Shown here: positions 1-62,238 of the stretch, in pieces | Position numbering within the stretch: position 1 is the stretch's first letter | Layout of the letters: the number at the start of each line of letters is the position of its first letter | Virus record (IMG/VR): IMGVR_UViG_3300042541_000169 | Span: 1-62,238 of that record | Length of the DNA: 62,238 nucleotides | Origin: a virus | Reading direction: 5' to 3' (one strand) | The notes under the pieces: model-generated | Seen by the model: the letters and a program-made list of their open reading frames with translations, nothing else | What the model was told of the DNA's origin: nothing | The model's database searches: none | Translations under genes and position numbers: made by a program

Positions 1-315
1 CCACCTGACGCTGATCTGGCTACTTACATTGCCGCATCAGAGGGGCGTGTTAAGGCTGAGATTGATGCTAAAGAAGCTGCTTGGGCTGCTCTGACACCCA
101 AGACACGCGAGATTGAAGGTATCAACGGTACGGAGACTGTCGCTATTGATAAGTCTGAGGTAGTACGTGCTGACAATCCTGACTACTATGCCAGCCGCCG
201 TGCCGAGTATCCTGCGCTTGCGGATCAGTTAGACGCAATGTGGAAGGGCGCTGATGCTATGGCAGAAATGGCGGCTAAGATTGCGGCGGTTAAGGCAAAG
301 TATCCTAAGCCATGA
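1..315 (+). CDS. Tail-fibre-associated protein, C-terminal part (cut by window start)
   Basis: The reading frame is open from the first base and ends in TGA, giving the last 104 residues of a protein. It is the near-identical partner of the complete 140-residue gene at 61548-61970: the protein differs at only a few positions and most base differences are silent. The C-terminal half (DYYASRRAEYPALADQLDAM) is of a type seen in small proteins next to phage fibre genes, often called fibre-assembly proteins. That role is inference from position and resemblance. The stop overlaps the next start as ATGA, so the two are translationally coupled. Confidence 0.7.
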   Translation, partial: PPDADLATYIAASEGRVKAEIDAKEAAWAALTPKTREIEGINGTETVAIDKSEVVRADNPDYYASRRAEYPALADQLDAMWKGADAMAEMAAKIAAVKAKYPKP

Positions 316-583
316 GTTACACGCTATCCAAAACGGATGCTGGAAAAATCGTTAGGGTAGATCGGGGAGGGGTAGTTACCCTTCCCAGCAACACCTTTTC
401 AAAGGGTGATGCTTTAATTATCTTTAATAACACGGATGAATTTATTTCTATTCATTCGCTGGTGGAAAATTCTTATCGTTCTTCTCGCGCAAAGAAAAGA
501 TCATTTATAGAGTTTCCTCCTAGATCATTGGCTAATGCTATTTTTATTGACGACAATATTGTAGTTATATCAGTGGGGTTCTA
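1..583 (+). repeat. Diverged direct terminal repeat, left copy
   Basis: This stretch aligns base for base, without gaps, to 61656-62238. By eye there are about 60-65 mismatches, most at third codon positions; the first 60 and last 43 bases are identical. It covers the end of a fibre-associated gene and the whole 90-residue gene. It either marks the closure of a circular or permuted genome built from two strain variants, or is a true duplicated gene pair. Confidence 0.9.
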
Positions 584-584
584 A
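312..584 (+). CDS. Free-standing fibre C-terminal-domain protein (90 aa)
   Basis: No enzyme motif is visible. The sequence is clearly related to the last 95 or so residues of the fibre-like protein at 54997-56031. Shared blocks are SYTL-x-TD-GK-I-V near the start, GDA-IIIFNNT in the middle and a hydrophobic V-I-V-G end. It therefore looks like a detached fibre tip or cap domain made as its own protein. The start overlaps the upstream stop (ATGA). A second, about 85 percent identical copy occupies 61967-62238. A structural role in the tail is inference. Confidence 0.7.
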   Translation: MSYTLSKTDAGKIVRVDRGGVVTLPSNTFSKGDALIIFNNTDEFISIHSLVENSYRSSRAKKRSFIEFPPRSLANAIFIDDNIVVISVGF

Positions 585-701
585 ATGAGCGGGATACTGT
601 TGGCATTTATTGGCGCATCTTTTGGTGTGGGCGGCGGCGTATTGGTTGTAGACGGCTCCTTTTCTGGCGCACCTATGGCGGTAGTTGCCTTTGGTGGATA
701 A
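585..701 (+). CDS. Small glycine-rich hydrophobic protein (38 aa)
   Basis: This short gene begins one base after the stop of the 90-residue gene and ends three bases before the holin start, so it fills the gap exactly. The product is almost wholly small or hydrophobic (GILLAFIGASFGVGGGVLVV), compatible with one membrane segment or a tiny structural peptide. No charged tail or signal cleavage site is evident. It sits just before the lysis genes, which suggests but does not prove a lysis accessory role. Confidence 0.5.
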   Translation: MSGILLAFIGASFGVGGGVLVVDGSFSGAPMAVVAFGG

Positions 702-704
702 TTT

Positions 705-1190
705 ATGATGACGCTATTTACAACGCTGATTTCTTTCTTGTCTGGCGGGTTACCAAAGTTACTGGGTTTCTTCCAAGATAAGCAAGATAAGAAGCACGAG
801 TTAGCCTTGGCTCAGATTCAGGTGCAATCTCAACTTGAGATGCAGAAGGCTGGGTTCCAAGCGCAGGAGCATATTGAGGAAATTCGTACCGAGCAGATCA
901 GTATTCAGGCTCAAGCCTCCGAGCGGCAAGCCCTCTACGCTCACGACATCGAGATTGGCAAAGGCGCATCCCAGTGGGTAATTAACCTCCGCGCTATGGT
1001 ACGCCCTACCATTACCTACGGCCTTTTCTTCTTACTTGTAATCATTGATATTGCTGGCGTCTGGTATGCGTGGACTACTAACGTGCCGTTTAACGTCATG
1101 ATTGAAGCGGTTTGGGATGACGATACGCAGATCATCTGGGCATCCGTTGTGAGTTTTTGGTTCGGGACACAAGCCTTTAGCAAAAAATGA
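705..1190 (+). CDS. Holin-like protein (GTA_holin_3TM type)
   Basis: The 161-residue product has a short N-terminal hydrophobic helix, a long Gln/Glu-rich amphipathic or coiled-coil stretch (about 25-85), then hydrophobic segments around residues 105-122 and 140-155. This layout matches the 3TM holin superfamily first described in gene transfer agents. Its stop overlaps the start of the endolysin gene by 4 bases, the usual holin-lysin arrangement. Its role would be to permeabilise the inner membrane and let the lysozyme reach the wall. Two ATGs in a row (705 and 708) are possible starts. Confidence 0.7.
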   Translation: MMTLFTTLISFLSGGLPKLLGFFQDKQDKKHELALAQIQVQSQLEMQKAGFQAQEHIEEIRTEQISIQAQASERQALYAHDIEIGKGASQWVINLRAMVRPTITYGLFFLLVIIDIAGVWYAWTTNVPFNVMIEAVWDDDTQIIWASVVSFWFGTQAFSKK

Positions 1191-1681
1191 ACTTCACCGC
1201 CCTGCATGAACTCAAGTACCACGAGGGGGTAAGGAAGAAGCCTTACTTGGATAGTGTGCTGTTGTGGACGACAGGGGTGGGGCATCTGATAGCGCCAACA
1301 GAACATATGAAAATGACGCTTACCCAACGCAAAGAAGCTAAAGCTGCGGGCTTATTAAAGTGTCCAGCAGAGTGGGACAGGGGGCTAACAAATGCCGAAG
1401 TGGATGAGATTCTTGCGTATGATCTCCGCCGGTTTGAGCGAGGCGTTCTACGTCTTTGCCCTAATGGGCTTACTCAAGGGCGGTATAACAGCCTTGTCAG
1501 TTTTGCATTTAATGCCGGACTAGGCCGATTGCAGAGTTCGTCAATCCGTACTAAGCATAACCGTGGCGATTTTGATGGCGCTAGTGATGCTTTTCTGCTA
1601 TATAGAATGGCAGGTGGTGTAGTCCAAAAAGGGCTAGAAACCCGCCGTAAAGATGAACGCGCAATGTACCTGAGTGGGTAA
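1187..1681 (+). CDS. Endolysin, GH24 (T4-type) lysozyme
   Basis: A muramidase that cuts the N-acetylmuramic acid-N-acetylglucosamine bond. The 164-residue length is that of T4 lysozyme. The E-D-T catalytic arrangement is visible: Glu13 in KYHEG, Asp22 in PYLD and Thr28 in WTTGVGH. The C-terminal half keeps the family pattern around LVSFAFNAGLG. No signal peptide is seen, so export should depend on the holin encoded immediately upstream. The start overlaps the holin stop, giving coupled translation. Confidence 0.9.
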   Translation: MNFTALHELKYHEGVRKKPYLDSVLLWTTGVGHLIAPTEHMKMTLTQRKEAKAAGLLKCPAEWDRGLTNAEVDEILAYDLRRFERGVLRLCPNGLTQGRYNSLVSFAFNAGLGRLQSSSIRTKHNRGDFDGASDAFLLYRMAGGVVQKGLETRRKDERAMYLSG

Positions 1682-1684
1682 ATA

Positions 1685-3808
1685 ATGCCATTAGCAAAAT
1701 ATCTTTTTAAACCCGGGGTCAACCGCGAGAACACGCGGTACACCACTGAGGGCGGCTGGTATGAGTGCGACAAGATTCGGTTCCGCCAAGGAAACCCTGA
1801 GAAGATTGGCGGTTGGACTCCGTTTTCTAGTAATACGTTTTTAGGCGTATGCCGTTCGCTATGGAATTGGATTACCTTAACCGCTGAAAATTTGGTTGGC
1901 GTAGGCACTAATTTAAAATTCTATATTTTAAAAGGTAACGATTATTACGACATCACTCCAATTCGTAAGACTGTTACATTAACAAACCCATTTACTGCTA
2001 CCAATGGTTCAGCCGTCATAGCGGTATCCGAGGTAGCGCATGGGTGTACAGACGGAGATTTTGTTACGTACAGCGGTGCGGGCATTGTTGGGCTTGGTGG
2101 CAACATTACGGCAGGTGTTTTAACCGGCACATTTCAGATTACCTTTGTTGACGACGACAACTACACCGTCACGGTTAGCGCAACTGCTAACGCCACAGAT
2201 GCTTCTGGTTCTCCCGGCGGCGGTACGGTCGTTACGCAATACGAAACAAATACTGGGCCAGCGTATCAAGTGCCGCTAGTTGGTTGGGGCGCAGGTCCTT
2301 GGGGGGCAGGTACTTGGGGCAACGGGCAAACTACTTCTACCGCGCTTCAATTGTGGAGCCAACAAAACTTTGGGGAAGATTTAATTTACGGCCCCCGTGG
2401 CGGCGGTATTTACTATTGGAGCGCCAACGTAGGGTACTCACCAATTCAAATCACAATTAGTATTGCTGCTCCGGGGCAAATTACACTACCTGCTGGGTTT
2501 TCATTTCCTGATGGCACGACAATTACTTTTACTTCTACCGGTGCGTTACCCACAGGCTTAACCGTTGGGCAGGTGTACTTCGTGGTGAACACAACTGGGG
2601 GTACATTTAATGTAGCCACAACTATTGAAGGCACCCCAATTACAACGTCTGGCAGTCAGTCAGGGTTGCAATTTATTTCTTCACGAGGTGTGGACTTAGC
2701 CGATGCTGGCGATGATGATGCGCCGCTGTTCCAAAACTATCTTCTTGTGTCGGATGCTTCGCGGTTTGTATTGGTGTTTGGTACAAATGATTACGGCACC
2801 AGCTTCCTTGACCCGATGCTAATTCGTTGGTCAGACCAAGAAGACCCTTATACATGGTCCCCCGCGATAACAAACCAAGCAGGTAGTTTGAAGTTATCTC
2901 ACGGCTCTGAAATTATTACCGCCATACAATCGCGCCAAGAGATTGTGATATTTACAGATTCATCTTTGTATTCGTTCCAGTATGTAGGCCCCCCGTTTGT
3001 TTGGACGGCGCAGTTATTAGCGGACAACGTATCTATTATTGGTCCTAACGCGGCTGTGATTGCTTCCGGCGCGGTGTACTGGATGGGCGTTGATAAATTT
3101 TACAAATACGATGGTCGGGTACAAACGCTTAATTGCGATTTGCGCCGGTATATATTTAGTGATTTTAATACGTTACAGACAGAACAAGTTTACGCAGGTA
3201 CAAACGAAGGGTTTAACGAAATCTGGTGGTTCTATTGTTCTAACGATAGTTTAGTTAGTGATCGTTATGTGGTGTACAACTACATGGAGAATGTTTGGTA
3301 CTACGGTAACTTAGGGCGCACGGCTTGGTTAGACTCAGGCTTGTTGCCATTACCTGTTGCGGCAACATACAACCACGAACTTGTACAACATGAAGACGGG
3401 GTAGATGCCTACGACCTTGGTAATCAAACTGCGCTTGCAGCTTATATCTCATCATCCGAGTTTGATATTGGGGACGGACACAACTTTGGGTACGTGTGGC
3501 GCATACTGCCTGACTTGACGTTTGAGGGTTCATCTTCTATAGCGGGGACTTCAGGGTCCGGGATTCCCATACCTACCGTTGCTATGACGCTATACCCGAT
3601 GCAAAACTCTGGTTCTGGTACGGGGAACGCCGCAGCGAGTAATGTGGTTAAAGGTTCGACCTATAACATTACTGAAGAATACACAGGGATTATTTATACT
3701 CGCGCCCGTGGGCGGCAGATGATATTTAAGATTTCCTCAGATCAGATTGGGACAACATGGCAGTTAGGCGCACCGCGTTTAGATATTAAACCCGACGGTA
3801 GGAGATAA
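1685..3808 (+). CDS. P22 gp10-like packaged-DNA stabilisation / tail nozzle protein
   Basis: The 707-residue protein opens with a block typical of this phage family: KPGVNRENTRYTTEGGWYEC followed by KIRFRQG-PEKIGGW. It continues as a long beta-rich protein, as expected for a propeller-type nozzle. In P22 the equivalent, gp10, closes the portal channel and forms the tail hub. A region around residues 90-330 rich in Gly, Thr and Ile looks like inserted Ig-like or fibre-like domains. Its gp4-like partner is at 50560-51492, about 13 kb upstream on the circular map. The assignment rests on the N-terminal signature and context. Confidence 0.6.
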   Translation: MPLAKYLFKPGVNRENTRYTTEGGWYECDKIRFRQGNPEKIGGWTPFSSNTFLGVCRSLWNWITLTAENLVGVGTNLKFYILKGNDYYDITPIRKTVTLTNPFTATNGSAVIAVSEVAHGCTDGDFVTYSGAGIVGLGGNITAGVLTGTFQITFVDDDNYTVTVSATANATDASGSPGGGTVVTQYETNTGPAYQVPLVGWGAGPWGAGTWGNGQTTSTALQLWSQQNFGEDLIYGPRGGGIYYWSANVGYSPIQITISIAAPGQITLPAGFSFPDGTTITFTSTGALPTGLTVGQVYFVVNTTGGTFNVATTIEGTPITTSGSQSGLQFISSRGVDLADAGDDDAPLFQNYLLVSDASRFVLVFGTNDYGTSFLDPMLIRWSDQEDPYTWSPAITNQAGSLKLSHGSEIITAIQSRQEIVIFTDSSLYSFQYVGPPFVWTAQLLADNVSIIGPNAAVIASGAVYWMGVDKFYKYDGRVQTLNCDLRRYIFSDFNTLQTEQVYAGTNEGFNEIWWFYCSNDSLVSDRYVVYNYMENVWYYGNLGRTAWLDSGLLPLPVAATYNHELVQHEDGVDAYDLGNQTALAAYISSSEFDIGDGHNFGYVWRILPDLTFEGSSSIAGTSGSGIPIPTVAMTLYPMQNSGSGTGNAAASNVVKGSTYNITEEYTGIIYTRARGRQMIFKISSDQIGTTWQLGAPRLDIKPDGRR

Positions 3809-3811
3809 TTC

Positions 3812-4252
3812 GTGCCGCTGCTCCAGAATCGAACTCCTCCGAATATTCCACAGGCTCCGGCGCAGTACGACCTAACGTACATGAACGCCTTGAGCAACGT
3901 GATTCGGTTGTTCTTTAATGAGATTAACGCTGTTCAACAGTTAAATTTAGCCAGTTTAAACTTAGATTTACGGACGCTACCGACTGATGCGGACTTTAAC
4001 AGGCTGCGTTTAGGGGATGTATACCGAGATACGCAAGATGGGGTTCAAGCAGGAAGTGAGATGCTTAGAATTAAAACCTCATCAAACGTGGTTTTTCTTA
4101 CTGGGGTAGGCGCAGTTGGCTCGGTTGGGGGTGTGGGTGCCCCTGCTGGTGGCGTAGCGGGTTCAGGCTCGGTTGGATCAGTTGGTGCGACAATAACGCA
4201 AAGTTTAACTGGGATTGCGGCTGCTGGAAGTGTTGGCACAGTAACCCCTTAA
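3812..4252 (+). CDS. Structural protein with LTG-x-AGSVG repeats (146 aa)
   Basis: A GTG start lies three bases after the upstream stop. Residues 1-85 form a compact Leu/Asn-rich domain (NRTPPNIPQAP, then helix). The rest is low-complexity Gly/Val/Ala with repeated units such as LTGIAAAGSVGTV. The same unit fills the protein at 54274-54987, so these two tail genes share a module. This suggests a beta-structured, repetitive tail component. The function is otherwise unknown. Confidence 0.55.
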   Translation: MPLLQNRTPPNIPQAPAQYDLTYMNALSNVIRLFFNEINAVQQLNLASLNLDLRTLPTDADFNRLRLGDVYRDTQDGVQAGSEMLRIKTSSNVVFLTGVGAVGSVGGVGAPAGGVAGSGSVGSVGATITQSLTGIAAAGSVGTVTP

Positions 4253-4285
4253 CATTAAAATACACAGAAATATAAGGAGCCTATT

Positions 4286-5698
4286 ATGGGTACAGGTGTT
4301 GGTGAGATGATGCTCATGAGTGCGGCTATGGGTGGTGGTACTGCGGCGCTTACTGGTGGTGATCCGCTTAAAGGCGCACTGCTTGGCGGTTTAACTGGCG
4401 GTCTTGGGGCTGGGATTAGCGGGGCATTAGGTTCGGCGGGGACTACTGCGGCTACTACTGCGGGTAATGTTGGCGCTAATGCTACTACTGCTGCTGCTAA
4501 TACCGGGTTAAACCAAGGGTTTAACGCTATGGCTAATACTGCTAATGCTGGTGCTAATGTTGGTGCTAATGTCGCAAGTAATGTTGGTGCTAATGTTGGT
4601 GCTAATGTTGGTGCTAATGTTGCGGGTAATGCAGCCGCTGCGTACCCTACTAACGGGATATTTAGTAATCCAACTGCGGCACTATCGGGTGGTTCCGCTC
4701 CAACTAGTGCAATGACCGCTGCGGCACCTTCTACTGGGACATTTAGTCTTCCTACAAGCCAAATTTCAGGTGGGTACGGGTACACACCAACAGCCACAGG
4801 AACACAATCGGCGCAGCAAATGGCCGATCTTAATGCGGCGTCTGATTTAGCATATACAAGAGTAGCGCCAACAAATCTTCAAGCTAAACAAAATTTAGTA
4901 CCAATGGAGGCAAAACCAACCGTATCTACGGTAAACGACCTTCGCTACCAAATGAATCCATACGAAGCTAACTTTACTGGAACCGATGCTAGATTGGCCG
5001 GGGCGGAAAAATTACAACCGGGGGTTGATATGTCTAAAATGGCGTATCGGCTTCCTTCAGGCCCGGGGGTTGATTCAGGTAAAGGAATTGATGCTCTTGC
5101 AAAAGGCCCAAATGAGTTTAACCTTAAAGACTTCTTCAAAACATCCGGCAAAGGCCCATCCCTTTACGACGATCCGTATGAGTATATAAAAAATAATAAA
5201 ATGGCGGCTGCTAGTGCCGCGTTAACAGGGTCAACCGCTAAAAAAGATTTGCCTGAAGAGGAAGAATACGACGGCCCGTTGAGCCGGTTTAGGTTTAACC
5301 CTGCAACATATCAGCCTAATTATTTTGCTGAAGGTGGTATTGCTATGTTAACTGGTGGTGGTTATGACCGCCAAGTAGGGGAAGACCCGTACCCGATGCG
5401 TATGGCTTCTGGTGGTATTTCTGACTTGGGTGGTTACTCCGATGGTGGTCGTATGCTACAAGGCCCCGGCGATGGTATGTCTGATAGTATCCCTGCAAGC
5501 ATTTCTGGTAAGCGCCCTGCGCGTTTAGCCGATGGTGAGTTTGTGGTTCCTGCCGACGTAGTGTCCCATCTTGGGAATGGCTCGACCGATGCGGGCGCTA
5601 AACAGTTGTATAGCATGATGGACAAAGTGCGCACTGCTCGTACCGGCAAAAAGAAACAAGCCCGTGCGGTTACTCCTCAAAAATATATGCCCGCATAA
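4286..5698 (+). CDS. Gly/Ala/Asn-rich virion protein with ADGEFVVPADVVSHLG motif
   Basis: A clear AAGGAG lies before the ATG. The N-terminal 130 residues are almost free of charge and include tandem GANV tetrapeptides (residues about 88-112). The C-terminal third has short GGI tags (AEGGIAML, ASGGISDL) and the block LADGEFVVPADVVSHLGNG, then a Lys/Arg-rich end. That block recurs in structural proteins of many environmental podoviruses. The protein sits between the nozzle gene and the internal virion proteins, so a tail or ejection role is likely. The biochemical function is unknown. Confidence 0.5.
   Translation: MGTGVGEMMLMSAAMGGGTAALTGGDPLKGALLGGLTGGLGAGISGALGSAGTTAATTAGNVGANATTAAANTGLNQGFNAMANTANAGANVGANVASNVGANVGANVGANVAGNAAAAYPTNGIFSNPTAALSGGSAPTSAMTAAAPSTGTFSLPTSQISGGYGYTPTATGTQSAQQMADLNAASDLAYTRVAPTNLQAKQNLVPMEAKPTVSTVNDLRYQMNPYEANFTGTDARLAGAEKLQPGVDMSKMAYRLPSGPGVDSGKGIDALAKGPNEFNLKDFFKTSGKGPSLYDDPYEYIKNNKMAAASAALTGSTAKKDLPEEEEYDGPLSRFRFNPATYQPNYFAEGGIAMLTGGGYDRQVGEDPYPMRMASGGISDLGGYSDGGRMLQGPGDGMSDSIPASISGKRPARLADGEFVVPADVVSHLGNGSTDAGAKQLYSMMDKVRTARTGKKKQARAVTPQKYMPA
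4541..4632 (+). repeat. 12-bp tandem repeats coding GANV units
   Basis: Imperfect copies of GTTGGTGCTAAT follow one another in frame and encode repeated Gly-Ala-Asn-Val. The length is a multiple of three, so unit gain or loss would keep the frame. Slippage could therefore change the length of this part of the protein. Confidence 0.8.
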
Positions 5699-5707
5699 GG
5701 AACGACC

Positions 5708-6793
5708 ATGTTAATTCCAACTAAGTTTAGTGGTTACCAAGCGGGCATACGCCTCTATCCGGGCGGCGGTGGTGGAGGCCCTGCTGCCCCACAAACTTCT
5801 CAAGAGGCAATGAGTCGTGGTATGGCAACGGTTGATATGCAGGGGAGGCCGCTATACGGGGGCAATACAAATACCTCCAACACCTCCACTTCCAACACCC
5901 CGCAACTTACTGTAGACCAAGGGCCTACTCCGTTTGTAGGGCCAAGAACGCCTTCGCAGGTAGGCAGAACAATGCCCGGCGAAACTCCCGCCCTGCAACC
6001 AATCTATAAGTCGCAATACGCTAATTATACAGACCCTAGCGCTTATACTAATGTAAGCAGTTACGGAACTGCTGGGCGTCCTTCTGACATGGTTACCCAA
6101 GCATATGCAAATATAGGACGCACTGGTATTGGTGGAGGCGCTAACCAAATTGACCAAGCTGGGTATAACTATTGGAATCAACAACTTGCTTCTGGAGCTA
6201 TGTCCCCCCAACAGTTTGGTAGTAGTTTTGCGCAAGGAGCAAGGCAAGATAATCCAAATTCTCCTACTATCCAAGGATTTATAAATAATCCTTCAGCGCT
6301 ATATAGTAACGCTGGTGGTGCGCAGCTTCCGCAAAGTATGTACAACGGTGTGTATGGTGGTATGGGCGGTATGGGCGGAAATTTTATGCCCCAAATGCAG
6401 ACACCGTTTAATCCTTACACTAATAGCTATCAATCGCCGTTTAGTTATGGTGGCGGTGCGCAGCTTCCAAGAAGTATGTATGGCGGTGTAGGTGGTATGG
6501 GTGGTATGGGCGGTATGGGCGGTATGGGCGGTATGGGCGGTATGGGCGGTATGGGTGGACAACAATTTATGCAACAACCCCAACAGTACATGCAGCAACA
6601 ACCCCAACAATATATGCAACAACAAGTTCCGCAATATATGCAACAACCTTCTGCGCCCGCTGCCCCTATAGCCCAACGAACATCAGGACCAAGCCAGCCT
6701 ATTTTGTCTCGCGCTGCGATGGCCAGAGGAACACCAAACGTAATGCGCCGTGCTGATGGTGGTATTACTTCATTGCTGGATGATAGCGAATGA
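5708..6793 (+). CDS. Gly/Met/Gln-rich virion protein (361 aa)
   Basis: The product has a short Gly run near residue 20, a Thr/Asn-rich stretch, seven GMG triplets in tandem (about 263-283) and a Gln-rich block of QQYMQQ units (about 290-320). It ends with a GGI tag, RRADGGITSLLDD, like its neighbours. The gene overlaps the next one by 4 bases. The composition suggests an extended or disordered virion component. No known fold is recognised. Confidence 0.45.
   Translation: MLIPTKFSGYQAGIRLYPGGGGGGPAAPQTSQEAMSRGMATVDMQGRPLYGGNTNTSNTSTSNTPQLTVDQGPTPFVGPRTPSQVGRTMPGETPALQPIYKSQYANYTDPSAYTNVSSYGTAGRPSDMVTQAYANIGRTGIGGGANQIDQAGYNYWNQQLASGAMSPQQFGSSFAQGARQDNPNSPTIQGFINNPSALYSNAGGAQLPQSMYNGVYGGMGGMGGNFMPQMQTPFNPYTNSYQSPFSYGGGAQLPRSMYGGVGGMGGMGGMGGMGGMGGMGGMGGQQFMQQPQQYMQQQPQQYMQQQVPQYMQQPSAPAAPIAQRTSGPSQPILSRAAMARGTPNVMRRADGGITSLLDDSE
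6494..6556 (+). repeat. Seven 9-bp tandem repeats (GGTATGGGY)
   Basis: Seven consecutive, almost identical 9-base units encode Gly-Met-Gly seven times inside the 5708-6793 gene. Codon use is nearly uniform, which points to recent expansion by slippage. Unit number may vary between strains. Confidence 0.9.
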
Positions 6794-7221
6794 CGCTATC
6801 TATTCGTTCGGTAGACGTATCTTATGTCCACCAAACATGGCCAATGGTAAAGACGTATCTTGAAGATGCGCTAACTAAAGGTAACGATTTTCCTGACTGG
6901 GCAGCATGCTACAACATCGACCATATACAGCAATATGTAGTGTCCGGGCAGTGGGTGCTTTTAGTTGCGATTGACGAAGAAATGAAAATTCACGGTGCGG
7001 CTACGGTATCTTTTATGAACTACCCACTGCACCGAGTAGCGTTTATAACTTGTATTGGCGGTAAATTAATTTCCAATCAAGAAACTTTTAATCAGTTGAA
7101 GCTGTTGCTCAAGTCACATGGGGCAACAAAAATCCAAGGCAGTGGCAGAGAGTCCATTGTGCGTTTATGGAAACGCTACAACTTTGAACCACGTAATACT
7201 CTTGTTGAGGTATTGATATGA
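6790..7221 (+). CDS. GNAT-fold-like protein (143 aa)
   Basis: The pattern suggests an acyl-CoA N-acyltransferase-like fold. A central strand block (QWVLLVAID) is followed by HGAATVSFMNYP, then a helix, and a final GSGRESIVRLWKRYNFEP resembling the GNAT C-terminal region. The usual acetyl-CoA loop (R/Q-x-x-G-x-G/A) is not evident, so catalysis is doubtful. Similar small proteins occur among internal virion genes of podoviruses (compare T7 gp13), which fits this position. It overlaps both neighbours by 4 bases. Confidence 0.5.
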   Translation: MTLSIRSVDVSYVHQTWPMVKTYLEDALTKGNDFPDWAACYNIDHIQQYVVSGQWVLLVAIDEEMKIHGAATVSFMNYPLHRVAFITCIGGKLISNQETFNQLKLLLKSHGATKIQGSGRESIVRLWKRYNFEPRNTLVEVLI

Positions 7222-9047
7222 ACTACTCCCGCCGACAACTCGAAGCCTTTGGCGAACCTTTTGGCGAATCAGCTACTCGTCTAACTCCCGGTGGTGGAGG
7301 AAAACGTATCTATGGCGGCGGTGGTGGCCCAACAAATTCTACAGTCACCCAGACTAATATTCCTGACTGGCTGCGCCCCCAAGTTGAGACCGTGCTTGGT
7401 GGAGGGCTAAAAACATTATTTAATACAAAAGAAATTCCCGGCGTAGACGGTGAGCCTAGTACGTTTGAGATTACGGGCGCTAAACCGTTTCAGGCATACA
7501 GTAATAACCCTGCGGATTACGTAGCGGGCTTTAGCCCCTTGCAGCAACAAGCGCAATATAACGCTGCAAACCTACAAGTCCCCGGACAGTTTCAACAAGG
7601 CACCCAATTTGCTAACGCTGCTGGCCAAGGCGGGCTAGATTCTGCGCGACAAGCCGCAGGATACGGGCAAGCGGGGTTTCAGTCTGGCCAAATGGGCCAA
7701 CAATTAGGAATGCAAGCTGCGCAACAAGCTGCTCAAAATGCCGCAATGGCTCAAAACGCTGCCTATGGTTATGGGCAAATGGGCGTTCAAGCGGGATTAC
7801 AAGGGCAGCAATCGGGGTTATTAGGCCAGCAACTTGGTATGCAAGGTGGGCAATACTACGGCGGTATGGGCGCAGGGTATGGGCAACAAGCTGCTGGTAT
7901 GGCTCCTCAAGCGCAACAGTATGGACAGACTGCCGCTGATATTGGCCAGATGGGCTTACGTGCAGAGACTTTGGGGCAAAGTGTAACGCAGCAAGCGCGG
8001 GATTACGCAGCGCAACAAGCCGCCGCAGGGCAACAATACGCCCGCCAGATGACTGACCCATACGCGGTTCAGCAGTATATGAATCCGTATCAGTCTGCCG
8101 TAACAGATGTGCAGGTGCAAGCAGCACAACGCCAAGCAGATATTGCCGCTAATGCGCGTAAATCCCAAGCGGCTCGTGCCGGTGCTTATGGTGGCTCACG
8201 CCAAGCGATTGAGAATGCTGAAGCTAACCGTGCGTTAGCTACACAGATGGACACTATCCGCGCCCAAGGCCAACAGAGTGCTTACGATAAAGCCATTCAA
8301 GCTATGCAATACGGTAGCAACCTTGGTCTTCAGGGTTTGGGCGGGGCGCAACAGGGTCTAGGTACTGCCTTGCAAGGCGGGCAGTTAGGATTGTCTGGCA
8401 TTGGTCAAGCTATGGCTGGCCAGCAAGCAGGTCTCGCAGGGTTGGGACAAGCAGGGCAACTCTATGGTCTGGGCATGCAGGGTGCCGGTATGGGCTTACA
8501 AGGTACACAACAGCAGTTGGCAGGTACAGCGCAGGGCATGCAAGGCGCACAATCTGCTATGCAAGGGGCGGGGGTTGGGCTTTCCGGTGTTGGCCAAGCT
8601 ATTAATGCTGGGCAATATGGGCTTCAGGGTGCGCAGGTGGGGTTACAAGGTACGGCGCAAGGCATGCAGGGCGCACAAGCTGGTCTGCAAGGAGTTTCAG
8701 GGCAACAAGCTGGCTACGGTCTGGCTAATCAGTCCGCAAATGTTCTTGGCTCACTTGGCACACAGCAGCTTAATGCTCAGACGGGCATCCTTGGGTTACA
8801 GAATCAGATCGGTGGCCAGCAGCAAGCACAAGAACAAGCCATCATCAACCAAGCGATTCAGACTTACGGTGCGCAGCAAGAAAATGAGATGAACAAGCTC
8901 AATCAGTACAACGCGTTGCTGCGTGGTTATGCACTGCCGGGTACAACATCGACTACTTATGCAGCGGCTCCTAGCGCGGTTTCGCAAATAGCTGGTCTGG
9001 GCACTGCGGGTATCGCGGGTCTGGGTTTAGCTAACGCAATGAAATAA
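7218..9047 (+). CDS. Gln/Gly/Ala-rich internal virion or tail protein (609 aa)
   Basis: Residues 35-110 hold a conserved start (IPDWLRPQVE, GFSPLQQQAQ). Residues 280-360 carry the block MNPYQSAVTDVQVQAAQRQA then ARAGAYGGSRQAIENAEANR, typical of a family of podovirus structural proteins. Both flanks are filled with irregular 11-15 residue Gln/Gly units (for example GLQGAQ). The repeats suggest a long helical or disordered ejection component. The function is inferred from position beside the giant internal protein. Confidence 0.5.
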   Translation: MNYSRRQLEAFGEPFGESATRLTPGGGGKRIYGGGGGPTNSTVTQTNIPDWLRPQVETVLGGGLKTLFNTKEIPGVDGEPSTFEITGAKPFQAYSNNPADYVAGFSPLQQQAQYNAANLQVPGQFQQGTQFANAAGQGGLDSARQAAGYGQAGFQSGQMGQQLGMQAAQQAAQNAAMAQNAAYGYGQMGVQAGLQGQQSGLLGQQLGMQGGQYYGGMGAGYGQQAAGMAPQAQQYGQTAADIGQMGLRAETLGQSVTQQARDYAAQQAAAGQQYARQMTDPYAVQQYMNPYQSAVTDVQVQAAQRQADIAANARKSQAARAGAYGGSRQAIENAEANRALATQMDTIRAQGQQSAYDKAIQAMQYGSNLGLQGLGGAQQGLGTALQGGQLGLSGIGQAMAGQQAGLAGLGQAGQLYGLGMQGAGMGLQGTQQQLAGTAQGMQGAQSAMQGAGVGLSGVGQAINAGQYGLQGAQVGLQGTAQGMQGAQAGLQGVSGQQAGYGLANQSANVLGSLGTQQLNAQTGILGLQNQIGGQQQAQEQAIINQAIQTYGAQQENEMNKLNQYNALLRGYALPGTTSTTYAAAPSAVSQIAGLGTAGIAGLGLANAMK

Positions 9048-9056
9048 GGAATAATC

Positions 9057-10811
9057 ATGAGCCTCAACAGCTTGCAAGACCGGATGGAGCAACGCGCAGC
9101 GTCAATGGCGCAGATGGCAAAACGCGCCAATAATCCGCAAGATATTCAAGCCATGCAGCAACGGCTTACTACGGAGATTCAGAACGGCACAATCAAGCCA
9201 TACATTGGCATCCCGTTGATCCAAGAACTAACCAAACGGTTAGGGGAAGCTAAAGCCAAGGCGGCTATGAATGTTATGGGGGCACCTGCACAAGGTGGCG
9301 CACCCGCAGCACCTGCGGCTCCTATTGCTCAACAAGTTATGCAGCAAGCTACGCAAGAAAGCCAAGGCGTCGAGGCTCTTCCATCTAACCTGCCGGAATC
9401 TTATGCTGGTGGTGGGATTATTGCGTTTGCTAATGGCGGTGAAGCTGAAGAGCCACTGCGGTTTCAAAATGAAGGTGTAGTTCCTTCAGAACTAAAATAT
9501 AAAGACTGGAGTAGTTTGCCCCCTGCAAGAGACGGTGGAGGCCCATTTTTTAGCGGAGATGTAGGCGCTAAGATAGGCACGGCTTTGGAACAAGGGAAAC
9601 GGCGTATTGACCCGATTAGCGGAGAATCAATTACGTATGGTCAATTTTTACGCAACCAAGAAAAAGAACGTACTGGGGCAGCACCCCTTGCAGGTAGTAC
9701 TCCGGTCTTAGATTCTAGGGGCGCTACATTTTCTGGAATGCAGGGGGGGACTAACCTTCCTACAACCTTTGCGCCTCCCCCTGTTGTTAATGCCGGTGGT
9801 GGCGGTGGCGGTGGCGGCGGTAAAACCGCCCCAATTACTTTACCTACGGCAAACTTAGGTACTCCACCTACGGTCACAAGTTTTAAAGATTTTATGGGCG
9901 ATCTACCTAAAAAAATAAGTGACGAAGCAGAAAAAGCAGTTAACGCACGTAAAACAGAATTAGAAAAACTTGATAACCCTTTGTTCAAGGCGCAAGAAGA
10001 TGTCATAGCTAAACGCGAAGGGCGTATTGCGCAAGATTCTAAAGTCGCGGGGCTTATGGCGTTGGCCAGAGCAGGTCTTAAAACTGCTGCGGGCACGTCA
10101 CGTAACGCACTACAAAACATAGCCACGGGTCTTGAAGGCGGGCTGGACGATCTCATCAAAGCAGAAGCTGCAAAACGTGCCGCTATGGAGCGGGCTGAAG
10201 ACGCTCGTATGAATCTTACAGCGCAGAAAAATGCTGCGGCTAAAGGTAATATCACTGCGGCGGATACGGCGGGCGAACGTGCAGCAAATAATATGTATAG
10301 AGCAAATCAATTAACAACAACCGCTAAACATTACGACGACACCGCAAAAATTAGTTTGTTTGGAATTGAATCCCAACGGGGGCTTGGTAAAGCGCAATTA
10401 GAACAACAAGGAATTCTTGGGCTTGAAAATCTTAAACTACAAAAACAGCAATTAGGTCAAACTGGTTCGTACCAACAAGCAGCTCTTGCGCAACAAGGTG
10501 ATCTGGCTAGACAAAATCTTGCTATGCAAGAAAGACGGTTCAATGCGATGGACAAAGCGTCTCAAGCGCGTTTACAACAAGTTAAGGCAAACGCGTCTAA
10601 GGACTTCACTATAAATGTTGCGCCACAACTTAATGCGCAATTTACTAAAGAGTATGGCCCTAATTGGCGCACTGCCCAAGACGCCCGTAGTCTTCAAGCT
10701 CAAATGCTATTCACACAACAACAAGATGCTTATGTGTCACAAGCTACAGGCCAAGCAATGGACGTTTTAGGTGCCCGTCAAGCAGATACTCTTTTGTTTA
10801 TGGGTCAATAA
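9057..10811 (+). CDS. Helical structural protein with GGI tags (584 aa)
   Basis: The N-terminus (residues 1-75) is helical (LQDRMEQRAASMAQMAKRAN). At about 117 there is a tag YAGGGIIAFANGG like those in the two genes upstream, and at about 245 a run of eight Gly. The C-terminal half is Gln/Ala/Lys-rich and likely coiled coil. It ends three bases before the giant internal virion gene and is probably co-translated with it. A role in the ejected core is an inference; no enzymatic motif is seen. Confidence 0.45.
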   Translation: MSLNSLQDRMEQRAASMAQMAKRANNPQDIQAMQQRLTTEIQNGTIKPYIGIPLIQELTKRLGEAKAKAAMNVMGAPAQGGAPAAPAAPIAQQVMQQATQESQGVEALPSNLPESYAGGGIIAFANGGEAEEPLRFQNEGVVPSELKYKDWSSLPPARDGGGPFFSGDVGAKIGTALEQGKRRIDPISGESITYGQFLRNQEKERTGAAPLAGSTPVLDSRGATFSGMQGGTNLPTTFAPPPVVNAGGGGGGGGGKTAPITLPTANLGTPPTVTSFKDFMGDLPKKISDEAEKAVNARKTELEKLDNPLFKAQEDVIAKREGRIAQDSKVAGLMALARAGLKTAAGTSRNALQNIATGLEGGLDDLIKAEAAKRAAMERAEDARMNLTAQKNAAAKGNITAADTAGERAANNMYRANQLTTTAKHYDDTAKISLFGIESQRGLGKAQLEQQGILGLENLKLQKQQLGQTGSYQQAALAQQGDLARQNLAMQERRFNAMDKASQARLQQVKANASKDFTINVAPQLNAQFTKEYGPNWRTAQDARSLQAQMLFTQQQDAYVSQATGQAMDVLGARQADTLLFMGQ

Positions 10812-10813
10812 AC

Positions 10814-13800
10814 ATGATCATTAATCTCCCTAAACTTGGCCCCGTCAACTTTCGGGATGACCTAACGCAAGAACAATTTCAAGCACAACTTGCCGCGCTT
10901 CAACAGAAGTATGACTTTAAACTGCCAAAGCCCGATGTAGGGATTGGCACCCTCCTTAAACGTGGTTTTATGCGTAATTTGGGGGAAACAGGTATCGCTT
11001 TTGGGGACACGCTCCCCGCTATGGGCGCATCTATGCTTGGCTTTGATGACTACGCTAAACGGCAGATGGAAGAAGCTGCTACTTCACGCGCTGCGTTAGA
11101 GGCTAAATACCCTACGCAATACAAGTCATACACCGAAGTTGAAGGGCTTGGAGACGTTCTCCCATTTGCGGCTGAGACTCTTGGTGAACTTGCCCCAACT
11201 GCATTGACTGCAATGGTTCCCGGTGTGGGGGCTGAAGTACTCGCAGGTAGAGCGGCTGCTCGTGGTGTTATGGGCGCGGCTTTAGAAGCTGGCCCTTTGT
11301 CTATGGCTGGCCGTGCTGCGGCTGAGACTGCGGCTAAACAAGCTGCACAAACAAGCGGTCGTCGTGCAATGTATGGTGGTGTATACCTTGGCTCGTTTGC
11401 CCAGAATGCTCCTGAAGTGTTTGAGAGTATCTACCGTGAAACGGACAAGATGGAACCGGGTATCGCTGCTCTGTTTGGTGGCCTTTCATCGGTGCTGGAT
11501 ACGATTGTCCCCGGCAAGGTGCTGGATGATTTGGGTGCGTATGGCAAAACTAAGTTGATTGAAAAGCTAACTAAGGCATCCGGTGCCGCACCTAGCGTGT
11601 GGAAATACATCGGCAAAGAAGCCGCTAAAACAGCGGGTACTGAAGGTCTGACCGAAGCTACACAAGAAGCTCTCAACGCCGCTGCTGAACAAGTAGCGGG
11701 TAGCACTAAGGGATTGCTCGATCCTGAAAATATCCAGCGATATAAAGAATCGTTTGTTAAGGGCGCTATAGGTGGCAGTGCGTTTGGTACCGTTGGTGGA
11801 GCAAGCCAAGGTTTCACGGCCAAGAAAGACTACGCTGGTACTAAAGAAGCTGAAGCCGCCCTCAAAGCCCAGTATGAAGCTGAGAAAGCGGCTGGCACTC
11901 TGACGCCAGAGAAGAAAGCTGAGTACGATATTGCGTTTGAAGAAGCACGTAAACAACGTGAAGCAGAGTTAACCTCTACATTTGCGGGACTCCCAGACTT
12001 CTTGCAGCGTGAAGAAAACCTCAAGGCGCTTCAAGCCCGTATGGATACGACCCGCCCCGGGTCTACTGCCTACGCTGAACTGGACGCGGAGATTAAGAAA
12101 GCGCAAGAAGAAGTTGCTGCTGCCCGCGCCAAACAAGCGGAACTTGATGCTGAGAAAGCACAAGGTAGTGCGTTTGCCAAAGTGCCTCCTACCCCCGGTA
12201 CTGGGGGTATGTACAGCCCCGCGCTGGAACAACAACGTGAGGAACAACAGCAAGCTACACGTGACTTTGCATTTGGCCCTACCGCTACAAAAACGCCCGG
12301 TGATCCCGTTACGATTGATACGCTCAAGACGCTTAAAATTTCTGATCGTTCCAAAGTTGGTATGGGATTATTAGGTACCGATCTTGATACAGTAGATGGC
12401 CGTCGTAAGTTTATCCAAACGCTAGAAAAACCTGATTTTGTAGGAACGATTAACGAATCTGCTTACGATGACATCATTAGTACGTTTGATCCTAAGGAAG
12501 TTGGTGCCGCTCGTGCTGAGATGCGTAGTGAGGAACTCTCCCCCACAAAACAAAAGCAGCAAGGACAAACACGGGCCTTTGCATTTGGAGACTCCAATGT
12601 TACAAAACCTGACGCAACAACAGTTGGAACAGGCACTGGTGTGGCTGGACAGCCCGCAGGTACAGCCGTATCCGAAGGAACTACAGAATCTGAACGAGGT
12701 GGAGTGGATGTTACTGAGCGGGCTACTAATGACGCTACAAGCGGAGAAGGACAACAGTCAGGTTCATTAACAGAGGAGACTACAAGTGGCACTCAAACCG
12801 CTGAAACCAAGCAAACAAAAGCGCAAAGACAAGAAGCACCCGCAGCCGCAGTAACTACTAAACGGGGCACGTCGGTTCGTCCCGATTTGTCCACAGAACT
12901 GCCAGCTATCCAACAGCAGCTTGGACGAAAAGGTGTGAAGTTAGATGAGCAGAGCAAAGATGCTAGTGCGTACTTTAATAGAGTATCGCCTGAAATGGCG
13001 TTGGATTCTATTGCCAACGATTTAATATTTCAGCCTACTGCTTACCGCAACTCAAAGATGACGCTGCCTAGCGTGTCTAAACCCGGCGCTGTTGCAACTA
13101 CACCTGAACCTATGTTCAGCACGGAGGCCGAAGCCGCGTTCTTTAAAGGTCAAGGCGGTATCCACGCTAAGAATGCTGAGAAATGGGCACGTGCAAACTT
13201 ATCTCCAGAAGCGGTGTCGTTCTTGGATGAAAAGATTGCCGAGTACACAAAACAAAAACAAGACGTTGAAGTTGTTAGCCGTCGGCAACAAGCCACGCAA
13301 AAGATTCGTAAGGCTACTAAAGAACAAGTTAAAAGAGAAAACGAAGCTCCAAGACGTGCGTCAGCGCAAAAAGCAATTGACGATGTGTACTTTGGCGATA
13401 TGGATGACATAGCCGATACCGACCTCCGCAATCTATTTGCTGACGAAGATGTTGCTGCGCTACATACACAAGCCCACCCGGCGGTACTGAATCAACTAGA
13501 GAACAACAACTTGATAGGTGCGTTGCAAGCACTGGCGGACAGCGGTTCATCCAAGACAGCAGAACTCTTTGCACAGAACTTGTCCAAACTGGTTGGTAAT
13601 GTGAACCTAGTATATGGAGCGGAACGCTCTATGTACGACCCAAAGACCAACACAGTCTACCTGCGTGATGGCGCTACTGAGTACGAGATTTTGCATGAGT
13701 CTTCACATGCGTCCATGTCTCACACTTTGGACAATCCGTCTCACCCAGTTACCCGTCAGGTGACCACCCTCTTCAACCAAATGAAGAAAGGCACTGAAGG

Positions 13801-16800
13801 GACTTATGGTGCGCAAGACATACAAGAGTTTGCTGCCGAAGCGTGGAGTAACGATGCGTTCCGCAACCGCCTGAAAGAATTTAAACCTACTGGCGAGAAG
13901 TTCACTGGTTGGGAGCGTCTGGTCAATGCTGTGCGTCAGTTGTTCCGCTTGCCTCCTAAACAGGCGACTGCATTAGATGCGATTGATCGCATGCTCAACG
14001 ACATCGTTAGTCCTCCGCCTGAAACACGTATGGGCGAAACCATGTACGCGCAGTCTTTAAGCAACCCCAATATTGCTCAAGAGATGTTTACAAAGATGGG
14101 CGACACTATCCGCAAGCAACCCATCATGAACAGCGAACGTGCTGTTGGGTTTTGGAAAGCCGCAGAAAAGATTGGCACGACTGGCCGTCAGTTGATGTAC
14201 AAGGCGTTGAACTTATCTGCTTTGGGTGAAGTCGGTAGTAGGTATCTAGGTAATTCCGCAACCCGATTTGCAAGTACCGTTGAGGAGATGGCGGGTTATC
14301 AAGAAAAACTTCTTGAAGCCATGTCCCCCTTGCATCGTCGCTTAACTGAGTTCCGTCAAGCCCCCGAGTACCAAGCATGGTCTACCTTGGTAAATGATTC
14401 CACTCGTGTGGACGTAAACCCTGAAGCAGACTTGAGTAAGTACAGAGGCAGTCCTACGAAGGAAGCCGAATGGAAACAACTCCATGCAAGGTTTAACAAA
14501 CTTACACCAACTGGCCAGAAGTTATACCGTGATCTATTTGCCACCTACAAAAAACTTGATGAGGAGTTTTTAAAATCGTTGGAGCGCAACATCGAGGCTA
14601 CGGTGGGAGATAAGTCGCAAGCCGCATCTGCTTATCAAAAGATTCTGTTTGAGTTAAGCACCGTGCGTATCGACCACTATGCACCGCTGTTCCGCGAAGG
14701 GCAGTTCTGGTTACAGTACGACATCAAAGGCGACACCAAGAAAGAAACCTTTGACTCCGAGGCTGAACGTGACTTTGCGCGTAAAAAACTTGAAGCCAGC
14801 GGTGTTACAAACATTGACGCATATTCACGGGCAGATCAACTGACAACCAAGACCGTACCGTCTGGCACTATGTTGGCCGACATCATGAAGATTATGAAAG
14901 ACAATGGTGCCGGGGAAGATGCTATCAATGACTTGATACAACTTGTTGTCAACGCTATGCCTGAAGCCAGCATTTTAAAGAGCCGTCAAAAGCGTACTGG
15001 TATTGGTGGTTACATCGACAACGCCGCTTATGTGTTTGATCGTGTAAGTAGTAACACTGCACGTCAGTTGGCCCGGATGCAGTATGGCCCTGAACTACAA
15101 CGTCTTGTAGTGGATATGCAAAAAACGGTTAATGAAGCTCGTGGTGATACCAACACCTATGGCGTGGAACTCATTAAAGAGTTTGAAGGTCGCCGTGGGT
15201 TTGCCATGAAGCCAACTCTATCCGGTTTGTCGCAGTTTGCAAGCTCGGGTGCGTTTTACTACAACCTTGCCGGTAACGTTTCTTCTGCGGTTGTACAAAC
15301 ACTGCAAACTCCGTTGGTTGTCTTTCCGCAACTTGGTGGTGAGTATGGGTTTGAAAAATCGTATGCGGCATTGAAGAATGCCATGCGGCTCTATACCGGT
15401 AGTGGCTATACCAAAAATGTTACTGAGTTAACTGGCGAAGTATCTAAACAAAAAGCCATGCTCTCCATCGAGAACTCGGTCAACGGGGGTGACAGTAAAG
15501 CTCAGAGGTACAAAGGTCTTATTGGGGCTATGAAAGATCGTGGGCTTCTGTCTACATCTACCGCACGTGATGCGCTAAGTTCTGAAAACAATAATTCATC
15601 AGGTTACGGCAGCACAAACAAACTGGCGCGAGTTACTGCGTTGGTAGGTTCTTTTATGTTCCATCATTCTGAACGTATGAACCGTGAGATTACAGCCGTT
15701 GCCGCTTTTGATTTGGAGATGGCGAAGCTCAAAGCTCCCAAGTACTCCAAGATGAGCGACCTTGAAAAGCAAAACCAAGCCATTGATAAAGCTCTTGCGC
15801 TGGTGGAATATGCGCACGGTGCGGGTAGTACGCTCTCCGGGCCAAGCCTTGGTCAGAGTGACATAGGAAAAGTTTTGATGGTGTTTAAGCGGTTTGCGTT
15901 CAGCATGTACTACATGTTGTTTGACACTATGATCCGTTCGCTCCCCACCAAAGGTGCAACAGGTGAACAGCTTGAAGCAATCAAAGCGGCTCGTCGCCAA
16001 CTTGTTGGTATATACGGCATGTCTGCGCTCTTTGCAGGTGTAAAAGGTATACCTCTGTACTGGGTTGCCGAGTTGGCTTATAACATGTTCCAAGGCGAGG
16101 ACGACGATGACTTTGATACTGTTATGCGTGAATTCTTTGGCGACTTCTTTTACAAAGGCCCAGTCAATTACCTTACCAATCTAAGCATTGCAGATCGTGT
16201 GGGTTGGACTGACTTGTTGTGGCGTGAGCAAAAAGGTAGCAAGGCTGATGCGAGTGCATTATCGCAAATTCTTGAAACCGCTCTTGGCGCACCATACTCG
16301 ATTCTTAATAATTTGTTCCGTGCAAAAGACCTGATTGCCGAAGGCCAGTACGAGCGTGGCATTGAGGCTATGCTCCCCGTAGGTATACGCAACTTGTTGA
16401 AAGGCGGGCGCTATGCAGTTGAGGGTGCTAACACTATACGTGGCGATGCAGTGGGGGATGTGAGTGGGTATAACTCTGCTATGCAGTTACTCGGGTTTGC
16501 CCCTGCCGACTTGATGAAGCAGTACGAAGAGAATGCGTACATGACCGAAAAGGGTAAAGCCATCAAATCCATAGAGAAGAATGCGCTGAAGAAGTACTAT
16601 GCGGCGATGCGTGAGGGTGACACCGATGGGATGATGGAGGCACGTGAGAAGTTATTTGAACTTGGCGCTAAGTACCCTGATCTAAAAATCAGTGAAAGCA
16701 CAATCTCGCAATCAGTAAAAGCACGAGATCGCGTCTCAAATGAAATGTACCACGGTGTACAACTTGATCGTAAGCTGGCTCCCTACTTGAAGCAAGCTGC

Positions 16801-16822
16801 CGCAGAAGCATACGGTGATTAA
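10814..16822 (+). CDS. Giant internal virion protein with zincin HExxH motif (2,002 aa)
   Basis: The largest gene of the window, at the end of the late arm, has the size and position of a DNA-ejection or core protein. Residues 180-450 are Ala/Lys/Glu-rich with coiled-coil character. At 961-965 HESSH gives an HExxH metallopeptidase motif, followed about 50 residues later by DIQEFAAEAW, which could supply the third (Glu) ligand. That pattern is known from large polyvalent phage proteins. The C-terminal 900 residues are mostly helical and contain hydrophobic stretches (about 1,475-1,510 and 1,730-1,760). The protease could clear wall or membrane proteins during entry; this is inference. Confidence 0.65.
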   Translation: MIINLPKLGPVNFRDDLTQEQFQAQLAALQQKYDFKLPKPDVGIGTLLKRGFMRNLGETGIAFGDTLPAMGASMLGFDDYAKRQMEEAATSRAALEAKYPTQYKSYTEVEGLGDVLPFAAETLGELAPTALTAMVPGVGAEVLAGRAAARGVMGAALEAGPLSMAGRAAAETAAKQAAQTSGRRAMYGGVYLGSFAQNAPEVFESIYRETDKMEPGIAALFGGLSSVLDTIVPGKVLDDLGAYGKTKLIEKLTKASGAAPSVWKYIGKEAAKTAGTEGLTEATQEALNAAAEQVAGSTKGLLDPENIQRYKESFVKGAIGGSAFGTVGGASQGFTAKKDYAGTKEAEAALKAQYEAEKAAGTLTPEKKAEYDIAFEEARKQREAELTSTFAGLPDFLQREENLKALQARMDTTRPGSTAYAELDAEIKKAQEEVAAARAKQAELDAEKAQGSAFAKVPPTPGTGGMYSPALEQQREEQQQATRDFAFGPTATKTPGDPVTIDTLKTLKISDRSKVGMGLLGTDLDTVDGRRKFIQTLEKPDFVGTINESAYDDIISTFDPKEVGAARAEMRSEELSPTKQKQQGQTRAFAFGDSNVTKPDATTVGTGTGVAGQPAGTAVSEGTTESERGGVDVTERATNDATSGEGQQSGSLTEETTSGTQTAETKQTKAQRQEAPAAAVTTKRGTSVRPDLSTELPAIQQQLGRKGVKLDEQSKDASAYFNRVSPEMALDSIANDLIFQPTAYRNSKMTLPSVSKPGAVATTPEPMFSTEAEAAFFKGQGGIHAKNAEKWARANLSPEAVSFLDEKIAEYTKQKQDVEVVSRRQQATQKIRKATKEQVKRENEAPRRASAQKAIDDVYFGDMDDIADTDLRNLFADEDVAALHTQAHPAVLNQLENNNLIGALQALADSGSSKTAELFAQNLSKLVGNVNLVYGAERSMYDPKTNTVYLRDGATEYEILHESSHASMSHTLDNPSHPVTRQVTTLFNQMKKGTEGTYGAQDIQEFAAEAWSNDAFRNRLKEFKPTGEKFTGWERLVNAVRQLFRLPPKQATALDAIDRMLNDIVSPPPETRMGETMYAQSLSNPNIAQEMFTKMGDTIRKQPIMNSERAVGFWKAAEKIGTTGRQLMYKALNLSALGEVGSRYLGNSATRFASTVEEMAGYQEKLLEAMSPLHRRLTEFRQAPEYQAWSTLVNDSTRVDVNPEADLSKYRGSPTKEAEWKQLHARFNKLTPTGQKLYRDLFATYKKLDEEFLKSLERNIEATVGDKSQAASAYQKILFELSTVRIDHYAPLFREGQFWLQYDIKGDTKKETFDSEAERDFARKKLEASGVTNIDAYSRADQLTTKTVPSGTMLADIMKIMKDNGAGEDAINDLIQLVVNAMPEASILKSRQKRTGIGGYIDNAAYVFDRVSSNTARQLARMQYGPELQRLVVDMQKTVNEARGDTNTYGVELIKEFEGRRGFAMKPTLSGLSQFASSGAFYYNLAGNVSSAVVQTLQTPLVVFPQLGGEYGFEKSYAALKNAMRLYTGSGYTKNVTELTGEVSKQKAMLSIENSVNGGDSKAQRYKGLIGAMKDRGLLSTSTARDALSSENNNSSGYGSTNKLARVTALVGSFMFHHSERMNREITAVAAFDLEMAKLKAPKYSKMSDLEKQNQAIDKALALVEYAHGAGSTLSGPSLGQSDIGKVLMVFKRFAFSMYYMLFDTMIRSLPTKGATGEQLEAIKAARRQLVGIYGMSALFAGVKGIPLYWVAELAYNMFQGEDDDDFDTVMREFFGDFFYKGPVNYLTNLSIADRVGWTDLLWREQKGSKADASALSQILETALGAPYSILNNLFRAKDLIAEGQYERGIEAMLPVGIRNLLKGGRYAVEGANTIRGDAVGDVSGYNSAMQLLGFAPADLMKQYEENAYMTEKGKAIKSIEKNALKKYYAAMREGDTDGMMEAREKLFELGAKYPDLKISESTISQSVKARDRVSNEMYHGVQLDRKLAPYLKQAAAEAYGD

Positions 16823-16848
16823 AAAAAGACCCCGGCGCAAGGCCGGGG
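16821..16848 (-). terminator. Intrinsic terminator ending the early arm
   Basis: A perfect 7-bp stem CCCCGGC/GCCGGGG with a 5-base loop is followed, on the minus strand, by seven T. On the plus strand no T run follows. It therefore stops leftward early transcription just before it would run antisense into the late genes. Confidence 0.85.
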
Positions 16849-16912
16849 CATAAAGAAAAGCTGCAATCACAAGGAGAAAGCGACGTGTTGCCAAACAAAC
16901 TCTAGCACACTG

Positions 16913-17116
16913 TCAATTAATTCGCCAGAATCTTACTCCCTGCGTGCCTCTTTCCAAAACAAAACGAAACTTAATCTTCATCCCGCGTTGCTTAGTAGTC
17001 GCAATTAATTGATCTGCAACGTTACGACGATCTAAGCACGGGATGTAGAAGGAACTACCCACTACAAACTTGTGCCACTCTAATATAACTGGTACGCCAT
17101 CAGCCAATATTGTCAT
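16913..17116 (-). CDS. Small basic protein (67 aa), last gene of early arm
   Basis: The ATG at 17116 lies inside the end of the primase-helicase gene (17 bases overlap). The product has a beta-rich core (GVPVILEWHKFVVGSSFYIP), then a basic helix (KQRGMKIKFRF) and ends GVRFWRIN. An upstream in-frame ATG at 17167 is possible but would overlap more. It lies just before the early terminator. I do not recognise the family. Confidence 0.55.
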   Translation of the reverse strand: MTILADGVPVILEWHKFVVGSSFYIPCLDRRNVADQLIATTKQRGMKIKFRFVLERGTQGVRFWRIN

Positions 17117-19943
17117 GGGTAGGGGTTTCTGCTTCTGGATCAAGCTCAGTTGCAATCGTGCAATCAATCACAAGAGCGAATACTGAAGGCGTAGTAATGT
17201 CCGAACCTTTAGATAAGCTCTTCTTAATAATGCCTGTAGTAATCTTTTCCTTCTGTAGCTCAGAACATAACATCTTATACGATATTTGGTTCTCGCTGCA
17301 CCACTCTCGCAATGCCTTAGAAGAAATGAAGAGTAACTTTTTGTCTGGCTCGTAGCGAGTCATCAACTCTCCACGAGGTTCTCGGATTGGCGCTTCGGTT
17401 AACCCAGAGCGTTTGTCTATGTTGCTGTTAACGATCAGCATGTTGTTATTCTTTTCGTTTAAGAACATACCAATACGGCTCAAAGGGGTCATGCTGTCAG
17501 AGCGCACTTCAACCCGCATATTGCTCATAGTCTCCACTGCCCATTCATAAACTTTTGCTACGTCGATGTCGTGCAATCCTAGCTTCTTAGTAATAATCCC
17601 TGAGGTGATGGCGCATGCCGCTGTTGCCGACCAGAACCGTTCACGCTGCGTAAATCCTGCTGCTATATCCAACTTACGCTGAACCTTTTCTAAAAGGCGC
17701 TGCACTTCAGGCAAGTTAGAAATTACATAGCGGATGAAGATTTCTCCGGCTACACCATAGTTCTCGTACATGGGGTTAAACATCGCGTCCGACTCAGCCT
17801 TACTCAAGCTGTCGTTCTTGGCAACTGCAAACTCCAGTACCCGCATCAGTTCGCCCTCTGGAAAATCTTTAAGGTTGTACAACTGATCGTACAAACTCTT
17901 GTTGCCTGATGTAATCGCAATCAAATACCAACGCAATGAATTGCTACGTTCAGCATTAGACTGTGACTGCATCCGGTTACGACCCCGACCGTGCGTGATA
18001 GCGTAAGCCATTGCACTGACTTCCTCGTCACTCATGTTGGTCAACTCGTCAATGGTAGGAGGCAGATTACCAAGCACTGAGATGCGGTGCATACGCGCCA
18101 AGTATTTATCTTCTTGATTTAGCAGCGGCTCAAGAGGGCGACCCCAAATGCTGTTCACCACAAGTTGAATCGTAGTCTTACCAACGCCGCTACCGTTATT
18201 TGTCAGATGAATGATCGCGCCGTTCAACTTCGTAAATTTATACAACGCTGACCCAAACCCTGCGAACATGGTGAAAGCACGGACTTCATTGCCTTTTGCT
18301 GCGTAGATATTCGCAACTTTTTTCCACTCAGCAACTACGCCTTTCTTTGTGTAGTAACTAGCAGTCTCGGCAGTAGAAGAAGACGATGGGCTGTAGTTAA
18401 CACCCGTCGCAGTAATCTCACGATTACCAACGATAAACTTAGTATCATCCTCGTGCCAACCAAATTGTTGCCGTGCTTTTTCAGCTTCAGACACGTGCTG
18501 TAATTCTTGTACCCATTTGGTGATATATCCCATGATTGAATCCAATCGTTTGTTATAGGCTGCAACGCCCTGATACGCTAATACTTCCCGTAACCTGTCC
18601 TTTGATAAGACGCTTGCTAATGGCGCAGAGAATTCACGAATGCCGTCTTTAGGCATATGAAGACGCATCCACAACGACTCCCCGTCTTCAGGGTCGGTCA
18701 ATCGCTTTACAACATAGAAGTCATACTCGTAGACCAACTCGTCTTTCGCATCTTCGCCCTTCTCATCTTTACCCCAACCACGTTTGTACACACCACCATT
18801 CTTTCCACGAAAGTACGGAAACGGGTACTCCGGGATTTCTACTGTAACGTCTTCCTCCAACACAGCATTACGCATCACAACAATATTGTCTTCTGCTTTA
18901 GCTTCAGCAATACGTGATCCTATTTGTATAGGTGATGTGATCTTGCCTTTGTGTACGCAGTCTTGGCATGGGGCTGCATTGATGCTTGCAAACGTAGCGC
19001 ACTTATACGGCTTATCACGTAACGCGTTTGCTTTATTAAACGTCTCATGTGGGTCGTACTCAGAATGCTGATTGGACAGTTTATGTATAGATGTTTCACC
19101 GTCCTCACAATTGATCGCAATAGATAATCCGGCTCTCCACAGCGGCTCTTCCACAGTCTCTTGCTCTTTATAAATTCTGAGCAACTGCGCACATCCTTCG
19201 CCCTCGGCACTCTTACGCATGATCGTAGTAAAGCGCGAGATGCTGTTGCCCATCAAAGCGCGGGTTGTTGCATCTATTGGACGGCGGGTCGGGGCTTCTG
19301 CACCAAACAAGCCAGTAGGCTCATCGGGTTCCTCTTCAGCGCCTATCAACATCTTGAAACGTGAGAAGTCAGTAGGCTGCGATTCCACCAACATAGTGAC
19401 TTGCTTCGGTGGGCTGTCTTTAAAATTTAATGTGTCAGGTATACGCAGAATACGGGCAGCGTCTGCGGTAACGGTGGGGTCAGCATGCAGACCATGGGAG
19501 GCAGCGAACTTCTTTAATACTTCTGCCGTTGGCTTCCAATCGTTGTAGCTGATCGTTGTCGTCAACGCCCAATAGACATGTATGCCACGCCCTGAATTGA
19601 TGATAGTGGGTCGAGGTAATCCCGTTGCTTTGACAAATTGTCTGAGAGCATCTAGTGCGGATGCTTGGGTATCGTATGGTTTGTTTTCTCCGCAATCAAG
19701 ATCAAGCCAAAAGGCTTTGAACCATTTCGCGTTCTTTGCTGTGCGACCTTCGGTCTCTAATAGGTATTTGGCGCATCCAAAATACGCGTCGTACCCCTGC
19801 GAAACTAAGCCGTCAACTACACCATCAATCTCATCAATCGTCTCTACAAATGTTTGCCTCGGCGCACCTTTCTTCAATCCAACCACACAGTACAAACCTT
19901 CGTCGGCAAGTACAGAGGCAAGAAAGGTATTCCGTGTTGTCAT
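17100..19943 (-). CDS. Primase-helicase (AEP/prim-pol-like primase fused to DUF927/SF3-like ATPase)
   Basis: A 947-residue replication protein. Residues 1-200 show archaeo-eukaryotic primase signatures: WLDLD (Asp81, Asp83), SGRGIHVYW (117-125) and RILRIPDTLNFK (174-185). A Cys cluster follows (C325, C336, C339). The C-terminal ATPase has Walker A GSGVGKTT (594-601) and a Walker B-like TIDEL (640-644). It would unwind and prime phage DNA for the polymerase encoded at 25846-27666. The gene lies downstream of a hairpin terminator (19962-20007), so readthrough or a local promoter may set its level. Confidence 0.85.
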   Translation of the reverse strand: MTTRNTFLASVLADEGLYCVVGLKKGAPRQTFVETIDEIDGVVDGLVSQGYDAYFGCAKYLLETEGRTAKNAKWFKAFWLDLDCGENKPYDTQASALDALRQFVKATGLPRPTIINSGRGIHVYWALTTTISYNDWKPTAEVLKKFAASHGLHADPTVTADAARILRIPDTLNFKDSPPKQVTMLVESQPTDFSRFKMLIGAEEEPDEPTGLFGAEAPTRRPIDATTRALMGNSISRFTTIMRKSAEGEGCAQLLRIYKEQETVEEPLWRAGLSIAINCEDGETSIHKLSNQHSEYDPHETFNKANALRDKPYKCATFASINAAPCQDCVHKGKITSPIQIGSRIAEAKAEDNIVVMRNAVLEEDVTVEIPEYPFPYFRGKNGGVYKRGWGKDEKGEDAKDELVYEYDFYVVKRLTDPEDGESLWMRLHMPKDGIREFSAPLASVLSKDRLREVLAYQGVAAYNKRLDSIMGYITKWVQELQHVSEAEKARQQFGWHEDDTKFIVGNREITATGVNYSPSSSSTAETASYYTKKGVVAEWKKVANIYAAKGNEVRAFTMFAGFGSALYKFTKLNGAIIHLTNNGSGVGKTTIQLVVNSIWGRPLEPLLNQEDKYLARMHRISVLGNLPPTIDELTNMSDEEVSAMAYAITHGRGRNRMQSQSNAERSNSLRWYLIAITSGNKSLYDQLYNLKDFPEGELMRVLEFAVAKNDSLSKAESDAMFNPMYENYGVAGEIFIRYVISNLPEVQRLLEKVQRKLDIAAGFTQRERFWSATAACAITSGIITKKLGLHDIDVAKVYEWAVETMSNMRVEVRSDSMTPLSRIGMFLNEKNNNMLIVNSNIDKRSGLTEAPIREPRGELMTRYEPDKKLLFISSKALREWCSENQISYKMLCSELQKEKITTGIIKKSLSKGSDITTPSVFALVIDCTIATELDPEAETPTHDNIG

Positions 19944-19961
19944 TATTCGCTCTTTTTTTAG

Positions 19962-20007
19962 ACAAAAACACCCTTGGGTCTACTGGCGATAGACCTTCAG
20001 GAAGGGT
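19962..20007 (-). terminator. Nested hairpin terminator or attenuator before the primase gene
   Basis: An outer stem ACCCTT/AAGGGT and an inner stem GGTCTA/TAGACC form one long interrupted hairpin, followed on the minus strand by GTTTTTGT. It lies between the HTH gene and the primase gene and could reduce primase transcription. Confidence 0.6.
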
Positions 20008-20009
20008 AA

Positions 20010-20264
20010 TTAGGATTTAGCAGTGGCGGCTAGACGTGCAAGCAATGCCCATAATACTTCGCGTTTACTTGGATGCGGTAGGGATTTTCCCAGAAACCAC
20101 ATATAAACAGCGGGGCGTGATACGCCAATATATTCTGCTACATCCTGTACGGGAATGTCTCGTTCAATGCAAACGCGCCCAAGTTGCACACCCACATGAA
20201 ATGGGTCTGCCGTTTTGTTCGCTTCTACAAATTTACGGGAGTAACCTTTGTTGGTCGTTTTCAT
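20010..20264 (-). CDS. Cro/CI-type HTH protein (84 aa)
   Basis: A likely helix-turn-helix is at residues 38-60: VQDVAEYIGVSRPAVYMWFLG, with the usual Ala/Gly turn and recognition helix. The rest is short and basic. The gene overlaps its upstream neighbour by 32 bases, so translation is probably coupled. It may be a repressor of early promoters or act on the palindromic sites at 33-38 kb. Nothing in the sequence ties it to a specific operator. Confidence 0.65.
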   Translation of the reverse strand: MKTTNKGYSRKFVEANKTADPFHVGVQLGRVCIERDIPVQDVAEYIGVSRPAVYMWFLGKSLPHPSKREVLWALLARLAATAKS

Positions 20265-20574
20265 TTTTAGTAGCTGCTTTCATTACACGTTGGCTACGGC
20301 CAGAACGAGCTTGACGTTTTTCACCGGTATCAATTACCCAACCCTTACGGATTAGGGGCGCATAGCGGGGGCTAATTGTTTGAATGCCATACTGCGGCAA
20401 CATACGTACAACGTCGTCCCCAATACAACCATTGGGAAACATTCTGATGACATCGTAAACAACAGACTCCATCGCGTTTGTATCTATTGAATCAGCAGCT
20501 TCGTGACTTGTTTCAGGGTCAGTGTTACGCGCCAATCCGGGAAACGGGTTTAGCGGGAAAAAATCATTGTCCAT
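20233..20574 (-). CDS. Probable winged-helix-like small protein (113 aa)
   Basis: The start is the ATG at 20574, 8 bases after a GGAG. The product has NTDPETSHEAADSI near residue 20, a motif common in small phage proteins, followed by a predicted helical segment and RKGWVIDTGEKRQARSGRSQ, which resembles the wing and basic tail of winged-helix proteins. A DNA-binding role is plausible. It sits between the SSB-like gene and the HTH gene in the recombination/replication operon. Confidence 0.5.
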   Translation of the reverse strand: MDNDFFPLNPFPGLARNTDPETSHEAADSIDTNAMESVVYDVIRMFPNGCIGDDVVRMLPQYGIQTISPRYAPLIRKGWVIDTGEKRQARSGRSQRVMKAATKNENDQQRLLP

Positions 20575-20658
20575 ATTAATCTCCAAAAAAGGTGGGGTAC
20601 TCGCTGCACTGCCTTTGCATTTCAGCTAACTGGTCAGCATCCGCTTTCCCCCGTAAAC

Positions 20659-21612
20659 TTATTCTGCTTCTGCCCAATCGTCCAAGATGTCAGCCACATC
20701 TTTTGGTGCGGCTTTCTTAACGCGTTTGGTTGGCTCTGCTGTATCTTCAACAGCTTCAGCCTCTACCTTACGTTGCTCTTTGCGGCCAGCAGTAATTTTG
20801 TAAGCCATTTCGGGAGTGATGGTAATACCCGTAACCTCATCTACAACCTCATCTACAACAGTAGGTGCAGATATAGCTTTCGTGCCATCGACCATGGCAA
20901 CAGTAGATTGAGTAGCAGCTTTAGCTTCAGCGGACTTACCCTTAACTTCAATGGTTGCCATCTCTTCGGCTTCCAGTGGGCGCACTGCTTTGAACGTCAG
21001 GCGTGGGGTTGCACTCGCTGTATCAAAACGCATTTCGGTAACGACGGCAGTTACTGGCAGACCATGACTACCCAAGAATTTTGCATATGCTTGCAAAGGC
21101 ATTTTGCCATTCTCAACCGCACCAAAAATTGATTGGGCAGGTAACGTCAGTTGGTAAATGTCTCCACGAATATCATTCTCCAAGACAACGGCAAGGCGCT
21201 GACTGAATCGGCATGCACGTGAATCTCCTTGTCCCGAACCTTTGATGTTCTGGGCGCAGGATGCGCACTTGCTTGCCTCTGGTGCCTCGACTTTGATGTC
21301 GGGGGTGATGCCGTCGTTTGACCAACATGAGGGGGCGGTTGATTGCCCTTCTTGATAAGTACCTGCATAAAAAGTCCTTGATACATTTGCGTTCGCCGCT
21401 GCGATAACGATGTTCATTGCACGGTCTTCGTTCTGTGCAATTTCTTTACCATCAACCATCATGCGGAAGACGTTGCCCCGAATGGAGATGCGCTTGCCGC
21501 CGCCAGTACCACTGCCGCCCATGAGAGCTTTGGTCGTGGCATCAAGTTGCAGGTTTTGTAAATGGGCGGGAAGGGTATTGCCGCCTTTAGAAAATAGGGT
21601 CATTTCGCTCAT
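20659..21612 (-). CDS. Single-stranded-DNA-binding-like protein (317 aa)
   Basis: Two features suggest an SSB role: the neighbourhood (helicase, primase, polymerase) and a highly acidic C-terminal end (DVADILDDWAEAE), as phage and bacterial SSBs use to recruit partners. The core has four Cys in CW-(15+)-CASC-(15)-C spacing (about residues 93-131), a likely zinc site as in T4 gp32. Beta strands with QLTLPAQSIFG follow. The start overlaps the upstream stop (ATGA). The family is known in phages but usually unnamed, so the assignment is inferential. Confidence 0.5.
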   Translation of the reverse strand: MSEMTLFSKGGNTLPAHLQNLQLDATTKALMGGSGTGGGKRISIRGNVFRMMVDGKEIAQNEDRAMNIVIAAANANVSRTFYAGTYQEGQSTAPSCWSNDGITPDIKVEAPEASKCASCAQNIKGSGQGDSRACRFSQRLAVVLENDIRGDIYQLTLPAQSIFGAVENGKMPLQAYAKFLGSHGLPVTAVVTEMRFDTASATPRLTFKAVRPLEAEEMATIEVKGKSAEAKAATQSTVAMVDGTKAISAPTVVDEVVDEVTGITITPEMAYKITAGRKEQRKVEAEAVEDTAEPTKRVKKAAPKDVADILDDWAEAE

Positions 21613-21800
21613 TTGGTTTCTCCAGTTGTTACAGGTTTGGTTTGCATCAGGGCATCAAGGTCGGCGCGTGTAAACCGCACTTTGTTGCCAATACGAAAAT
21701 GCGGGATTTTCCCGTCACGAATCATGTTGTAGATTGTCTGGCGCGACATCCTCAACAGCTTTGCCACTTCTGGCACAGTCAATGCGTCTTCAAGTTCCAC
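21609..21800 (-). CDS. Excisionase-family HTH_17 DNA-binding protein (63 aa)
   Basis: The whole protein is one MerR-like winged helix: LTVPEVAKLLRMSRQTIYNM, then GKIPHFRIGNKVRFTRADLD. Such proteins are called excisionase-like, but they also serve as simple regulators. No integrase is present in the window, so a regulatory role in the early operon is more likely than excision. It overlaps the genes on both sides. Confidence 0.8.
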   Translation of the reverse strand: MELEDALTVPEVAKLLRMSRQTIYNMIRDGKIPHFRIGNKVRFTRADLDALMQTKPVTTGETK

Positions 21801-22197
21801 TTGTTGCTCTCCTTATGGTTACGCTATATTTGCTATCAGTGTTCATGCCGGGGGGCATGACATCTGGATTTTCTTCGAGTAGTTGCTTCATCGTGGTCTG
21901 GCTAATGCGGCGCTCTAGCAACTCAGGCATCTTGTTCTCCAAGATAAACTTGTGCATCGCCCCCCAATCGCTAGTCCAATAGCGAGTTTTCACAGAACGC
22001 ATTACCGTTCCATGCTTACTACCTAGTTTGTCGGCACCGATTTCTTTACAAAGCTGTAAGAGTTTTGACTCTACAACTTCCATCTGTGCCTTTACTAGAC
22101 CGTCCTCTTCTTCGTATTCACGTAGAAGTTCCGCCCGTTTGTCGCGCATCTTAATGTAGACGGCGACGAGCTTATCAACCGATATTGTCTCGGTCAT
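21790..22197 (-). CDS. Conserved phage protein of recombination/replication operon (135 aa)
   Basis: The N-terminal 60 residues form a charged helix (KLVAVYIKMRDKRAELLREY); the C-terminal part contains GTVMRSVKTRYWTSDW and LLEENPDVMPPGMN. This layout recurs next to single-strand-binding and helicase genes in many phages and is sometimes compared with Gam or Gp157-type proteins. I cannot assign an activity. A strong promoter lies directly upstream (22228-22255), making it the first gene of its transcript. Confidence 0.55.
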   Translation of the reverse strand: MTETISVDKLVAVYIKMRDKRAELLREYEEEDGLVKAQMEVVESKLLQLCKEIGADKLGSKHGTVMRSVKTRYWTSDWGAMHKFILENKMPELLERRISQTTMKQLLEENPDVMPPGMNTDSKYSVTIRRATSGT

Positions 22198-22227
22198 ATC
22201 ACTCTCCTTTTTGCTTTTATGGGTACG

Positions 22228-22255
22228 ATAATATATGAAAACTTTACAAAGTCAA
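22228..22255 (-). promoter_or_regulatory. Sigma-70 promoter for the 22197-20010 operon
   Basis: On the minus strand TTGACT (22250-22255) and TATTAT (22228-22233) are separated by 16 bases. The initiation site would lie about 25 bases before the start codon at 22197, with AAGGAG as the ribosome-binding site. Confidence 0.7.
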
Positions 22256-22262
22256 GTGCTAT

Positions 22263-23825
22263 TCAGCTTAATATTTCTTCATATAAATCAATCACCCGAT
22301 TATGAATATCCACCTTGTTCTCCAGCATTTTGTACATGCGTCTCTCTACCCCACTGCCTTGCAAGTGAACCACCACTGAGGGGTTTTTCTGCCCCGCTCG
22401 ATGCACCCGTGCGTTAGCTTGCAGGTAGGTTTCCACAGACATCACCGGACTCCAGTAGACAATCGTATTGGCCGCATGCAGGGTTACCCCATGTGATGCG
22501 GCTTGTGGTTGGATAACCAATACTTGCAGGTCATCCTTTGTTTGGAACCGCTCAAAGATTTCTGAACGTTTCCCCGCCGACACACCGCCATGAATGACCG
22601 CAGTCGGGTATCCGTGCTTACGTAAATCTTCTGCCACCACTTCAATCGTATGCCTGTACGGAACAAACACTAAGACTTTGTGGCTTGACTCCTCTACTAC
22701 TTCACGTAACACCGCCAGACGATTACTTGCATCGAACTGGACTACTTCACCTGTATCGGAGTATACCGCACCACCAGATAATTGTAACAGCTTATTTAAG
22801 TTAGCAGCAGCATTGACTGTTGTAATCTCCTCACCCGCTGCTTGTACTATCAAACGCTTACGTAGTAGATCATAGTACTTTTCTTGTTGCGCAGTAAGAG
22901 GTACGTCTCTCGTTACATAAGTCATTTCAGGGAGATCAAGACACTGCTCCTTGGTAAATCGTATTGCCGGTTGCAAGGCTTGGTGAACAATCTGCTCTGA
23001 GTTTACCTTCGGTACCCACTTAAACTGGGTTAGCTTGTGCATCACTTGATCCCGAAAGCCCCCATAAAAGCGCGGTACGTTCTCTGGGTTTACTAACTTG
23101 GCGATCCCGTAGGCATCTACTGGCGACTGAGAGGCGGGTGTACCCGTGAGCATCCACAGCCATGTGTGCGGCTTGATCAGGTTGTTCAACACCTTCCAAC
23201 GTTTTGTGGTTGGGTTCTTGTAGGCATTCGCTTCGTCAATTACGATCAGGTCAAACTTCCCCTTGGCTACTGCCTCTTGCACAATCTCTAAGCCGTCGTA
23301 GTTGATGATCACAAACTCTGCATCCCCTGCAATGATGTCTCGACGCTTCTCAGCCCTACCATAGGCAACGTCCACCTTGCGGTGCATTGCGAATTTAAAC
23401 AAGTCATTGCGCCATGCTGAGTCCATGATGGACAGTGGGCAGATAACCAGTACCCGCTTGATGATGCGCTTTGACAGTAGATAGTCCGCTGCCCATATCA
23501 CAGAGGCAGTCTTACCAGTGCCTTGCTCGTTAAAACAGAACGAACGTCGGTGCATCGTTAAGAAAGACGAGGTAACTTTTTGATGGGCGAAAGGTTTATG
23601 TAAACCGGGCCACTTGTATGTAGCGTTAATAGGGGAAGGTATATCTTTAAACTTCAGGTTTTTTAGAACAATCGCTTCTTCCAAATCCCAGTTGACTAGC
23701 ACCTGCGCTACTAGCCCATCATCTGACAACACCTTGCTCTTAGGTATCACCGTAGTAATTCTGTCTGGGTTGCGTACCTTAAATAGCAACGCTTTATTCT
23801 CAATGATCTGCACGTTATTCTCCAT
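22263..23825 (-). CDS. SNF2-family (SF2) helicase / DNA translocase
   Basis: A 520-residue protein. Walker A is NEQGTGKT (99-106), the Walker B box is DEAN (197-200), motif III is LTGTPASQSP, and the C-terminal motif VI is QANARVHRAGQ, diagnostic of SNF2-type ATPases. It lacks extra domains and is near the minimum length. Phage relatives are thought to remodel replication forks or strip proteins from DNA. The leader upstream is unusually structured, and the AGG that would serve as ribosome-binding site lies inside a hairpin. Confidence 0.85.
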   Translation of the reverse strand: MENNVQIIENKALLFKVRNPDRITTVIPKSKVLSDDGLVAQVLVNWDLEEAIVLKNLKFKDIPSPINATYKWPGLHKPFAHQKVTSSFLTMHRRSFCFNEQGTGKTASVIWAADYLLSKRIIKRVLVICPLSIMDSAWRNDLFKFAMHRKVDVAYGRAEKRRDIIAGDAEFVIINYDGLEIVQEAVAKGKFDLIVIDEANAYKNPTTKRWKVLNNLIKPHTWLWMLTGTPASQSPVDAYGIAKLVNPENVPRFYGGFRDQVMHKLTQFKWVPKVNSEQIVHQALQPAIRFTKEQCLDLPEMTYVTRDVPLTAQQEKYYDLLRKRLIVQAAGEEITTVNAAANLNKLLQLSGGAVYSDTGEVVQFDASNRLAVLREVVEESSHKVLVFVPYRHTIEVVAEDLRKHGYPTAVIHGGVSAGKRSEIFERFQTKDDLQVLVIQPQAASHGVTLHAANTIVYWSPVMSVETYLQANARVHRAGQKNPSVVVHLQGSGVERRMYKMLENKVDIHNRVIDLYEEILS

Positions 23826-23833
23826 GGCAAAGT

Positions 23834-24019
23834 AGCCTGAACACGGTGTGTGTCAGGCTTTTATTAGTGACGGGGTTTCCACCCGTCCCCTCTTCGTTTT
23901 TGCGTCTGCGAGTCCAAGACGGTTAGTTCCCCGCTGAAAGTGTAACGCGGTGCTAACTGGTATGGTTATGTAAAGTCTTACAACCCTGTCTGCTACTACT
24001 CATACCTAACCTCGCAGAC
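23834..24019 (-). ncRNA. Candidate structured RNA / leader of the SNF2 gene
   Basis: This 208-base gap has no credible gene but several perfect helices on the minus strand: an outer 9-bp stem (24011-24019 with 23904-23912), an arm GGTATG/CATACC (24001-24006 with 23959-23964), and an arm GTTAG/CTAAC (23953-23957 with 23922-23926) capped by CCGC/GCGG. Hairpins at 23869-23887 and 23834-23859 follow. A second GGTTAG at 24006-24011 could pair with the same CTAACC, giving two exclusive folds. It may be a riboswitch-like leader or an independent RNA. No known family is recognised. Confidence 0.4.
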
Positions 24020-24033
24020 ACATCATGAACACG

Positions 24034-24354
24034 TCACGATTTTTTACGTTCTCTTGCGCTAGTCTCAGACACTACCTTGTGGTTCGACCCGCGCTTAAAC
24101 GATCTGTTTGCCGATGCGCTCTCAACACGCACACCGTTCTTATTAGTGCCACCTTTGGACAGGGCTTTGACGTGGGCAACATCTTTACCTTCACGCGCAT
24201 CAGCTTTACCGTTTCCGTTTGCGTCTCTACCTTTTTTGTCGAGTGCTCGACGCGCACGTTGCCGTTCCATCCGTGCCTCATGGGCACCGGGGCGATTCTT
24301 CTCTAGTTCTACTTCACGCTTGACGTTTCGGTCAGCGGGGTTTTTGTATGGCAT
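24034..24354 (-). CDS. HNH-like small protein (106 aa)
   Basis: The ATG at 24354 begins MPYKNPADRNVKRE, typical of this phage family; an upstream in-frame ATG would overlap the nuclease gene. The protein is very basic. Near the end DVAHVKALSKGGTNKNGVR followed by ESASANRSFKR resembles the HNH pattern (His, Asn, His-like), but the first catalytic His pair is not fully canonical. It could be a nicking or packaging-associated endonuclease, or an inactive DNA-binding derivative. Confidence 0.55.
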   Translation of the reverse strand: MPYKNPADRNVKREVELEKNRPGAHEARMERQRARRALDKKGRDANGNGKADAREGKDVAHVKALSKGGTNKNGVRVESASANRSFKRGSNHKVVSETSARERKKS

Positions 24355-24355
24355 A

Positions 24356-25045
24356 TCAGTTCCTTCCGTTATGACTACATTCTGATACAGGGCACCATGC
24401 TTTGCAAGTGAAGTTCTTCTTAGGATTAAACACCCCAGTTTCATAGGCGGTTTCACGTGAAACTAATAGTTCATCTAGCTTTGCAAAAATGTCAAACTTT
24501 CTATGGACGGTGAAATCTATTGGGATGAAATCTTTGCAAACCACAAACAACAACCCCGCCCGTATGAATTCAATCTGAGGGAAATGCACGAACACACACG
24601 CCGCCATCAAGGCAAGCTGCTTCGGATCAGCATATCGGCTGCTCTTACCAGTCTTATAGTCAATGATGCGGGCTTCTTTCTTTTCATTATCAATGATCAA
24701 CAGGTCGGCAATACCTCTATACCAAACGTCTTCATCAGAGAATCCACAAGGCTCAAAGCGCCCATCTACTTTCTTCAGCCCCATCTTATACTCACAAATC
24801 TTTTCCCCCCGAATCTTCATTAGCTTCTCTAAGAATGGTTCCATGTACTTATACTGCGGGGGAATTGGTTTGCCATCACGCACGTATTCTTCGGCAGCAG
24901 TGTGCACAACAGTACCGTATAACATTGCTTCACTTTCAGGCTCTGTAATATCTTTCAATACCTTCAAGTGATAATATTTTTTAGGGCACTGTTCAAACAA
25001 CGTAATGCCTGAATAACTCCATGCGGGTGCCTTACTTTTTTGCAT
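24356..25045 (-). CDS. PD-(D/E)XK exonuclease, Cas4/RecB-like with Fe-S-type cysteines
   Basis: The nuclease core is visible: GIAD (Asp114), IIDYKTGK (Asp129, Lys131) and motif QLALMA (Gln143). Four Cys are placed as in Cas4 and AddB, one near the N-terminus (Cys20 in FEQCPKKY) and three at the end (Cys214, Cys218, Cys223 in [10 protein letters not shown]), predicting a 4Fe-4S cluster that closes the fold. The role would be processing of DNA ends in recombination or replication. It overlaps the sigma-like gene by 14 bases. Confidence 0.8.
24450..24463. other. parS-like palindrome inside the nuclease gene
   Basis: GTTTCACGTGAAAC is an exact match to the 14-base core of the bacterial chromosomal parS site (consensus TGTTTCACGTGAAACA). 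It encodes part of a Val-Ser-Arg-Glu-Thr stretch, so coincidence is possible, but a chance exact match in a genome of this size is rare. Confidence 0.45.
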
Positions 25046-25859
25046 ACATCTCCCAAACTTTGTCTGCGTTGTAACCCCAAATATCTTTCACAATACTTTT
25101 CAACTCTTGATACATCTCAGGTTTTGCTGTCTCCAAATGTTTTACCCAATCAGCATCGGACACCATCGGTTTAATTTCTTCCCACTTCGCACGTAACCTT
25201 CGATCTTCGTTGCTTACCCTTTCCCTCTCTTGCTGCTCGTATTCTTTCCGTTTCAGCATGTCCTCTTGCCGCTTCAGTGCATTGCGTACCCTTTGGTCTT
25301 CCTTGTATATGTTGTATTCTTTCCGTCTCAGTGCCTCTATCTCGTCTCTCAACCTTGCTCTCTCACGTGTTTCTGCCCACGCCGCTTGTGCTTTTTCATG
25401 CTCAGTTTTTTCTTCTTTTGTATCTAACATACCGAGCATTTTTCTAAACACATCAGCACGTGAGGGGTGCCGCAACTTACGTAACGCTTTGGATTCAATC
25501 TGCCGAATGCGTTCACGGGTCACATCAAACATAACCCCAACTTCTTCCAGTGTGTAGTCTTGGGGAAGCCCAATCCCAAACCGTACAAACAATACTTTAG
25601 CTTCTCTTGGAGTTAGACTTCCCAACACCTCCCCAACAACACCAACCATTTCTTTCTTAAACAACTCTTCTTCAGGGCTAACACACTCTTGATATTCAGT
25701 CGGAGGGCATGGCAACTCGGGTAACATCGAGTCTTCTTTGTATCCGTATGTGTAATATGTAAGGCGTAGTTCCTCACTCGCACCTACAAGGGTACCGTAA
25801 GGTATGGTCTGCCCTTTTAATGTTTTGCCGTATGGTCTTGGGGTACTAGCAATCGCCAT
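25032..25859 (-). CDS. Sigma-70 region 4 protein with charged coiled-coil tail (275 aa)
   Basis: The ATG at 25859 follows GGGAG at a good distance. Residues 80-150 match sigma region 4 closely: [23 protein letters not shown] and [20 protein letters not shown], the -35-binding helix-turn-helix. Regions 1-3, including the -10-binding region 2, are absent. The remaining 120 residues are highly charged and likely form a long coiled coil. It could bind host RNA polymerase beta flap or DNA as a co-sigma and redirect transcription to late promoters; this is inference. It is encoded just after the polymerase gene (14-base overlap). Confidence 0.8.
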
Positions 25860-27666
25860 AACTATCTCCCATACCTGCCTCACAGTTCAAGGGTATACCC
25901 TCTGCCCATGACGGTACAAACCGCATGCACTCCATCACATAGGCCATCGCTTCTTCTGCTTCTTCTTTTGGGGCAATACACGCTACCGCATCATGCACGG
26001 TGAACACTACCTTATACTTTTTGCGTATACGTAATAGCTGTTCGCCGATGATGCAACGTGCCAAGCCCTGACAAATATTCTCTGTTAATTTGCCGCCGTA
26101 TAGCTTCACTGCACCTTTGCGTGAATCATAAATATACTGCCCTTTTCCATCTTTGTCTTTCACTTTTTTCAAATTTGGGTATCGCTGCAACAGGCCATTT
26201 GGCATGAGAATCCCCCCTGCAATAATACTCACTGCCCCGTTACCCCACTTCATTGTCCGCTTCTTACTCATAGCATCAATTGCCATACTACCGCTTCGCC
26301 AAAGTTCAGGAACCCAAGGGTAAGTTTCACGGTAAGTATTAATAATAGCGGCGGCTTCGCCTAGAGTAACCTCTACCCCTACGCTTTTAAGTTGCATCAT
26401 AAACTTCTCGCCACCCATGCCATACCCTGCACCTAGAATCGTAGTCTTACCTACAAATCTTTCAGAGGCAATCACTTCTTCCCGTGGCTTATGGTAAATC
26501 TTACTAGCCATAATCTTGTACACGTCTTCGTTGTTCTTAAACGCTTCAACCAGATCATCTTGCCCCGCAAACCATGCCAACACCCGCGCCTCAATCTGCG
26601 ATGAATCACAATCAATAATCACGTGTCCTTCTGGCGCAAGGATAGCCCGCTTCAGCTTCCCCGCGTTTGCGCCACGTGAGGGAAGGTTTTGGAAGTTGAT
26701 CTTGTCCGACCCACCCCACCGTCCCGTGTGTGCGGCGTAGTAGGAGAGGGGAACAGGTATCAATCCTCTTCCGGCAATCCCGATCAGGCGCTCAGTACGT
26801 GTCTCTTCCAACGTAGTCTTGTTACCCAACCTTGCAGCAACAAGTGTCTGTACGCGCTCATCAGGGTGCTCGGCCAACGCCTTGAATCCTTCATCAGACT
26901 TAGCCAAGGCCAACGCTTCCTTACCCGTGGTCAGGCTAATCTTCATGGGCGGTTCAACCCCCAACCCACGCAGTAGCTCGGCAAACTTGGGGTTAGACAT
27001 CAGGTCTTCGATGTTGGCTCCACATTCATCCAGCAACCGGGACTTACGTTCTTTCACCTCCACAAGATGTTGTACTAATAAAGGTACATCGAGGCGGAGC
27101 ACTGGCTCTGTAAACATACGGACAGTCGCATCAATTAGTTTCAACTCCATCTTCTGAAACGACGGCAGTAAGGTTAGGAACAAGTCATACGTCAGGTTAA
27201 CGTCATTGATGCAGTACTCCCCATACTGTGCAAGGTGTTGCTCTGAGAAGTCACACTGACGCAGGTTAATAGCGTCCACCACCTCAGTACCCTTAACGCC
27301 TAACTGATAGTAGTCAGCTAGTTTCTTCAGGCTGTTACCAACTTCACTCCCGTGAAGCGCACGTGCCATACCTAAGGTATCGGCAATCGCCATCGGCCTA
27401 ATATCAAAGTGCCAGTTCAATATCGCCATGTCAAACATCGCGTTGTGTGCCACCGCCATACTACTATCCCAATCAAACGTGTTGAGGAATGATTTGATCT
27501 GCGCGTGAGAACCTGTGCACCATACAGTCTCCCCATCACCCACCTTGACCGACACCCCGATCACCTCAAATCGGGGGTCACGTACATACTCCTCAGTCGT
27601 TTGGGTTTTGAACCCCAAGTCCTTACTGGTGTAGTACGTCTCAAAGTCTATTGTTATGAGGTTCAT
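25846..27666 (-). CDS. Family A DNA polymerase with 3'-5' exonuclease
   Basis: At 606 residues this is a phage-type Pol A. Exonuclease motifs: DFETYY (Asp7, Glu9), [11 protein letters not shown] and [10 protein letters not shown]. Polymerase motif A is [14 protein letters not shown], motif B (O helix) is [16 protein letters not shown] and motif C is FTVHDAVA. The residue equivalent to E. coli Phe762 is Leu411 (codon 26434-26436). It would replicate the genome together with the primase-helicase. No thioredoxin-binding loop is obvious. Confidence 0.95.
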
Positions 27667-27668
27667 GG

Positions 27669-27872
27669 TTAGATTTTCTTTTTGATGTTGCCATGCTCAT
27701 CAATCTCAATGTATCCGTCTTCTGTCTCAACTGATATGTCGGGCACACAAGTGCAGAGATCGCTCTTCAACATGCCACACCCACCATCATGTTGCACGTT
27801 CGGCATAACCATACCACCTGTGATGTGCCCATCACTCAGGGCTTTTAAAATTCGTTGCATATAGTCCATCAT
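27669..27872 (-). CDS. Hypothetical protein (67 aa) upstream of polymerase
   Basis: Strong AAGGAG before the ATG pair. The product has three Cys (GGCGML, DLCTCVP) and an acidic C-terminal half with a final Lys run. It could bind a metal. It is separated from the polymerase gene by two bases and must be co-translated with it. I do not recognise the family. Confidence 0.55.
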   Translation of the reverse strand: MMDYMQRILKALSDGHITGGMVMPNVQHDGGCGMLKSDLCTCVPDISVETEDGYIEIDEHGNIKKKI

Positions 27873-27880
27873 CTCTCTCC

Positions 27881-28096
27881 TTAAAAGTTCAATCCAAAAA
27901 ATCCTTTAACATACGCCTCAAAGTCAGCGCGGTGAAACACGCCCATCTCTCCTGTTGGTATGAACGTAATACCAAAAGAGTCTTCATCGTTTAGGTTCCA
28001 CAGTGCGTAGTTCCCAATAACAATCGCGCCTTTGTTCTCCATGTTTTGCTTAACCTCATCTGTTATGTCACCGGCTCTCTTTCTCCATAGGCTCAC
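27881..28096 (-). CDS. Hypothetical protein (71 aa)
   Basis: The GTG start overlaps the upstream stop (GTGA). The product is mixed charged and aromatic, with a central beta-like part (AIVIGNYALW, FGITFIP) and a helical end. No motif is recognised. Tight packing with its neighbours in the polymerase operon supports it as a real gene. Confidence 0.5.
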   Translation of the reverse strand: MSLWRKRAGDITDEVKQNMENKGAIVIGNYALWNLNDEDSFGITFIPTGEMGVFHRADFEAYVKGFFGLNF

Positions 28097-28680
28097 CGCA
28101 TACCTCCAAAGATTTGATTAAGCTGTTGATAGATAAACTTGGCCTCCTCTAGCTTCATAGAGTACGCACCTTGTGTAGTAGATATTGTGATGTGTACGGT
28201 TGTCGGGCCGACATCCAGTGGTCGCGTAGCAGTAGGTTTTGTGGGGATCAATGCGTTGATACCGTTTGATGTTGGCTTGGGTTTCTTAACCTTGTCCACC
28301 GGTTTAGCAACAACAGAATTATCACGGCCTTGTAGTTCTTTACGCTCTGCATCTGTTAACCGTGTATAGGCAAACGTTGTGCGGCCACCATACTTAGTAG
28401 ATGTATCCACCTGAGTTCGGGACACATAGTGCGCGTCGTACAAACCTTTGAGCAGTGCGGGTACATAAGATATGGGGGTAGACGGACTACGCTGCATAAT
28501 AAATACACGTAAATCTTTACCCGTAATTCCGGGGTTCTTCTCAATCATATCTAACAACATAGGGGATAGATTTTTATACTTAACGATAGGTTCCATGGCA
28601 CTTTCCTTTGGTTGGGGTTCGGGTTGCTTCCACTCTTCAAACGCTTTTGCTATCTTCTCTTGCATGACTGTGTTCATCAT
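28093..28680 (-). CDS. Probable winged-helix DNA-binding protein (195 aa)
   Basis: Residues 38-115 (LSPMLLDMIEKNPGITGKDL through GGRTTFAYTRLTDAERKELQ) look like a winged helix: three helices then a beta hairpin. A Pro/Lys-rich linker follows, then a C-terminal segment VHITISTTQGAYSMKLEEAK ending in a short helix. A regulator or replication accessory is possible. The start overlaps the VRR-NUC stop. Confidence 0.5.
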   Translation of the reverse strand: MMNTVMQEKIAKAFEEWKQPEPQPKESAMEPIVKYKNLSPMLLDMIEKNPGITGKDLRVFIMQRSPSTPISYVPALLKGLYDAHYVSRTQVDTSTKYGGRTTFAYTRLTDAERKELQGRDNSVVAKPVDKVKKPKPTSNGINALIPTKPTATRPLDVGPTTVHITISTTQGAYSMKLEEAKFIYQQLNQIFGGMR

Positions 28681-28979
28681 CTTTCTCCCATATCTATCTC
28701 AATCATTAACTTATCAACATCCGGTATGTTGTCCTCATTAACCACCATAGCCAGCCCACCTTGTGCAATGATTTGCGCTATGTTCTTTTCCTGTAGTGCA
28801 GTTGTCTTACCCTTCCCCGCCTTACATTCAATCGCAAAGAACTTACCCCTATAACACCCAACTATATCGGGCACACCTGATGAACCGTACCCACCAGTAG
28901 ATGGATAAAAGTAATACGCTCCAAAACTTTTTAGTACCTTTACTACTTCGTTCTTTACTTTCTTTTCTGGAGTCATCAT
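28677..28979 (-). CDS. VRR-NUC domain nuclease (100 aa)
   Basis: The whole protein is a stand-alone VRR-NUC (PD-(D/E)XK) domain. The core GVPDIVGCYRGKFFAIECKAGKG contains Asp, Glu and Lys of the active site, followed by a conserved Gln in TTALQ. Family members resolve branched DNA structures (the Fan1-type fold) and phage versions are structure-specific nucleases. Likely it processes replication or packaging intermediates. It is the only Holliday-type resolvase candidate in the window. Confidence 0.85.
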   Translation of the reverse strand: MMTPEKKVKNEVVKVLKSFGAYYFYPSTGGYGSSGVPDIVGCYRGKFFAIECKAGKGKTTALQEKNIAQIIAQGGLAMVVNEDNIPDVDKLMIEIDMGER

Positions 28980-29167
28980 CTTTCAATTTCCTCCCACATT
29001 TCATTTCGTTCTTCAATGTTCCTTTCATCTACCATTGCAAACGCAAGCTCCCACGATGCGTCTATCACTTGGCTCAAAGGTTTCCCTCTGATGATCAACG
29101 CCATCATTGCCATACCTGCATACAAATCTAATAGATCATTCGTATGTTTCTTTTCTTCATTCGTCAT
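28976..29167 (-). CDS. Hypothetical protein (63 aa)
   Basis: A small, helical protein with an acidic end (NEMWEEIER). It overlaps the downstream VRR-NUC gene by 4 bases and begins inside the last codons of the tiny membrane-protein gene upstream. No motif is recognised. Confidence 0.5.
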   Translation of the reverse strand: MTNEEKKHTNDLLDLYAGMAMMALIIRGKPLSQVIDASWELAFAMVDERNIEERNEMWEEIER

Positions 29168-29273
29168 CTATCTTCCCTATATAGTAAGCAGCCACACCTA
29201 TCACAAATAAAATCAAACCAACCGACGTAAGGACAGAAGATACCCACAGAGCAATCAATAATGGTGTGGTCAT
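29157..29273 (-). CDS. Tiny single-pass membrane protein (38 aa)
   Basis: The ATG at 29273 overlaps the upstream stop as ATGA, and the end overlaps the next gene by 11 bases. The product is one hydrophobic segment (IALWVSSVLTSVGLILFVIG) with a short charged tail, so it should insert in the inner membrane. It fills what would otherwise be a gap. The function is unknown; early phage membrane peptides often alter host membrane proteins. Confidence 0.55.
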   Translation of the reverse strand: MTTPLLIALWVSSVLTSVGLILFVIGVAAYYIGKIDDE

Positions 29274-29608
29274 AATTGTCTTGCCTCATGTAACACATTA
29301 GTTAACGCCATCATTTTTTTCTTGTTGCGGTATCGTTCAGTGCGTTCAGCATCAGTCATTCTTGCCCGTGGTTTGTCCTTGCCTTTACCAAACTTGTATA
29401 CCTGCGTACAGTCACGCCCCTTCACATCCTTTTCCCATGCACATACATGCACTAGCTTGTACCTGTTAAAGCATCGCATCAAACGCTGCGCTGTTACTAG
29501 GTGTATGCCGGTCTCCTCAACCAAATCATGTGTGGTGCATGGTTCGGCAGTAAGCATCACGAAGATACGTGCGTACATGTTCTGGTTTAGCTTTCTCTGT
29601 TCAGCCAC
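29270..29608 (-). CDS. Probable winged-helix protein (112 aa)
   Basis: Residues 10-70 follow the winged-helix pattern (MYARIFVMLTAEPCTTHDLV, then GIHLVTAQRLMRCFNRYKLV and a beta hairpin). A basic Lys/Arg-rich tail with DAERTERYRNKKK follows. It is likely a small DNA-binding regulator of the early arm. The gene overlaps both neighbours. Confidence 0.55.
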   Translation of the reverse strand: MAEQRKLNQNMYARIFVMLTAEPCTTHDLVEETGIHLVTAQRLMRCFNRYKLVHVCAWEKDVKGRDCTQVYKFGKGKDKPRARMTDAERTERYRNKKKMMALTNVLHEARQL

Positions 29609-29807
29609 CGTTCTTCTCCTTTAGCTTGGCTTCTGCTTTTTTAATGTTGACTAAATCAGGTCTGCCGCAGTCCAACATGTCTTTTATCTCTTCATCCGTC
29701 AGCCCCTGCCATTCTTTTGCAAACAACTTATCTCTTAACTCATCTCTCTGCGCTTTAATGCAAAGTGGTTTATCGCAGTAGTACCCGCAGCTATGTATGT
29801 CAGTCAT
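29601..29807 (-). CDS. Hypothetical protein (68 aa) with EWQGLTDEEI motif
   Basis: Three Cys near the start (SCGYYCDKPLC) could bind a metal. EWQGLTDEEIKDMLDCG is a block found in many small phage proteins of unknown role. The start overlaps the upstream stop by 4 bases. Confidence 0.55.
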   Translation of the reverse strand: MTDIHSCGYYCDKPLCIKAQRDELRDKLFAKEWQGLTDEEIKDMLDCGRPDLVNIKKAEAKLKEKNGG

Positions 29808-30016
29808 TCCTGCCCCTCTTTCTTCTCCTTCTTCTCCCGCGCTCTCATCATTGCGTCTGCTAAATAATAGGCTGTCTCTGCTACATACTCTGCGGGGTCT
29901 TTATTTTGTTTTTTAGCGAGTTTTTCAAATTTTTCAGACCCCGACGCCCAAAGAAGTTGTACTGCTTTCGCAGCAAGGTAATCGCGCAAGTCCATGTTAA
30001 TGTCTTCTCGTATCAT
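29804..30016 (-). CDS. Hypothetical helical protein (70 aa)
   Basis: The product is mostly helical (RDYLAAKAVQLLW, VAETAYYLADAMMRAREKK) and ends in a Lys/Glu-rich tail. Small 'DYxAAKA' proteins of this type are frequent in phage early regions. ATGA overlaps lie at both ends. An internal ATG at residue 8 is an alternative start. Confidence 0.5.
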   Translation of the reverse strand: MIREDINMDLRDYLAAKAVQLLWASGSEKFEKLAKKQNKDPAEYVAETAYYLADAMMRAREKKEKKEGQE

Positions 30017-30246
30017 CGTGCCATCTCCTCGATCTTCTCAACCGGCATCTTGGTCTGTTTGTGTATCTCAAGTATCAGCTTGGGTGTCATACGCACAGCG
30101 CCATTACGTACCCTGCTTATCATCGGTGTACGCGCACTAAGAATGTTGGCTAACTCTGCATCGGTCTTCAAGTTATACATCTCTCGGATGTAGTCGAATA
30201 GTTTGTGTGGTTTTTGTACTACCCATCGTCCTTTGTCATCTTTCAT
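30013..30246 (-). CDS. HTH (XRE-like) protein (77 aa)
   Basis: The ATG at 30246 overlaps the upstream stop (ATGA), better supported than an earlier GTG/ATG. Residues 25-65 (LKTDAELANILSARTPMISR, VRNGAVRMTPKLILEIHKQT) are a Cro-like helix-turn-helix. This is the second small HTH regulator of the early arm and another candidate for the protein that binds the repeated palindromes. Confidence 0.6.
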   Translation of the reverse strand: MKDDKGRWVVQKPHKLFDYIREMYNLKTDAELANILSARTPMISRVRNGAVRMTPKLILEIHKQTKMPVEKIEEMAR

Positions 30247-30452
30247 TTCTTCCCTCCACACATATGCTTCTTCGCGGCCTTCAGATCAGCGTTAAAGAAC
30301 CACGCTACACATTGTTTCTCCAAGTTAGCTTCAGGCGCGGGTGCAATGATCGCGGCAGCGGTAAGCCCTGCGGTTGTGCCTTCCATCTTACCCACCGTAA
30401 ACGACAATGCCGCGCAGAAAAATATACCTACGATATAAACCATATCTTTCAT
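30243..30452 (-). CDS. Small membrane or exported protein (69 aa)
   Basis: The N-terminus is a hydrophobic segment (MVYIVGIFFCAALSFTVG) preceded by Lys, and a second Ala/Ile-rich stretch follows (TAAAIIAPAPEA). Two Cys and a basic tail are at the end. It may be a membrane-anchored periplasmic or cytoplasmic peptide. The role is unknown. Confidence 0.5.
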   Translation of the reverse strand: MKDMVYIVGIFFCAALSFTVGKMEGTTAGLTAAAIIAPAPEANLEKQCVAWFFNADLKAAKKHMCGGKK

Positions 30453-30460
30453 GTCATCTC

Positions 30461-30643
30461 CTATACCCGCAATAAAAGACCGAACACCTTGGATAAAAAA
30501 CTTTCACTCTGGCACCGAAGCCCAAGCAAAATGTCCTGTGCCAAACGTTCCTCTGGTGTGGTTTTCTTATCACGGTACTGCGGGTAATAAAACACACCGA
30601 TCTTAGGGGGTTCTTCCTTAACAAACTTACCGTCAACTAACAT
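30461..30643 (-). CDS. Hypothetical protein (60 aa)
   Basis: The ATG at 30643 follows AAAGG, while the longer frame would need a GTG inside the upstream gene, so the short form is preferred. The product starts MLVDGKFVKEE and ends in a hydrophobic helix (FLSKVFGLLLRV). No motif is recognised. It overlaps the upstream gene by 11 bases. Confidence 0.45.
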   Translation of the reverse strand: MLVDGKFVKEEPPKIGVFYYPQYRDKKTTPEERLAQDILLGLRCQSESFLSKVFGLLLRV

Positions 30644-31007
30644 GTTCAATCCTTTCGTTAAATGTTTCACCTTCTCTGTTTAATATGTAATACAACCGGT
30701 CGGATACTTTGAAACCTAGCTCAGGTACTAGATTGTTCTCCTCTGTGATACGTAACATGGATATTGATTGCATGATCCACGGCTCCACATCTTCTTGTGG
30801 GATGTTGTCACGCTTCCTGCCACTCTTACTCGGTAATGTGAAGTCAAGTAGATTAACAGTGCCGTTATCATTAACTTCCACGCGCATAATGTCCTCCGTA
30901 TTAATAACTCCCTCCTTCATCATGCGCGTCCATTCACGGATGTTTTCATACGCGGCTAACTTAACTGCCATATCGTTCAACACTGTTTGGGTGTATTCCT
31001 CGTTCAT
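30633..31007 (-). CDS. Hypothetical protein (124 aa)
   Basis: Residues 1-45 are helical, then comes a beta-like stretch (NDNGTVNLLDFTLPSKSGRK) and a mixed C-terminal half. No catalytic motif is seen. Its ATG overlaps the stop of the 299-residue gene (ATGA), suggesting it belongs to the same translational unit as the AAA+/VWA module. Confidence 0.5.
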   Translation of the reverse strand: MNEEYTQTVLNDMAVKLAAYENIREWTRMMKEGVINTEDIMRVEVNDNGTVNLLDFTLPSKSGRKRDNIPQEDVEPWIMQSISMLRITEENNLVPELGFKVSDRLYYILNREGETFNERIEHVS

Positions 31008-31903
31008 GCGAATACCCAGTAAGTAATAGCCGACACGCGTACACCGACATCCGCAATAGCGTCCCCGTTACCTGCAATCTGCAACACGGCTAACTTATTG
31101 CGAATCAACTCAGGCACAGCATCCATGCTAGTGCACTCAGTAGCTTCTTTATCTTCAGTGAACTTGTACAGCAAGCTGTTAGGCTTGACCCATACAAAGC
31201 ATGCACGAGGCTTGTAGTCCTGCATACGTTTTAATTCTGCCCCTTCCCGCGCCCATGTGTCAAGCGCATTTTTAAATGCCGGTGTACTTGGTACATACCC
31301 GCATGCAATCATGTGAGAAACTTCTTGTGCTATGGCGGTACGGTCAATCCCCATCTTCTGATGTATCTTATCCCGTGCGGGTTCACGTAACTGATAGATA
31401 CCCGTATTTAGATTACCGTTGCACTTGTCGTTAATATCATTAAAGTCGAGCGGTGTCAGAAACTTCATAGCAAGTTTCACTGCCTTGGTCATGTCCTTGG
31501 ACTGACGGATGTGGTACCCATCACTGTATGATGAGAACTTATCATTCTGAATGTCATCTGACTTAACGCAGTACACAATCTCTGAGTCCACAGTATCAAT
31601 ACGTATCTCACCCGATCTGAAGTCGGTCGTATCGGGGAACGTAATACCTAGTGAGTGGTACACGTTTATGCCTACCAACTCATCGTCTGGTTGCTTGATA
31701 AAAAAGGTCTGAGTCCTATCATCAACGCACGGCACAATGTTATAGCGTTTGTTCTTGAATGCTTTGTAAAAGTTTAGCAACGACTCGATTACGGGTATGT
31801 CCCCGATCCAATGCTTGTGGCCTTTCTCACGTGCGTTGGTTGCGACGGACTGAAAAGTGGAAAAGGGCATTTGGCCTACGTAATTGTCTTTAGTTGTTTG
31901 CAT
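31004..31903 (-). CDS. Hypothetical protein (299 aa) downstream of the VWA gene
   Basis: A globular-looking protein with no recognised domain. Features include an early aromatic stretch (KHWIGDIPVIESLLNFYKAF), a beta-rich centre (KQPDDELVGINVYHS, SEIVYCVKSDD) and a C-terminal half with several Cys. It lies 60 bases after the VWA gene, behind a perfect hairpin, and may be a client or adaptor of the AAA+/VWA pair. That is only a guess from order. Confidence 0.45.
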   Translation of the reverse strand: MQTTKDNYVGQMPFSTFQSVATNAREKGHKHWIGDIPVIESLLNFYKAFKNKRYNIVPCVDDRTQTFFIKQPDDELVGINVYHSLGITFPDTTDFRSGEIRIDTVDSEIVYCVKSDDIQNDKFSSYSDGYHIRQSKDMTKAVKLAMKFLTPLDFNDINDKCNGNLNTGIYQLREPARDKIHQKMGIDRTAIAQEVSHMIACGYVPSTPAFKNALDTWAREGAELKRMQDYKPRACFVWVKPNSLLYKFTEDKEATECTSMDAVPELIRNKLAVLQIAGNGDAIADVGVRVSAITYWVFA

Positions 31904-31940
31904 GATTTACTTTCAAAAGTTTAAGGAGAGGGAGGGAACA

Positions 31941-31958
31941 GGTCTCTATGTAGAGACC
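31941..31958 (-). other. Intergenic hairpin after the VWA gene
   Basis: GGTCTCTATGTAGAGACC is a perfect 7-bp stem with a 4-base loop. There is no T run after it on either strand, so it is more likely an mRNA processing or stability element than a terminator. Confidence 0.5.
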
Positions 31959-31964
31959 CCCACA

Positions 31965-33143
31965 TCAGTCGAGGTAGATGGCCGTGCCCATTGGCGGCAC
32001 AACCTTGTTACCACCTACGATGACCCACAGCACAGGGGCAGTCCATGTACCCCAATCACCATTGAGGTAACCGTCAGTCATGATGATGATGCACTCGGGC
32101 TTGATCTGATTGTCCTTGAGATACTTGGACACGCACGTCACATCAGTGCCACCACCACCCTTGGGTTTAGTGGATGACGTTAGCTTATCAAGTTGTTCCT
32201 GTGTGTACATCTCATGTGCTGCCACCTCGGTGTCCCAGTACAGCAGGTCTACCTTCTCAGGCTTGGTGTTGACACAGATACCCTGTACCTCGGACAAGAA
32301 CTTAGACACGTATGGTTCTGTAGACCCTGACATATCGGGAGCGACCACGATGCGGCCAACATTCTCAGTGATAGTCGAGGGCATGTACATATCATGCTGC
32401 AACCATCTACGGTTAACACGTTGCCACGTGGAGATGTCCTTGCCTACAGCAGTGGATGAAACGAACTCACGTAACTGTTCACGCCAGTTGACCTTTGGCT
32501 CAAGGAGCGAACCCAGTGCACGTGACTGATTGCCACCTAACTTACCCGCCATGAGTTGACCCTGACGGATAGCTTGGTTGATCTCCTTGCCAACCTGCTC
32601 GATCTCTTCCTGAGACATGCCCTTGCCGGACTCCCAATCATGATCGTCAAAGCCATCTTCACCATTCCCCGGGGAATGCCCGTCATTCTCTTCCCGCAAG
32701 ATGTTGTACACAGTCTGCGAGTCCATGTTGCGGAACCGCTCGTCTAGCAACCCACCCTTGGGCAGTGTGACGAACCCACCACTACGGCGCGAGATGTCGG
32801 CAATGATCAGGTTGATCACGTAGTCGCATGCCATGTTAGCAGTGCGGCCATCCTCGTTGTACAAGTGTTGCCACAGGAACATATGCTGAAACGTCTTGTG
32901 CAGATTCTCGTGCATGATGAGACCACGCAAGTCAGAGTCAGCCATGTCCTTGATGAACTTGGTGCCGTACTTACAGTCGATGCCGTTAGTGCATGCAGTG
33001 GGTACATCGTCACGCACTTCGTACTTACCGACCATGATGACAGACGCATACTCCATAGTCTCAGAGTGACCCATAAGCTCCACGTGTGAGCGTTGGATGC
33101 GTTGTGTTGGTGTCAATACGTTGAGTTGTGTTAAGAATGACAT
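31965..33143 (-). CDS. Metallopeptidase-like (DUF2201-type) plus VWA domain protein, CobT-like partner (392 aa)
   Basis: The start at 33143 (MSFLTQLNV) follows GGAGAG. The N-terminal domain has a zincin motif HENLH (78-82), typical of the DUF2201 metallopeptidase-like domain. The C-terminal domain is a VWA fold with a MIDAS: DMSGS, a later GGGGTD and IIIMTDG. In cells this architecture pairs with MoxR/CobS AAA+ ATPases to remodel or insert metals into client proteins, and the AAA+ gene is immediately upstream. A palindromic element lies 15 bases before the ATG. Client and purpose in the phage are unknown. Confidence 0.8.
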   Translation of the reverse strand: MSFLTQLNVLTPTQRIQRSHVELMGHSETMEYASVIMVGKYEVRDDVPTACTNGIDCKYGTKFIKDMADSDLRGLIMHENLHKTFQHMFLWQHLYNEDGRTANMACDYVINLIIADISRRSGGFVTLPKGGLLDERFRNMDSQTVYNILREENDGHSPGNGEDGFDDHDWESGKGMSQEEIEQVGKEINQAIRQGQLMAGKLGGNQSRALGSLLEPKVNWREQLREFVSSTAVGKDISTWQRVNRRWLQHDMYMPSTITENVGRIVVAPDMSGSTEPYVSKFLSEVQGICVNTKPEKVDLLYWDTEVAAHEMYTQEQLDKLTSSTKPKGGGGTDVTCVSKYLKDNQIKPECIIIMTDGYLNGDWGTWTAPVLWVIVGGNKVVPPMGTAIYLD

Positions 33144-33158
33144 AGCTCTCTCCAATGG

Positions 33159-33173
33159 TTCATATGATATGAA
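33159..33173 (-). promoter_or_regulatory. Palindromic element 1 (before VWA gene)
   Basis: TTCATATGATATGAA, the core of the repeated palindrome, ends 15 bases before the VWA start codon. The outer GC pair is lost here, but position and core are kept. Confidence 0.75.
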
Positions 33174-33174
33174 G

Positions 33175-34266
33175 TTACTTCTTAGCGAACAGGAAGTTGT
33201 TAGCCGCCGCCCACAGTGCGAACTCGGTATTACGTGCAGCCACGTCACGCTTAGGGCACTTGTCTGACATGACACTACGAGCGAACAGACCTTGCGCTTC
33301 CTTGGGGATGCGGTTCAAGAACTTCATCCATGCAACGATGTTGCTGTTGTCGATGCGGTGCACGGCCTTGGATACCAACATACATGATGCCGCCGCTGAT
33401 GTTGGGACAATCGCAGTCTCGGGAGACTTGATCAAGTCGTCCCATGGTGTGAGTTGGTTGTCCATCTTATCCATCGTCAAGATGTTGTGCATTGCCTTTT
33501 CACCGACAGTGCCTGCCAGTGCGTGACACATAACGTCATCACCCAAGATGCGGGTACGCTCATATACATACGCCGCACGTTCCATCGAACGATGTGTCAC
33601 CACAGCACCACGCACAGTACGCGGGTCATTGATGTATGTATTCTGCTCGGGCTTCTCGTAGTCCTCGAAGGACGCGAACATCTCAGGGTACTCAGCCACG
33701 GTGCCGATGATCACAGGGTTGATGCCCTTGGGTATCGCATAGTCCTCGATCCATGTGGCCGCATTAGTCTTACAGACCTTCACACGAGTCAACCTATTGA
33801 GAGCATGTGGCGGCACGTTGTCACCCAGTCCCTCGACCGACAAGTTAGTTGTACCGAACACGGCACTACCCTCGGTCAACTCATACACACCCAGTGCCCG
33901 TTCATTCATCAGACGCAAGCATGCGTTCATCACACCACCTCGTCCTTTACCCACCTCGTCCAACATCATCACAACCTTGCGGCCTTTGAAGTGAAACCCG
34001 AACTCTTCGTTGGGTATGAACGAGCACACCTCGTTGCCGTCGATGTCCTTGATCTTGGGCACAACAAAGTCACCAACATCTTTTGTGGTGATGTCCACGT
34101 AGCAGAAGAACGCATCCTTGAACTGCGGGTAGGCAATAGAGTCCTTGAGCATCTTGAGAATCGCAGACTTGCCGATGCCCATCTCGCCCTGCACTAGGAC
34201 GGTTTGCTTGTCGCCCACGGCAGCGATCAGGTCAGCACATTGCTTGAGAGTGATTGAGTTGTACAT
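33175..34266 (-). CDS. MoxR/CobS-like AAA+ ATPase (363 aa)
   Basis: Walker A is GEMGIGKS (27-34), Walker B is MMLDEV (Asp103, Glu104), sensor 1 is FGTTN (137-141), and ALNRLTRV fits the arginine-finger/second-region pattern of MoxR proteins. It is a single-domain ATPase expected to form a hexameric ring. Its VWA partner follows after 31 bases, the standard MoxR-VWA order. The leader holds the repeated palindrome 18 bases before the ATG and AAAGGA as ribosome-binding site. Phage homologues have been named CobS, but no cobalt chelatase subunit (CobN) is present, so a chaperone role is likelier. Confidence 0.85.
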   Translation of the reverse strand: MYNSITLKQCADLIAAVGDKQTVLVQGEMGIGKSAILKMLKDSIAYPQFKDAFFCYVDITTKDVGDFVVPKIKDIDGNEVCSFIPNEEFGFHFKGRKVVMMLDEVGKGRGGVMNACLRLMNERALGVYELTEGSAVFGTTNLSVEGLGDNVPPHALNRLTRVKVCKTNAATWIEDYAIPKGINPVIIGTVAEYPEMFASFEDYEKPEQNTYINDPRTVRGAVVTHRSMERAAYVYERTRILGDDVMCHALAGTVGEKAMHNILTMDKMDNQLTPWDDLIKSPETAIVPTSAAASCMLVSKAVHRIDNSNIVAWMKFLNRIPKEAQGLFARSVMSDKCPKRDVAARNTEFALWAAANNFLFAKK

Positions 34267-34284
34267 GATGTTTCCTTTCGGTTA

Positions 34285-34303
34285 GCTTCATATCATATGA
34301 AGC
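34285..34303 (-). promoter_or_regulatory. Palindromic element 2 (before AAA+ gene)
   Basis: GCTTCATATCATATGAAGC, a perfect 19-base palindrome around a central base, 18 bases before the AAA+ start codon. It lies in a block of about 50 bases shared with element 3, including the CCGAAAGGAAACATC leader. Confidence 0.85.
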
Positions 34304-34317
34304 GGGTTGTGGTTAGG

Positions 34318-35202
34318 TTAGTTGAACTTATTAAGTATAGCATCTACTTTACGCTTTGTCTGCTCACGCAGTGAGTCGCTGTCACGTAGTGCGTCAGCGT
34401 CCACGCCACGCATCGTGTCCTCTAGCTGCTTGCGCATCTCATCCATACGCACATCGCCAGTGATGTTGAACGACTTGAGCAACCCGCATATCTCGATGGC
34501 GTTCTCGACAAGAGAGTCACGGAATATCTTGCGCTTGCCGTCGTCACTATCCTCAAGACGTTCTGACATGCGGGTCAGGCAGTCGTGCAGCCGCTCCCAT
34601 GCTTCAGTCATCGCACCCTCGACACGTGCCTTGAGCACACCCTCGTACTGAGACTGCAACTCACGCAGCCCGTCCTCGCCGATGTCAACGCGGAAGTCGC
34701 CCGACTGAGGCAGTGGGGTCATGCTATAGCGCATCGCAAACTTAGACTCGATGGCCTCCCGCATCGGGTAGTCCTCACGGTTGAACAAGTCGCCCAGTTG
34801 GAACGCAGCGGCAGCGACCAGTGTGTCGTAGTCATTGAGGAAGCTGTTTACAGACAGACCAAACTGCTGCTCGTAGTCGGTCAGCCGATCCTTGAACTCA
34901 AGGAAGTAGGCCATATTCAGGATGCGGTCGCCGTTGTCGCCCCATGGTTGCGTCACACCATACAGCCACGAACGGATAGCGTTCGCCACCTTAGTGATCT
35001 CGGTCAGCTTGCCCGATCCTGCAAGCAGGTTCTTGTGGTAGTTACCGGCACGGGTCTTGGTGCTGTTCTGCTGATCTACTTCCTCAGACACACGCTTGTC
35101 GAGCTTGCGTCCCGTCCACACGCTGAGAGATAGGTTGACGATCAGTGCAGAGCTTGAGAGCTTGGACACGCTGAAGTTGTCCATATCAATTGCGTAGGTC
35201 AT
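34318..35202 (-). CDS. Coiled-coil protein of AAA+/VWA module, DUF3150-like (294 aa)
   Basis: The start follows AAAGGA. The product is almost entirely helical: an early segment (LSSSALIVNLSLSVWTGRKL), then NYHKNLLAGSG and long charged helices to the C-terminus (LREQTKRKVDAILNKF). Proteins with this start and length occur upstream of phage MoxR/VWA pairs and are catalogued, I believe, as DUF3150. The family name needs a profile search. A consensus promoter and palindrome precede it, so it is the first gene of the module. Confidence 0.6.
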   Translation of the reverse strand: MTYAIDMDNFSVSKLSSSALIVNLSLSVWTGRKLDKRVSEEVDQQNSTKTRAGNYHKNLLAGSGKLTEITKVANAIRSWLYGVTQPWGDNGDRILNMAYFLEFKDRLTDYEQQFGLSVNSFLNDYDTLVAAAAFQLGDLFNREDYPMREAIESKFAMRYSMTPLPQSGDFRVDIGEDGLRELQSQYEGVLKARVEGAMTEAWERLHDCLTRMSERLEDSDDGKRKIFRDSLVENAIEICGLLKSFNITGDVRMDEMRKQLEDTMRGVDADALRDSDSLREQTKRKVDAILNKFN

Positions 35203-35220
35203 GATGTTTCCTTTCGGTGA

Positions 35221-35239
35221 GCTTCATATCATATGAAGC
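35221..35239 (-). promoter_or_regulatory. Palindromic element 3 (before coiled-coil gene)
   Basis: GCTTCATATCATATGAAGC again, 18 bases before the start codon at 35202 and about 35 bases downstream of a -10 box, so it lies within the transcribed leader. Confidence 0.85.
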
Positions 35240-35275
35240 GGGTTGTGGTTACTACTTAATATTTACTACAACTAC

Positions 35276-35304
35276 ATTATAACACGTTGACACGTAGGGG
35301 TCAA
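35276..35304 (-). promoter_or_regulatory. Consensus sigma-70 promoter of the AAA+/VWA module
   Basis: On the minus strand TTGACC (35299-35304) and TATAAT (35276-35281) are 17 bases apart, close to perfect. Transcription would start near 35269 and read palindrome 3, then the coiled-coil, AAA+ and VWA genes. Confidence 0.85.
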
Positions 35305-35315
35305 GTTGTGGCTTC

Positions 35316-35414
35316 TTAATTGGGTCGCCATACCATAAGGTCGAGATACAACACTGAAAGTATAGCCACGTAAACCACACCTATAAAGATGTTGGTAAGT
35401 AAGTCTCTGTTCAT
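35316..35414 (-). CDS. Tiny membrane protein (32 aa)
   Basis: The ATG overlaps the upstream stop (ATGA). The product is one hydrophobic helix (NIFIGVVYVAILSVLYLDLM) flanked by short polar ends. It is the second such coupled mini-membrane gene in the early arm. The function is unknown. Confidence 0.5.
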   Translation of the reverse strand: MNRDLLTNIFIGVVYVAILSVLYLDLMVWRPN

Positions 35415-35746
35415 TTGGTTTCCCCTTTGTAATTCATACCAACAAACGCCGACACGTACTCGTGCCCCTCGGTGCCGTACCGGAACCCAACATAACGATG
35501 CGTGCCGTCAAGCTGTTTGCCGCATGCGTAGAAAAAACCTTGCGGGTTTTCTGATCGGTAGATGAACGCATTACGCGCCCACATTGTCGCCATCGCATTT
35601 TCTGTATTCAGTGCGTCGAACATTTGTTGGTCGGACAGCACCACGCTGTCGGGGTACTCGCCCATTTGGGCTTCCAATAACGTTTTGTATTGCATCTTGA
35701 TTTCCTCGAACATGTCGGCGGTCAGGTTGTCTTCTGCTTGCTTCAT
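35411..35746 (-). CDS. Hypothetical protein (111 aa)
   Basis: Residues 1-45 are helical and acidic; the rest is beta-rich with many aromatics (AFIYRSENPQGFFYACGKQL, YVGFRYG, YVSAFVGMNYKG). No motif is recognised. It sits in a set of small early genes read from the promoter at 36521-36549. Confidence 0.5.
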   Translation of the reverse strand: MKQAEDNLTADMFEEIKMQYKTLLEAQMGEYPDSVVLSDQQMFDALNTENAMATMWARNAFIYRSENPQGFFYACGKQLDGTHRYVGFRYGTEGHEYVSAFVGMNYKGETK

Positions 35747-35756
35747 GGTGTTGTCC

Positions 35757-35921
35757 TTATGCGTACCATTTGCCGATGTCGTGGTAAGCAGTTACCACAT
35801 CCTCGTACCCAAGACTCATTAATAGTTGGCACAGCACATCGTCTGCTTCTATGTGTGCGACTTCGGTATCACGGCTTTGCCGTATCAAATTCAACTCCAC
35901 AATCGCTTCTTCCTTAGTCAT
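35757..35921 (-). CDS. Small conserved phage protein (54 aa)
   Basis: The start overlaps the upstream stop (ATGA). The sequence ADDVLCQLLMSLGYEDVVTA ending in KWYA is of a type common in phage early regions. Mostly helical, no known activity. Confidence 0.6.
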   Translation of the reverse strand: MTKEEAIVELNLIRQSRDTEVAHIEADDVLCQLLMSLGYEDVVTAYHDIGKWYA

Positions 35922-36079
35922 TTTGTGATCTCCTTTTCTTGAATGTGGTAATGCACATCGGCATCGGGTTGTTCCTGTGCCATTCGCAGGTCTGCTTCGG
36001 CTTTGACCTTATCGTCATAGATACCGGCAATGAATCTGCCCTTGGAATCTTCACCCCACACAATCCAAACTTGCTTCAT
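35918..36079 (-). CDS. Small protein (53 aa)
   Basis: The product (MKQVWIVWGEDSKGRF, then YDDKVKAEADLRMAQ) has a short beta hairpin followed by a helix. It is translationally coupled to the 54-residue gene by ATGA. The role is unknown. Confidence 0.55.
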   Translation of the reverse strand: MKQVWIVWGEDSKGRFIAGIYDDKVKAEADLRMAQEQPDADVHYHIQEKEITK

Positions 36080-36091
36080 GATGTTGTCCTT

Positions 36092-36430
36092 TTAGTTAAT
36101 AGGTGTGATGAGGCCGACCGCGCCGTCCGACGCAACCTTGATCATGTCCTCGACATGTAGCCGTGTCGTCCCAGTACACACATGCGGATGCGCTTGGCCG
36201 TGGTGCTTGCTAGTTGTCATGCCGTACTTACTGGCATTCTCAAACCACATCTCGGTCATCACATCGTAGACAAAGAGCGGCCAGTGCCGGTCGTATGAAT
36301 AGACCACATAACGGGCATTCGGTATGCCCATGCTTTCGACCCACTCAGCCCACAGATTGTTGGCCTTGAATTCTTTGCAGTCCTGCACGTACTGCCGTGC
36401 GTCGCGGTTGCTGATCTTTGCTTTACTCAT
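36092..36430 (-). CDS. Hypothetical protein (112 aa), first gene of a short early transcript
   Basis: N-terminal basic helix (AKISNRDARQYVQDCKEFKA), then an aromatic beta-rich part (ARYVVYSYDRHWPLFVYDV) and a His-rich segment (TSKHHGQAHPHVC) that could bind metal. It has its own promoter, palindrome 4 and a leader with CGAAAGG, mirroring the AAA+ and coiled-coil genes. The function is unknown. Confidence 0.55.
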   Translation of the reverse strand: MSKAKISNRDARQYVQDCKEFKANNLWAEWVESMGIPNARYVVYSYDRHWPLFVYDVMTEMWFENASKYGMTTSKHHGQAHPHVCTGTTRLHVEDMIKVASDGAVGLITPIN

Positions 36431-36449
36431 GATGACGCCTTTCGGTTGT

Positions 36450-36468
36450 GCTTCATATCATATGAAGC
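36450..36468 (-). promoter_or_regulatory. Palindromic element 4
   Basis: GCTTCATATCATATGAAGC, 19 bases before the start codon at 36430. A half copy (GCTTCATATG, 36536-36545) lies 67 bases further upstream, across the promoter spacer. Confidence 0.85.
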
Positions 36469-36520
36469 TGTTATTTACTCGGATTACTCTCTACAACATG
36501 TTTTCACGTGTTGAGCCTCT

Positions 36521-36549
36521 ACTTTAGCATAGGCAGCTTCATATGTCAA
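36521..36549 (-). promoter_or_regulatory. Sigma-70 promoter for the small early genes
   Basis: Minus strand TTGACA (36544-36549), 17-base spacer, TAAAGT (36521-36526) preceded by TGC as an extended -10. The half palindrome overlaps the -35 end of the spacer, a natural place for a repressor. Confidence 0.75.
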
Positions 36550-37063
36550 GTTGTGACAACGTGGTATAAGGAAGTGTCTAAAACATTTTATTCATAAAGA
36601 GCGTTTTATTCTGGGAGAGGAGAATAAAACAAAAGCCTTTGTAATCAACGTGTTAGAGGTGCTTTTTGGGGTAATATTCTTTTATTCTGTGATTTTGAGA
36701 ATGAGCGAGAGAATACGGCAAAGAGCAAAAGAGAAGAGCGAGTGCGAAGAAAAGCAAAGAAATTTAGGTAAAACTAAGTTTTTTAAAATTTAGACTTCAT
36801 ATATATATTTTAAAGAATAATAGAATAATAGGGATAAAACCGTCTGGAAACCCGCATGGTTGCTGGGTTTTATAATATTCTGTGCCTACAGAATTTTCTG
36901 GAATAATTGAATAAAATCAAAGACAGTATTGCCTTATAACGCGTTGACTTTTCTCTGAGCCATGTTTTTGTCCACATGAGCCAGTGCGTTTAAACGCAAG
37001 GCAATTAGATATGCGTCAGTGCGGCCAGCGTCGAGGGAACAGTTATCAGTATAATTCCGTACA
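36550..37063. other. AT-rich gene-free region, candidate replication origin
   Basis: Over 500 bases have no supportable gene. The stretch is A/T-rich with TTTATTCT/AGAATAAA boxes in both orientations, a perfect inverted repeat GTTTTATTCT/AGAATAAAAC (36603-36612 with 36621-36630), a hairpin ATTCTGT/ACAGAAT near 36877-36894, another AAACCCGCA/TGC-T-GGGTTT (36848-36870), and a purine-only-like run around 36720-36780. Placement at the divergence of the two arms fits an origin. No DnaA box consensus was confirmed. Confidence 0.4.
37020..37048. repeat. 29-bp direct repeat, copy A
   Basis: A 29-base sequence beginning TGCGGCCAGCGTCGAGGGAA and ending AGTTATCA is repeated exactly at 37202-37230, 182 bases away. 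Between the copies lie palindrome 5 and a large inverted repeat. Confidence 0.9.
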
Positions 37064-37082
37064 GCTTCATATGATATGAAGC
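37064..37082 (-). promoter_or_regulatory. Palindromic element 5
   Basis: GCTTCATATGATATGAAGC, in the gene-free control region and not directly before a recognised gene. The central base is swapped relative to copies 2-4. Confidence 0.8.
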
Positions 37083-37098
37083 AACTTAGATTTTAAGC

Positions 37099-37180
37099 TA
37101 CAAACAAGTTGTAGTGTGATTTCTTGTGGCAACTTCTTTTGGTGTGATTACACCTCAAATCACGTGACAACTTGTTTGTA
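37099..37180. repeat. Large inverted repeat (hairpin or cruciform)
   Basis: TACAAACAAGTTGT (37099-37112) and ACAACTTGTTTGTA (37167-37180) are perfect 14-base arms. The stem continues inward with GTGATTT/AAATCAC-type pairing, and the centre holds its own hairpin GGTGT/ACACC (37141-37154). It may be an origin structure or an RNA. Confidence 0.8.
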
Positions 37181-37300
37181 GGATGATTTATTTTCGCTGA
37201 TTGCGGCCAGCGTCGAGGGAACAGTTATCAAAACTTTTCCACGTGGAAAAGTGTGAACATAGTAGATGTGGTTATGCGTGGTTTTGAATGTCGGCAACAT
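37160..37300 (-). CDS. Possible small gene (46 aa), weak
   Basis: An ATG frame runs through the right arm of the inverted repeat and repeat copy B, reading MLPTFKTTHNHIYYV, then PRGKVLITVPSTLAAISENK. No ribosome-binding site is evident and a frame this long is not unexpected by chance. The first copy of the 29-base repeat encodes a similar LITVPSTLAAL in a 21-codon frame. Included only because the region otherwise lacks genes. Confidence 0.2.
   Translation of the reverse strand: MLPTFKTTHNHIYYVHTFPRGKVLITVPSTLAAISENKSSYKQVVT
37202..37230. repeat. 29-bp direct repeat, copy B
   Basis: Exact second copy of 37020-37048. In the minus frame it would encode DNCSLDAGR in both places, followed by different codons, as if one end of a gene had been duplicated. 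Confidence 0.9.
37233..37252. other. 20-bp perfect palindrome
   Basis: ACTTTTCCACGTGGAAAAGT is perfectly self-complementary and differs from the CTTCATAT family. It directly follows repeat copy B. Likely a protein-binding site. Confidence 0.65.
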
Positions 37301-37330
37301 GGTATAAGATGGTTTACAAAAACGCGGACG

Positions 37331-37356
37331 AAAAAAAACCCCGCCGGAGCGGGGTT
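37331..37356 (-). terminator. Intrinsic terminator of the first early gene
   Basis: An 8-bp stem AACCCCGC/GCGGGGTT with loop CGGA is followed on the minus strand by a run of T. It ends the transcript of the 37369-37887 gene 13 bases after its stop. Confidence 0.9.
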
Positions 37357-37368
37357 CCTAGTGCCAGA

Positions 37369-37887
37369 TTACTCAGCGATCTCATCACCGTGCGCTGCAA
37401 AGAAATCTTTGAAACCATCATACAAACTTTCGTGCTGTGCGTTTTCAAACGCTGCTTGAATCACCGTGCAAAGGTCTTCAAAGGAACCGCCTTCATCATG
37501 ATTGAAAGCAGGGCGGAGCAGATCAACGAATGCCTTAGTACCTTTTGCTTTTGCTTCGCCTTTCGCCTTGCTTTTCTTTGATTGAGCAGGGTTCCATTCG
37601 ACTACCGGCTTACCGGTTTTCACCGCATCACGAAAGGTTGTCAGGTAATTTGCTGCCGTGCCTTTACCTAAACCGCCTGCTATCAACGCATCGTAGAACG
37701 CAGTAGCTACTGCACATTTCTTATTGTGTCCGACGATAACCTTCGCAGCATGTAATTGCGTCACGCCTTTGTTAACACCGTCAAGGCATGCAAGGCGTTT
37801 GGCTTCGAACCCTTTGGCCTCGATCAATTGAGCGCCACAGTTTGCAGCGATGGCGGAGAACGATACAGAATTATTTGCTTGTGTCAT
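37369..37887 (-). CDS. First early gene, unknown function (172 aa)
   Basis: The only gene between the control region and its own terminator, so it is a separate, probably immediate-early, monocistronic transcript. The product starts with an Asn/Ser-rich stretch, has two helical blocks (AVATAFYDALIAGGLGKGTA) and a Lys/Ala-rich linker (SKKSKAKGEAKAKGTKA), then an acidic C-terminus. The middle could be DNA-binding. No family is recognised. Early monocistronic phage genes often encode host take-over or anti-defence proteins; that is context only. Confidence 0.6.
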   Translation of the reverse strand: MTQANNSVSFSAIAANCGAQLIEAKGFEAKRLACLDGVNKGVTQLHAAKVIVGHNKKCAVATAFYDALIAGGLGKGTAANYLTTFRDAVKTGKPVVEWNPAQSKKSKAKGEAKAKGTKAFVDLLRPAFNHDEGGSFEDLCTVIQAAFENAQHESLYDGFKDFFAAHGDEIAE

Positions 37888-38013
37888 GAGTTACTTTCAT
37901 CAGCGCATGTTATAGGAAGGTACTGAGTCAGTGCGCTTATCTAATCCAGTGACTACATTATGACACATCTTATAGGGTAACGCACGAGATAGCGCTAACT
38001 TTACATGCCTACC

Positions 38014-38030
38014 CTTCATATCATATGAAG
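38014..38030. promoter_or_regulatory. Palindromic element 6
   Basis: CTTCATATCATATGAAG, the 17-base core, located 127 bases upstream of the first early gene and about 360 bases upstream of the terminase small subunit. It could influence either arm. Confidence 0.75.
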
Positions 38031-38126
38031 CAGGGCAGTGGCGACCCCCCACCCCCTAGATCGGGGCGGCTTGTTGGCGTAGTGCTATGCACTGTGTTTT
38101 ACTCAAAAGATTACAGCCGCCAATCT

Positions 38127-38154
38127 AACCCCGGTTACTTTCATGGCCGGGGTT
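38127..38154 (+). other. Strong hairpin in the late leader
   Basis: AACCCCGG/CCGGGGTT, a perfect 8-bp stem with a 12-base loop. No T run follows. A second hairpin CTACAA/TTGTAG (38177-38192) lies just downstream. Together they may shield a transcript or act in antitermination. Confidence 0.5.
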
Positions 38155-38186
38155 CCGGAACCGTCCGAGTAACTTCCTACAACATC

Positions 38187-38216
38187 TTGTAGAGCGTTAA
38201 ATTAAAAGCCTATAGA
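38187..38216 (+). promoter_or_regulatory. Weak candidate late promoter
   Basis: TTGTAG (38187-38192), 18 bases, TATAGA (38211-38216). The match is modest, but this is the best plus-strand sigma-70-like pair found before the terminase genes. Confidence 0.3.
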
Positions 38217-38386
38217 CTTTGTAAAACACCCCCTACCCCGTGCAAATTTACGCGACTCTGCATTTATTTCCGTATAGCAAACACCCCCCATCATCTTTCC
38301 ACACGAAATACCCCCACCCCTATATTATTTTTTACAAAACGTGTACACTTCGCACACAACTGGAGCCACAAAACGCTACCAAACAT

Positions 38387-39034
38387 ATGCAAATACTTGT
38401 TACGCCAGAGTTAGACGTACCTATTCCTTCTTCGCTAACCCCGCAAGAAGCCCAATCTCTGCATGAAAAAGCGAAAGCTGCTTTTAATACGGTAGAGTTT
38501 TTGGCCGCTATGGGGATGGAAGTTCCTGCGCCTACGATGCGGGAAAAGAAAGAAGCCCGTGCTCAATTCCTAGAAGCCCCTCACGCAGATATAGAGATCA
38601 AAAGTTCGGCTACTGCCTTAATGTTGAAGGCAATGCTCGACGAGTACGATGTTGAGGTGGTACGAAATGCCGCCCAAGTTCGGAACTACGTGAAGATGCG
38701 GCTGATGGCACTTACTGACTCTAATAAAGAATCCACCCAGTTAAAGGCGTTGGAGATGCTGGGCAAGATGAGTGACGTGGGTGCCTTTGCCGAACGGGTA
38801 GAGATTAATGTTACACATCGAACAACTGAAGAGTTGCAGTCCGAACTGGCTAATAAGCTCCATGCTTATATGCACGACATCATTGATGTAGAAGCTACGG
38901 CCATAACCGTTCCAGAAGAACGCTATTTGAACAATGCCCCTGCGGTGCAGGTGATTGATCTGGATGAGGAGCTTGGGTTTACCGGGAAAGAACTAGAGAT
39001 AACGGCTGAAGTGGAAGACTTTGACGATGAGTAA
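38387..39034 (+). CDS. terS: Terminase small subunit-like protein (215 aa)
   Basis: I chose the ATG at 38387 (MQILVTPEL); an earlier in-frame ATG would begin inside C-rich leader sequence. The protein is mostly helical with a central segment (LDEYDVEVVRNAAQVRNYVK through LGKMSDVGAF) like the oligomerisation core of TerS proteins and an acidic C-terminus. It overlaps the large terminase gene by 8 bases, which supports the call. It would recognise phage DNA and regulate packaging. The ribosome-binding site is weak. Confidence 0.7.
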   Translation: MQILVTPELDVPIPSSLTPQEAQSLHEKAKAAFNTVEFLAAMGMEVPAPTMREKKEARAQFLEAPHADIEIKSSATALMLKAMLDEYDVEVVRNAAQVRNYVKMRLMALTDSNKESTQLKALEMLGKMSDVGAFAERVEINVTHRTTEELQSELANKLHAYMHDIIDVEATAITVPEERYLNNAPAVQVIDLDEELGFTGKELEITAEVEDFDDE

Positions 39035-40574
39035 TAGCGCATTAGCTGCGGTATTAGATCAGATTCAAACTTTGCCTGTTGATAAACAAGCGTTGTTAAT
39101 TAGTAGACTGCCTAAGGACGAGCAGGAAACCGTCACCGAGATTCTGGATGAGTTAAATACCCGTAAGTTACGGAGTAAAGCGTCAGATGACTTCATGGTG
39201 TTTGTGCAGGAGATGTGGCCTAACTTCATTCATGGTCGGCATCACGCCAAGATGGCTAGGGCGTTTGAGCGGGTGGCTAACGGGGAGTGTAAACGGCTCA
39301 TTATCAACATGCCGCCCCGTCATACCAAATCAGAATTCGCTTCATATCTGCTTCCAGCATGGTTTTTTGGTAAATTTCCGGGCAAAAAAGTCATTCAAAC
39401 GTCCCATACAGCCGAATTAGCGGTAGGTTTCGGTCGAAAAGTGCGAAATTTAGTGGATTCTGCTAACTATAAGCGGATATTCCCGGCACTAGACCTGCAA
39501 TCTGACTCAAAAGCAGCAGGTCGGTGGAACACAAACTTCGGCGGCGAGTACTTCGCTATCGGTATTGGCGGTGCGGTAACCGGTAAAGGTGCCGACATAC
39601 TAATAATAGATGACCCGCACTCAGAACAAGAGGCCGCTATGGCCCAGACTAACCCGGAAGTCTACGATAAGACGTATGAGTGGTACACATCTGGCCCTCG
39701 TCAGCGTCTCCAGCCGGGGGGTTCTATCGTAATGGTGATGACCCGCTGGTCTAAACGCGATTTAACGGGTCAAGTAATCAAAGCGGCGGCTCAAAGGTCG
39801 GGTGAAGAGTGGGAAGTGATCGAGTTTCCAGCGATTTTGCCCTCTGGCAAGCCACTATGGCCTGAATTTTGGTCATTAGAAGAGCTTTCTGCCCTAAAAG
39901 AGGAACTTCCGAACGCTAAATGGCAAGCGCAGTACATGCAGCAGCCGACATCGGACGTGTCAGCGATTGTGAAGCGCGAATGGTGGAAGATATGGGATAG
40001 TGAGCGTCCGCCTAGCTGCGAGTTTATTATTCAGTCTTGGGACACGGCGTTCTTAAAGACAGAACGGGCCGACTATTCTGCGTGTACAACGTGGGGTGTG
40101 TTTTATCAGGACGATGCGCTGGGCAGGTCGCGGGCTAATATTATTCTGTTGAATGCGTTTAAGAAGCGCATGGAGTTCCCAGAGCTAAAGGCCAGAGCCT
40201 ATGAAGAGTTTAATGAGTGGGACGTTGACTCACTTATTGTAGAGGCCAAGGCAGCAGGGTCACCGCTGATATTTGAGTTGCGGCAGATGGGCATCCCGGT
40301 GCAGGAGTTTACGCCTAGTAAAGGCAACGACAAGATAGCGCGGTTAAACGCGGTGGCTGATATATTTGCGTCAGGACACGTTTGGGTGCCTAATACGCAC
40401 TGGGCAGAAGAGTTAATTGAAGAAGTTGCGTCGTTCCCATCGGGGGAGCATGATGACCTAGTGGACTCCATGACACAAGCATTGCTGCGCTATAGGCGTG
40501 GTGGGTTTATTCAGTTGGCGTCTGACGAAGAAGATGAACCACGGCAGTTTCGTAGGAAAGAGCCGTACTACTAA
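39027..40574 (+). CDS. terL: Terminase large subunit
   Basis: The ATG at 39027 is preferred over a TTG six bases earlier. The ATPase domain has PPRHTKSE (96-103, Walker A-like) and ILIIDD (Walker B, Asp195, Asp196) followed by a coupling segment with MTRW. The nuclease domain has QSWDTAF, LIVEAKAAG and GEHDDLVDS, the three acidic clusters of the RNase H-like fold. It cuts concatemers and pumps DNA through the portal encoded next. It is of the family found in headful-packaging podoviruses, so terminal redundancy is possible. Confidence 0.95.
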   Translation: MSNSALAAVLDQIQTLPVDKQALLISRLPKDEQETVTEILDELNTRKLRSKASDDFMVFVQEMWPNFIHGRHHAKMARAFERVANGECKRLIINMPPRHTKSEFASYLLPAWFFGKFPGKKVIQTSHTAELAVGFGRKVRNLVDSANYKRIFPALDLQSDSKAAGRWNTNFGGEYFAIGIGGAVTGKGADILIIDDPHSEQEAAMAQTNPEVYDKTYEWYTSGPRQRLQPGGSIVMVMTRWSKRDLTGQVIKAAAQRSGEEWEVIEFPAILPSGKPLWPEFWSLEELSALKEELPNAKWQAQYMQQPTSDVSAIVKREWWKIWDSERPPSCEFIIQSWDTAFLKTERADYSACTTWGVFYQDDALGRSRANIILLNAFKKRMEFPELKARAYEEFNEWDVDSLIVEAKAAGSPLIFELRQMGIPVQEFTPSKGNDKIARLNAVADIFASGHVWVPNTHWAEELIEEVASFPSGEHDDLVDSMTQALLRYRRGGFIQLASDEEDEPRQFRRKEPYY

Positions 40575-40583
40575 GGATGAAAC

Positions 40584-43121
40584 ATGGCTATTGAAAAGTC
40601 ACTGTACGCCGCCCCGCAAGGCTTGGACGAGCTTGAGGCAATGGACGCTGGCACACCTGAAATTGAGATTGAGATCGAAGACCCTGAATCGGTTCGGATT
40701 GGTATGGGCGATTTGGAGATTGAGATTGAGCCGGACGCAGAGTCAGAAGATGACTTCAACGCTAACCTTGCAGAATATATTAGCGAAGAGGCGTTGCAGA
40801 ATCTTGCCAGTGAATTGATTAGCGATTACGACGAGGACGTAGCCAGCCGCAAGGATTGGATGCAGACTTACGTTGATGGCTTGGAACTGCTGGGTATGAA
40901 GATTGAAGATCGCACGGAGCCGTGGGAAGGTGCGTGTGGTGTGTACCACCCGATGCTGTCTGAGGCGCTGGTGAAGTTTCAGTCTGAGACGATGATGGCA
41001 ACGTTCCCCGCCGCTGGCCCAGTTAAGACACAGATTATTGGTAAAGAGACGCCGGATAAGAAAGCCGCTGCGACCCGCGTTGCGGACGATATGAACTATC
41101 AGTTGACGGACGTGATGAAAGAGTTTCGTCCAGAACATGAGCGCATGCTCTGGGGCTTGGGTCTGGCTGGCAATGCGTTTAAGAAGGTGTACTTTGACCC
41201 GGGCCTTGATCGTCAGGTGTCATTGTTCGTCCCTGCGGAAGATATTGTTGTGCCGTATGGCGCGTCTAATTTAGATTCCTCCCCGCGTGTAACGCATGTG
41301 ATGCGCAAGACTGAGAACGAGCTACGCAAGTTGCAGGTAGCTGGGTTCTACGCGGACGTTGATCTGGGCACACCAGAGAACGTGCTGGATGAGGTTGAGA
41401 AGAAGATTGCGGAGAAGATGGGTTTCCGCGCAACAGCCGACAATAGGTTCAAACTGTTGGAGATGAACGTAGACCTTGATTTGGAAGGCTATGAGCACAA
41501 GGATAAGAAAAAAGAAAAGACTGGGATTGCGCTGCCTTACGTTGTGACGATTGAGAAGGGGTCAGGTGAAGTATTAGCGATCCGTCGCAATTGGGAACCT
41601 GATGATGAGACCTACGCAAAGCGCCAACACTTTGTTCACTACGGATATGTACCGGGCTTTGGCTTCTATTGCTTTGGCCTGATCCACCTCATTGGGGCTT
41701 TCGCTAAGTCAGGCACTTCACTGATTCGTCAGTTGGTTGACGCTGGTACGCTATCTAATTTGCCCGGCGGCTTTAAGACCCGAGGCATGCGGATCAAGGG
41801 CGACGATACACCGATTGCGCCGGGTGAATGGCGTGATGCGGACGTGGCCAGCGGTGTGTTGCGCGACAACTTAATGCCGTTGCCTTATAAAGAGCCGTCG
41901 CAAGTTCTTGCTGGGCTGATGGATAAGATCATTGAAGAAGGTCGCAGATTTGCTAACACGGCTGACTTGACCTTGAGTGATATGAGTGCGCAAGCGCCTG
42001 TGGGGACTACGCTGGCTATTCTGGAGCGCACACTCAAGAACATGAGTGCGATTCAGGCGCGGGTACATTACTCGATGAAGCAGGAGTTGGGTCTCCTCAA
42101 GAACATCATCGCTGAGTACACACCGGAGGACTATGACTACCAGCCAACGCAGGGTAGCCGGAAGGCTAAGAAGTCTGACTACGACGACGTGGATGTCATC
42201 CCGGTTAGTGACCCTAACGCCAGCACAATGGCGCAAAAGATTGTGCAGTACCAAGCTGTATTGCAGTTGGCTCAAGGTGCTCCGCAACTCTATAACTTAC
42301 CTTTACTCCACCGGCAGATGCTTGAGGTGCTGGGTATCAGAGAAGCGCAGAAACTTGTGCCGATGGATGAAGACCAGAAGCCAACCGACCCGGTAAGCGA
42401 GAACCAGAACGTGTTGTCAGGCAAACCGGTTAAAGCGTTCCTAACGCAAGATCATCAGGCACATATTGTTGTGCACATGGCTGCTATGCAGGACCCTAAG
42501 ATCATGGCGCTGTTGCAAAACAACCCGATGGCACCGGCTCTACAGTCCGCAATGATGGCCCATATTAATGAGCACTTGGGCTTTGAGTACCGCAAGCAGA
42601 TTGAAGAACAACTTGGTATGACGTTGCCACCTCAGAAGGATGAGTCTGGCGAAGAAGTACACATGTCACCTGAAGTAGAAACACGTCTGGCTCCGATGCT
42701 GGCGCAAGCCGCCAAGCAGTTGCTCCAGAAAAATACGCAAGAAGCACAGCAAGCGCAACAACAGCAGCAAGCACAAGACCCGATTGTGCAGATGCAGATG
42801 CAAGAGTTGCAGCTTAAAGCGCAAGACAACCAGCGCAAGGTTGAGAAAGATAAGGCTGACGTTGCCCTCAAACAGGCACAGCAAGAGATCGAGCGGCAAA
42901 GAATTGCCTCCCAAGTTTCCACTGATGACAAACGCATCAAGATGGACGCAATGAAGGTAGCCGCACAAATGCAGGAAACCCGGCAAAGCAGCATGGCAAC
43001 TATGGGAGTAGATGTGCTCAAACATCTCTCTAATAAGAGTCACGAAGAGCAATTACGAGCAATGCAGGAGCGGATTCAAACCCGTCAACAGCAAGCAAGA
43101 GCACCTAAGAAAGGCGAGTAA
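40584..43121 (+). CDS. Portal protein, P22-like (845 aa)
   Basis: The size fits P22-type portals (gp1, 725 residues). The N-terminal 60 residues are very acidic with EIEIEIED. The body begins near SRKDWMQTYVDGLELLG and carries EPWEGACGVYHPML, typical of the family. The C-terminal 150 residues are a Gln-rich coiled coil (QEAQQAQQQQQAQ), expected to form the barrel entering the capsid. It directly follows TerL and is the dodecameric ring for DNA passage. Confidence 0.9.
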   Translation: MAIEKSLYAAPQGLDELEAMDAGTPEIEIEIEDPESVRIGMGDLEIEIEPDAESEDDFNANLAEYISEEALQNLASELISDYDEDVASRKDWMQTYVDGLELLGMKIEDRTEPWEGACGVYHPMLSEALVKFQSETMMATFPAAGPVKTQIIGKETPDKKAAATRVADDMNYQLTDVMKEFRPEHERMLWGLGLAGNAFKKVYFDPGLDRQVSLFVPAEDIVVPYGASNLDSSPRVTHVMRKTENELRKLQVAGFYADVDLGTPENVLDEVEKKIAEKMGFRATADNRFKLLEMNVDLDLEGYEHKDKKKEKTGIALPYVVTIEKGSGEVLAIRRNWEPDDETYAKRQHFVHYGYVPGFGFYCFGLIHLIGAFAKSGTSLIRQLVDAGTLSNLPGGFKTRGMRIKGDDTPIAPGEWRDADVASGVLRDNLMPLPYKEPSQVLAGLMDKIIEEGRRFANTADLTLSDMSAQAPVGTTLAILERTLKNMSAIQARVHYSMKQELGLLKNIIAEYTPEDYDYQPTQGSRKAKKSDYDDVDVIPVSDPNASTMAQKIVQYQAVLQLAQGAPQLYNLPLLHRQMLEVLGIREAQKLVPMDEDQKPTDPVSENQNVLSGKPVKAFLTQDHQAHIVVHMAAMQDPKIMALLQNNPMAPALQSAMMAHINEHLGFEYRKQIEEQLGMTLPPQKDESGEEVHMSPEVETRLAPMLAQAAKQLLQKNTQEAQQAQQQQQAQDPIVQMQMQELQLKAQDNQRKVEKDKADVALKQAQQEIERQRIASQVSTDDKRIKMDAMKVAAQMQETRQSSMATMGVDVLKHLSNKSHEEQLRAMQERIQTRQQQARAPKKGE

Positions 43122-43309
43122 TGGACGCATTTGGCATCCTTGTCCAACAAGCGGACGAGAAAATTATACAACTCAAAGACTATTTGGCCGAAGGGAAGGC
43201 CGAGTCTTTTGAGGAATACAAAAAACTGTGTGGCGAGGTTAGGGGTCTACTCATCATGCGGGGATACGTATTAGACCTCAAACAAAGATTGGAGAACTCG
43301 GATGAATAG
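43121..43309 (+). CDS. Small helical protein (62 aa)
   Basis: The start overlaps the portal stop and the end overlaps the GroES-like gene. The product is a single long helical hairpin (QQADEKIIQLKDYLAEGKAE, LRMGYVLDLK-like end). Small proteins in this position occur in many podoviruses between portal and co-chaperonin genes. The function is unknown. Confidence 0.55.
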   Translation: MDAFGILVQQADEKIIQLKDYLAEGKAESFEEYKKLCGEVRGLLIMRGYVLDLKQRLENSDE

Positions 43310-43730
43310 TTCCATCCTGTTAGCTACAGACGCTAACAACCCACAAGTTGTTGGTTCCTATGACTTTGCCGCAACCGCAGAGGAAAAGGGAAAACAACTC
43401 CCCCGCCCATCGGGTTATCGAATTCTCTGCGCCATCCCAGAAGCAGAAAAAGAATTTGAAGACAGCGAGATTGGGTTACTCAAGTCCGACGAAACCATGC
43501 GAAACGAAGAGACCCTCACAACGGTCTTGTTCGTGGTAGACCTTGGCCCTGATTGCTATAAAGATGAAAAGCGGTTCCCCAATGGCGCTTGGTGTAAGCA
43601 AGGTGATTTTGTTCTTGTCCGCCCGCATACTGGTTCCCGATTGGTTATTCATGGCCGAGAGTTCCGCATTATCAATGACGACACCGTTGAGGCCGTTGTT
43701 GACGATCCCCGTGGTATTAAACGTAAATAA
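43302..43730 (+). CDS. GroES-like co-chaperonin (142 aa)
   Basis: The Cpn10 fold is visible from PRPSGYRILCAIPEAEKEF through VLFVVDLGPDCY, WCKQGDFVLVRPHTGSRLVI and FRIINDDTVEAVV. The mobile loop region (about 55-70, EIGLLKSDE) is where host GroEL would be contacted. Like T4 gp31, phage co-chaperonins replace GroES to allow folding of their capsid protein, and this gene lies just before the scaffold and capsid genes. It is longer than bacterial GroES (about 97) through an N-terminal extension. Confidence 0.8.
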   Translation: MNSSILLATDANNPQVVGSYDFAATAEEKGKQLPRPSGYRILCAIPEAEKEFEDSEIGLLKSDETMRNEETLTTVLFVVDLGPDCYKDEKRFPNGAWCKQGDFVLVRPHTGSRLVIHGREFRIINDDTVEAVVDDPRGIKRK

Positions 43731-43741
43731 AGGAGCACAAA

Positions 43742-44686
43742 ATGCCTTTGGACGACGACACAGAATTTAAATTTCCTGATGAAGTTACACAGGAAGCTAC
43801 TGAAATTGAAATTGAGATTGAAGACGACGCACCACCAGAAGATCGTGGCCGTCAGCCTTTGCCCAAACCTCTGGTTGAGGAGTTGGAGAAGGATGAGCTT
43901 GATCAATATGACGACAATGTAAAGACCAAACTTAAACAAATGCGTAAGGTTTGGCACGACGAACGTCGTGAAAAAGAGTCCGCCTTGCGCGAACAGCAAG
44001 AAGCTGTTGGTTTAGCCCACAGATTGCTGGAAGAGAATAAGCGCATAAAAGACATTCTTACTAATGGTGAGAAAGAATACGTCACGACCATTCAGAGTAA
44101 TTCTGATATGGAACTAAAAATTGCTCAACGGGCGTATAAGGAAGCCTACGAAGCAGGTGATTCCGACAAGATGATGGAGGCCAACCAAGCCTTGCAAATG
44201 GCTAACTTAAAAGCCATACAGGTAAGAAACTTTAGAATGCCCTCTTTACAAGAGGAACAAGTTCCTGTACAAACTCAATCTGTGCAGTACCAACCTGCAC
44301 CGTATGTACCTGAACCTGACGATAAAGCCGTAACGTGGCAAAAGCGAAATGGCTGGTTTGGTCAGAATCGGGGCATGACGGCCTTTGCCCTTGGTCTACA
44401 CGAAGAACTCAAGGAAAATGGGGTTGAGGTTGGTTCTGAAGACTATTACCGCGAATTGGACAAAACAATGCGCAGACGGTTCCCCGAAAATTTCGAGGGC
44501 CAAGAAGAACAAAGACAGCAGAGTGGCCGAACAAGACCCGGCACCGTTGTCGCATCGGCAGTTCGTAGCACGGCCCCCACTAAGGTCAAGCTAAAGCAAA
44601 GCCAAGTAAACCTAGCTCGGAAGCTGGGTTTAACGCCTGAACAATATGTGAAGGCACAACTTGAACTGGAGGCCCGTAATGGCTGA
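43742..44686 (+). CDS. Capsid scaffolding protein (314 aa)
   Basis: Acidic and helical throughout, with coiled coil at about 55-100 (WHDERREKESALREQQEAVG) and a basic C-terminus (APTKVKLKQSQVNLARKLGL) ending in a helix, the usual capsid-binding end. The N-terminus repeats the EIEIEIED motif of the portal. It stands between the portal/co-chaperonin and capsid genes, where scaffolds are always found. AAGGAG precedes the start. Confidence 0.75.
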   Translation: MPLDDDTEFKFPDEVTQEATEIEIEIEDDAPPEDRGRQPLPKPLVEELEKDELDQYDDNVKTKLKQMRKVWHDERREKESALREQQEAVGLAHRLLEENKRIKDILTNGEKEYVTTIQSNSDMELKIAQRAYKEAYEAGDSDKMMEANQALQMANLKAIQVRNFRMPSLQEEQVPVQTQSVQYQPAPYVPEPDDKAVTWQKRNGWFGQNRGMTAFALGLHEELKENGVEVGSEDYYRELDKTMRRRFPENFEGQEEQRQQSGRTRPGTVVASAVRSTAPTKVKLKQSQVNLARKLGLTPEQYVKAQLELEARNG

Positions 44687-45137
44687 TATTAAAGATAATA
44701 AACTCACACGCGAGTTAACAACACGCGCGGTACAAGAGCGTCCCAAGCAGTGGATGCAACCTGAATTGTTGCCCGAGCCAGACAAGCAGCCGGGCTTCAG
44801 CTACCGCTGGGTTCGTGTTTCGACAATGAACAACGCTGACCCACGTAACCTTTCGGCCAAACTCCGAGAAGGCTGGGAACCCGTATCCGTTGAAGAACAA
44901 CCAAAATTCCGACTGTTAGCCGATCCCAATAGCCGTTTTAAAGACAGCATTGAGGTTGGTGGGCTGTTGCTTTGCAAGACACCTACTGAGTTCGTACAAC
45001 AGCGAAATGACCATTTTGCTAATATTACGCAATCCCAGACAGATGCTGTAGACAATAGCTTCATGCGTCAAAGTGATGCGCGGATGCCTCTCTTTACAGA
45101 GAAAAAATCCTCGTCGAGCTTTGGTAAAGGAACTTAA
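44679..45137 (+). CDS. Head-associated protein (152 aa)
   Basis: The ATG at 44679 lies within the scaffold end, right after GGAGG. The product is mostly beta with a core PGFSYRWVRVSTMNNADPRN, and a C-terminal low-complexity Ser/Lys tail. Phage proteins of this type sit between scaffold and capsid and are unnamed. Possibly a minor head or scaffold partner. Confidence 0.5.
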   Translation: MADIKDNKLTRELTTRAVQERPKQWMQPELLPEPDKQPGFSYRWVRVSTMNNADPRNLSAKLREGWEPVSVEEQPKFRLLADPNSRFKDSIEVGGLLLCKTPTEFVQQRNDHFANITQSQTDAVDNSFMRQSDARMPLFTEKKSSSSFGKGT

Positions 45138-45154
45138 ATTTTAAGGAGTCTTAA

Positions 45155-45988
45155 ATGGCTTATCCCGTCGTCTCGGCCCCCTACGGCCTAAAGCCGATCA
45201 ATCTGATTGGCGGTCAGGTATTTGCTGGTTCTACCCGCAATTATCCGATCCAGTATGGTTACGCAACGAACATCTTTTACGGTGATATCGTAAACATTAT
45301 TCGTGGTTCTATTGTAGATAACGCAGATACTACTGACTCTACCGGCACCGGTATTGTTGGTGTTTTCTTGGGTTGTTCTTACACTAACCCCACGACCAAG
45401 CAAAAGCAATTTGCACAATACTGGCCCGCCGGTACTGCTGCTGGTGATTGCCAAGCTATTGTTTGTGATGATCCTGACACAGTGTTCAAAGTGGTTATGT
45501 GCTCCGCTACAACGGTCATTGCCTCCGCTGCTAATGCCATGTTGGGTCAAAACTTTGGTTTGATTCAGAATGCAGGTAACGTCAACACAGGTAATTCTGC
45601 TGTTGCTGCCCTCTATTCCTCATCTACCACTAGCGCAGATTTGGCATTGCGTGTGGTTGGTTTGGTTGGCGAAACTGCCATTCAAACTAGCGTGACTGGC
45701 TCATCTTCTTCTACTACTATTACTTGCTCGGCTTTGCCTAACGCATTAGTGGTTGGTACTGATGTGGCTTACATAGCTGCTAATGGTCAATTAGTTCAAA
45801 CTGGTTCGTATGTATCTGCGGCTGCGGCTGCTGGTGCAACGTCAGTGACCATCAATTCTACGATTGCAGTTCCCGGCAGTGTGACCGCTATCCCTAGCGC
45901 GTCCACTATTCTTTTCACTCAGTTTCCAGAAATGCTTGTCAAACTCAACTTTGGCACCCATTCCTATTACACTGCCACTGCGGTCTAA
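45155..45988 (+). CDS. Capsid decoration-like structural protein (277 aa)
   Basis: AAGGAG precedes the ATG. The sequence opens MAYPVVSAPYGLKPINLIGG and is strongly beta-forming, rich in Ser, Thr, Ala and Gly, with a Thr/Ser/Val-rich domain at about 170-245. Similar proteins directly upstream of the major capsid gene are common in environmental podoviruses, and probably decorate the head. The family has no settled name. Confidence 0.55.
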   Translation: MAYPVVSAPYGLKPINLIGGQVFAGSTRNYPIQYGYATNIFYGDIVNIIRGSIVDNADTTDSTGTGIVGVFLGCSYTNPTTKQKQFAQYWPAGTAAGDCQAIVCDDPDTVFKVVMCSATTVIASAANAMLGQNFGLIQNAGNVNTGNSAVAALYSSSTTSADLALRVVGLVGETAIQTSVTGSSSSTTITCSALPNALVVGTDVAYIAANGQLVQTGSYVSAAAAAGATSVTINSTIAVPGSVTAIPSASTILFTQFPEMLVKLNFGTHSYYTATAV

Positions 45989-45999
45989 GGAGCTAAATC

Positions 46000-46908
46000 A
46001 TGGCTATTTCACGCGCACAACTACTTAAAGAACTTCTTCCCGGCCTGAACGCCCTGTTTGGTCTGGAGTACGCCAAGTATGGTGAGGAACATAAAGAGAT
46101 TTATGAGACCGAAACCTCTGAGCGTTCGTTCGAAGAAGAGACCAAGCTGTCTGGCTTCTCCGCTGCGCCAGTCAAAAACGAGGGTTCTGCCATCGCTTAT
46201 GACAATGCACAGGAAGCATGGACTGCTCGATACAACCACGAAACCATTGCTCTGGGTTTCTCGCTGACCGAAGAGGCCATCGAGGATAACCTGTATGACA
46301 GCCTGTCGGCTCGTTATACCAAAGCTCTGGCTCGTGCTATGGCTTACACCAAGCAAGTTAAAGCTGCCGCCGTTCTAAACAACGGTTTCAGCAACGCTTA
46401 CGCTGGTGGTGACGGTGTTGCGCTGTTCTCAGCGTCGCACCCGCTAGTGTCTGGCGGCACCAACAGCAACATCCCATCGACCCCTGCTGACTTGAATGAG
46501 ACTTCTCTTGAGAATGCTGTTATTCAAATCTCGCTGTGGACGGATGAGCGTGGCCTGCTGATCGCTGCCAAGCCTAACAAGCTGGTTGTCCCACCTGCAC
46601 TGCAATTTACGGCAACTCGTTTGCTGGAAACTGAACTGCGCGTGGCTACTGCTGACAACGACATCAACGCACTGAAGAACAATGGTTCTATCCCCGGTGG
46701 ATATACCATTAATCACTTCCTGACCGATACGAACGCATGGTTCCTGACCACTGATGTTCCAAACGGCATGAAGCATTTCGTGCGTACCCCGCTGTCGCAG
46801 TCGATGGATGGTGACTTTGATACCGGCAACGTCCGTTACAAGTCCCGTGAGCGTTACAGCTTCGGCTGGTCTGACCCTCTCGGCATGTTCGGTTCGATTG
46901 GTGCGTAA
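46000..46908 (+). CDS. Major capsid protein (302 aa)
   Basis: The 302-residue protein has the features of HK97-fold capsid proteins of the Mu gpT-like/podovirus group: N-terminal helix (SRAQLLKELLPGLNALFGLE), a long E-loop region, and FSASHPLVSGG and LETELRVATADNDINALKN in the A domain. It follows the scaffold and ends at a terminator, which would let it be made in high amount. Codon choice is more regular than in neighbouring genes, consistent with strong expression. Confidence 0.8.
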   Translation: MAISRAQLLKELLPGLNALFGLEYAKYGEEHKEIYETETSERSFEEETKLSGFSAAPVKNEGSAIAYDNAQEAWTARYNHETIALGFSLTEEAIEDNLYDSLSARYTKALARAMAYTKQVKAAAVLNNGFSNAYAGGDGVALFSASHPLVSGGTNSNIPSTPADLNETSLENAVIQISLWTDERGLLIAAKPNKLVVPPALQFTATRLLETELRVATADNDINALKNNGSIPGGYTINHFLTDTNAWFLTTDVPNGMKHFVRTPLSQSMDGDFDTGNVRYKSRERYSFGWSDPLGMFGSIGA

Positions 46909-46918
46909 TTGATGTAAA

Positions 46919-46950
46919 AAAGGGGGCCTAAAAACCCCCTTTCTTGTTTT
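46919..46950 (+). terminator. Intrinsic terminator after the capsid gene
   Basis: AAAGGGGG/CCCCCTTT, an 8-bp stem with an 8-base loop, then CTTGTTTTATTTT. It limits transcription into the downstream genes and isolates a high-level capsid transcript. Confidence 0.9.
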
Positions 46951-46974
46951 ATTTTATGGTATAAAGCTATAAAT

Positions 46975-47050
46975 ACCGGGGTTATCCGGTGTATCTGACA
47001 GTCCCGGCTGACGACATGCAGACAGATACGCCCTCACTTGCATGTAAGGA
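46975..47050 (+). promoter_or_regulatory. Predicted RNA pseudoknot at the next ribosome-binding site
   Basis: A hairpin ACCGG/CCGGT (46975-46990) is followed by helix 1, GTATCTG (46991-46997) with CAGATAC (47023-47029). Helix 2 is ACATGCA (47014-47020) with TGCATGT (47039-47045). The two 7-bp helices interleave, so they form a true H-type pseudoknot. Helix 2 ends one base before the AAGGA ribosome-binding site of the 47060 gene, so it could control translation. Confidence 0.65.
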
Positions 47051-47059
47051 ACCTATATC

Positions 47060-47632
47060 ATGGCAAATACCACATTCTCCGGCCCAGTCATATCTAATAA
47101 TGGCTTTATTACCGGAACAGCTTCTTCCCCTATCGTTGAGACTACCGCTACTAATGTGTCTGAATCGTATGTTACGACTTCGGCTGCTACTGGCGATACA
47201 CGCCTGTCTTATCAGCGTTTAGCTTTTACATCGACTGGCTCTGGGGAAACTTACCGCGCTCTGACTCAAGTCACAGGCGCTGGCGCAGCTACTGGCGGTA
47301 CTGTTAACGGCGCTCACATTAGCTTGAGCATCAACGGTTCTGGCACTATTTCTGGCGCTGGTAACGCACTCCGCGCTACTCTGGGTGGTACGTCCACAAA
47401 CCCCGGCGGCACGATTGCAGCTATTCAAGCTGACTCTAACTTTGCTTCTGGTGGAACTTGGACAAATGCTTCGTTCATCCGTTTTACAAACAGCGGCACT
47501 GGCACGGTGGCTAACTTGTTTAACATCCCCGCAGCCTTGTTTGTAACAAGTACTGCCACTATTGCTAAGACTTTGAGAGTCGTGGCATCAGACGGTACGC
47601 CTTACTTCATCATGTGTTCTAGCGCAGCTTAA
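47060..47632 (+). CDS. Ser/Thr/Gly-rich structural protein (190 aa)
   Basis: The product is beta-forming with almost no charge in long stretches (GAGAATGGTVNGAHISLSIN). It may decorate the head or form a short fibre. Its translation is probably controlled by the pseudoknot just upstream, and its transcript lies beyond the capsid terminator, which fits a protein needed in a set ratio to capsid. Confidence 0.5.
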   Translation: MANTTFSGPVISNNGFITGTASSPIVETTATNVSESYVTTSAATGDTRLSYQRLAFTSTGSGETYRALTQVTGAGAATGGTVNGAHISLSINGSGTISGAGNALRATLGGTSTNPGGTIAAIQADSNFASGGTWTNASFIRFTNSGTGTVANLFNIPAALFVTSTATIAKTLRVVASDGTPYFIMCSSAA

Positions 47633-47633
47633 T

Positions 47634-47813
47634 ATGCAGATCACCAAGGAATTCTTGGAGACTGAGATTCGTGATCTTGAGACTGAAGCACAGAAGGCCC
47701 AAACCTTTTTGATTCAGGCCACAATCCAAGCGTACAAGATGCTCATTAACAGGCTAGACGCACCAGAACCGGAGCAACAAGATGAGACCGATTCAACAGA
47801 AGCTAACGATTGA
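47634..47813 (+). CDS. Small helical protein (59 aa)
   Basis: The start follows the upstream stop by one base. A coiled coil (KEFLETEIRDLETEAQKAQT) is followed by an acidic tail. It resembles small chaperone or head-completion factors in layout only. It overlaps the next gene by 32 bases in another frame. Confidence 0.5.
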   Translation: MQITKEFLETEIRDLETEAQKAQTFLIQATIQAYKMLINRLDAPEPEQQDETDSTEAND

Positions 47814-48102
47814 TGGCGCTGCGGGGATAGCAATCCCGTTAGACACCTATATTTCGCCATTTAATATAGGCTTTGGGGTAACAATTAGCGCCGAAGCTAC
47901 AGTAGATTTTACTGTGCAACACACGTTTGATAATGTGCAAGATTCAACGGTTACTCCAGTTTGGTTTAACCATCCTACTGTAGTAAACCAAATTGCGAAC
48001 GCTAATGGTAATTATGCCTTTCCTGTAACAGCAGTTCGACTAAATGTTATAGACAACAACGGCACAATTACTTTTACGGTTATTCAAGCCGGGATAGCAT
48101 AA
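47782..48102 (+). CDS. Beta-rich structural protein (106 aa)
   Basis: The gene begins inside the end of the 59-residue gene. The product contains VTISAEATVDFTVQHTFDNV and ends with FTVIQAG, an Ig- or jelly-roll-like pattern seen in small phage structural proteins. Possibly a decoration or fibre-base protein. Confidence 0.5.
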   Translation: MRPIQQKLTIDGAAGIAIPLDTYISPFNIGFGVTISAEATVDFTVQHTFDNVQDSTVTPVWFNHPTVVNQIANANGNYAFPVTAVRLNVIDNNGTITFTVIQAGIA

Positions 48103-48323
48103 TGCCAATTGGGTTTCCAGACGTTGCTAACTTTGCTAATGTTTACCCCGGCACTGCGCTTGGGGTAGTAGCTAACGCCCAAGACGGGTACGGCAATTCT
48201 GTTGGCGGCGCTACAGTAATTGTTGGGGAGCAAACAACCCCAACTGATTACTTTATCTTGCTTGAAAGCGGGGATTTTGTCCTGCAAGAAACCGGCTTTA
48301 AGATTCTTCTGGAGATTTCGTAA
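48102..48323 (+). CDS. Small structural protein (73 aa)
   Basis: The start overlaps the upstream stop by one base. The end motif DYFILLESGDFVLQETGFKI repeats a 'LLES-GD-VLQE' style found in phage tail or head-fibre proteins. No function is assigned. Confidence 0.45.
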   Translation: MPIGFPDVANFANVYPGTALGVVANAQDGYGNSVGGATVIVGEQTTPTDYFILLESGDFVLQETGFKILLEIS

Positions 48324-48922
48324 TGGCTAACGAAAAAATATCGGCAATGTCAACAGCAGCCGTACCACTAACAGGTACGGAGTTAATCCCCCTTGTTCAA
48401 GATGGCGGCAACGTAAAAGCAACACTTTCAGCGTTTGGTCAATACGCAATTGATACCTTTCAAAGTTACGGGGCATTTCAAGATCTTGGCGCGGATCAAA
48501 CAGCAGCGGCAAACGCCGTTACATTGCTTAGAATTGATACAACTGACTTTACGCAAGGTGTTACTAGAGCAGGAAGCAGAATTACGCTAACAAATGCTGG
48601 GGTTTATAGTATTACCATTAGTTTGCAGTTGACCAACACTACAGCCAACTACGATAGTTTTACCTTATGGCCTGTAATTAATGGAACTGCGCCAACTGGT
48701 TCTGCAAGTACTGTTAACGTCCCTGAGAAAAAAGGCGGGATTGACGGTCTAACAATCTTGGCGGTGCAGTACACCTATCAATTTGCTGCTGGCGGTTACT
48801 TTGAATTTAATTGGCACAATGTTGCTGGGAATTCCAAAGTTGTAACATTACCTGCTAGTCTTACAACGCCAATTCATCCAGCAGCCGCTGGTGTAATTCT
48901 TTCTGTAATTCAGGTTGGATAA
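48323..48922 (+). CDS. Jelly-roll (C1q/TNF-like) virion protein (199 aa)
   Basis: The N-terminal 45 residues (KISAMSTAAVPLTGTELIPL) form a phage attachment segment seen at the start of many fibre proteins. Residues 85-199 show the alternation of strands of a C1q-like jelly roll (AGVYSITISLQLTN, YFEFNWHNVAG, GVILSVIQVG). It is probably a head or tail fibre that could bind host surface or stabilise the particle. Confidence 0.55.
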   Translation: MANEKISAMSTAAVPLTGTELIPLVQDGGNVKATLSAFGQYAIDTFQSYGAFQDLGADQTAAANAVTLLRIDTTDFTQGVTRAGSRITLTNAGVYSITISLQLTNTTANYDSFTLWPVINGTAPTGSASTVNVPEKKGGIDGLTILAVQYTYQFAAGGYFEFNWHNVAGNSKVVTLPASLTTPIHPAAAGVILSVIQVG

Positions 48923-48924
48923 CC

Positions 48925-49167
48925 ATGGCATCCCCAGCATGGACAAGGAAAGAGGGCAAGTCCGAGAAGGGCGGCTTGAACGCCAAAGGTCGCGCCTCTG
49001 CGAAGGCCCAAGGTATGAATCTAAAGCCGCCACAACCGGAGGGCGGCTCAAGGCGAGACTCTTTCTGCGCGAGGATGAGTGGCATGAAGAAAAAGTTAAC
49101 GTCCGCGAAGACCGCGAACGACCCAAACTCCCGGATTAATAAAAGCCTACGGGCGTGGAATTGTTGA
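48925..49167 (+). CDS. Basic conserved phage protein (80 aa)
   Basis: The signature WTRKEGKSEKGGLNAKGRAS then GGSRRDSFCARMSGMK is widely shared by small, highly basic phage proteins next to structural genes. The composition suggests nucleic-acid contact, perhaps with packaged DNA. The function is unknown. Confidence 0.6.
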   Translation: MASPAWTRKEGKSEKGGLNAKGRASAKAQGMNLKPPQPEGGSRRDSFCARMSGMKKKLTSAKTANDPNSRINKSLRAWNC

Positions 49168-49168
49168 G

Positions 49169-49354
49169 ATGGATAATCACGATATCAAAGTAATGACTGA
49201 CGGCGCTGCTGTAGTTGTAGGCATAAGCGGGTTTATGTCATGGTTTCCGCCCATTGTTGCTTTAGTTGGTGGCTTACTTACTATAGTTTGGTTAAGCCTC
49301 CGCATTTGGGAAACCGACACCGTACAAAAATTGGTACGTAAAAATGCCAAGTAA
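49169..49354 (+). CDS. Holin-like protein, T7 superfamily II type (61 aa)
   Basis: A short polar N-terminus (MDNHDIKVMTDG) leads into two hydrophobic stretches (AVVVGISGFMSWFPPIVALV, GLLTIVWLSLRIW) and a charged end. This is the pattern of T7-type class II holins, which are about 60-70 residues. The lysozyme and a second holin candidate lie far off at 0.7-1.7 kb. One of the two could be an antiholin or pinholin. Confidence 0.65.
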   Translation: MDNHDIKVMTDGAAVVVGISGFMSWFPPIVALVGGLLTIVWLSLRIWETDTVQKLVRKNAK

Positions 49355-49733
49355 GAGTAAAGCGCAACATAATTTCATGGCTGCGGTGGCGCATAACCCA
49401 TCGTTTGCTAAAAAAGTAGGTGTGCCTACATCTGTAGGCAAAGACTTTAACCAAGCGGACAAGGGCCGCAAATTTTCAAAAGGTGGTGATACTATGGCTT
49501 CCAAAATGAACCCCGGCTTCATGGCGATGATGAAGAAAAAAGGCACTAGCAAAATGGCTGGTGGTGGCGTGGCCGCATCGAAAATGGGTGCTGTTAAGAC
49601 TGCTGCCCCTAGCAAAGACGGTATTGCTGAAAAAGGCAAAACCAAAGGTAAGCAAATTAAGATGGCTGGTTCTGGTGTCCCCGGTGGCATTGGTTCTAAA
49701 GTCATGAAAAAAGGCGGAATGGCCAAGTGCTAA
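49344..49733 (+). CDS. Lys/Gly/Met-rich protein with KGKTKG tag (129 aa)
   Basis: The N-terminal 45 residues (MPSKSKAQHNFMAAVAHNPS, VGVPTSVGKDF) are a conserved phage domain. The remainder is Lys, Gly and Met rich, with the tag DGIAEKGKTKGKQ near the end. The same tag occurs in the 49748 and, in altered form, 52129 genes. A DNA-associated or head-internal protein is plausible. Confidence 0.55.
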   Translation: MPSKSKAQHNFMAAVAHNPSFAKKVGVPTSVGKDFNQADKGRKFSKGGDTMASKMNPGFMAMMKKKGTSKMAGGGVAASKMGAVKTAAPSKDGIAEKGKTKGKQIKMAGSGVPGGIGSKVMKKGGMAKC

Positions 49734-49747
49734 TCTAAGGAGTTGTC

Positions 49748-50053
49748 ATGAACGAAGATGAGAAAAAAGCGGCTAAATACCGCAAAGAAGCGCGTGAGGC
49801 AGGAGTAACAGCCCCCGTACCTCAGAGTGCTGTGCAAGATGCAGCAGATGAAAAGGCACGTCGCGCTATGGAAAAAGCATATAACCGTTCTTTAACCAGC
49901 CCTGAAATGGTAAATCCCCCTGCTGCCCCGGGAATGCTGTCGCGCAAACATGGTGGCTCAGTAGGTTCTGCCTCTAAACGCGCTGATGGTATTGCTACAA
50001 AAGGTAAAACCCGTGGCACTATGGTCACTATGAAAAATGGCGGGATGTGCTGA
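49748..50053 (+). CDS. Basic protein with KGKTRG tag (101 aa)
   Basis: The product starts with a charged helix (EDEKKAAKYRKEAREAG), has a Pro-rich middle, and ends ADGIATKGKTRGTMVTMKNG, matching the tag of the gene upstream. Likely a member of the same small structural set. AAGGAG precedes the ATG. Confidence 0.5.
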   Translation: MNEDEKKAAKYRKEAREAGVTAPVPQSAVQDAADEKARRAMEKAYNRSLTSPEMVNPPAAPGMLSRKHGGSVGSASKRADGIATKGKTRGTMVTMKNGGMC

Positions 50054-50054
50054 G

Positions 50055-50330
50055 ATGATGGCCTCTCGCGGTATGGGTGACATTAACCCTTCCAAGATGC
50101 CCGGTGGGGAGAAGAAGGCCCGCCGGGACGACACCGACTTTACGCAGTATAAAGAAGGCGGTAAAGTTAACGCTGCTGGTAACTACACTAAGCCTAGTCT
50201 TCGTAAGAAGATTGTGTCTCAGGTAAAATCCGCAGCAACCCACGGCACTGGCGCAGGTCAGTGGTCAGCCCGTAAAGCACAACTCGTTGCTAAGAAGTAT
50301 AAAGCGGCGGGTGGGGGTTACCGAGATTGA
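50055..50330 (+). CDS. Small basic protein, DUF5872-like (91 aa)
   Basis: The ATG at 50055 (MMASRGMGDINPSKMPGG) is used; an earlier in-frame ATG lies within the upstream gene. The C-terminal block LRKKIVSQVKSAATHGTGAG QWSARKAQLVAKKYKAAGGG is of a type I believe is catalogued as DUF5872. The role is unknown. It overlaps the next gene by 4 bases. Confidence 0.55.
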   Translation: MMASRGMGDINPSKMPGGEKKARRDDTDFTQYKEGGKVNAAGNYTKPSLRKKIVSQVKSAATHGTGAGQWSARKAQLVAKKYKAAGGGYRD

Positions 50331-50560
50331 AAGCCCCACAGCAAAGCCTGAAGTCATGGGGTGACCAGAAATGGCGGACAAAGAGCGGCAAGCCGTCGTC
50401 AAAGACAGGCGAACGATACCTGCCAGAAGCGGCTATCAAGTCACTCACCCCGTCAGAGTATGCCGCCACAACGAAGGCAAAGCGGGCAGGGAAAGCAGCA
50501 GGAAAGCAGTTTGTTAAGCAGCCCAAGGGCATAGCAAAGAAAACAGCGGGGTTTAGATAA
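50327..50560 (+). CDS. Small basic protein, DUF5872-like (77 aa)
   Basis: The motif WGDQKWRTKSGKPSSKTGER and YLPEAAIKSLTPSEYAATT is shared by phage proteins of the same small family as the previous gene. It is Lys/Gly-rich at the end. It is coupled to both neighbours. A nucleic-acid-binding role is plausible. Confidence 0.55.
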   Translation: MKAPQQSLKSWGDQKWRTKSGKPSSKTGERYLPEAAIKSLTPSEYAATTKAKRAGKAAGKQFVKQPKGIAKKTAGFR

Positions 50561-51492
50561 TGGCAATAACGACCGGAACCACCGTCTTTAATTTGGACAT
50601 GAACGACCTCATTGAGGAAGCGTTCGAGCGTTGCGGTCAAGAACTTCGCACCGGCTATAACTTTCGCACTGCGCGTAGGTCGCTAAACATCTTGACGATT
50701 GAGTGGGCCAACCGTGGGCTGAACTTCTGGACTGTAGAACAGAACCAGATTCCTATGGTGACAGGCCAAGCTATGTACCCCGTGCCTGTTAATACGATTG
50801 ATATTCTGGACTCTGTGATTCGTCAGAACAACAGTACGACCAACCAGATTGACATTAATATCAGCCGTATTGCAGAGCCGACCTACATGAGCTTGCCTAA
50901 TAAGCTGGCGCAGGGGCGACCAATTCAGGTTTGGTACAACCGTCAGTCGGGGCAAGAGAATACGACCAATGTTACCTTGATTGGTGGAATTAGCGCATCC
51001 GATGTCACTATCACGGTGTCTTCAGTTGCTGGCTTAACCACGTCTGGGTTTATTAAGATTGGTACGGAAACGATTAGTTACCCCAATGTTGACCCTGTAA
51101 ATAACCAATTACTTAACTGCGCTCGTGGACAAAACGGCACAACCGCCGCTGCGCACTCTACTTTAGCTGCAATCACAGTACAGAATTTACCTTGTATTAA
51201 CGTCTGGCCAACGCCTAACGCTCCGGGTGACCAGTATATGTTTGTGTACTACCGGCTGCGCCGTATTCAGGACGCGGGTACGGGTGTGACAGTCCAAGAT
51301 ATTCCGTTCCGGTTTATCCCCTGTATGGTGGCGGGGCTGGCGTACCAACTGAGCATGAAGCTACCGGATGTTGACCCAATACGTATTTCAGCGTTGAAAA
51401 TGGATTACGAGCAGCAGTGGGATTCAGCCGCTGCGGAAGACCGTGATACGTCACCATTGCGGTTTGTACCGAGAAATATGTTCTATGCCTAA
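50560..51492 (+). CDS. P22 gp4-like tail accessory / head-completion protein (310 aa)
   Basis: The start contains MNDLIEEAFERCGQELRTGY and ARRSLNILTIEWANRGLNFW, the helical portal-binding part of gp4-type proteins. The C-terminal part (LAYQLSMKLPDVDPIRISAL) matches too. Between residues 135 and 210 is a beta-rich insert (TLIGGISASDVTITVSSVAG) absent in shorter relatives. It would plug the portal and carry the gp10-like nozzle. The zinc-ribbon protein gene overlaps its end. Confidence 0.7.
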   Translation: MAITTGTTVFNLDMNDLIEEAFERCGQELRTGYNFRTARRSLNILTIEWANRGLNFWTVEQNQIPMVTGQAMYPVPVNTIDILDSVIRQNNSTTNQIDINISRIAEPTYMSLPNKLAQGRPIQVWYNRQSGQENTTNVTLIGGISASDVTITVSSVAGLTTSGFIKIGTETISYPNVDPVNNQLLNCARGQNGTTAAAHSTLAAITVQNLPCINVWPTPNAPGDQYMFVYYRLRRIQDAGTGVTVQDIPFRFIPCMVAGLAYQLSMKLPDVDPIRISALKMDYEQQWDSAAAEDRDTSPLRFVPRNMFYA

Positions 51493-51913
51493 TAGATTTG
51501 CATCAGGTAAGAACTCAATTGCAGAGTGTGACCGCTGTGGGCAGCGGTATATGCTCAAAGAGTTACGAACTCAGACGGTTAAAACGCGTCCGTTTAAGGT
51601 TAAAGTTTGCCACGAGTGTTGGGACCCTGATCATCCGCAGTTGCAGTTAGGTATGTATCCGGTGAACGACCCGCAAGCAGTGCGAGAGCCGCGCCCAGAT
51701 GTAAGCTACCAAGTATCCGGCAATAGCGGCTTGCAGATTTTGCTAACCAATAGTACCGCTCCAGATGGGTTTGGTTACCCAGAAGCGGGTAGTCGAATCT
51801 TCCAGTGGGGGTATGCCCCCGTTGGTGGGGCAAGTGGGTTTGATACCCTTTTAACCCCGAATAATTTGGTATTAGCGGTAGAACTTGGTACAGTTACAGT
51901 TACCGTCACATAA
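51485..51913 (+). CDS. Zinc-ribbon-like conserved phage protein (142 aa)
   Basis: The ATG at 51485 overlaps the gp4-like end by 8 bases. Two CxxC pairs (CDRCGQRYMLKEL and VCHECWDPDHP) 23 residues apart predict a zinc ribbon at the N-terminus. The rest is a beta-rich Thr/Val domain. It is widespread next to podovirus neck genes. The function is unknown, perhaps head-tail assembly. Confidence 0.6.
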   Translation: MPNRFASGKNSIAECDRCGQRYMLKELRTQTVKTRPFKVKVCHECWDPDHPQLQLGMYPVNDPQAVREPRPDVSYQVSGNSGLQILLTNSTAPDGFGYPEAGSRIFQWGYAPVGGASGFDTLLTPNNLVLAVELGTVTVTVT

Positions 51914-51923
51914 GGAGCTTAAA

Positions 51924-52127
51924 ATGGACAAAGCAGATTTGAAACAAGACAAGAAGATGATGGCTGGAGCCGTGCATAAGCATGAGAAAAAGCTGCATCC
52001 GGGTCAACCTATGACCAAGCTGGCCAAAGGCGGCAAGACTAATCTTCAAATGAAACAGCTAGGTCGCGGTCTGGCCAAAGTGGCTAACCAGAAGAAGTCT
52101 TCATTCACCTATAAAAAAGGCGGTTGA
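51924..52127 (+). CDS. Small Lys-rich protein (67 aa)
   Basis: The ATG at 51924 follows AAGGAGC. The composition is about a third Lys, with MAGAVHKHEKKLHPGQPMTK near the start. It resembles other small basic phage structural proteins and may contact packaged DNA. Confidence 0.55.
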   Translation: MDKADLKQDKKMMAGAVHKHEKKLHPGQPMTKLAKGGKTNLQMKQLGRGLAKVANQKKSSFTYKKGG

Positions 52128-52128
52128 T

Positions 52129-52395
52129 ATGGCCAAATTTAGCCAAAAGCAAGGCGGCAAAGAAGTCGGCAGTGCCGAAGTCTACGCTAAACCACATACT
52201 ATGGACGGTAACGCTGGTGTGGATATTAAGAACAGCGGCTACCAAGGCGGCAATCGTTTCACTGCTAATGATGTGAACATGTCCGTTGGTAACATTAGCC
52301 GTGATCCATACAAAGAGCCTAAGACAACAGGTATCAAAACTCGTGGCAATGGCTGCGCTACTAAAGGCACGATTGCTCGTGGGCCAATGGCGTAA
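52129..52395 (+). CDS. Small structural protein with TKGTIARG end (88 aa)
   Basis: The N-terminal segment (FSQKQGGKEVGSAEVYAKPH) and the end TGIKTRGNGCATKGTIARGP are typical of a conserved set of small phage proteins. The tail resembles the KGKTKG tags of 49344 and 49748. One base separates it from the upstream gene. Confidence 0.55.
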   Translation: MAKFSQKQGGKEVGSAEVYAKPHTMDGNAGVDIKNSGYQGGNRFTANDVNMSVGNISRDPYKEPKTTGIKTRGNGCATKGTIARGPMA

Positions 52396-52397
52396 TC

Positions 52398-53105
52398 ATG
52401 AACTACACACAACTGTTCAGCACTATTCAGTCGTACACGGAAAATACTTTTCCAGATTTTACGCTGGCTGACGGTTCTATTGAAACAACCGCTGAACAGA
52501 TTAACCGGTTTATCCAACAGGCTGAACAGCGTATTTATAACTCGGTGCAGTTCCCGTCTATTCGCAAGAATATGATTGGTAATTTGCAGTCGGGTAATAA
52601 GTACCTAAAAGCGCCTGATGATTTTCTGGCTGTGTATTCACTGGCGGTTATTGAGAACTACGGCACGGCTACTGAAACGTATGAGTTCTTGCTGAACAAA
52701 GACGTTAACTATATTCGTGAGGCGTACCCTACTCCCTCTGATACGGGGCTACCTAAATACTACGCGCTGTTTGGCCCTGCTATTGTGGGTAGCGCGATTA
52801 CTAACGAATTGACGTTTATTCTTGGGCCAACACCAGACGCTGCGTATACCGTAGAGCTACACTTCTACTATTACCCTGAGTCAATTACCACTGCTGGGTC
52901 TTCATGGCTTGGCGATAACTTTGATACGGTGCTGCTGTACGGTACTTTGGTAGAAGCGTACACGTTTATGAAAGGTGAGACTGATTTGCTTTCTGTATAT
53001 GAGGGCAAATACAAAGAAGCGCTGGGTCTGGCTAAACGTCTGGGCGATGGTATGGAGCGTCAAGATGCGTACCGTTCAGGTCAATATCGACAGGCGGTGA
53101 CCTAA
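52398..53105 (+). CDS. Neck / head-tail adaptor-like protein (235 aa)
   Basis: The start MNYTQLFSTIQSYTENTFPD and ETTAEQINRFIQQAEQRIYN are of a family found next to gp4-like genes in many podoviruses. A mixed alpha-beta body follows (YELHFYYYPESI-like segment). The end is helical and basic. Probably part of the portal-tail junction. Confidence 0.6.
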   Translation: MNYTQLFSTIQSYTENTFPDFTLADGSIETTAEQINRFIQQAEQRIYNSVQFPSIRKNMIGNLQSGNKYLKAPDDFLAVYSLAVIENYGTATETYEFLLNKDVNYIREAYPTPSDTGLPKYYALFGPAIVGSAITNELTFILGPTPDAAYTVELHFYYYPESITTAGSSWLGDNFDTVLLYGTLVEAYTFMKGETDLLSVYEGKYKEALGLAKRLGDGMERQDAYRSGQYRQAVT

Positions 53106-53527
53106 TGGCGTTCACAGGTAATTTCTCGTGCAATACATTACGATCCGGTTTAATAGACGGGACGTTGAAATTTGCAACGGATACATTTCGTTTAGCGTTG
53201 TACACAAACTCGGCCACCTTAAATCAAACTACTACGGCCTACACATCAGACGGTGAAACCTCTGGTGGTAATTATGTGGCTGGTGGCCAAATAGTAGTTG
53301 CAACGGTCAGTACGGCGCTTGGCGCAAGTGGCAGCACTGTTTATGTAAATTTTTCAAGTCCGGCTTGGACTGGCGCAATTACGGCGCGTGGTGCGTTGAT
53401 CTATGACGTTACTACTGGCGCGGCTGTTTGTGTTCTGGACTTTGGGAATAACGTAACATCGACCGGTACTTTCACTGTAACGATGCCAGCTAACACTGGC
53501 ACGACTGCACTCATTAGACTTGTATAA
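53105..53527 (+). CDS. Beta-rich structural protein (140 aa), paralogue of the 53750 gene
   Basis: The C-terminal half (TSTGTFTVTMPANTGTTALIRL) matches the end of the protein at 53750-54241 almost word for word, and the N-terminal layout (LRLALYTNSATLNQTTTAYT) also corresponds. This is a diverged duplicate. Likely a decoration or fibre-base protein. The start overlaps the upstream stop. Confidence 0.55.
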   Translation: MAFTGNFSCNTLRSGLIDGTLKFATDTFRLALYTNSATLNQTTTAYTSDGETSGGNYVAGGQIVVATVSTALGASGSTVYVNFSSPAWTGAITARGALIYDVTTGAAVCVLDFGNNVTSTGTFTVTMPANTGTTALIRLV

Positions 53528-53536
53528 GGGGAAGAT

Positions 53537-53731
53537 ATGGCATTGGTTACAACGACTAAAGGTGAAATGGACGAATCCTTGCTGGAGAAGCGCGAGGGTA
53601 ATGTCGATAACGATAATGAATACACTACGTGGGTAGAGTATTGGCTAGATGGCGAACTGGTACATCGTTCTGCCCATGTTCAATTGAAAAAAACGGTGGG
53701 GCTAAAAGTTGAAGCCGCATCTTTCGGTTAA
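53537..53731 (+). CDS. Small conserved phage protein (64 aa)
   Basis: The product contains EYTTWVEYWLDGELVHRSAH and is of a type found near structural genes in many phages. Likely globular, charged at the start. It lies between the two paralogues. The function is unknown. Confidence 0.55.
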   Translation: MALVTTTKGEMDESLLEKREGNVDNDNEYTTWVEYWLDGELVHRSAHVQLKKTVGLKVEAASFG

Positions 53732-53749
53732 TTTTTAAAGGAGCCTCAA

Positions 53750-54241
53750 ATGGCTAATACACAAAGCATGTGCACCTCGTTTATGCAACAGCTTATGGTT
53801 GGTGAGCATCAGCTTGGCACCGCAACGCTTGTTTCGCGCACCAGTTTGACTGCACCAACTACAGACACGCTTAAAGCTGCTTTATACTTGGCATCGGCAA
53901 CAATGAATGCCGCCTCCACTGTGTACACGGTGACGGGTGAAGTGTCAGGCGCTGGCTATGCTGCGGGGGGTGTAACGGTAACTAATGCAACTGCGCCAAC
54001 CTCTACTAACGCATCGGCAACAGCGGGCGTGGCTTACTGGACTCCATCGGCAAGTATTACATACACGACAGTAACTTTGGCTACTGCGTTTGATGCGGTG
54101 TTGTTGTATAACTCAACACAAGGCGATAAAGCAATTAGCGTTCATACGTTTGGTTCGCAGACTATTACTGCGGGTACGTTTACGTTGACGATGCCAGCTA
54201 ACGCTACAACAACTGCACTCATCCGTCTGGCTACAACCTAA
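53750..54241 (+). CDS. Beta-rich structural protein (163 aa), paralogue of the 53105 gene
   Basis: AAGGAG precedes the ATG. The end TAGTFTLTMPANATTTALIR aligns with the 53105 protein; the start differs and has an extra 20 residues (MCTSFMQQLMVGEHQLGTA). Probably a pair of subunits of one structure or successive duplicates. Confidence 0.55.
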   Translation: MANTQSMCTSFMQQLMVGEHQLGTATLVSRTSLTAPTTDTLKAALYLASATMNAASTVYTVTGEVSGAGYAAGGVTVTNATAPTSTNASATAGVAYWTPSASITYTTVTLATAFDAVLLYNSTQGDKAISVHTFGSQTITAGTFTLTMPANATTTALIRLATT

Positions 54242-54273
54242 TAGGACTGGCGGGGTAACTCGCTGGAGCAGCT

Positions 54274-54987
54274 ATGTCTTTTGGAATATTTGCATTTTCT
54301 GAAGCTGCTTTTGCTGCGTTACCTGCGCCCGCAAATGTGGAGGTTGCCCTTACGGGGGTAACAGCCAGCGGGGCCGTAGGATCGGTTACAGAAATAAGTA
54401 CAGTTGCTCTTAGTGGTGTTGAGGCAACAGGGACGGTTGGTAGTGTTACAGTCGGGGAGATTTCATTAGCACTGACAGGTGTTGAGGCTACCGGCGCAGT
54501 AGGTACGGTAATTTATGAGCAAGTTATAACATTAGCCATTACTGGCGTTGAAGCAACGGGTGCGGTAGGTACGGTAATAAATGAACAGGCTATTGGGGTA
54601 AATGGGGCGCAAGGCTTTGGTGAAGTTGGATCAATTGGTATACTTGGCATTGAAGCCGGGCTGCAAGGCGTTGTAGCTACAGGCGAAGTAGGCACTGTAG
54701 CTCTTGCTGACCGTGAGATTGCGCTGACCGGGGTTGAGGCTTCGGGCGCAGTAGGCAATGTTACTGAAACAAACAGCCCAACTGAAGATGGCGTTGTAGC
54801 GACAGGTGCGGTAGGATCAGTAGGGTCTAGCCGCACGGTGGCCATAACAGGGGTACAGGCTAGAGGACAAGTTGGCACAGTAGATAAATTCTATTGGTCT
54901 GTCATAGATGATAGTCAAACACCAAATTGGGGCCTAATAGATGCGGAACAAACTCCAGATTGGCAAGATGTTGAAATGACTGTGTAA
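54274..54987 (+). CDS. Tail protein of tandem LTGVEATGAVGTV repeats (237 aa)
   Basis: At least eight irregular units of the form LTGVEA-TGAVGTV, about 17-26 residues apart, make up most of the protein; the last 35 residues are different (YWSVIDDSQTPNWGLIDAEQ). The same unit ends the 3812-4252 protein. The regular hydrophobic-Gly pattern suggests a beta-solenoid or stacked-strand fibre. It precedes the fibre genes. Confidence 0.55.
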   Translation: MSFGIFAFSEAAFAALPAPANVEVALTGVTASGAVGSVTEISTVALSGVEATGTVGSVTVGEISLALTGVEATGAVGTVIYEQVITLAITGVEATGAVGTVINEQAIGVNGAQGFGEVGSIGILGIEAGLQGVVATGEVGTVALADREIALTGVEASGAVGNVTETNSPTEDGVVATGAVGSVGSSRTVAITGVQARGQVGTVDKFYWSVIDDSQTPNWGLIDAEQTPDWQDVEMTV

Positions 54988-54996
54988 GGATAAATT

Positions 54997-56031
54997 ATGG
55001 CCGTAACAAATTTTACTCCCCTGCTTGGCCTTGCGTTGCCAACAACCGGCGATTTGTCCGGTACGTGGGGCACGACGGTCAACACCGCAATTACTGACTT
55101 GCTTGATGATGCTGTAGCAGGTACGGTCACACTTTCGGCAGACGCAGATGTCACGTTAACAACAACAAATGGCGCAGACAATCAAGCGCGTAACGCGATA
55201 ATTTTATGGACCGCCAGTAACGGCGCTACAACTCGAAACATTACCGCCCCTGCGCAATCTAAAGCCTATGTAGTTATCAATGCAGGTACGGGTTCTATTG
55301 TGGTTCGCGGCTCTGGTCCGACGACAGGCGTAACAATTCCCTCTGGCACTCGCGCATTAGTAGCGTGGAACGGTTCTGACTTTGTGAAGATTGTTAGTAA
55401 CCCGGTGGTGCTAACCACGGACGTATCTGGCATTCTTCCAGTCGCAAACGGAGGTACAGCTACCGCTACTCCATCGCTGGTAGCGGGCGCAAATGTCACT
55501 ATAACTGGCACATGGCCTAACCAGACCGTTGCCGCCGCAGCACAAAGCCCAACATTCAATGAATTAATTACCGTCACAGGCACGGCATCAACCGCTGGCG
55601 GCATTGCCCTCGGTGAAGATTCGGATAACGGGGTAAATACTGCTACCGTAAAAGCGCCAGCGGCTATTACTTCTAACTACACAATGACGCTTCCCCAAAC
55701 CGATGGGGTTACGCTTGGGTATTTAAACATCCCGCAATCAGGCGCGGCAAAGACCACAAGCTATACATTAGCTGTAACAGATGTAGGCAAGGTCATCGAG
55801 GTAGGGGCAAGCGGGGCTATTGAAGTTCCTGACGCGACCTTTGCCACAGGTGATGCCATCATTATCTTCAACAATACTAGCGGGTCTATCACGATGACCA
55901 TGACGATCACGAATGCCTATATCGCTGGAACTGACGCGGATAAGGCTACAATTGATGTGGCTACTCGCGGTGTGGCTAACATCCTGTTTGTTACAGGTAC
56001 GACCTGTGTAGTTACTGGAAACGTGAGCTAA
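54997..56031 (+). CDS. Tail fibre-like protein with detachable C-terminal domain (344 aa)
   Basis: The N-terminus (FTPLLGLALPTTGDLSGTWG) is the conserved start of a common phage fibre family. A beta-rich shaft follows (to about 245). The last 95 residues (AAKTTSYTLAVTDVGKVIEV, GDAIIIFNNTSGSITM) are homologous to the free-standing 90-residue proteins at 312-584 and 61967-62238. It probably forms a short tail fibre whose tip domain is also produced separately. Confidence 0.65.
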   Translation: MAVTNFTPLLGLALPTTGDLSGTWGTTVNTAITDLLDDAVAGTVTLSADADVTLTTTNGADNQARNAIILWTASNGATTRNITAPAQSKAYVVINAGTGSIVVRGSGPTTGVTIPSGTRALVAWNGSDFVKIVSNPVVLTTDVSGILPVANGGTATATPSLVAGANVTITGTWPNQTVAAAAQSPTFNELITVTGTASTAGGIALGEDSDNGVNTATVKAPAAITSNYTMTLPQTDGVTLGYLNIPQSGAAKTTSYTLAVTDVGKVIEVGASGAIEVPDATFATGDAIIIFNNTSGSITMTMTITNAYIAGTDADKATIDVATRGVANILFVTGTTCVVTGNVS

Positions 56032-56034
56032 ACA

Positions 56035-57420
56035 ATGGCATTAGTCCTCAAAGACCGAGTTAAGACCACGACCACGACAACTGGTACGGGTACAGTTACG
56101 CTCAACTCCGCAGCGGCTGGTTATCAGAGTTTCTCTGTCATTGGCGACGGTCAGCAGACTTACTATGTGATCTCTGACGGAACTAACTGGGAAACCGGAA
56201 CTGGGACGTACACGGCTTCCGGCACTACTCTCTCACGCACACAGGTCTTTGAGTCTAGCAATGGCGATGCCTTAGTCAACTTTGCTGCTGGTACTAAGGA
56301 TGTGATTGTAGGCTATCCATCACAGGCTACAGCAGGTGGTGTGCCTAACTGTGATAACTCGTCTATAGGTACTGACTTATCTGGCTGGTCTGCGTTTCAA
56401 GCTGCGCTACAGAGTGGTGTAACAGGCGGTACGCTGTTTGGGAATAATAGTACTAACGGCATTGTAAGTACGTATTCGTTGGTTTATACAGTAACCTCTG
56501 CTTATCAAGGTGGAGTATTAGCACCTAACGGAGATGTAAATTTTGTTCCACTTGGGGCAACAGTTGGGCAAAAAATATCATCTTCTGGCGTAGTTTCTAC
56601 TTATTCTTTGGTTTATACGGCTGCCTCTGCATATAGTGGCGGCGTATTAGCCTCTAATGGCGATATTCATTTTGTACCTTCTGGAGCAAACAGAGGACAA
56701 AAAATAAATGTTTCTGGAGTAGTTAGTACGTACTCGCTGGTTTATACAACATCTACTGGCGCATATGATGGTGGAGTTTTATCTCCAAATGGGGATATAC
56801 ATTTTATTCCGCAAGGGGCAAACAGAGGACAAAAAGTATCTTCTGCTGGAGTTGTATCCACATACTCTCTTGTTTACACCACCTCAAGTGCTTATTCAGG
56901 TGGCGTTTTAGCTCCTAATGGCGATATTCATTTTGTCCCTTGGGAGGCAGCAGTTGGACAAAAAATATCAGCAGCAGGGGTTGTATCTACATACAGTTTA
57001 ATTTATACGGCAAGTCAGGCTTATCAAGGTGGCGTTTTAGCTCCTAACGGTGATATTTATTTTGTTCCTTATGTTGCTAATAGGGGTCAAAAAATATCTG
57101 CTGCTGGCGTTGTTTCTACGTACAGTTTAGTTTATACGGCTTCTGCTGCATATTCTGGTGGCGTACTAGCCCCTAACGGCGATATTCATTTTGTGCCACG
57201 AGTTGCAAATAGAGGCCAAAAAGTATCTGCTGCTGGCGTAGTTTCTACCTATTCTCTTGTTTACACTACATCATCAGCATCCTATGGTGGCGTATTAACG
57301 CCCAATGGGGATATTTATTTTATTCCTCGTAGTGGCGCTGTAGGCCAGAAAATCTCCACGAATCCCGGTCAGCCATTAGGCCTCGGCGTATGTCTGAGTT
57401 CATTCCTTAATAAATTCTAA
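56035..57420 (+). CDS. Tail fibre paralogue 1 with seven 43-residue repeats (461 aa)
   Basis: Residues 1-140 are a conserved attachment domain shared with the two following genes ([32 protein letters not shown]). Then come exactly seven units of [10 protein letters not shown]-(T-x-x-x)[25 protein letters not shown], followed by a short end [12 protein letters not shown]. Seven units of this length and hydrophobic pattern fit a seven-bladed propeller. The framework is fixed while a few positions differ in each unit, as expected of a receptor-binding surface. Host recognition is inference. Confidence 0.75.
56458..57362 (+). repeat. Seven in-frame 129-bp repeats, fibre 1
   Basis: Seven tandem units of about 43 codons. 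Framework residues are kept with different codons, so the repeats are old and held by selection rather than freshly copied. Confidence 0.9.
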
Positions 57421-57422
57421 TT

Positions 57423-58811
57423 ATGACATTCGTTATCCGTGATCGCATATTAGTAACCAGCACCACTACAGGCACAGGTACGTTTACACTTGGCGCGGCT
57501 ACTGCTGGCTATCAGGACTTCTCTAGCATAGGTAACGGTAACACTACTTACTACACGATCACTAACGGTACTGATTGGGAAGTAGGCATTGGTACGTATA
57601 CCTCTAGCGGCACGACATTAGCCCGTACACAGGTCTTATCCTCAAGTAACAGCAATGCGCTAGTTAATTGGGGCGCAGGGTCTAAGAACGTTTATGTGCC
57701 ACAGCCAGCTATCAATACACAAGGAACAGCGCCTACAGGTGACAACTCGTCTATTGGTACAGATCAGGTAGCGTTTAACAACTTCCAGAAGAATATACAG
57801 GCTAGTGTTAACGGTGGTGTGACGTTTAATAACAATGGTACGGCTGGGATTGTTAGTACGTATAGCTTGGTTTATACGGCAAGCAGTAGTTATGGAGGAG
57901 GCGTTTTAGTGCCTAATGGAGATATACATTTTGTTCCACAAGGCGCTCCTAGAGGTCAAAAAATTAATTATCTGACAGGTGTTGTTTCAACTTATTCATT
58001 AATTTACACTGGGAGTGTTTCTTATTTTGGTGGCGTGCTTGCAGCTAATGGAGATGTACATTTTGTTCCTAGTGCCGCACCAGTTGGACAAAAATTAAAT
58101 GCTTCCGGTATTGTTTCTACATATTCTTTGGTTTATACGGTTAGCGGAGCGTATGGCGGCGGTGTTCTTTCCCCTAACGGGGATATACATTTTGTTCCTA
58201 ATACAGCTAACAGAGGCCAAAAAGTATCTGCTGCTGGCGTGGTGTCTACGTATAGTCTAGTTTATACAATTGCAGGCGCGTATGAAGGCGGTGTACTAGC
58301 CTCTAACGGGGACATACACTTTATTCCTAAAAGCGCAAACAGAGGGCAGAAAATATCCGCTTCCGGAGTAGTCAGCACTTATAGCCTAGTTTATACAACC
58401 TCAAATGCTTACAGTGGTGGCGTTTTAGCGCCTAACGGTGATATTAATTTTGTTCCTTTTCGTGCAACAGTAGGTCAAAAAGTTTCTGCTGCTGGAGTTG
58501 TTTCTACCTACTCATTAGTTTATACAACAACTTCGGCTTATTCAGGTGGCGTATTAGCGCCAAACGGCGACATACATTTTGTTCCATTGCAAGCAAATAG
58601 AGGGCAAAAAGTATCAACAGACGGAGTTGTATCTACCTATTCATTAGTTTATACAGCAGTTAATGCGTATGCAGGTGGCGTACTAGCTCCCAATGGTGAC
58701 ATATATTTTGTTCCTGAGAGTGGCGCGGTTAGAGGCCAAAAAATCTCCACTTGCCCTGCTATACCATTTGGTTTAGATACCTGCCTCAGTTCATACCTCA
58801 ATAAGTTTTAA
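57423..58811 (+). CDS. Tail fibre paralogue 2 with seven 43-residue repeats (462 aa)
   Basis: Same architecture as its neighbours: attachment domain ([20 protein letters not shown]), seven propeller-type repeats and an end FGLDTCLSSYLNKF. Unit-specific differences fall at the same places, after YT and after FVP. The second unit carries a small insertion at its start (INYLTGVVSTY). Two bases separate it from fibre 1. Products may form hetero-oligomers or be alternatives. Confidence 0.75.
   Translation: MTFVIRDRILVTSTTTGTGTFTLGAATAGYQDFSSIGNGNTTYYTITNGTDWEVGIGTYTSSGTTLARTQVLSSSNSNALVNWGAGSKNVYVPQPAINTQGTAPTGDNSSIGTDQVAFNNFQKNIQASVNGGVTFNNNGTAGIVSTYSLVYTASSSYGGGVLVPNGDIHFVPQGAPRGQKINYLTGVVSTYSLIYTGSVSYFGGVLAANGDVHFVPSAAPVGQKLNASGIVSTYSLVYTVSGAYGGGVLSPNGDIHFVPNTANRGQKVSAAGVVSTYSLVYTIAGAYEGGVLASNGDIHFIPKSANRGQKISASGVVSTYSLVYTTSNAYSGGVLAPNGDINFVPFRATVGQKVSAAGVVSTYSLVYTTTSAYSGGVLAPNGDIHFVPLQANRGQKVSTDGVVSTYSLVYTAVNAYAGGVLAPNGDIYFVPESGAVRGQKISTCPAIPFGLDTCLSSYLNKF
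57846..58748 (+). repeat. Seven in-frame 129-bp repeats, fibre 2
   Basis: Seven tandem units, the same framework as in fibre 1, with different variable residues. Confidence 0.9.
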
Positions 58812-58820
58812 GGATTCGTT

Positions 58821-60185
58821 ATGGCGTATGTCGTTAAAGACCGAGTAAAAGTAACCAGCACGACGACAGGTACGGGAACCTTTACGCTTGGCGCTGCGGA
58901 AGTAGGCTTTCAAGCCTTTTCGGTTATCGGTGACGGTAATCAAACGTATTACTGCATCACTGACGCTACGAACTGGGAAGTAGGTATCGGTACTTACACT
59001 GCGTCTGGTACTACGCTATCGCGCTCTGTCCTTGAGTCATCTAATAGCAATGCTCTCGTAGACTTCCCTGCTGGCACTAAAACTGTATTCGTTACCTTTC
59101 CATCAGAGAACACGCTAGGCACTGTACCAACGGCTGACAATAGCTCAGTAGGTACTGACTTAGTAGCGTGGCTGAATTTAAAGAAGCAGCTAGATGCAGG
59201 TGTAGTGAATGGTGTGCCGTATGCTAACAATGGCACTAATGGGATTGTTAGTACGTACTCACTGGTTTATACGGCAATTGAGGCTTACGCTGGCGGCGTA
59301 CTAGCGCCTAATGGGGATATTTATTTTGTACCGCATTCTGCAAATCGTGGCCAAAAAATATCAGCAACAGGAGTGGTTTCTACGTATAGTTTAGTTTACA
59401 CAGCAGTAAGTGCTTATGGTGGCGGTGTTTTAGCTTCTAATGGAGATGTGCATTTTGTCCCTTATAGCGCCAACAGAGGTCAAAAAGTAAATGCGTCTGG
59501 CGTAGTTTCTACTTACTCATTAATAGTATCTGGAGGTTATAGTGGCGGCGTATTAGCCCCAAATGGCGATATTTATTTTGTCCCACGTAACGCAGACAGG
59601 GGGCAAAAAGTCTCCGCTGCTGGAGTCGTATCTACTTACTCTTTAGTTTATACGGCTGCGGGCTATTGGGGTGGTGTATTAGCTTCTAACGGGGATATAC
59701 ATTTTATTCCTGTTGATGCCAATAGAGGCCAGAAGGTATCTGCTGCCGGTGTTGTATCTACGTATAGCTTAGTTTACACAACAACAAGTGCCTATAGAGG
59801 CGGGGTTATTTCTCCTAATGGGGATATTTACTTTGTTCCTTTTAGCGCAAGGGTTGGTCAAAAAATATCAGCAACAGGCGTTGTATCTACTTACAGTTTA
59901 GTTTATACGGCAATACAAGCCTATCAAGGTGGAGTTTTAGCCCCAAATGGTGACATCCATTTTGTGCCTTATGCCGCAAACAGAGGCCAAAAAATATCAG
60001 CAGCAGGTGTTGTTTCTACTTATTCGTTATCCCACACAGTAAATGCTGCTTATTGGGGTGGCGTATTAACATCTAATGGCGATATTTATTTTGTACCAAG
60101 TGAATCAGTCATAGGCCAAAAAATCTCCACAAACGTACAACAAAAAGTAGGTTATGCTTTAAGCCCGTTTTTCAATAAATTTTAA
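58821..60185 (+). CDS. Tail fibre paralogue 3 with seven 43-residue repeats (454 aa)
   Basis: Third tandem copy: attachment domain ([20 protein letters not shown]), seven repeats and an end [12 protein letters not shown]. Unit 3 is shortened by two residues ([13 protein letters not shown]) and unit 7 has SHT for VYT. A purely silent set of codons distinguishes many units from those of the other two fibres. It is followed by the glycosyltransferase-methyltransferase gene. Confidence 0.75.
59241..60133 (+). repeat. Seven in-frame repeats, fibre 3
   Basis: Seven tandem units of 41-43 codons, matching fibres 1 and 2 in framework; with the other two fibres this makes 21 related units in a row. 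Confidence 0.9.
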
Positions 60186-60204
60186 CCACAGCAAGGAGAA
60201 ATAC

Positions 60205-61551
60205 GTGTACAACCGCGATAAAATTATAACAACGATGCAAGAAATCTACGATGAATCCAAAACCATCGCACCTTACGTCTTAATCGCACAACCACGTCGC
60301 AACTTAGAAGAAACAGCAGCACAGAATTTTGATGGATATGACGGCTTGCACATTGACCTGATGGGCTTCTCCCACGGCTTTGTGCATATCGGTGGCGAGA
60401 AGGTTGACGTTGCCCGTAATTACTTGATTGAACAAGCGTTGTCGTCTGGTGCTAAATATATGCTGTTTATCGGTGAGGATACAGTTCTTCCTTACGATGG
60501 CTTCAAGGTGCTGCATGAGACAGCCGAAGCAAACCCTGACGCAGTAGTAACAGGCGTGTACTACATCAAATGCTCTGACGCGATGATCATGGTACGTAAT
60601 CAGGATTGGATTACCATTCCTAATGTAGATCCGGGTCAACTGATTGAGGCTTGGCAGACCGGCATGGATGTGATGATGATTCCTATCTCCGTCCTGCAAG
60701 CAATGAAGGACGAGGCTCCTGACCTGCCGTTTACCTGTATTGGTAACAACATCAATGACGAGATTCCTTTTATTGGTGAAGACAACTTCTTTGTCCATCG
60801 TCTGCACAAGCGTGGCACTAAGTTGCTAGTTAATACCGATGTTCAATGTCTGCACATGGACTTGGCAAGTGGACTGTATACGGCGCATCCTTCTGTAGAC
60901 CTGAAGAACTACTATACGAACATCAAGCCTACCCGTCCTTTGACGCTGGATGACAAAGAGTTTATTGACCGTCGTTGGGCTGATCGTCTGCCTGAAGGCA
61001 CTGGTAGCTACAAGTCTGTTATTGCCAAGCTGTTAGAAGAAGGCCAGCCAATCAAGTTCAATATGGGTTGTGGGCGTGATCGTATTGATGGCTACCTTGG
61101 CGTTGATATGCACAGCGATACCGCAGATATTAAGCAAGACATCATGAAGCTAGACTTGCCAGAGCATTGCGCTGACGAGATATTTGCCAGCCATTTGATT
61201 GAGCATATCCCACAACATCGCGCTCCTAGTGTCTTAGAGAAGTGGCTTGCCACGTTGAAAGAGGGCGGTATGCTTGTTTTAGAGACGCCTGACCTTGCTG
61301 GCTTGTGTAAGGACTATCTTGAGCAAGATGGTGCAGATCAGCACATGACTGCTATGTGTATCTATGGCGCTCACGTAGACCGTATTACTCCTGAGACACA
61401 AGAGAAGGGTGCTTTATCTCCGCACCTGTGGGGCTACACACCTAAGTCGCTGGCTGACCTGTGTACAGCGGTAGGTTTTAAAGACATCAAGATTCTGCCT
61501 GTAACGGGTCAACATCCGGGCAAGAACTTTAGATTGGAGGCAGTGAAATGA
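60205..61551 (+). CDS. Bifunctional glycosyltransferase (GT-A-like) and SAM methyltransferase (448 aa)
   Basis: Residues 20-245 look like a GT-A fold glycosyltransferase: a nucleotide-binding strand, GEDT at 90-93 in place of DxD, and a second acidic site GEDNFF (191-196). From 283 a class I methyltransferase begins: NMGCGRD (286-292), GVDMHS with Asp301, and HLIEHIP (330-336), then a typical end (GGMLVLETPDL). AAGGAG precedes the start. It may modify the fibre proteins, a phage-encoded glycan or the host surface. The target is unknown. Confidence 0.75.
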   Translation: MYNRDKIITTMQEIYDESKTIAPYVLIAQPRRNLEETAAQNFDGYDGLHIDLMGFSHGFVHIGGEKVDVARNYLIEQALSSGAKYMLFIGEDTVLPYDGFKVLHETAEANPDAVVTGVYYIKCSDAMIMVRNQDWITIPNVDPGQLIEAWQTGMDVMMIPISVLQAMKDEAPDLPFTCIGNNINDEIPFIGEDNFFVHRLHKRGTKLLVNTDVQCLHMDLASGLYTAHPSVDLKNYYTNIKPTRPLTLDDKEFIDRRWADRLPEGTGSYKSVIAKLLEEGQPIKFNMGCGRDRIDGYLGVDMHSDTADIKQDIMKLDLPEHCADEIFASHLIEHIPQHRAPSVLEKWLATLKEGGMLVLETPDLAGLCKDYLEQDGADQHMTAMCIYGAHVDRITPETQEKGALSPHLWGYTPKSLADLCTAVGFKDIKILPVTGQHPGKNFRLEAVK

Positions 61552-61970
61552 TTTCCTTAGAAGGTTTGCAGTCTGGCGTTACTGGTGAAGATCGTGCTAT
61601 CGCTATTCTTAAGGTTGAGCATAACAGTCTGACGTATGACTGGACGACGTTTGTGCCACCTGACGCTGATCTGGCTACTTACATTGCCGCATCAGAGGGG
61701 CGTGTTAAGGCTGAGATTGATGCTAAAGAAGCTGCTTGGGCTGCTCTAACGCCTAAAACACGCAAGATTGAAGGCATTAACGGCACTGAAACTGTCGCTA
61801 TTGATAAGTCTGAGGTAGTACGTGCTGATAATCCTGATTACTACGCTAGTCGTCGCGCTGAGTATCCTGCACTGGCGGATCAGTTGGATGCAATGTGGAA
61901 GGGTTCTGACGCTATGGTAGAAATGGCGGCTAAGATTGCGGCTGTTAAGGCAAAGTATCCTAAGCCATGA
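61548..61970 (+). CDS. Tail-fibre-associated protein (140 aa)
   Basis: The complete form of the fragment at 1-315. An N-terminal beta-rich part (RAIAILKVEHNSLTYDWTTF) is followed by a helical domain with EIDAKEAAWAALTPKTRKIE and the block DYYASRRAEYPALADQLDAM, typical of small proteins after phage fibre genes. It is coupled by ATGA overlaps to the glycosyltransferase gene before and the 90-residue gene after. A role in fibre folding is inference. Confidence 0.65.
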   Translation: MISLEGLQSGVTGEDRAIAILKVEHNSLTYDWTTFVPPDADLATYIAASEGRVKAEIDAKEAAWAALTPKTRKIEGINGTETVAIDKSEVVRADNPDYYASRRAEYPALADQLDAMWKGSDAMVEMAAKIAAVKAKYPKP

Positions 61971-62238
61971 GTTATACGCTATCCAAAACGGATGCAAATA
62001 AAATCGTTAGGATAGATCAGGGAGGGGTAGTTACTCTCCCTGGTAGCGTGTTCTCTAAGGGGGATGCGATAATATTATTTAACAATACGGATGAATTTAT
62101 CTCTATTCATTCGTTAGTGGAAAACTCTTATCGCTCTTCTCGCGCAAAGAAAAGGGCATTCATAGAGTTTCCTCCTAGATCATTAGCAAATGCTGTTTTT
62201 ATTGACGACAATATTGTAGTTATATCAGTGGGGTTCTA
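61656..62238 (+). repeat. Diverged direct terminal repeat, right copy
   Basis: Gap-free match to 1-583 at about 89 percent identity. It reaches exactly the last base of the window, as an assembly overlap of a circular or permuted molecule would. Confidence 0.9.
61967..62238 (+). CDS. Free-standing fibre C-terminal-domain protein, second copy (stop codon cut)
   Basis: All 90 codons are present; only the last base of the stop lies outside. The product differs from the 312-584 copy mainly near its start (DANKIVRIDQ, LPGSVFSKGDAIILF) and is otherwise nearly identical. Read as a circle it is the same gene in another strain. Read as linear it is a second paralogue. Confidence 0.7.
   Translation, partial: MSYTLSKTDANKIVRIDQGGVVTLPGSVFSKGDAIILFNNTDEFISIHSLVENSYRSSRAKKRAFIEFPPRSLANAVFIDDNIVVISVGF

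Follow-up and report, generated by a model that had tools for sequence, protein, structure and literature searches.

Small leaders whose pseudoknots sequester the Shine-Dalgarno (SD) sequence are known from the SAM-II and preQ1-II classes, in which the 3' strand touches or overlaps the SD, and autogenous translational repression is known from the operators of ribosomal proteins and of RNA-phage coat proteins. Structured leaders in marine phages and their hosts include the glnA and Downstream-peptide glutamine riboswitches (PMC2864571; phage examples in PMC9004378). The gene 32 operator of phages T4 and RB69, which is bound by the single-strand-binding protein, consists of a pseudoknot of about 28 nt and, 3' of it, a stretch of more than 40 nt with less structure, which carries UUAAA/UAAA repeats and contains the ribosome-binding site (PMC535899).

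The leader analysed here, which lies 3' of a phage capsid gene, was likened to the T4 gene 32 leader in a first-pass annotation. That likeness holds in that both are leaders of phage mRNAs whose pseudoknot precedes the ribosome-binding site and sets protein output in T4 and probably also here, and it does not extend to the type of operator: two pseudoknots are present here, the SD region is paired, the UUAAA repeats are absent from the only 9 nt between SD and start codon, the downstream gene is a presumed virion gene and covariation runs across many phages. Where the T4 product is a single-strand-binding protein, the product here has a virion-spike-like fold in its pelagiphage version, and the protein of the window matched no family. 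With SAM-II and preQ1-II the leader shares a small pseudoknot whose 3' strand lies at the SD, whereas its topology (a pseudoknot at the 5' end, PK-A, plus a second one at the SD, PK-B), its core and its gene context are different, and it has no Rfam match. The resemblance to glutamine riboswitches is superficial (GACGGAA..TAGG in the leader of pelagiphage HTVC027P), since no model matched and both the fold and the gene context are others. With ribosomal-protein and RNA-phage coat-protein operators the proposed likeness is that a structural protein would set its own translation through RNA near the start codon, although the leader is far more elaborate than a coat-protein operator hairpin.

The window, that is, the whole stretch of DNA analysed, comprises 62,238 nt of the IMG/VR virus record IMGVR_UViG_3300042541_000169 (positions 1 to 62,238), and the parts of the leader and its two flanking genes are on its plus strand. 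The major capsid protein gene of HTVC023P type (46000..46908; phrog_371, 1.7e-22; PF25209, 4.9e-15), whose product shares 63% identity with its counterparts in pelagiphages HTVC023P and HTVC027P, is followed by a terminator-like hairpin recognised by sequence inspection (AAAGGGGG/CCCCCTTT with a T-rich tract; 46919..46950), and similar hairpins stand 5' of many homologous leaders. A -10-like hexamer, TATAAA preceded by TGG (46960..46965), places the predicted transcription start at about 46972-46974. The next gene (47060..47632) encodes 190 aa beginning MANTTFSGPV, probably a capsid-attached spike or decoration protein.

Between the two genes, helix 1 (GTATCTG, 46991-46997/CAGATAC, 47023-47029) and helix 2 (ACATGCA, 47014-47020/TGCATGT, 47039-47045) are perfect and interleaved over 46991-47045, and AAGGA (47046-47050) starts directly 3' of helix 2, exactly as the first-pass annotation had read the sequence. 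Exactly one interleaved pair of perfect 7-bp helices within 60 nt occurs in the whole window; random first-order sequence of the same composition gave a mean of 2.2 such pairs, with at least one in 73% of 100 replicates. Single-sequence minimum free energy folding, a method that cannot draw pseudoknots, was uninformative, the leader stretch folding no better than shuffles (z-score -0.28). The single sequence therefore provides no evidence, and the case is carried by comparative data.

Comparison of homologous leaders indicates that the pseudoknot is real and larger than first described, with four helices, P1, P2, PK-A and PK-B, in one fold. What the first-pass annotation took for an H-type pseudoknot does touch the ribosome-binding site, but it is a double pseudoknot. 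Helix 1 is part of the P1 stem of up to 10 bp with one G.U pair, whose arms are GGTGTATCTG (46988..46997) and CAGATACGCC (47023..47032). Inside P1, a single unpaired A (46998) precedes P2, a 3-bp hairpin (CAG-TCCCGG-CTG, 46999..47010; stem 46999-47001/47008-47010) that had been overlooked, as had the pairing of its loop (47003-47007) with the strand CCGGG at the predicted transcript start (46976..46980), which forms PK-A. The joiner between P2 and P1, ACGACATGCAGA (47011..47022), begins with AC and ends with AGA, and it contains the PK-B 5' strand ACATGC (47014..47019), which pairs with a strand that abuts or overlaps the SD. Of helix 2, 6 bp are conserved (ACATGC/GCATGT); the seventh pair was discarded, a C standing opposite an invariant A in about 40% of leaders. 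Its T (47039) shows covariation with A47046 instead, the two bases pairing in a small hairpin around the SD (CTT[GCATGT]AAG, 47037..47048). The loop of this mini-hairpin (47040-47045) is the PK-B 3' strand, and the first three bases of the SD (AAGGA, 47046..47050) lie in its pairs.

About 340 leaders entered the comparison, drawn from IMG/VR, from two pelagiphages in culture and from a small number of metagenome bins. An exact 33-nt pattern taken from the leader core had at least 120 matches in IMG/VR, and nearly all of the matches listed precede an ORF starting MA-x-T-T-F-x-G-P-V or similar. The exact 28-mer core was absent from 84,980 bacterial and archaeal genomes, and blastn of the leader against 50,697 phage records returned no related leader. 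By tblastn, the downstream protein led to the cultured SAR11 phages (pelagiphages) HTVC027P and HTVC023P, whose leaders have the same fold in a different sequence and are located 3' of two small ORFs in HTVC027P and directly 3' of the capsid gene in HTVC023P. The family of the pelagiphage protein, used as query without the RNA as a criterion, gave 80 contigs, and the fold was present in all of those with enough upstream sequence. Altogether 337 of 339 leaders could be parsed, always with one unpaired base between P1 and P2, a P2 loop of 6 nt (7 in five leaders) and a joiner of 11-14 nt, the AC and AGA of which were required by the parser. P1 has at least 7 bp in 307 of the 337, and a few leaders, such as L283, have a poor P1.

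Forced-mismatch scans, in which one arm was made to differ while its partner strand was left free to avoid selection for pairing, revealed strong covariation in all four helices. With the third base of the P1 arm changed, 120 contigs and more than 20 different stems were recovered, mostly paired at all positions or at all except the outermost, and most of the rows scored as unpaired ("xxx") were single-base length shifts of stems like GGCGTTTC/GAGCGCC. All nine contigs of the P2 scan were compensated, CGG/CCG replacing CAG/CTG, and the middle P2 pair is seen as A-U, U-A, G-C and C-G. Each of the 12 contigs with a variant P2 loop had a matching change upstream (CTAGG/CCTAG, CTGGG/CCCAG, AAAAG/CTTTT), which revealed PK-A as a second pseudoknot; its pair types are CCGGG/CCCGG, CTAGG/CCTAG, CTGGG/CCCAG, CCGAG/CTCGG, CTATA/TATAG, CTGTA/TACAG and AAAAG/CTTTT. 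For PK-B, no variant was found in the scan at the third base, and the scan at the first base yielded 62 contigs, 56 fully complementary (TCATGC/GCATGA in 33, CTGCAC/GTGCAG in 18, CTATGC/GCATAG in 3, TCATAC/GTATGA and CTGCAT/ATGCAG in 1 each), 4 with a G.U pair and 2 uncompensated. Although contigs are not independent events, the numerous pair types per position indicate many separate changes. In an alignment of 43 diverse leaders with 17 pairs, controlled by 500 shuffles and by slid pairings, 94.6% of cells can pair, as against 64.9% in the shuffles and 28-39% in the slid controls, and 229 cells are doubly changed, as against 62.5 in the shuffles; double changes occur at 14 of the 17 pairs, including all nine of P1. 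Two measures that count pairs or pair types were less decisive (reached by 143 and 20 of the 500 shuffles), as expected when almost every pair varies. The unpaired A and the AC and AGA of the joiner are invariant in the same alignment. The first-pass annotation had staked its pseudoknot on covariation in both helices, and this was found: all pairs of helix 1 vary with compensation, and helix 2 is compensated in the 56 of 62 variants described above.

Two other explanations of the conservation were rejected. A GTG ORF (46989-47222) spans the leader, but P1 and linker lengths shift by single bases and the sequence is free where pairing is kept, which argues against coding. A palindromic DNA site was likewise discarded, as GCATGT is no palindrome and covaries with a strand 20 nt off. 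With Rfam 15 (4227 families) at gathering thresholds, no match was obtained in the window, in the HTVC027P and HTVC023P loci or in 8 divergent loci, and a permissive scan of 46900-47100 gave chance-level matches only, far under threshold. An earlier description of the leader was not found in the open-licence literature; a 2017 survey of 224 RNA candidates lies outside that scope. Judged by these sequence comparisons, the leader looks like an apparently undescribed family of structured RNA, whose comparative support is unusually strong.

Of 198 unique leaders, 170 have a PK-B strand that abuts or overlaps the SD, and this contact takes very different forms (GCATGT-AAGGA; CTAGG inside CTAGGAG; GTGCAG in GTGCAGGAG; GGAG itself), so that the involvement of the SD is conserved rather than the sequence. 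In the main set, nearly all leaders close the SD mini-hairpin with T-A or C-G and a few with T-G, whereas none has C-A, and the loop hexamer is present in 260 of 262 leaders, without this having been a search requirement. In the GCC clade (25 unique leaders, joiner ending GCCAAGA), PK-B pairings of 4 bp or more are essentially absent, so that the conserved pairing at the SD, which PK-B provides in the 170 leaders, is lacking there. The SD hairpin was considered as a general substitute for PK-B and rejected, its occurrence in the GCC clade (25, against 22.7 expected from shuffles) being not above expectation.

The position of the pseudoknot is constant, with the capsid gene before it and a probably structural gene after it. 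In all 269 loci with at least 1.3 kb upstream, a homologue of the window capsid gene of HTVC023P type lies 5' of the leader on the same strand, mostly within 130 nt. The downstream proteins share about 17 N-terminal residues (MA-x-TTF-x-GPV-x-S-x-NGF), which are conserved as protein since synonymous codons vary freely, and the rest of these proteins falls into at least 14 unlike clusters. This modular family (window 47060-47632; L001-L344) looks as if varied displayed domains had been fitted to one capsid anchor. The downstream protein of the window matched neither Pfam nor PHROG, and its own structure model was too poor for use (pLDDT 51.5). For the pelagiphage protein, the AlphaFold2 model (pLDDT 77.5, the first 20 residues not confident) had its best PDB match in the capsid spike of Pseudomonas phage Pa223 (E 8.5e-4, TM 0.43, 11% identity) and matched many phage fibre proteins in a viral structure library. 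From its position and modelled fold, the product is a probable spike or decoration protein attached to the capsid.

In bacterial genome bins, nine relatives of the downstream protein have the motif, and all nine follow the HTVC023P-type capsid lineage; eight gave a covariance-model match, and in the ninth, L351, the model misses the leader. Upstream of 2296 in L351 stands a possible variant leader, in which P2 is long and the 3' arm of P1 contains the SD (TCCTG/CAGGA). Relatives without the N-terminal motif gave no covariance-model match, and in Rhizobium phages a homologous protein stands 12 nt after an unrelated head gene, with neither leader nor motif. Leader, motif and capsid lineage hence occur together, and relatives that lack the capsid lineage and the motif also lack the leader. 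This co-occurrence, as read from the sequences, fits an N-terminus that would dock on the HTVC023P-type capsid and an expression unit kept with that capsid; inheritance of the entire block from a common ancestor would explain it as well.

Several further features were observed in these regions. In L394 (5652-5821) the leader is followed by a very short ORF (MDILRSVSSFASTF stop) and then by the GPV-motif gene at 5821. Near 10341 in L180 the leader core runs straight into coding sequence (AACTTGGCAAGCACC), the SD part being apparently deleted, as in a natural broken copy or a recombination product. In the structural region of the window (49344-52395), several small Lys/Gly-rich ORFs (49344-49733, 49748-50053 and 52129-52395), apparently paralogues, share a motif like DGIA-x-KGKT-x-G ending in GG..C. 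Elsewhere in the window, an ORF of 237 aa (54274-54987) is built of a repeated unit like ALTGVEATGAVGTV.

These comparisons demonstrate how the leader folds, that the fold is conserved, where it stands and that it contacts the SD; as to function, we propose with moderate confidence, from sequence evidence, that it is a cis-acting element controlling translation of the following gene, probably that of the capsid-attached spike or decoration protein. PK-A ties the strand at or near the 5' end of the transcript into the P2 loop, and together with P1 and P2 it would form a stiff framework on which the joiner is displayed. The ribosome-binding site would be kept closed by PK-B and the small SD hairpin, and ribosome entry would compete with this closure, by which the output of the downstream protein relative to the capsid protein would be set. 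With lower confidence, a phage protein may bind the invariant core (A, AC and AGA) and shift the balance; the binder would most likely be the capsid protein or the conserved N-terminus of the product itself, so that output would follow capsid assembly. The conserved structure could also be a constitutive setting rather than regulation.

A more specific version, which we put forward only tentatively, is that the leader acts as an RNA switch coupled to capsid assembly, common to a very large phage lineage and recognised either by the HTVC023P-type capsid protein or by the GPV N-terminal peptide, with a hairpin at the 5' end of CCGGG leaders as its second state. Such recognition would explain why leader, peptide and capsid lineage are kept together while the rest of the protein is exchanged. 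A CCGG immediately 5' of P1 offers the PK-A strand of CCGGG leaders a local pairing partner (window 46976-46989), in 61 of 61 distinct leaders of this class, against 25 expected from shuffles. This local hairpin would exclude PK-A and the outer P1 pairs, which makes a two-state leader possible in the CCGGG class.

Alternatively, the leader may be a constitutive shield of the 5' end, in which the first transcribed bases form the PK-A strand, decay enzymes are kept off and nothing is sensed, giving a long-lived mRNA for an abundant virion protein. The promoter data are consistent with this: of 251 non-redundant leaders, 212 have a -10 hexamer 6-12 nt 5' of PK-A, with a spacing of exactly 9 nt in 141 and sometimes of 7, and this fixed distance predicts a transcript start 2-3 nt before the helix. 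The TCATGC class, however, directly follows the capsid terminator mostly without a -10 hexamer, and the promoter is hence common rather than general; yet PK-A is kept in this class. As the tracking of the SD by PK-B is also left unexplained, we regard a shield as rather unlikely.

A small-molecule riboswitch, whose A, AC and AGA core would bind a metabolite or ion that changes in infection and thereby open or close the SD, has in its favour the compact double pseudoknot, the small invariant core and the SD pseudoknot, all reminiscent of known small translational riboswitches, as well as the glutamine riboswitches in phages of streamlined marine hosts (PMC9004378). We nevertheless consider it unlikely, given that no Rfam riboswitch matched and that, in the loci read, the leader always precedes one presumed virion gene after one capsid lineage and never a metabolic gene. 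The gene context points to no particular ligand. That the leader acts in transcription, on RNA polymerase or the neighbouring capsid terminator (by antitermination or processing), and not on the ribosome, could be suspected from the terminator-like hairpin that often directly precedes the leader and from the classes without a visible promoter between them, but the terminator lies upstream of the leader, and the 3' helix of the leader keeps within a narrow range of distances from SD and start codon, so that we find this improbable. A DNA-level site (recombination, packaging or protein binding) for swapping the C-terminal parts of the downstream gene, to which the retention of leader and N-terminal codons beside a remainder exchanged among at least 14 clusters might point as homology for swapping, is very improbable and may at most be a side effect, since compensation in four interlocking helices keeps RNA pairing while the DNA sequence changes freely, and divergent phages have the fold in common and not the sequence.

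The HTVC023P phage type has been called widespread, and vSAG 37-F6 was assigned to it (PMC9599517). Hundreds of related phages from the environment carry the leader fold at the corresponding position, and in the phage lineage that includes the HTVC023P type it has a fixed place next to the capsid gene. The question of how the proportion of capsid to capsid-attached proteins is set in tailed phages thereby becomes testable in a cultured pair, HTVC027P on HTCC1062, and if a virion protein is the ligand, the leader would amount to an RNA with which DNA phages sense the assembly of their particles.
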